Origin: Chromera velia
Taxonomy: Eukaryota; Sar; Chromeraceae
Length of the DNA: 22,762 bases
NCBI GenBank assembly: GCA_018398765.1
Contig: JAHBMJ010005949.1
Coordinates: 37,501 to 60,262, forward strand
Direction: 5' to 3'
Positions within the stretch are counted from its first letter, which is position 1. Each line of letters begins with the position of its first letter. Made by a program: the position numbers and the translations under genes. The notes under the pieces are model-generated. The model was given only the letters and a program-made list of their open reading frames with translations. It was not told where the DNA came from and did no database searches. This document shows positions 1 through 22,762 of this stretch, piece after piece.

Positions 1-304
1 TCATGAGGCACTCAAGAATGAACATGCAGGTCAGTCAAGGCAGGCATGCTTTCGTATAGTTCCTTCCGGCTGACTCTCTCGATCGATCGATCGCTGTGCA
101 GCTGAATGAGAGAGTCAACAGACAGGCCCCTCGGGGTAGTGACCCAACGTGCCGCTATGGTTTTTTTTTTTTTAACCATATGTTTTTTGTAGTTGTTCCA
201 TAGATGCATGTCGTTTCAATTTCTAGTCAGATTTGACTTGTTTGGTCGTGCATGGCCTCTTTTCTGTGCCTTTTGTTTATTGGTTTGTGCCCCTCTTTCT
301 GCAG
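1..304. other. Left-edge noncoding/intron-like sequence
   Basis: I see no convincing gene here. The stretch holds a CGATCGATCGATCG run near 80-93, a run of T near 160-172, and a pyrimidine-rich segment that ends in CTTTCTGCAG at 304 and reads like the 3' end of an intron. A CAG followed by GTCAGT near 28-34 resembles an exon/intron junction, so part of an upstream exon may lie at the very edge. Confidence 0.4.
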
Positions 305-419
305 AAGGTCTGGAAGGTCTCTTCCAGCAAGGAGAGTTTCGGTGTAGCTTGGGTGTGCCTCGCTCTGCTCAAGAGGGTCTGTTTGGGGGGGGGGGAGGGG
401 ATTCGGAAGATGACTCTTC
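305..419 (+). CDS. Candidate LRR-gene exon
   Basis: The segment lies between an intron-like acceptor (CTTTCTGCAG ending at 304) and a consensus donor GTGAGT at 420-425. Two frames are open across it. The frame starting at 305 reads like an LRR helix-strand turn (ALLKRVCLGGG followed by IRKMTLR), and the other is Gly/Ser-rich. A run of about eleven G sits near 388-398. The exon call rests on splice-site pattern and open frame only. Confidence 0.4.
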
Positions 420-3400
420 GTGAGTGGGAACAGAGGTATCGTTGCAATCAGCAATTTAGACACTTATCCATCCATGCACTTCCGTTCTGTCGATGTCCGC
501 TCCTTTCGCGAGTGAATGCATTGCCGTCGTACGATTTCTTTACACTTTTGTTTCTTTGTTCCTCGGCTAGTCTCCTAGAAGCCTCATGTCTTACATATCG
601 TTTTGTCCGTGCTCTTTTTTCTTGAACATCTGTGCCACCTCTTATCCTCGCATGGTCGTCTCCTGTAGCAATCCCAGTCATTTCTTTTAGGCCTACTGCG
701 TACCCTTCCTTCTGTCTCTTTCCTGATCTCTCGAGTGGTCCCTGTTCTCTGAATTTGACATCTAGTGGGCCCATGCTCTCTTTCTTTTTTTCCGGCACTG
801 ACTGTGGGGGTATCTGCAGGGGAAAGTGAGGGTGCCTTCTCTGAAACTGGACGTATCAGGTTGGTCGACGGGAGGGGGCTCGAGGGTGGGAGAGCAAACT
901 CAGGCGGCAAAAGCTGTCAGATCGACTGAAGGGCCGTGCGTACCTTCCGTGTCACAGGGAGAGGTTTGCGTGCCATGCTTCGGTTTCTAAATTCTGTGCA
1001 GGGATGTCCTCGCCTTTCATTCCGCTTGCGACGCATGTTTCTCAGCTCGTTACTTCTGGGCGTTCATTTGCCTCTGTTCATTTATCAACACCTCTCCGCT
1101 TATCTCTCCATCTTGCTACGTACCTACTTGATCCATCCCACCACTTATTGGCCAGAGTGCCTGTACGTGTCTGTCTCTTTCCTTTTAACGATTTCTTCTT
1201 CTCTTCACCTTCTTCCTGATTCCCTTCAATCGATCAGACTGCCGACTGAGTCCCGCAAAGGTGTTCCTTCTTCTCACCCTGTTGCCTTCTTCTGCTGAGG
1301 AGCTCAAGCTGGGTAGGCACAATTTATCTGCAGGGGGCAGAAGAGTAGTCGGTGGGGGTTGAAAGCTCTAATCAAGCTCAGAATGGTGCGGAGGGACAAT
1401 GAAAGGCAGTGGGTGGCTGTGTCATTGAAAAGAGACGGATTTTCTGTCGATGAGAGCGCGAGGATCTTTGAGGAGGAAATTTCTTAATGTGTCTCTGCTG
1501 CCCTTCCTTCGTTCTTCCACTAAAGTCGTTGTTCTCTTTCGTGTTTCTCATTTGTACCTTCTTTCTTATTCGTCTGTCTTGTCGTTTCCTCAGGAGCGTC
1601 TTCCGTGAAGGACCGCGGCTTCCCTCTTTTACATTCTTTCCTTTCACGGCTCTGGAGAGGCTCGACTCGGTTGAAGAGCTTGGCCTTCGGAGGTCAGATG
1701 GAAGGCCGGCAAGAAAATTAAGGGGGGTGCATGGGGTGGGGTGGGGAAAAGGGAGACGGAATGCAGCGTTGGAAAGTCAGACTTGGTGAGAAAGACCTCC
1801 AGGTGGAAGACAATTAACATGACCAATGGAGAAGAGGACTTCGTTCGATCATGTGACTGTGTTCGACTTCCTCGAGTCGCTTTCTCTGTCGATTGTTGTT
1901 CCCTCTGTCTGCCTGCAGAGAATTCTATCGAAGCCAACACATCTTTTTGGATTTTCTCGTCCCTTCCGCCGTCTGTCGAGAGCGTCTCTTTGAAAGGTGG
2001 GGGGACTTTTGAGAAAGTGTGAATTCAAAAGAAGTAGAGTCCTCTGTACACAGCTGCTGCATCTTGTACCAGTCACTCACCAGTGTTCTTTCTGAGGAAG
2101 TCAGGAACCCTCTTACATGTTCTTCGCATTTGCTTCCTTGGCTTGAAAGACCACTTCCGTCTTGTTGTCTCTGCGTGTTCACACACGAGACTGGGTTCCT
2201 CGCCTTGGCCCCATATTCCTGCGCTGAACCGCCAGAAATTCATTTCCTTTAATTCTGTCGTGTGACGCGGCCACGAGGGCCGATGAAGAAAGTGGACAAG
2301 TAGGTTTCAGCGCAGGCACAAAATACGTCTAAATTCCTCCTCACTGCATGTGCCTGCAGGCAACCATCACACGAGTTGGCTGAAAGGCTTGCAATCTGCA
2401 GTGGGGACGGGTGCAGTGCGTTTCTGCTTGAAGAGCCTGGTCCTGGATGACACGCAGTTAACGTCTCGGGACGTGACAGAGCTCTTCCAGACTTTCGGGA
2501 GAGCGCGGTCTTTATTGGAGCCTTCGATCAGGGTCGAGACGTTAAGTCTGTCCGACAAGGGGGCGTGCGTCCACTTTAAGGGTATTGAGGAGGTGGTCTA
2601 CACAGCGCTTTGGTACAATGCTCTCCCTTTTCTCCGTTCTGTCCAAATCAGAGGAAGCAGGGAGCTTTGGGGACGCTCGTGGAGTAGTTTTGATGAGGTG
2701 CTAGAGGCAGGGAAGTTTCGTCGTCTTGAGGTCTTGGACCTCGGAACAGAAGCCTCATTTCTGCGATCGAGCCTGAGTCTCTCAGCAGGTGAGGAGGGGA
2801 ATGCATTCAGCATTGTTGACGTTGGCAAGCTTTTTCGCAAACCGTTCGTCCCCAGGTTGAAAGTCCTTAACCTGAAAGGTCACTGGATGTATCAAAGAGA
2901 AACAGAAACCATTTTTGAGGCGTTGACCTCACATGAGAGCGCCCCTTTTGAGAGTGTGCATTTGTCTCTGATGTGGATGGATGAGAGTCATGCAAACATA
3001 ATCAAGGAGGGAGGTCTGCCTTTCTTCGAGACTTTGGGTTTGGGCGGGAGGGCTCTGAATGTCTTCGCACAATTTTGCTGCAATGATGAGCGGTATTGCT
3101 GCGAGGCGCCGCGACCCGCGCTTGAGCTTGTAGCGTCTTTCGCTTCCTTCATTCACCATTCCTTGACACCGGCCACCTGCCATGGCGTGCCTCATTGCTG
3201 CTGTTCAGACAGGAATGATTGGATCATCTCTGAACAAAATCGCTCTCCGTCATGGAGACATTCACGATCCGGCTGAACCTTTATTGCTGTCCATTTTTGG
3301 GGCCGCTCTCCCCAGCCTCACCCACCTCACTTTAGACAGTATGAAGTTGTCAGCCGACGACATAGAAGTTTTCGCGATGGGGCTCCAGGCTGGGAATTTT

Positions 3401-3880
3401 CCTGCGTTACGCTCCCTCAGTCTGCGTTCAAGCTATCATCTGGGCTCCTCGGGGTTGCGTGCGTTGATGGATGCATCAAATGAGGGGGCCCTAGAAAATC
3501 TGGAAGCATTGGATTTGGGGTGGACAAGGGTTGGAAGGGGGATGGAGTGGTTGGCAAAGTCTCTGAGAGCAGGGAGACTGTCGAAATTGAAAGAGCTCGT
3601 TCTGGACCAGTGTGAGATGAGTGACAAGAGCATGAAGTGGCTGGGGTGGTGTCTCCATCATGTTAGCCTTCCGAACCTCGAGCGGTTGAACTTGAAAAAC
3701 AGTGTAGGTAAGCATTACGGCTCGGTTGGAGCCCGGGCTTTCTGCGAGTCCCTGCGGCATGATTCTTTGCCTGCGTTGTCCTCCATTGTGGTGGACACCC
3801 CCATCGCTCCTTTCATTCGTCAGGCAATTCGGGCAGGAGTGCTTCCACCAGTGCATATCGGCAACTTTGACTTTGAATGA
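305..3880 (+). CDS. Intron-rich leucine-rich-repeat protein gene (RNI type), 5' part uncertain
   Basis: This span is read as one split gene. Leucine-rich repeats of the ribonuclease-inhibitor kind (about 28 residues, an LxxLxL strand followed by a helix, units such as LEALDLGWT and LERLNLKN) recur across the last two large exons and can also be seen in the smaller upstream pieces (VPSLKLDVSG, PPSVESVSLKGG). Such proteins are protein-binding scaffolds; no catalytic domain is visible, so the partner and process are unknown. Separating stretches are rich in C and T and end in CTGCAG or CTCAG, as introns do. The end is secure (TGA 3878-3880). The beginning is not: no convincing start codon was found and the gene may extend left of the window. 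The exon chain cannot be fixed by hand because several donor sites compete. Confidence 0.75.
820..935 (+). CDS. Candidate LRR-gene exon
   Basis: It follows an acceptor GTATCTGCAG ending at 819. The frame from 820 is open and contains VPSLKLDVSG, an LRR strand signature. GTGCGT at 936 is the donor that keeps phase with the next candidate exon at 1334 (two bases left over here, one needed there). GTACCT at 940 is an alternative donor. Neighbouring sequence on both sides is pyrimidine-rich. Confidence 0.45.
1334..1483 (+). CDS. Candidate LRR-gene exon
   Basis: An acceptor TTATCTGCAG ends at 1333. Only the frame with codons from 1335 is open, and it stays open until TAA at 1485-1487. The peptide is basic and helical in look (WGLKALIKLRMVRRDNERQ). 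The donor is uncertain: GTGGGT at 1409 and GTCGAT at 1446 are possible, so the real exon is probably shorter than the open stretch. Confidence 0.4.
1594..1785 (+). CDS. Candidate LRR-gene exon
   Basis: It begins after a strong acceptor (TTTCCTCAG ending at 1593). Two overlapping frames both look LRR-like: one gives LDSVEELGLRRS and stays open to a GTGAGA donor at 1786; the other gives STRLKSLAFGG and stops near 1710. I cannot decide between them by eye. The downstream sequence to 1918 is intron-like. Confidence 0.4.
1919..1995 (+). CDS. Candidate LRR-gene exon
   Basis: An acceptor CTGCCTGCAG ends at 1918. The frame with codons from 1921 encodes a short piece ending PPSVESVSLKGG, a clear LRR strand. 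GTGGGG near 1996 is a possible donor; the frame stops at TGA shortly after 2015. The following 350 bases are intron-like and end in TGTGCCTGCAG at 2359. Confidence 0.45.
2360..3060 (+). CDS. LRR-protein exon (large, internal)
   Basis: After the acceptor at 2359 one frame (codons from 2359) is open for about 900 bases. It carries a run of LRR strands: LKSLVLDD, VETLSLSD, LRSVQIRGS, LEVLDLGTE, LKVLNLKG and FETLGLGG, each separated by helical stretches. The repeat pattern breaks after about 3060, and a Cys-rich peptide with no LRR character follows, which suggests the exon ends near here. GTCTTC at 3061 is in the right phase to join the next exon at 3209; GTAGCG at 3130 is a second option. An ATG at 2350 sits inside the acceptor region and is unlikely to be a true start. 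Confidence 0.8.
3209..3880 (+). CDS. LRR-protein terminal exon
   Basis: An acceptor-like CATTGCTGCTGTTCAG ends at 3208; from there a frame offset by one base from the previous exon is open to TGA at 3878-3880. It encodes at least five clean RNI-type repeats (LTHLTLDS, LRSLSLRSS, LEALDLGWT, LKELVLDQ, LERLNLKN) and ends in a short acidic tail. The ATG at 3182 lies upstream of the likely splice site, so a separate short gene starting there is the main alternative. Continuity of repeat type across the gap favours one spliced gene. Confidence 0.85.
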   Translation, partial: TGMIGSSLNKIALRHGDIHDPAEPLLLSIFGAALPSLTHLTLDSMKLSADDIEVFAMGLQAGNFPALRSLSLRSSYHLGSSGLRALMDASNEGALENLEALDLGWTRVGRGMEWLAKSLRAGRLSKLKELVLDQCEMSDKSMKWLGWCLHHVSLPNLERLNLKNSVGKHYGSVGARAFCESLRHDSLPALSSIVVDTPIAPFIRQAIRAGVLPPVHIGNFDFE

Positions 3881-4140
3881 ATCCTTTTGTCCTCTTTGCA
3901 CTGTTTGTATGGTATCGTTTGAGAGCCTCTCCGGCACACTTTTTGTTTGCAAAGCAAAACCACGCCTGTATGCATGCATTCATACCTGATGGATGCACTT
4001 GCCAGTGAATCCCGTTACTTCCTGCAAGACGTCCCGTTCACAGCATTGGAAGTTGGAACTATAGTTTGGAAGTCAATCATATCGTCAGTTAAAGTTGGAA
4101 CAAACATTTAAAGTATGACTTAGTATTCAGTCAGATTACC

Positions 4141-4159
4141 TCATCATCATCATTATCAT
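4141..4159 (+). repeat. (TCA)n short tandem repeat, 5' flank of LINE
   Basis: Five TCA units, one interrupted as TTA, precede the retrotransposon. The same trinucleotide forms the tail at the element's other end (12254-12276), so this could be target DNA of the same sequence, the tail of another copy, or coincidence. Confidence 0.7.
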
Positions 4160-4162
4160 GGT

Positions 4163-4211
4163 GCTCTGATTGCTCTGATTGCTGTAAAAAATGGCTCTGA
4201 TTGCTCTGATT
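4163..4211 (+). repeat. GCTCTGATT 9-mer repeat, four copies
   Basis: GCTCTGATT occurs as two tandem copies from 4163 and two more from 4194, separated by GCTGTAAAAAATG. The arrangement lies between the (TCA)n run and the first ORF, in the position of a LINE 5' untranslated region, where tandem promoter-like monomers are known in some LINEs. A role here is only inferred. Confidence 0.7.
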
Positions 4212-4362
4212 CTCTGTAATCTGACACTTTTCCAGTCTTTTGAAGCCTAAAAATAGAGGACAACGGGGCTTGTCAATAATTGGAACCCGTCTCCCTGTTC
4301 AATCTTTTCCTGTTGCTCTCTCTGGCTCCCTCTGTCGGTGATTGTCACCCCCTGCTCCAGCC

Positions 4363-5538
4363 ATGACTGATGAAAAGCCACCCTCGTTGAGTGATGTGAT
4401 GAAAGGGCTCCAAGGACTAGCGTTGTCCTCGGAGGAAATAAAAAAGGATACCGCTGTCATCAAAGCAGATATGCAAAAGATGAACAGCGATGTCCACAAA
4501 AACTCATCCGCCATCACTGAGATCCGTACAGACCTCGACGAGGTCAGAGTCGGGATGTTGCAGGACTGGTTGGAAAATGAAAAGTAAAGCAAGAGGGAGA
4601 TGAGGGGGCAGGGAGTCATCCTGGGGATCAACTTGCAGGAAGTGGAAGTTACTCGGCCAGACGGTCGGCGTCTCCGCAGCGCTCCACAAATTCGGAGACC
4701 TGCTTCCCCCCTCCGAGTCTTCCTGGATCGTTTGTGTACGATTGCTCAGTACGACCACCCTGACTGCATCACAGAGTGGACCGTGCAGAGATTCTATCCT
4801 ACATAGAGATCGTGGGGGGGGGAGCAGTTTGAGGAAATACAGTACCGCTCTGAGCTCTCCATGCCCGAGGGTGATATGGAAGAGCTCCTCCTCATGTTCG
4901 ACCTTGCAGTCGACCGAGCGGGAGAATACCAGGATGGGCGTTTGTTGGGAGTACCACTTACCTCCTTCACTACAGAAACAGGAGGGAAGGTGGAGGATTC
5001 GATGGTTCGAATAGTGAGTGCTTCTTCACCTGTCTCGAGACTCATGAATAGAGTCAGGGCAGCTGTGAAAGCGCAGTCTGAGAGACTAGCGTCTGTCGGT
5101 TAGGACAAACTCGTGACCGCACTCGGGCCGGTCTGCGAGGATTATTTTAAAGCGATGGGCCCACCACCGAAACTCGCGAACCCGCCACGCGAGTGCGATG
5201 ACGATGGGATGACAACGCAGCTGTACCAGTTTATGGTCGATTGGCGAGCTGGAAAGTACAGGGGTCTGTGGGTTGCCGATGTCCACCGTCAGGACAACGG
5301 TGAGGCCATTGTGACACACACCGCCAACCGTCTCAGCTTCCGCCCGACACCTCCACCAGCAGGAGGTGGATTTGGGAAGAGAGGGATCTGCAGGGGGAGT
5401 GAGAGAGAGTCAAAGCATGTGAGCAGGCTCGACAAAGAGTCTCTTGAGGGCACGGGGAGATATCGCCTGCCGTTTTCTCACGTCGGCGACGATCAGACGG
5501 GAACGGGATGGGGGGGTGGACCTCTGCAGCAGCAGTAA
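4363..5538 (+). pseudogene. LINE ORF1-like protein with N-terminal coiled coil (interrupted)
   Basis: Starting at ATG 4363, the first 74 codons include a heptad-rich segment (about residues 25-65, core IKKDTAVIKADMQKM) like the trimerising coiled coil of L1-type ORF1 proteins, which bind the element RNA as chaperones. The frame continues past TAA 4585, TAG 4804 and TAG 5101 with normal-looking protein sequence (for example LLLMFDLAVDRAG, LYQFMVDWRAGKYRGLWVADV), so the stops look like later lesions. It ends at TAA 5536, directly after a Gln-rich CAG run. That last stop could be another lesion or a true ORF1 end. No RRM or CCHC knuckle could be recognised. The role is inferred from position and coiled coil. 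Confidence 0.65.
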
Positions 5539-6429
5539 CAGGTCCACAAGGCAGGAGGCATGCCGGAGACGGCTCAGTCCCCTCAGGCCGTGGCAGGGCA
5601 CTCAGCACAGAACTATGACGGAGGGGGGAGTGCGCAGCACTTCGATTTGACGAGAGCGGATAGACGTGTCTCGATAGAGAATGGAGGGGGCTTTTCCTCC
5701 TTGCCGGAAGATGAGAAAATGGAAGGAGGCGGTGGAGGGGTGACGGCGATGGCAGCACCAGCCCCAGGCGTGCCGCTGGTAAGAGGGAAAGGGGGTTCTC
5801 CTTCCTCTTGCTCCAGAATCAACCCGAGTGTCACAGTGACACCATCGTCCCCTTTTCTTCCCCCCTCCTCCCTTTTATGCAGATGGGATCAATGCCTCAG
5901 AATACAGGAACTTGGGGACAAGAACCTTAGGGAAACGGGGATTCCTGGTGAAGGGCCTCGGCTATCGGAATTACATGTATGCGCCCCCCCTCTCTCTTGT
6001 CTCTATGATGAACGCGACAGCAACCCTGGACTGCCTCCTCTCTGCTCCCTCCCTCCTCCCCCAGGCTTTGTCCCTCGATGGGACGGTCTTCTCCAGGCGA
6101 GTCAGGCGTTTGTGGGACTGAGGAAAGAGGATGAATGGAGGACAGTCAGGAGGGAAAAGAAGGGACGACAGGCTGCATGCTCGGGGGGGCGTCATTCTCA
6201 CACTCTTTCTTTTTCTCAGCTAGACAATACACATGAGGACACACATAGACAGGTCTCTTTCTCCCCATCTCGTTCATCTCTCTCTGCCGCCTCTGCCCTG
6301 TGTAAGAACAGACAAGCCGACCGGGATGGAAGACAAGATGATGAAGGGAAGCCAGAGAGGAAGAGACAGAAGAGAGTGCTAGGACGGTTCTCTCCTTCAC
6401 CTCCTGTTCCACCGTCACAAATTCATTGA
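5539..6429 (+). pseudogene. LINE linker segment, low-complexity Pro/Ser/Gly-rich
   Basis: The same frame as ORF1 continues from 5539 to TGA 6427-6429. The product is rich in Pro, Ser, Gly and basic residues, and no domain is recognised. Pyrimidine-rich blocks (for example near 5845-5880, ending in TTTATGCAG) look intron-like, so I cannot exclude that part of it is noncoding leader between ORF1 and ORF2. In favour of coding: the frame matches both neighbours exactly. Confidence 0.45.
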
Positions 6430-7536
6430 CCTGTGCACAAGTCATCTTACACCCAAAGTATGCCGGCCCTCAGGTCGGACAAATCAACAATACCCCCGAA
6501 GTCGGGGGCACGCTTTGGCTGCACACTCTCACCTTCACTCATGGTCTCTCTCCCCTTCACCAACTCTCCCGGCCCTGTCACCAAGACTGTCCCCTTACAC
6601 ACCCCTCTCCCTCCATTCATAGACAGCCCGCCACCCACAGACACTCCACCACCAACTGACACACCACCACCACCTTCCCCTTGGAAAAACAGAAAGGACA
6701 GGACTAGAATATACAAAGAAAGGCGGAGGGTGAAACAGACCGAAAGACGAAGAGTGAGGAAGGCAAGGGAAGAAACGGAAAGACAGAAGAGAGAGAGAGA
6801 GCGGGATCTCTCAGAATGGAGCTACTCTTTCTCTCCTTTCCTCCCTAAAAGAACCTTTCCTCCTTTTTCCATCCTTCTGTCTGATACATGCCTCTTTCTC
6901 TTTTTTATACGAATGTGGGGGGCGTTTGAGGGGTGGGGCTTACGAGACAACGCCACCAATTCACGTTCATCTAACCATACACCGACTCTTCCACCTCCCG
7001 TACAAACTCATTGCCTCCTTTCACCACGTATACATACGGATCACCAAACACATACACCCCTATCCTCTCACATGTTCACAAGTAAGACAACATGCACGGA
7101 CACCCCCATCTCCACTCTCATTGACGATAAATCCCGCGCCTCCTCCACACTCAGTCACCAGTATGCAGTCCCTCCTATCCCCCCTCTCTGCCCTTATCCA
7201 TCCATACCCACCCCTCTCTGCGCCGGCCTCTCATCCCCAGCGACCTGCACAGAGACGATAGAGAGAGAAGAAAGACACATCGATGCAACGCCCCTTCTAC
7301 CTCACCCCTTACCCCTTCACACCCACTCAACCCATACGCATCTCACCCAACACACAGCAGGGGGGGGGGAGCAGCAGAAAGAGAAGAGACAAGAGGGCAA
7401 GAAGTCGGCACCCCAGCGGGAGAGAAAGAAGGTAGAGGGAAAAGAAGAAAAGAAAGACAGGTCCGACTCGTCAGAAAAAGAAAAAAGAACGAAAGGGAAC
7501 GATAGGGGCGGAGGAAAGAAAGGAGGGTCGCAGAGT

Positions 7537-8046
7537 TGCTGCAGTTGTCGGGATGTTGGTGGGGGTGTGTGTGTTGGCTGCCCGTGTGCGAGGGCAGGGA
7601 CTGCATGCAGAGACTGCGACCCATTGAAGAAGGGACTGTACAGGAATTGGGATGGGAAAGGAAAAGAAAGAAAAAGAAAGAAAGGAGATGCAGGGCCTTT
7701 CCCTCCCCCTGCTGCCCCTCCCTCTTCTTCGACTTCCGCTTCCTCGTCTTCTTCTTTTTCTTCCTCTTCCTCTTCCACTTCTTCCTCCTCATCCTCCTCT
7801 TCTTCTTCTTCCTCTTCTTCTTCCTCTTCCTCCTCCTCTTCATGTTTTTCTTCCTCTTCCTCTTCCTCTTCTTCTTTCTCTTCCTCTTCCCCTCCTTCTT
7901 TCTCTTCCTCTTCTTCCTCTACGCCCCTTCACTGCTGTCCATGTAATCCGCGCGCAGCCTGTGTGACCGCTGCCTGCCCGTGTATTCGAAAAGGCGAGGG
8001 GTGCGTTTCGTACACCCCCCTTCAGAAAGGCAACTGCAAGAATGAG
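7537..8046 (+). other. Two CXC-like Cys-rich motifs flanking a poly-Ser tract (LINE ORF2)
   Basis: Motif 1 has cysteines at codons 7537, 7540, 7546, 7570, 7579, 7585, 7606 and 7615, with the core GCPCARAGTACRDC followed by PLKKG. Motif 2 has cysteines at 7933, 7936, 7942, 7960, 7975, 7981 and 8002, with the core ACPCIRKGEGC followed by PLQKG. The spacing C-P-C-x3-G-x2-C and the trailing K-G-x-x-x-N resemble the CXC zinc/DNA-binding motif of MSL2 and TSO1-like proteins. The two motifs share their trailing NGKG/DGKGKER segment, so one is a duplicate of the other. Between them lies a tract of about 65 mostly Ser codons, all pyrimidine on this strand. DNA or RNA binding is inferred. Confidence 0.75.
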
Positions 8047-8214
8047 AACGGGAAAGGGAGAGAGAGATGTTTAAAGAAAGGCAATTCTTCCGCTGTCCCT
8101 TCCTCCTTGTCGTCCTCTATTTTGTCGTCCTCCCGAGTTTTGTCTTCGTCTTCTTCCCTACCCTCGTCCTCCATCAACACCGCATCCCTTGCCGCTCTTC
8201 TCTCTGTATATGCT

Positions 8215-9165
8215 TTGAGGGTTGGAACGTACAATATCGGGGGGTTGGGAGGGAAACTAAATGATGGATCCCTTCTCTCTTTTCTTTTGACTGTCGATAT
8301 TGCCATACTGACGGAAACAAAAATGCCGACCACCAGAGTTAAGGTGGGAGGTTTTGAAGGAGAGAATTTCTCACACCGCGAGTGGTTCAGAAGAAAGATG
8401 AACGTGCACGCTGCAGCCAGAGATAAGAACGTAAGCACAGGGGGGGTGGCCATTTTGGTGCGTTCCTCCCTCATCGGTCAGTATCGTCCCACGTTTGTGG
8501 CTCCGAGCGTGGCAAAAGTTGTCTTGTGGGGAGTCCATCTGCCTTTCTATCCGGAGCCTGACGTTCTTGTGTCTTCCTCCCCTTCTGTTTTACATGTTTT
8601 CGGGTATTATTGGGTTGAGGTCAATTCGTGTCAGAGAGGTGAGATAGAGCAGAGAGCGAGAGAAAGGGAATTATTTTTGGATGCACTCTGTTCCGAATCG
8701 GTGCCACTTGAGCATGGGAGAGTGGTGATGGGGGACGTAAATGCGCATGTTCGGACGGAAATGCCCAAAGGAGTGACTTGGGTGCGTGACCCAGAGGCTG
8801 AGGAGTTGGAAAGTAGAGAAGATTTTCTAGTAAAAGGGTGGGAGAGGCGAAGCCAGTGCAGAAAGCCAGTGGTGACTGAGCAAGGGAAAGCGGTCTTGCA
8901 GATGTGTGAGCAGTCTAACATGCTCATCTACCACAGCTTGAGCAGAATCTCGCAAGGGGGGGACAGTGGGTGGAGTTCCTTTTCTGACCAGTGCACTTTC
9001 ATCGATGTCACAGAAGAAGACATTCAGAACGAAGGGAAAGGAGAGGGGACGGTCATTGACCTCACTTTGGCAGATCCATCCCTTCTCCTCACACAACCGT
9101 CCTTACACACCATCCCTATCCCCGAGAGTGCAAGTCACCATCGCGCGGTTGTCTTGGCACTTAGA
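8215..9165 (+). other. AP-type endonuclease (EEP) domain of LINE ORF2
   Basis: The domain opens with LRVGTYNIGGLGGK (the conserved Asn of motif I). It then shows ILTETK with the catalytic Glu at 8314, GGVAILVRSSL, VMGDVNAH with Asp at 8734 and Asn at 8740, TVIDLTLADPS, and finally SHHRAV at 9133-9150. EEP endonucleases of LINEs nick target DNA to start target-primed reverse transcription. The last motif is normally S-D-H; here the Asp is His (CAC at 9136). The rest of the active site looks intact. Confidence 0.9.
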
Positions 9166-9949
9166 CGGCAGCAGGATGGAAGGACAGACCACAGCAGCGA
9201 GGGAGATCCAAACCGCAGAAGTGCTTATCAGGGAAAAGCACCACAGCCAATGAGGTTAACCCTTGTGACAGACACAGACCTTTTCTGGCTAGCATCCAGA
9301 GTGAAGGCTTTCAGTGACCAGTCATGGGCCGAGCTCTGGGGGTGGGGGGAAGAGAGAGCACAGGTGATCTGCCCCATGCCTCCTCCTCCTCCTGCACCAA
9401 ACATACCTCTTATCCCCCCGTCTGAGCCGACCCCCCCTACTGAGCAGCTGCGAGTTCTGGTGAGTGAATGGGAAGTCACCCTGTCAGGGGTGAAGCCGTC
9501 GAAACCTGACTCCCAGGGAAGCGGGTGGGGGGGAGGGACAAGAAGGAGGAAAGAGAGAGCCGAGTGGTTTGACCGTGAATGTGCATGCATGAAAGCGAGA
9601 CTTCAGGAAGCGAGAAAAGAAAGAGACAGGGTCGAGAAAGAAACCGTAAGCAGGCCACAAGAGAGTCTGCTGAAGGAAGTACGTAGAGCTGAGGTGAAGA
9701 TAGCAAGAGAGACAGCAAGACTCTATAAGAAGAAAAAGAAAGCGTATAGAGAAGAAAAGTTAAAGAGACTTGCATATCACATACAGAGAGACCCGTGTCT
9801 GATCTGGAAACTCCGTCGCCGGCTGACTCTCGCTATAGATGGAAGAGACGCAGAGGGCCTGAAACCCAATGCAGGTGAGTTCACAAATTTCTGGTCGAGT
9901 GTTTTCGCGGGTCCTGGGCTCCCCCCTCTCCCCTCAGACCTCCCTGTCA

Positions 9950-11316
9950 TCCCTCCTAACTCTCCCTTCTTCTCATGGGCAGACATACAGAATGTAGTCA
10001 AGAAGATAGACCCAAGCAAGGCAGCGGGACTCAAAGGCCTGCCCCCTCAACTGATGGAACTTTGTTTTGCAACCTCCTCTCTCTTTCAACTTCTCTTGTT
10101 TGTTTTGTTTAATTTAATGTTTCTTTTTTGCGTATGGTCAAAGGGCTGGAATTCAATCCAGATTGTGCCCATGCCTAAAAGACCCCCGTGCTTAGACTGC
10201 AGAGAATAGAGACCCATCCACGTGGTATCCGCTCTTGCAAAGCTTTTTTCTTTTTTACAGGAAGGTAGGCTGAGGAAACAGACTAAGATAGACGAGAGAC
10301 AGGTGGGCTTCAGAGAAGGAGTGGGGACGAGAGAAGGAATTGCGGCCCTTGCCTCAGTGATAGAGAGTTGTGAGAAAGAAAAAAAAGCTCTACTGGGGGC
10401 CTTTGTTGATTTCAGCAAAGCTTTTGATCGCGTTCCCCGGCAGAGAATGCTAGAGAGACTCAGAGAGGAAGGGGTAGAAGAACAGGACATTCATATGGTG
10501 CATGCCATGTATGCGTCAGTGAGGGCCAGAGTAGACGGCAGCCAGACATACATCGAAGAGGGCACAGGGGTAAAGCAGGGTGATCCTTTGTCTCCTCTTC
10601 TCTTTCTTTTGTATATCAATGATCTGCATGAACGGGTAGAGAAAGGGATCGAATCGTTGGACAGACAGTAAGGCAGGGAGGGGGGGTCTGAAGGGGGGGA
10701 GGCTGTTTTACTCGCAGATTTCCTCCTATCCAGTATAGGGTACGCGGATGACCTCGTCCTTCTCTCTCACAGTAGAAAAGACCTGTAAAGAAAAATAGAC
10801 AGATTAGACAAATACTGTAGAGAGCAAGGGTTGTTGGTCAATCTAAAAAAGACGAAGATCATGACTCTGTCTTCCCGGGGGGCCGGAGAGGAAGGGAAAG
10901 TGACGTTCGATGGGAGGGTGGTTGAGTGGGTGAATGAATATAAGTACCTGGGATGCATGTTCTATAAGGGAGGGAATTTAAAAATGAGTGTAGATGCACG
11001 CCTGCAGTCAGCAACAAAGACCCTAGGGTCTCTTCAGGGCCTCCTCTCTTCTTTTGGTCCCCTTCCTGCCTCTACGAAAGTGCAGCTTTTCCGGTCGGTT
11101 TGGCTGCCTGTCGCCACCTACTCCTTGGAGGCACTCCCTCTTAGGAAACAGGACATCGACACACTGACCGCGCTGCAACTCAGATTTGTTCGTTGGGCCT
11201 TCCGTCTCCCTCACAACTCTTTCACTTCTCCTTCTCTCTTCTCTATTGGTCTGTCCTCTATGCTCTGTGTCATGCGAAGTCGTGTTGCTTCTTTCCTCTC
11301 TTCTCTTCACCTCTAA
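9950..11316 (+). other. Reverse transcriptase domain of LINE ORF2 (interrupted)
   Basis: Recognisable RT motifs, in order: IDPSKAAGLKGLPPQLM (finger region), IVPMPK, RPIHVV with the preceding codon TAG at 10207, QVGFREGVGTREGI, motif A AFVDFSKAFDRVP (Asp at 10408), motif B GVKQGDPLSPLLF, motif C YADD at 10741-10752, motif D NLKKTKIM, and YKYLGCMF (motif E). The catalytic Asp residues are present. TAG 10207 stands where the minus-strand copy has TGG, and TAA 10786 stands where it has CAA. A Gly-rich insertion with TAA 10669 precedes YADD and does not align with the second copy. Confidence 0.95.
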
Positions 11317-12147
11317 AAGCGAGACCTCCCTAAAGCAGTCCTATGTACATACAGAGGAGGGTTGTGCCCATCATTTCGTGCATCTATCAATAAGTTGCTC
11401 CCAAAAGAGACCGCCAAGCTCCTCTCTCTAAGTGAGGCAGAGGCCCACAGCGTGTGGTCACTGCAGTATGAAGATATGAGGCAAAGAGAATGGAAAACAG
11501 AAAGAGCCCTGGTAGGGAACTGGTTGAAAAGAGAAATGGCGGTCCAGACAGAAGGGGAGTGGTTGAAGGGATGGGCAGCTGAGAATGAAGACGACAACAG
11601 TTATCCAAGAAGAAACCCATCACTCTACCCACCCAACGCTGCATGCACCGCTTTCCAGAAAGCACATCCATCGAGAGAGAGATTTGCTAAACTGCTCTTT
11701 TCCACCCAACGAATCCATTCAGGAAAGAAGGTGTTGGTGCCGTGCTCTCTGCCCTCGCCCTTTCTTCAGGCAGACATTTCCATCACGCCCCTTTTGCTCA
11801 AAGTCGTGGGGGGGGGAGCATGCCATGGCAGGGTGCAGGAAAAATTGTGTGCGCGTTGTCTGGATCAAGACAGACGACCGGTTGACGATACTGTGCATCG
11901 CCTGACTGATTACATAGGGAGGAGAGAGGAGCAAGCAGCATTGAAAGCGGTAGTAAGAGAAATGAAGGATGGTCTCTCTCTTTTTGACAGGGTTACCGCT
12001 GCGCAAAGAGTGGCAGCAATCTCTAAGGTTAAAGGGGCGGGCCCAGCAGAGGTAGAAGCCTTTGAGAGCTGCTTCTTAATGCTTAATCATAAGCCGCGGC
12101 AGGGGTTTGAAGCAATAATGAGGTGCTTGAGAGAGGTGGAGAATTGA
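11317..12147 (+). other. LINE ORF2 C-terminal region with degraded zinc knuckle
   Basis: After TAA 11314 the frame stays open to TGA 12145. It contains LCARC (Cys at 11848 and 11857) followed by a His at 11896 and a Tyr codon TAC at 11911. LINE ORF2 proteins often end in a C-x2-C...H-x4-C knuckle; here the last ligand would be the Tyr, one G-to-A step from Cys. The final 60 residues are helical and unremarkable. No RNase H domain is seen. Confidence 0.7.
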
Positions 12148-12253
12148 GAGCATGCGTTTGATCTAAAATAATCGATCGATCAAACACCCTATGCATGAAT
12201 GCATGGATGAATGGACCACCCGAGCCCAACAGAGGCTAGGGGTTAAGTCTTCT

Positions 12254-12276
12254 ATCATCATCATCATCATCATCAT
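12254..12276 (+). repeat. (ATC)n tail of the LINE
   Basis: Seven and a half ATC units lie about 107 bases after the ORF2 stop, following a short 3' untranslated region. Tails of short tandem repeats instead of poly(A) are known for several LINE families. The unit is the same trinucleotide as the run at 4141-4159. Confidence 0.75.
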
Positions 12277-12278
12277 AC

Positions 12279-13080
12279 GCCATCGCTATCGGCCCATAAT
12301 AGGCGTCTAGCGTTCGGCAAGTCACAACACGCAAGGCAGATTTTTAAATGATGGACCCTTATTTCGCAACCTTTAGCAAATAGCTTAACAACTGCATTTT
12401 TTCTCAAACTCTTCCACAGTGACTTCTGGCAGGGCGTGCTTGCGTATGAGTGAGGCTGCTTCATGTGATGTTGACTCCTAGCCATGCCAAGCCACCTCAT
12501 AACGCCATCCTCTTCATTGTTATTTATTAGTACGTAGCATAGCATAGCATTGATGTTACTTATTTTAGTCTATATCTGTTTCGTAGTTTGCCCACTTTCG
12601 CTATAGCTTTTCATATTAAGCTATATCCAGTAATTAGCTTACGATCATCAATTGTTGCGCTTACGTTAGCTACAGAAAAAAAAGTCTAGAAAAAAGTAAG
12701 CTGTTTTAAGAAATCTTTTTTTATTAATATATGATTTACATAGTGGTGTTAGCCATAACTAATATAACTTTATTACATATACATGGCCTAAATTAGCCTA
12801 AAAGGCCATGCTACGTTTTATGTGGTGCATAATATAAGCTGAAATGTAAATATTACGGTTAAGGGCGTAATTTATGCAAAGTTATCCGATGGCAAGTTTT
12901 TTAAAATGGCTGTGTGCATGCAATCTAACCCACATATACATAATTAAGGCCTTTATCACATCCGTGCACAAAGCGCGCGCATGCACTCACTTGTTCAAAT
13001 ATAAAACCTATACATGTACGAATATGCATGCATGCATGTATATGCATGTATATACTCGATCGATCTAGCTATATATACGT
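12279..13080. other. AT-rich noncoding stretch
   Basis: I see no gene. Composition shifts to AT-rich right after the LINE tail. Small features: AGCATAGCATAGCAT near 12537-12550, many TAGCTA-type words (12600-12700), and a TGCATGCATGCATG run near 13025-13040. Confidence 0.6.
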
Positions 13081-13200
13081 ATGCCGACCGCCTTGGGAGA
13101 AGGTATGGAAAAGGTATACGACGATCACCACCAGTGAGAGGGCAATCGTATCTGGACTGGAGGACATACAGAGACCCCTGAAAGACTCCTCCTTCCTGTT
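13081..13200 (+). pseudogene. Exon-like fragment, unknown
   Basis: A frame that also contains the 13276-13560 piece reads WEKVWKRYTTITTSERAIV and on through a helical stretch ending DIQRPLKDSS, then passes into pyrimidine-rich sequence that looks like an intron. The peptide is not recognised. It may be an exon of the same unit as the next entry. Confidence 0.3.
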
Positions 13201-13275
13201 TTTTGTTGCCTGCTTGAAGTTTTGGGTTCTTTGTTTCCTGCTTAAAGTTTTTATATCCTCATTGAATTCTCCAGC

Positions 13276-13560
13276 ACCCAAAGCACCAATTCAGGTTGAG
13301 ATCTTCGACATGACAGATAACTTCACGATTTATCGATATGGGTACTTCGAATAACAGGAGGCCCGCGCGAAGAAACTGATCAGAAACCCTCCCCTAGAGG
13401 GTCTTCTCTTAATCGATTTCCAGCGGGGGGTACTCGGAACCTATGATCCGGTGGCCCATCCAGCTCTACACCTCAACAACTACAAGTGGACAGTCGTCGA
13501 CACTTCGTCAGCACCTCCTAGCTATCAGTTGAGCCAATCCAGATCACATGGGATTGTTTT
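13276..13560 (+). pseudogene. Unknown coding fragment with one internal stop
   Basis: After an acceptor-like TTCTCCAG (ending 13275) the frame reads through VEIFDMTDNFTIYRYGYFE, a TAA at 13352, then KKLIRNPPLEGLLLIDFQRG and HPALHLNNYKWTVVDTSS before drifting into T-rich sequence. Composition and regularity on both sides of the TAA look protein-coding, so this is probably a decayed exon or transposon fragment. I do not recognise the family. No splice pair can remove the TAA without an implausibly short 16-nt intron. Confidence 0.45.
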
Positions 13561-13948
13561 GTTTTTGTCCGTATTTGTTTTGATCCGCTTGCATGTCATT
13601 TATACTACCTTTTTGTCAGTTCATCTATTTAAGCCCATATGAGTTTGTCTGTATACCTGTTCATGTCTGTCCATTTCTGTCCGCGTCTGTGCTTGTGTCA
13701 TGTTGTATGTTCCTATCTGTATGACGCTGTTTGTCCAGCTGTGTTTCTGTATCTTTCTGGCTGTGCCTTTCTTTGTATCTTCTCATGAGGAATTTGCAGT
13801 GTGCGACCTAGCTCAGCCTGCATAAATTTTCCTTCCTTCTCTTTGACTTGTTTGAGTGGCTTGTCTTTAGCACTTCTCTGTGAACTTTTGTGCAAGTTTC
13901 ATTGGCACATCCTTCTGCATTTGATCTTTGTGCTGAATCGATCTGCAG
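13561..13948. other. T-rich intron-like stretch
   Basis: No gene is seen. The strand is T-rich with repeated CTGTCT/CTGTT words and ends in ATCGATCTGCAG at 13948, a good acceptor for the following candidate exon. Confidence 0.5.
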
Positions 13949-14008
13949 CACGGAAGAATGAAAGAGAAATCAGATGCCTGTCGATGCCCTGGAAGTCTTG
14001 CGAGAAGG
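13949..14008 (+). CDS. Candidate small exon 1 of a split gene
   Basis: It lies between acceptor ATCTGCAG and donor GTCAGT (14009). With codons from 13951 it reads KNEREIRCLSMPWKSCEK and leaves one base over, which matches the phase of the next candidate exon. A second frame (codons from 13949) is also open. The function is unknown. Confidence 0.3.
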
Positions 14009-14420
14009 GTCAGTTTTAACAAGCTGCAGTTTTGTTTCAGGATATTCCCTCGAGAATTTAGGCACTTGCAGTTATGCTGCCTTCATTCAACTTACGTGAT
14101 ACAAACTATTGAAGGAAGTTGTCATGATGAGGAAGGAGTCCTGCCTGGTTTTCCTGCATGTACGAACTCTCGCGAGTATCATTTCTATATCAATGCCTGG
14201 TTCCACTTTTTCCTAATCTTGCATGCATACACCGCTCCCTCCAAGCAACCTCCCTCCTCTCCATGGACCTCCATTGTTTGTCATGTTTACAAAAAGTCTA
14301 CGAGACTCTCTTTTGTGCGGTTAGCTCCCTTTTGACTACCTGCATGCACTGATTTAGGACCGTTTCTGTTGATTCGTTGCACCACTTTGATTAATTCTGT
14401 CACTTCCTTTCTGATTGCAG

Positions 14421-14466
14421 TACCGGAAGAGGTTTCAAGAGTTTTAGGAGTTCTAACACGAAGAAG
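14421..14466 (+). CDS. Candidate small exon 2 of a split gene
   Basis: The splice signals are excellent: CCTTTCTGATTGCAG before and the full consensus GTAAGT after (14467-14472). Two frames are open through its 46 bases. One, PEEVSRVLGVLTRR, is phase-compatible with the preceding and following candidates; the other gives TGRGFKSFRSSNTKK. The sequence from 14009 to 14420 is intron-like. Confidence 0.45.
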
Positions 14467-14801
14467 GTAAGTATTGTGATGTCTCGAAACACCTAAGGAC
14501 TGCGTTCGAGTCTTTTTTCTGCCTTTTTATACAAAATGCCAAGGTAAAATGCAATGCGAGCTTTAACCTTCAAGTATTCTAGTTACGAGAAATCACAGAG
14601 ACATCAACATCGAATTATTCTCTAAGGAGTGGCTATATTTTCAAAAGGCCTCGATGCTTTCTTGACAACACAATATGCAAGGGTGCTACTTCATCATTTG
14701 ATTGAATTCAGATTTAATTTTTGTTTAAAAGGGGTATACCGGGTGGTCTGATCAGCATCCATGTCGGTGACCTATTCAATGTTTCATCTGATTGCATGCA
14801 G

Positions 14802-14823
14802 GGTCCAAGGTCTGGTGGAGAAG
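14802..14823 (+). CDS. Candidate micro-exon 3 of a split gene
   Basis: It follows GATTGCATGCAG (ending 14801) and could end at GTCCAT (14824). In the phase passed on by the previous candidate it reads VQGLVEK and ends on a whole codon. The donor is weak, so this exon is tentative. Confidence 0.2.
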
Positions 14824-15099
14824 GTCCATCCATTTGCGTTCTAGCTATGTTGCGCTCTTTGTTGTTGTTTTTTGCATAACGATAGAACTTAATTGCCTCT
14901 CTCGATCGTTCCATGGACTCCACTCTCCCTCCCTCCTGTTTCTTTTTCGTAGTCTGCGAAAAGTGGAACTGCTTTCCAATAGCTTTGCATATACACATTG
15001 AGCTCCTGCATTTTCAAACAATTCGCTAACAGCTTTATGACTTCTTTTAGCATACCCCATATACATTTCGAAAGATTCGCCTGATGCTGTTGTATGCAG

Positions 15100-15148
15100 A
15101 ATAAGAAGATACTGTCGAAGCCTACCAAAAGAGGATATCAAGACTCAG
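15100..15148 (+). CDS. Candidate small exon 4 of a split gene
   Basis: Acceptor GTTGTATGCAG ends at 15099. The frame reads NKKILSKPTKRGYQDS, a basic peptide, and leaves one base before a GTCGCA donor at 15149. That base would pair in phase with the exon starting at 18532, but the 3.4 kb between holds other candidate genes, so the two may not belong together. Confidence 0.3.
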
Positions 15149-15275
15149 GTCGCAATCTTGCTTTGGTCTTGTCGCAATTAATCGATCCCCCCAGCCCCTC
15201 TTTTCCATCCATCTAACGTCCCGTCTGAGTGTGTGCATGTATGAAAGCGGGGTGACGGTCTTCTTTATTTGTCTG

Positions 15276-15280
<5 letters not shown>

Positions 15281-15335
<55 letters not shown>

Positions 15336-15547
15336 TTCTCTCTCTTTTTCTTTCTTTCTTTCTTTCTTTCTTTATTTATTTCTTTCTTCCTTCCTTCCTT
15401 CCTTTCTTCCTTTCTTCCTTTTTTCCTTTCTTCCTTTCTTCTTTTTTTCTTTTCTTCCTTTTTTTCTTTCTTCCTTCCTTCCTTCCTTCCTTCCTTCTTT
15501 CCTTCTTTCCTTCTTTCCTTCTTTCTTTTCTTTCTTTCTTTCTTTCT
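15281..15547. repeat. Pyrimidine microsatellite block (CT)n/(CTTT)n/(CCTT)n
   Basis: About 265 bases are almost purely C and T on the + strand: first (CT)n, then (CTTT)n, then interleaved CCTT/CTTT and T-runs. Open frames across it on either strand (Ser/Phe/Leu-rich or Lys/Arg/Glu-rich) are artefacts of the repeat. Long mirror-symmetric homopurine-homopyrimidine tracts can form triplex DNA. Confidence 0.95.
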
Positions 15548-16100
15548 AATAGAGTGGACTCTAAAGTAGGACTTAGTGGAATTCAAAGTGACTTTTAAAT
15601 TTACTATATTTTAGCTTCATTATAAAGTAAAACTAGGTTGTTTAAAGCAATCTAGAGTCTTTTAAAGCATTTAAAATCGTTACTCCTGTGCGAATCTGCT
15701 CAAATATGCTCAAAAGATTGGTTGATTAGCTAGGGTGCATGGTAGGAAAAATTATGATCACCGCGGCACGTAGAAATTAGTAAATGTTACCTGCAAACCA
15801 ATATACAGGCACAACACTAATGGATACGCTCAAAAACAACATTTAGCGCCACCAATCAACTATAAAGAATTGCTTTTTCTGCAAGGGAAACAGTGCAGGA
15901 AAGAGGGCTTCACAGCTAGGCTGGTCAGAGCGGATAGGAGGCGGTCAGCAGGGGTTAGACAGAATTCCGAAGAACAGAGCACAGAGACAACATAATTCTT
16001 TTCACAAAGAAGTCACACTACACAGTGCAAAAGCTTGCAAATCGTTCTACATATGTCAATGAGAAACTGTGAAAAAGAAGGACAGGTCCGTAGGTAGATC
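15548..16100. other. Noncoding stretch, nothing recognised
   Basis: There is no plausible gene or repeat. TTTAAAG words recur around 15630-15675; otherwise it is ordinary AT-leaning sequence. Confidence 0.5.
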
Positions 16101-16107
16101 CAGATGT

Positions 16108-16862
16108 TTAGGCGGAGACCAGTACGGAGTGCCACAAATGAGAAAGGATGAACGAGTAAGGATAGTATGGACCGCTTTTAAAGACTGACACACACGGAGC
16201 AAGTGGAAGATATTCAAATGCATGAAAGCTGAGCAATTGGTCTGGGTAGAAAAATGTCTGGTACGACTGAAAGCTATGCAAAGCTTCAGAAGAGGCGGTC
16301 AAAAAATGGAGGCTCCAGCAGACTCTCCATCGACCCTCTCTCAGTGATCTCCCTTGTACGTTTCTGTCAAGCTCTGAGCAGAACAAAGAAGCTGGATGCT
16401 AAGTAAATCATCATGCAAAGCGAGAGAGCGAGCCGCGCTTCCTTAACTGACCTGCAGGTGTCCCCAAGTCTCCGTCTACTAACACCTGCAAACACGAAGG
16501 GACGGGCGTTTATGCTTTATGCAGTCAAGGAAGCACTTTTGTCTAGCTTATTCTGCGTGCATAAGGTTCCAAGGAAAAAACAAAGAGCCTAAGAAGCAGC
16601 GGGTCCGGACAGGCTGACCTGGGGGTTGACCACGGGGCTCCCAAGACTGTGACCTGCAAGGAAAGAGTAAGGAGAGCGATGAGGGCAGTAGCACTTTAAC
16701 ACCTAGATAAGGCCGGCAGCCTTTCCCCGCTTGAACAGGAGGAGCAGCAGCAAGCAGAAAGACATTGGAAATAAGATCAAGACGGCTGGTCTCCACTGGA
16801 CCCACCTGCAAGCTCCACTTCGTACCGACCCGAGGTGACCCAGCAACTGTTGTTACAGCCAT
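16108..16862 (-). CDS. Doubtful minus-strand split gene
   Basis: On the minus strand an ATG at 16862 opens a short peptide, MAVTTVAGSPRVGTKWSLQ, followed at once by a GTGGGT donor (16805). Further down come acceptor-like TTTCCTTGCAG (ending about 16654), TTCGTGTTTGCAG (about 16488) and TTCTGCTCAG (about 16377), each followed by short open pieces bounded by CAG-GTCAG junctions. The phases do not chain cleanly, and the product is not recognised. The dense TGCAG/GTCAG pattern is more than expected by chance, so it is listed with low confidence. Confidence 0.25.
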
Positions 16863-16912
16863 CTCCTCCAGAGCTCCAAAAGTGTACTCCCGAAAAAAAA
16901 GTCAAAACCGAG

Positions 16913-16969
16913 AAAACGCTCTGTCAAATATCTTCTAAAACCATCAGAAGACATCTGACAGGGCGTTTT
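16913..16969. repeat. Inverted repeat, 24-nt arms with 9-nt loop
   Basis: Arms 16913-16936 and 16946-16969 are reverse complements at 21 of 24 positions (outer ends AAAACGC/GCGTTTT, inner ends TCTTCT/AGAAGA); one of the three mismatches is a T-G wobble on this strand. It lies just upstream of the minus-strand ATG at 16862 and of the + strand reading frames that follow. It could be a cruciform or hairpin, a foldback element remnant or a regulatory site. Confidence 0.85.
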
Positions 16970-17008
16970 TTGTGGTAACATTTCTGTGGGAAAAGTCCGT
17001 TTGCTCAG

Positions 17009-17236
17009 AGGTTCAGAACTCCACAGTTTTGAACCTGTGGACCTTCAAGACGGAGAAGAGACTTCAGACCCGATTATTGGCCAACAGAGGCAAAGTCGGC
17101 TGCGTGTGTCGAAGGAACAGGGTGCCGCCACCCCCTCTGGCCCCGTGGCGGCGCCTCCCGGAGTTCCGGACCTACGATAAGCCCATGTCTGGTTTGACCC
17201 CCCTGGCCCAAGGTTTAGAAGTGCGGACTTCTGAAC
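17009..17236. repeat. AGGTTCAGAA-type inverted and interleaved repeats
   Basis: AGGTTCA (17009-17015) pairs with TGAACCT (17030-17036), and CCACAG (17021-17026) pairs with CTGTGG (17035-17040), so the two stems interleave like a pseudoknot. About 170 bases on, 17209-17219 and 17226-17236 form an 11-bp hairpin (AGGTTTAGAAG with CTTCTGAACCT, one mismatch) built from the same word. Confidence 0.7.
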
Positions 17237-17317
17237 CTCGGAGGGGGGGGGGTGTCCGACCCAACTCGAGGTTCCTGACCCAAAACACTCACAAAACACC
17301 TTCTCTGACGACATACA

Positions 17318-17690
17318 GGAAGGCAGGGAGTAGTGGAGAGAGGCAGGAGGAGAGGAGGAGTAAAAAGAGCCAGGGGAGGAGGAGGAGCGGAGAGAGGCAG
17401 GGGGAGAGGAGGAGCGGAAAGGGACAGGGGGAGGGGAGAGGGCAGAGGTCAGGGCCGGGGCGTTTCCACAAGCAGGGGAAATAAGAGAGAGTATAAAAAA
17501 AGCGAAGAGGAGGACATTTTTGCAGAATTTGACGAAGAGGAGTGGGGCTAGGAGTGGGGTTTCGAAGATGAAAGTGATACCGAAGAATCAGATTCAGACT
17601 CTGACTCTCAGGGCTCTAGCAGAGAAACAGATGCTCAGATTACATCAAAACGCTCAAAGCGGCCTTACCAGAGTTTCATATTATAAGATG
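17318..17690 (+). pseudogene. RG-rich then acidic reading frame, interrupted by a duplication-linked stop
   Basis: After an acceptor-like GACGACATACAG (ending 17317) the frame encodes an Arg/Gly-rich block with RGG-type repeats (GRGRGGAERDRGRGEGRG) up to about 17480. An acidic block follows (SEEEDIFAEFDEEEWG, then EDESDTEESDSDSDS) and then KRSKRPYQSF before TAA near 17690. RGG plus acidic modules recall nucleolar RNA-binding proteins, but no specific family is recognised. A TAG at 17549-17551 sits exactly at the joint of a 12-nt direct duplication (17538-17549 and 17550-17561). Similar R-rich frames overlap it because the DNA is low complexity. Confidence 0.45.
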
Positions 17691-17844
17691 GTCCGCTATT
17701 ACTCGGTTTTTGGAAAGCATGGAAACCCTAACAGAGGCTGATAAGGTGCTCTTCAGCTCTCCTGAATACTACAAGTCAGAGCTTCTCGATGAAGGAGCAG
17801 GGGCAAAGCGAGATAAAGACATGCCTGACCGAGCACAGGCATGA
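17620..17844 (+). CDS. Short exon-like frame ending at TGA 17842
   Basis: Starting after CTCTAGCAG (AG at 17621-17622), this frame overlaps the end of the acidic frame in another phase. It reads CSDYIKTLKAALPEF, ITRFLESMETLTEADKVLFS and SPEYYKSELLDEG before the stop at 17842-17844. It has balanced composition and looks like a real C-terminal exon. It may be the spliced or frameshifted continuation of the acidic frame. The family is not recognised. Confidence 0.45.
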   Translation, partial: QRNRCSDYIKTLKAALPEFHIIRWSAITRFLESMETLTEADKVLFSSPEYYKSELLDEGAGAKRDKDMPDRAQA

Positions 17845-17966
17845 CATTCCTGTAAATATTCATCAATTAAATACTTTTACTTACGTTTTTAAAGTTGAAA
17901 ACTCAGCTAATATTGTCTAGAAAAACTGAAGATATTGCTAAGAGACTGCCTAGGATAAGATAGGAA

Positions 17967-18129
17967 CTTGCCTAGATGGTACCTAGGGTCTACTAGGCAC
18001 TTGCCCGGGAGACCCCTAGGGTCCACCAGGCATGTACCCTAAATCTTCTAGGCATTCCTTCGAATATGCCCAGACTTCCCTAGGGTTGTCCAGGCAGTAT
18101 TCCTAGGAGTTTATATATCTGACTAGGCA
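17967..18129 (+). repeat. Degenerate 33-nt tandem repeat rich in CCTAGG/CTAGGCA
   Basis: Units at 17967-17999 and 18000-18032 are both exactly 33 nt, share CTTGCC at the start and CTAGGGTC...AGGCA at the end, and are followed by diverged units at 18033-18054 (22 nt), 18055-18096 (42 nt) and 18097-18129 (33 nt), each ending in AGGCA. A further partial unit lies before 17967. The core CCTAGG is itself palindromic. Confidence 0.8.
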
Positions 18130-18418
18130 AGCCGTGGTGGATACATGTCCAGTTTTTGATCTTGGCTCCGTGACTCTGGGAGAAAGATGGGGAATGCGAT
18201 AAGCAACGCATGGTCTGTCATTCACTTTAGCGATAAACATGTCCATTTCTTTTTTTGAATGTCAGTGGGAATGCAGAAAAAGGCTCACCTGAAAAGGAAA
18301 CAGCCCTAAAGTGGCAACGACCAATACCCTAACGGATGTCTGCATGTCCAATGGATGCAGTGAGCTTTCCTGCCGAAAGAACAAAAAGGAGGTTGAAGTC
18401 TACTCATCTCTCCCTCGC

Positions 18419-18445
18419 TATCCCCCCCCCGCCCTCTCTCTCTCT

Positions 18446-18477
<32 letters not shown>

Positions 18478-18480
18478 TTC
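18419..18480. repeat. C-run and (CT)n microsatellite
   Basis: A run of about ten C is followed by CT repeats interrupted by TTT, all pyrimidine on this strand. It is followed by GT-rich TGTGTGTGAGTATGTGTGTG sequence up to the acceptor at 18531. Confidence 0.9.
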
Positions 18481-18531
18481 TGTGCGTATGTTTGTGTGTG
18501 AGTATGTGTGTGTTTATACTTGTGGGTGCAG

Positions 18532-18711
18532 ATGCCATTGGACCAGGTGCTTATGCAGACCACGGCCAGATCCGTCAAGAAACTAAGGTTGGTCGAGCTC
18601 GTATCCCAAGGGTGTTTGCAAAGCGTTTCCTTCCCACTTGTATCAATAAACCTGTTGCCTGCTTGAAGAATCCTTACGCAGCTAGAAGATCGAAGCACTT
18701 TGCACTTTGGT
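18532..18711 (+). CDS. Exon-like segment with GPGAY motif
   Basis: Acceptor CTTGTGGGTGCAG ends at 18531. The frame with codons from 18531 reads IGPGAYADHGQIRQETK and then VGRARIPRVFAKRF and stays open past a GTGAGT donor at 18712. GPGAY is the hallmark of sperm-tail PG-rich (STPGR/SHIPPO) repeats found in axonemal or cytoskeletal proteins of many protists, but one motif is thin evidence. The exon may end earlier, at GTTGGT (18588) or GTGTTT (18612), since a second acceptor-like TTACGCAG occurs at 18681. Confidence 0.45.
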
Positions 18712-18868
18712 GTGAGTGCAACTATTTACGTTGTTGGAACTGTTCTTCAGGGTTGAGTTCTGCAGACTCCTGCTGAATTCTTCAATACAGAGCCCCTCTG
18801 AGGTCTCCGAATAACGCCGTTGATCAACAAATTCGTTTGATCTCTGATGCATCTGCATGTCTATGCAG

Positions 18869-19166
18869 ATCGGTTGTGGCGGCCGATCCTCTGAGTCTCA
18901 CAGGGTCGGCATCAAGCTCCTCATCGTCGTCATCGGCACTGCCAGGCCTGATCGGTACCCAACAGGACGTCCAGAGGGGTGATAGGCAAGAGGTGCAAGG
19001 CCTGATCGGCACCGAACAGGACGTCCAGAGGGGTCACCGTGATGGGCAAGAGGTGCAGGGCATGATCGGCACCGAGCAGGACATCCAGAGGGATGATGGG
19101 CAAGAGGAGCAGGTCGGGGGGGGAGATTCAGACACGGAGGAGGAACAAGACAACAAGAACGAGTGA
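18869..19166 (+). CDS. Terminal exon with three-unit protein repeat and acidic tail
   Basis: Acceptor GCATGTCTATGCAG ends at 18868. The frame (codons from 18870) encodes an Ala/Ser-rich start with a run of eight Ser, then three copies of a unit of 18-20 residues beginning G-L/M-I-G-T and containing QDVQRG and QEVQ, and an acidic tail SDTEEEQDNKNE before TGA 19164-19166. DNA repeat units start at 18945, 18999 and 19059 (54- and 60-nt periods). The third unit carries several conservative changes, and the second has a six-base insertion. This is an expanding-repeat, probably disordered C-terminus. The link to the 18532 exon is plausible but not proven. Confidence 0.55.
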
Positions 19167-19207
19167 ATTGACATCCGTTCTCACCAGAATAAGTGAATTG
19201 ACATCCG
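19162..19207 (+). repeat. 16-nt direct repeat, 30-nt period
   Basis: AGTGAATTGACATCCG occurs at 19162-19177 and again at 19192-19207. The first copy contains the TGA of the preceding exon, so the duplication spans a stop codon and the start of the 3' untranslated region. Confidence 0.85.
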
Positions 19208-20167
19208 CTCTCTAGACAGAAAAGACATCAAGGATTTGTTGATTCACATTCAGTCCAACATGCCTCAACCATGTAGATGGCTTCTGTGTCGCCAGTTGCA
19301 ATTGCATTCAAAATTAAGCCTGCACAGAAGAGTTGTTTGCGTCTATATGAAAGAGTGGCGAAGACTCGATTGGGGTCAATTATGGGGATCGCACTGGATT
19401 GCTAGGGGATTTTATGTAGGTATTGTCTGACGATTATCAAACAGCATCAGTTTCAATGTGAGACAAGAGCTGCCCGTACGCAAACAGTGCTTTCCCCGGG
19501 CTGCACCAGACTACCTCACGCACTCGCTGCCACGACACCCCAAACGTTTCACTTACATTTTGCATGCATTGGAGTCACTGAAAAGGTGGATGCTTTCGTT
19601 TAAAATTGCTGTTGACTTACTTTTAAAGTTGTTAAACTTTTCAATATATTTATTCATACCCATAACCGAAGGCAAAATTTTGGCTATATTCAAACTTTTG
19701 GATATATTTGGATATATTAGGAAGAGTGTTGAGCAAAGTTTTTCACGGTTTAGACCAGAATACTTGAGTGTTTTAGAGACTTACAGAGTCAGAATGACTC
19801 AAAAAAATGTTGATAAAGATCAAATATACTTGATTACACTTGATGTAAGTATGAAACTGCCTAATAGCTGCCTAAAAACTAAAGAGCTACAATATTGTCA
19901 TTATTCTACTTAACTTTATTCGATAGAACACGTACATTTTTTATGGATGAAACCCATATTTTGGAAACATTTGTACTTGTCTATACATTTGGATATATTT
20001 GGCTAAAATATAACCGAAGGTCCAAACTTTGGCTAAATATATTGGCTAAACACTTATATCGGCTAAACACTTTAACAACTCTGCTTACTTTTGCACAATA
20101 CCTGAACGTCATGTATAATTGAAGTTATTGGACCTCGAGTTTCGAACCGCGGCCTATATTGTTAATC
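19208..20167. other. AT-rich stretch with diverged word repeats
   Basis: I see no convincing gene. Two segments, about 19657-19715 and 19985-20050, share the words ATAACCGAAGG, TTTGGCTA and GGATATATTTGG in the same strand, which suggests two diverged copies of one repeat. GGCTAAACACTT is also repeated near 20045-20072. Confidence 0.55.
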
Positions 20168-20391
20168 CCTATAGCTAGGCTCCCCATATATAAAAAAATA
20201 AATAAAAAAAATTCGGGCAAAATCTGAATTAGTTTTTTTATTTTTATGTATTTTTGTGCGTTAGCTGAGCTTTGAGCTTCGAACTTGAAGTGTCTGCTTC
20301 AAAAAAAAAAAATAAAGAAATAAAAAGTAAAAGTGATTTTGAGCAATTAACTTTTTTATTTTTTTTCATATGGGGAGCCTAGCCCTATAGA
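20168..20391. mobile_element. MITE-like element with terminal inverted repeats
   Basis: The ends are inverted copies: GCTAGGCTCCCCATAT at 20174-20189 and its reverse complement at 20368-20383, extended outward by CTATAG on both sides and inward by A/T runs. The whole is about 224 bp, AT-rich and noncoding. TTAATC flanks both ends in direct orientation (20162-20167 and 20392-20397) and could be a target-site duplication. Short length, inverted ends, no coding content and flanking direct repeat fit a miniature inverted-repeat transposable element. The superfamily is not assigned. Confidence 0.7.
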
Positions 20392-20397
20392 TTAATC

Positions 20398-21578
20398 TAA
20401 CATATTTTGAATGTGTTTTAAAAAGCTAGACGGCAAGTCGGACACGCCAGCAATAAGTAGAAACCTGGTCAAGTGGTCTGATATATAAAAATCTAGATCT
20501 AGATAGAACTTGAAATCGCCGACTCAACGACGCCGAAGAAATCGCTTAGCTGTTCAAAAAATCAATGTAATGAAATCTGTAACAAAAAAATTGAAAGTTA
20601 AAAAAAAGTTTCTAATATTTTTCATATATATGAAATAATAATAAATTAATTAGTAAATTAATAAACACCGTTCTCCAAGTCACTTAAACTATAGCACGTA
20701 TATTTTTAATTTGATCAATTATGATGATTGAGGGTTTCGCAAGTATATTTGGCCCGATTTTTGGGTTTCCGGCCCTGCTGCGTCAGTATATATGACTGAT
20801 ACATATATCATATATGGAGAGTATACAGTGGCATGCTCTGCCATGCGGGTCTAGATAAGTTTGTCTAAGTGGTCCTTCTCTTACAATTTTGAGTCTCAAA
20901 ACAACTCTACTCGATCATCGATCAATTTTAATGTAGCTTACCGTGCTGCTCACATTCTCACTTCTTGTGCATATACTGCACAGCAGTATATGTGCAACTA
21001 GATGCAAAGGTGTTTAATCATAGAATATATTTATTCACTAGTTACTCACTTTAAAAGTAATATAATCAGGAATATATTCAGGAATATATTCTTAAATTAA
21101 TTAAGGGGGGGTCCGGGGGGTGGAGCCCTCCGGGCTACCTTTTTGATTTTTTTTTTAATACAGTTTATGACTATAAAAAATTGGTTTTAAAAAAGATAAA
21201 CAGGGGCTATCTAGCTGTTAGACACTGTTAATAGGCAGTAGTATAACAGTTACTATACTAAACTGTGTTACAGTGTTACTAGAATTTTATAAAATCTTAC
21301 AATTTATAAACTTATTAAACTAGCAAATAATATATCATATGAATACCCCTTTTCATGCATTCCATTCCCCAGGCATTCTTAATTTTGGCAAAAACAAACA
21401 AATTCCCCTTCGGGGCCTGTCTTTCTGAGCTCCGAACAGGGAGAGACGTCAAAAAGTCAAGGCCTGCCCATCTGAACAGACCACTGACGGCTCGTCTTTG
21501 CTTCTGCCCCGCTGGTCCTTTCCATGCATTCAAAAGAGCCTAAAAAATACGGAGATGCGAACGGCTAAGTGCAATCTA
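20398..21578. other. AT-rich noncoding stretch
   Basis: No gene is recognised. Features: TCTAGATCTAGAT near 20492, ATATATGA repeats near 20620-20640 and 20790-20815, a GCATATACTGCACAGCAGTATATGC-like palindrome near 20969-20992, and a doubled AGGAATATATTC at 21068-21091. A minus-strand frame at 21315-21533 lies in the same frame as the end of the second retrotransposon copy, but I cannot align it to the first copy. Confidence 0.5.
21105..21140. repeat. GC-rich palindromic patch in AT-rich DNA
   Basis: Inside an AT-rich region lies G-run, TCC, G-run, TGGAGCCC, TCCGGGCTACC. AGCCC-TCC-GGGCT (21124-21136) is a perfect short hairpin, and CCGGGGGG...CCCTCCGG gives a larger imperfect one. Similar GC-rich palindromic elements are common in organelle genomes and some plastid or mitochondrial insertions; the origin here is unknown. 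Confidence 0.6.
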
Positions 21579-22762
21579 GAATGAAGCAAAACGAGCACAC
21601 AAGAGCGCACGAGTAGACATTAAATTAACAGACAAAAGAGAGGGTACACGCAAACTCCTGACCGGAAGTCGGGCCGCCCATCGAACAAACCGGAGCCGCA
21701 AGTTGTCAATCGCGCTCCCAGTCTCCCTGTCTTATTGGAAAGCACTCCAGGCTATAGAGTGCCACCGGCTCCCAGCATGCCTTCAGCAGCTGCATCTTTC
21801 CCCCGAGAGGCAACCCAGACAGACTTGCAGCCAGACCAATCACCGCCCCCATTGCATGCTCTGCACTGCGTAGGCGTGCTTCAATCGACCGAGTCAAATC
21901 TCCTCCCTCAAACAGAAGGCAACCCAAATATTTGTACTAATTACACCAGTCTACTTCCTTCCCTTGGTACAAAATCATGCCGTTACAGTCCTCGTGGTAT
22001 TCACAAAGGCGCAGGACCTTAGTTTTCTTCAGATTGACATTCAACCCCCACTTTCCGCAATACCCCTCCAGGGCATCGAATTTTGCTTGGAGGTCGGCTG
22101 CTAAGTGTGCAAATAAGACAAAATCATCAGCGTAGCCTATACTTCTCAAACTGACCCCAGCAAGGTGAACCCCCTCCGTTTTCTTTCCATCTCCCCGTTT
22201 TCCTTTCTGAATCTCATCATGCAGGTCATTAATGAATAATAAAAAAAGCGACGGGAATAACGCATCACCTTGCTTAACCCCTGCCCCCTCCGGGAATAGA
22301 GCCGAGTCCCCAATGACTCTCGCTTTCACGCCTCTATACATTGATGCAATCATCAATAGATCTCTCTTCTCTATTCCCTCAGCCTGCAGCTTTGCCAGAA
22401 GCTTCAGCCGAGGGATAGAGTCAAACGCCTTTAAGAAGTCGACAAATCCGCCCAGGAGCCCCTTCTTGCCTCTTCTGCATTCTTGTACCAAGCCTACCAC
22501 TGCTCCGATCCCCTCTCTTGTGCCCACTCCTTTCCTAAACCCGATCTGTCTGTCGTCAAAACGAGCTTGCTGACGGATTCTATCATCCATAAGGAGACCA
22601 AAGAGCTTTGCAAGAGGGTTAACGACATGGACTGGACGCCAGTCATTCGGCTGTGGCGAAGGGGGACCTTTCGGGACGGGTACAATTCTCAACAAATTCC
22701 AGTTATCAGGCCAACACGCATATGCATGCATTAAATTAAAGAAAACAAACAAAAGGAAGCGA
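21579..22762 (-). mobile_element. Second, diverged LINE fragment (reverse transcriptase), minus strand, runs off the right edge
   Basis: The minus strand encodes a reverse transcriptase closely like that of the large LINE: IVPVPKGPP, NDWRPVHVV, QIGFRKGVGTREGI, motif A GFVDFLKAFDSIP, motif B GVKQGDALFPSLF, YADD, NLKKTK and YKYLG. More than half the residues match by eye over the core. The frame is open to the window edge, broken by TAG at 21937-21939. It then shifts by one base near 21713, where a second frame continues with IDNLRLRFVRWAARLP and a TAG at 21576-21578. Beyond that the match to the large copy is lost, so the fragment appears 3'-truncated. Confidence 0.92.
21940..22762 (-). pseudogene. 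Reverse transcriptase fragment of second LINE
   Basis: This is the longest intact piece of the second copy, from the right edge to TAG 21937-21939. All RT catalytic motifs A to D are present. Motif B reads GDALFPS where most LINEs and the first copy have GDPLSP, which may weaken template or primer handling. It keeps Trp in NDWRP and Gln in DLQAKF, at the positions where the first copy has TAG 10207 and TAA 10786. The first codons at the edge (FLLFVFFNL) also align with the first copy, so the element continues outside the window. Confidence 0.92.

Follow-up and report, generated by a model that had tools for sequence, protein, structure and literature searches.

Long single open reading frames are known among LINEs of the APE type, for example in ingi/L1Tc. 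RIP in Neurospora has a minimum length of about 400 bases. According to the portion of a 2022 review considered here (PMC9246332), RIP belongs to fungi, chiefly Ascomycota. The review regards it as the sole case known so far in which the mutagenic effect of cytosine methylation is put to use, but one that may also have arisen elsewhere. In an excerpt of another study (PMC4352252), transposable element (TE) families of Arabidopsis have a mean ratio of transitions to transversions (Ti/Tv) of 1.2, and values above 2 are taken as RIP-like. An excerpt of work on Symbiodinium (PMC5890265) describes methylation-silenced LINEs with their own DNMT, for which CG depletion is argued.

Here we analyse a window of 22,762 nucleotides from the alga Chromera velia, which carries a decayed element comparable with each of these systems. 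Like ingi/L1Tc-like LINEs, it encodes an APE endonuclease followed by a reverse transcriptase (RT) in one frame, has 5'-truncated copies and ends in a simple-repeat tail. It differs from them in a frame of approximately 2,594 codons, in a low-complexity, ORF1-like N-terminal half, and in an RT that, in a sequence comparison with solved structures, comes nearest to R2 proteins. The excess of C>T and G>A changes in repeats, on both strands, is shared with fungal RIP and CpG-type methylcytosine deamination as covered in the excerpt of PMC4352252, and the preference for CG and then CA recalls the mixture reported there for Tuber melanosporum. In contrast to fungi, the host genome carries light-harvesting (LHC) genes. 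In contrast to RIP, no length threshold is seen in the element's copies, the leading context is CG and not CpA, and a PF00145 search returned two DNMT2-like loci and one unclassified, none identified as a RID/Masc1-type gene. The Symbiodinium LINEs, as far as the excerpt of PMC5890265 describes them, share with this element the LINE class, the C>T pressure and an alveolate-type algal host, whereas the pieces of the window element submitted to Pfam gave no match to a DNMT domain and most of the C>T/G>A changes fall in non-CG contexts (380 of 540). In the accessible literature on methylation in Chromera and chromerids and on RIP in alveolates or algae, this LINE decay is not reported.

Architecture and ancestry of the element

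Judged from its sequence, the element is a dead, full-length copy of an APE-type non-LTR retrotransposon (LINE), 8,113 bases long (Table 1). Most of its features are those of any dead LINE copy; what is unusual is the length of its single frame. One other copy, L034, begins at the same first base within different flanking DNA; 16 of the 20 other copies end at 12275 or 12276, and their 5' ends are variable. The shared 3' end and varied 5' ends form a pattern as in target-primed LINE copies. No pair of direct repeats bracketing the element (LTRs) was found.

Table 1 Features of the element and its flank in the window
Feature	Position	Strand	Evidence
5' flank with an ATC/ATT tract where the element inserted	4139..4163	+	Sequence
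Full-length non-LTR retrotransposon copy	4164..12276	+	5' start of L034 at the identical base; 3' ends common to other copies
5' untranslated leader	4164..4362	+	In-frame TGA at 4339, upstream of the ATG, in the window copy and in L034
One decayed frame of 2,594 codons, interrupted by nine stops and closed by a TGA at 12145	4363..12147	+	Frame count; codon columns of the copies
N-terminal ORF1-like part, with stops 4585, 4804, 5101 and 5536	4363..5538	+	No Pfam match over cut-off
TGA stop	6427..6429	+	Transversion against 4/4 other copies
Other covering copies 12 bases longer, in frame	6812..6813	+	Copy alignment
Two putative cysteine-rich motifs, 7534-7623 and 7933-8019	7534..8019	+	No Pfam match
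APE-type endonuclease domain	8224..9150	+	Exo_endo_phos E 2.8e-6, above cut-off at 8200-9300
6 extra bases of the window copy, in frame	8692..8697	+	Copy alignment; no counterpart in other covering copies
Reverse transcriptase domain	10210..10959	+	Two RVT_1 pieces, E 4.2e-18 and 6.3e-4
TAA stop downstream of the RT domain	11314..11316	+	Sense in 15/15 other copies
(ATC)n 3' tail	12252..12276	+	Sequence

The ORF1-like part has genome matches confined to copies of its own family (four places), and a Pfam search with it returned no ORF1p domain of the L1 type (coiled coil, RRM, CTD); its AlphaFold2 model has a mean pLDDT of 34.6, too low for use. The two motifs further downstream, which we take to be cysteine-rich motifs, enclose a serine-rich, low-complexity TCTTCC tract (7747-7913). 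The endonuclease domain precedes the RT and shares its frame, so that one protein holds both, and a sequence search of solved structures with the endonuclease region gave no endonuclease match. The RT domain, with its YADD at 10741, is interrupted by stops at 10669 and 10786, and a further stop at 10207 immediately precedes it.

A recount confirmed the frame that the sequence-only reading had described, with its nine internal stops (five TAA, three TAG and one TGA); the other two plus-strand frames over the same interval hold 108 and 106. Across the 20 other copies, 48 codon columns contain a stop in any copy, and a single one of them, 4585 (1/2 copies), reaches half. The terminal stop is retained in 17/17 other copies that cover it. 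The frame thus was open ancestrally, as internal stops are almost all private to single copies, and the copies support an ancestral element with one open frame of approximately 2,594 codons from the ORF1-like N-terminus to the RT C-terminus, codons 1-77 being covered by one other copy and codons 78-269 by two. The proposed single-frame ORF1+ORF2 organization is supported within the same limits. Related elements have long frames as well: of 111 endonuclease matches genome-wide, 104 of them outside the element's family, seven sit in frames that reach 1,200 residues or more, with a maximum of 2,202.

All nine stops had been proposed to stem from G:C to A:T changes. Comparison with the other copies bears this out for seven of them, while 4585 (against the single other covering copy) and 6427 are transversions. 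Likewise, 10207 and 10786 had been compared with a minus-strand element in the window; both positions are sense codons in own-family copies, in 4/4 and 8/8, respectively, but the reference chosen belongs to another family. From the measured spectrum approximately 7 stops are expected, 6.4 of the C>T/G>A class and 0.6 of other kinds, against 7 and 2 seen, and the chance of at least two of the other kinds is 0.12. Nine stops are therefore normal for a copy of this age. On the copy comparison, the window stops are best taken as private lesions and not as recoded codons.

Contrary to the sequence-only reading, stops are not the only lesions: the window copy has 111 private substitutions and is set apart from every other covering copy by four in-frame indels, one of 12 bases near 6812 and three of 6 bases near 8494, 8692 and 8964. 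Near 8494 and 8964 the window copy is the shorter one by 6 bases. Over all copies, 7 of 10 small indels are in frame (p 0.02; 4/4 in the window copy), a count taken outside the serine tract (three indels), the tail and a 901-base tandem duplication of L034. Slippage was rejected as the source of the four window indels, which are not tandem-repeat changes. What preserved the frame is that small indels are rare relative to C>T changes.

Mutation spectrum and age of the copies

We counted a change as private where one copy differs and all other covering copies agree, in columns with at least three copies and outside 7735-7935 and the tail from 12240. Of the 111 private substitutions in the window copy, C>T accounts for 47 and G>A for 49, together 96. 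The 21 copies together carry 633, namely 540 C>T/G>A, 46 A>G/T>C and 47 transversions, which gives a Ti/Tv of 12.5 and near-perfect symmetry between strands (272 C>T, 268 G>A). The deamination-like decay put forward in the sequence-only reading is thus well supported, also in a second LINE family (below).

The decay depends on context. A C is changed at a rate of 0.060 in CG, 0.034 in CA, 0.014 in CC and 0.015 in CT; the CG rate is raised over all others (160/2,647 against 380/18,924 sites, p 1e-27), and so is CA over CC and CT combined (p 3e-16). Compared with four young copies, the last 1.4 kb shows 280 C>T/G>A changes out of 318, a rate of 0.0314 per C/G site, whereas A>G/T>C changes reach 0.0021 per A/T site, and here CC (0.024) and CT (0.022) are nearer to CA (0.032). 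C>T/G>A hits are evenly distributed along the window copy. Private changes follow C/G content across codon positions (p 0.19), which indicates that the copies are not under selection.

Compared across 1,030 columns, 16 copies show star-like distances, with four copies (L044, L046, L048 and L050) only 0.1-0.4% apart near the centre of the star. At all 36 informative sites the majority is C or G and the minority T or A, and the four-gamete test fails in 222 of 630 site pairs; such incompatibility with one tree points to recurrent hits. Sites hit at least three times number 18 against a Poisson expectation of about 7, an excess over a purely random process that hot spots or partial shared ancestry may explain.

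Changes other than C>T occur at 1 of 4,328 sites in the young copies and at 61 of 28,282 in seven older copies, selected for their length or their high number of changes (p 0.002). Seven long copies do not clearly differ in the proportion of C>T relative to other changes (p 0.07). On these two grounds, the C>T load rises roughly with age. Short copies are affected as heavily as long ones: in five copies of 300-434 bases, four of them below 400 bases, 27 of 29 changes are C>T/G>A (0.0323 per C/G site), and in five long copies over the same region 34 of 37 (0.0341).

Other repeats, genes and candidate methyltransferases

The minus-strand element at 21400-22762 had been treated as a copy of the same family, which is not borne out. 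It represents a different, related LINE family, with 65% identity to the window element in the one 252-base DNA alignment found and 45-55% amino-acid identity in the RT, and was rejected as a reference. A sample of this second family, comprising the minus-strand member and 10 full-length matches from among the best of 43 listed, has 143 C>T/G>A changes among 166 private ones, at 0.056 in CG, 0.038 in CA, 0.017 in CC and 0.016 in CT, a spectrum that does not differ from that of the first family (p 0.82). In a 260-base repeat (10 copies and that in the window), the fraction is 12/17. C>T decay is therefore shown in two LINE families, and thinly in the 260-base repeat.

As a control we used LHC genes, with six regions picked by similar scores or lengths out of 58 matches in the genome (177.8 Mb in 4,040 contigs), a comparison that includes coding constraint. 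Transitions to transversions are 5:8 in the pair L083/L085 (p 1.6e-6 against the element), 4:6 and 3:7 in short stretches with L084, and 16:5 (L080/L081, p 0.02 against the element), 8:0 and 5:1 in close pairs of the cluster L080-L082. The last two pairs differ almost wholly by transitions, which weighs against a clean contrast between repeats and genes. With this small, mixed gene control, in which the excess is overall lower than in the element, the decay is likely to be targeted to repeats. An excerpt of an earlier genome description gives Chromera velia 193.66 Mb with approximately 30 Mb of TEs (PMC4501334).

A six-frame PF00145 search of the genome, which proceeds exon by exon and can miss genes, placed C5-methyltransferase matches over cut-off at three loci. 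For two of them (C3982 and C1092) the best match among solved structures is DNMT2 (1.2e-32 and 5.2e-28), which is described in the excerpt of PMC9246332 chiefly as a tRNA methylase. The third, C675, is an unclassified fragment whose C-terminal exon matches DNMT2 at E 0.035 only; its assignment as DNMT2-like from a motif in an adjacent frame was dropped, and a search with that 44-residue piece gave no methyltransferase. A search for DNMT1-RFD gave no match over cut-off, and the control genomes were likewise silent. These results suggest either that a DNA methylase was missed by the search, or that a DNMT2-type enzyme or another process acts.

Explanations for the C>T decay

The C>T bias in the repeat copies may point to DNA methylation or a comparable defence. 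The window holds a dead LINE copy from a star-like radiation, and its decay is probably due to methylcytosine deamination of silenced copies. The copies form a star around a source element that has hardly changed, and each decays neutrally after insertion, mainly by C>T on both strands. The copies would be silenced by cytosine methylation in the order CG, CA, then CC and CT, and deamination of methylcytosine would add C>T changes roughly as the copies age, so that the stops may be regarded as the visible portion of this decay.

Passive deamination of this kind fits better than Neurospora-type RIP, since short copies are hit alike, the spread is even and CG leads. A RIP-like process that recognises duplicated DNA and actively mutates its cytosines in bursts is thus unlikely, even though CA ranks second behind CG, the C>T excess extends over three repeat families and is weaker in LHC paralogs, and Ti/Tv far exceeds the RIP-like threshold and the Arabidopsis TE mean given in the excerpt of PMC4352252, a rough comparison as those values come from consensus sequences. 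Its bursts are at odds with a load that climbs with other changes. A genome-wide C>T bias, or weak repair in heterochromatin, would need no methylation and accords with the elevation of C>T in all contexts, CC and CT included, and with the two transition-rich LHC pairs. On the other hand, it is hard to reconcile with the CG excess, with the departure of L083/L085 and L080/L081 from the element, or with base composition, as the element's spectrum predicts an equilibrium GC of 9% and five other window stretches (single copy shown only for 1900-4100) have 35-53%; we regard this bias as rather unlikely.

The remaining alternatives are each very improbable. Editing of cDNA by an APOBEC-like deaminase during reverse transcription would produce an excess of C>T/G>A, but was rejected on the equality of the strands; young copies also have few changes, and a search for APOBEC_N gave no match over cut-off, the control genomes being below it as well. 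UV-type damage at pyrimidine pairs would yield the C>T class too, and fails on sequence context, a pyrimidine before C not being preferred (0.0242 vs 0.0263). Readthrough or recoding of the stops in life, which the sequence-only reading had entertained, draws on a frame otherwise intact across 7.8 kb. It is unsupported, as the stops differ in place between copies, and was rejected; four young or short copies are stop-free in the element's frame.

It is conceivable, though rather improbable, that a chromerid-type alga kills retrotransposons by C>T changes in CG and non-CG contexts while its C5-methyltransferase loci, as far as the search revealed them, are DNMT2-like or unclassified. The agent would then be a RIP-like defence that operates beyond fungi, or a DNMT2-type methylation of LINE DNA with enough force to mould the evolution of these elements. 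The near-identical young copies at the centre of the star provide a built-in clock and reference. If true, a strong C>T decay of LINEs, equal on both strands, in an alga related to apicomplexans whose recovered methyltransferase loci are DNMT2-like or unclassified would make mutagenic methylation outside fungi testable by a single methylome.

Neighbouring features of the window

The decayed LINE copy on the forward strand lies among several other features (table). Upstream is a gene-like stretch, open and present in single copy, which we take to resemble a leucine-rich repeat protein. Immediately 3' of the element stands a 260-base repeat with its own start within an ATC tract, and this repeat accounts for 16 of the 42 rows of a match listing. 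Further downstream, a tandem repeat of 3.1 copies has a unit of in-frame length (54 bases) and is possibly coding. The window also carries a second, related LINE family encoding a reverse transcriptase with YADD, which is represented by more than 40 genomic match rows at 92–97% identity; its copy here contains at least one in-frame stop.

Features of the window and of the element's copies
Feature	Position	Strand
Gene-like stretch	2287-3880	
ATC tract, 5' flank of the element	4139-4163	
ATC tract, 5' flank of other copies (L035, L036, L037, L042, L043, L045, L047, L052)		
6-base indels, window copy	near 8494, 8692, 8964	
6-base indels, copy L036	near 10581, 11360	
Tandem duplication, copy L034	8057	
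260-base repeat	12254-12515	
54-base tandem repeat	18940-19111	
Second LINE family	21400-22762	minus

Indels and duplication among copies

Five of the ten small indel events among the element's copies are exactly 6 bases long and have no flanking tandem repeats. An internal tandem duplication of 901 bases in one copy (L034) is either genuine or an assembly artefact.

ATC tracts at 5' junctions

Of the 21 copies, 18 were scored at the 5' junction and three omitted. Half of those scored (9/18) have an ATC tract there, against a background of 2.7% of 30-base stretches (p 3e-10, a rough value, as the background stretches share bases with one another and six bases of the element fall inside the stretch scored). 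This enrichment suggests that the element inserts into trinucleotide microsatellites, with its (ATC)n tail serving as primer.
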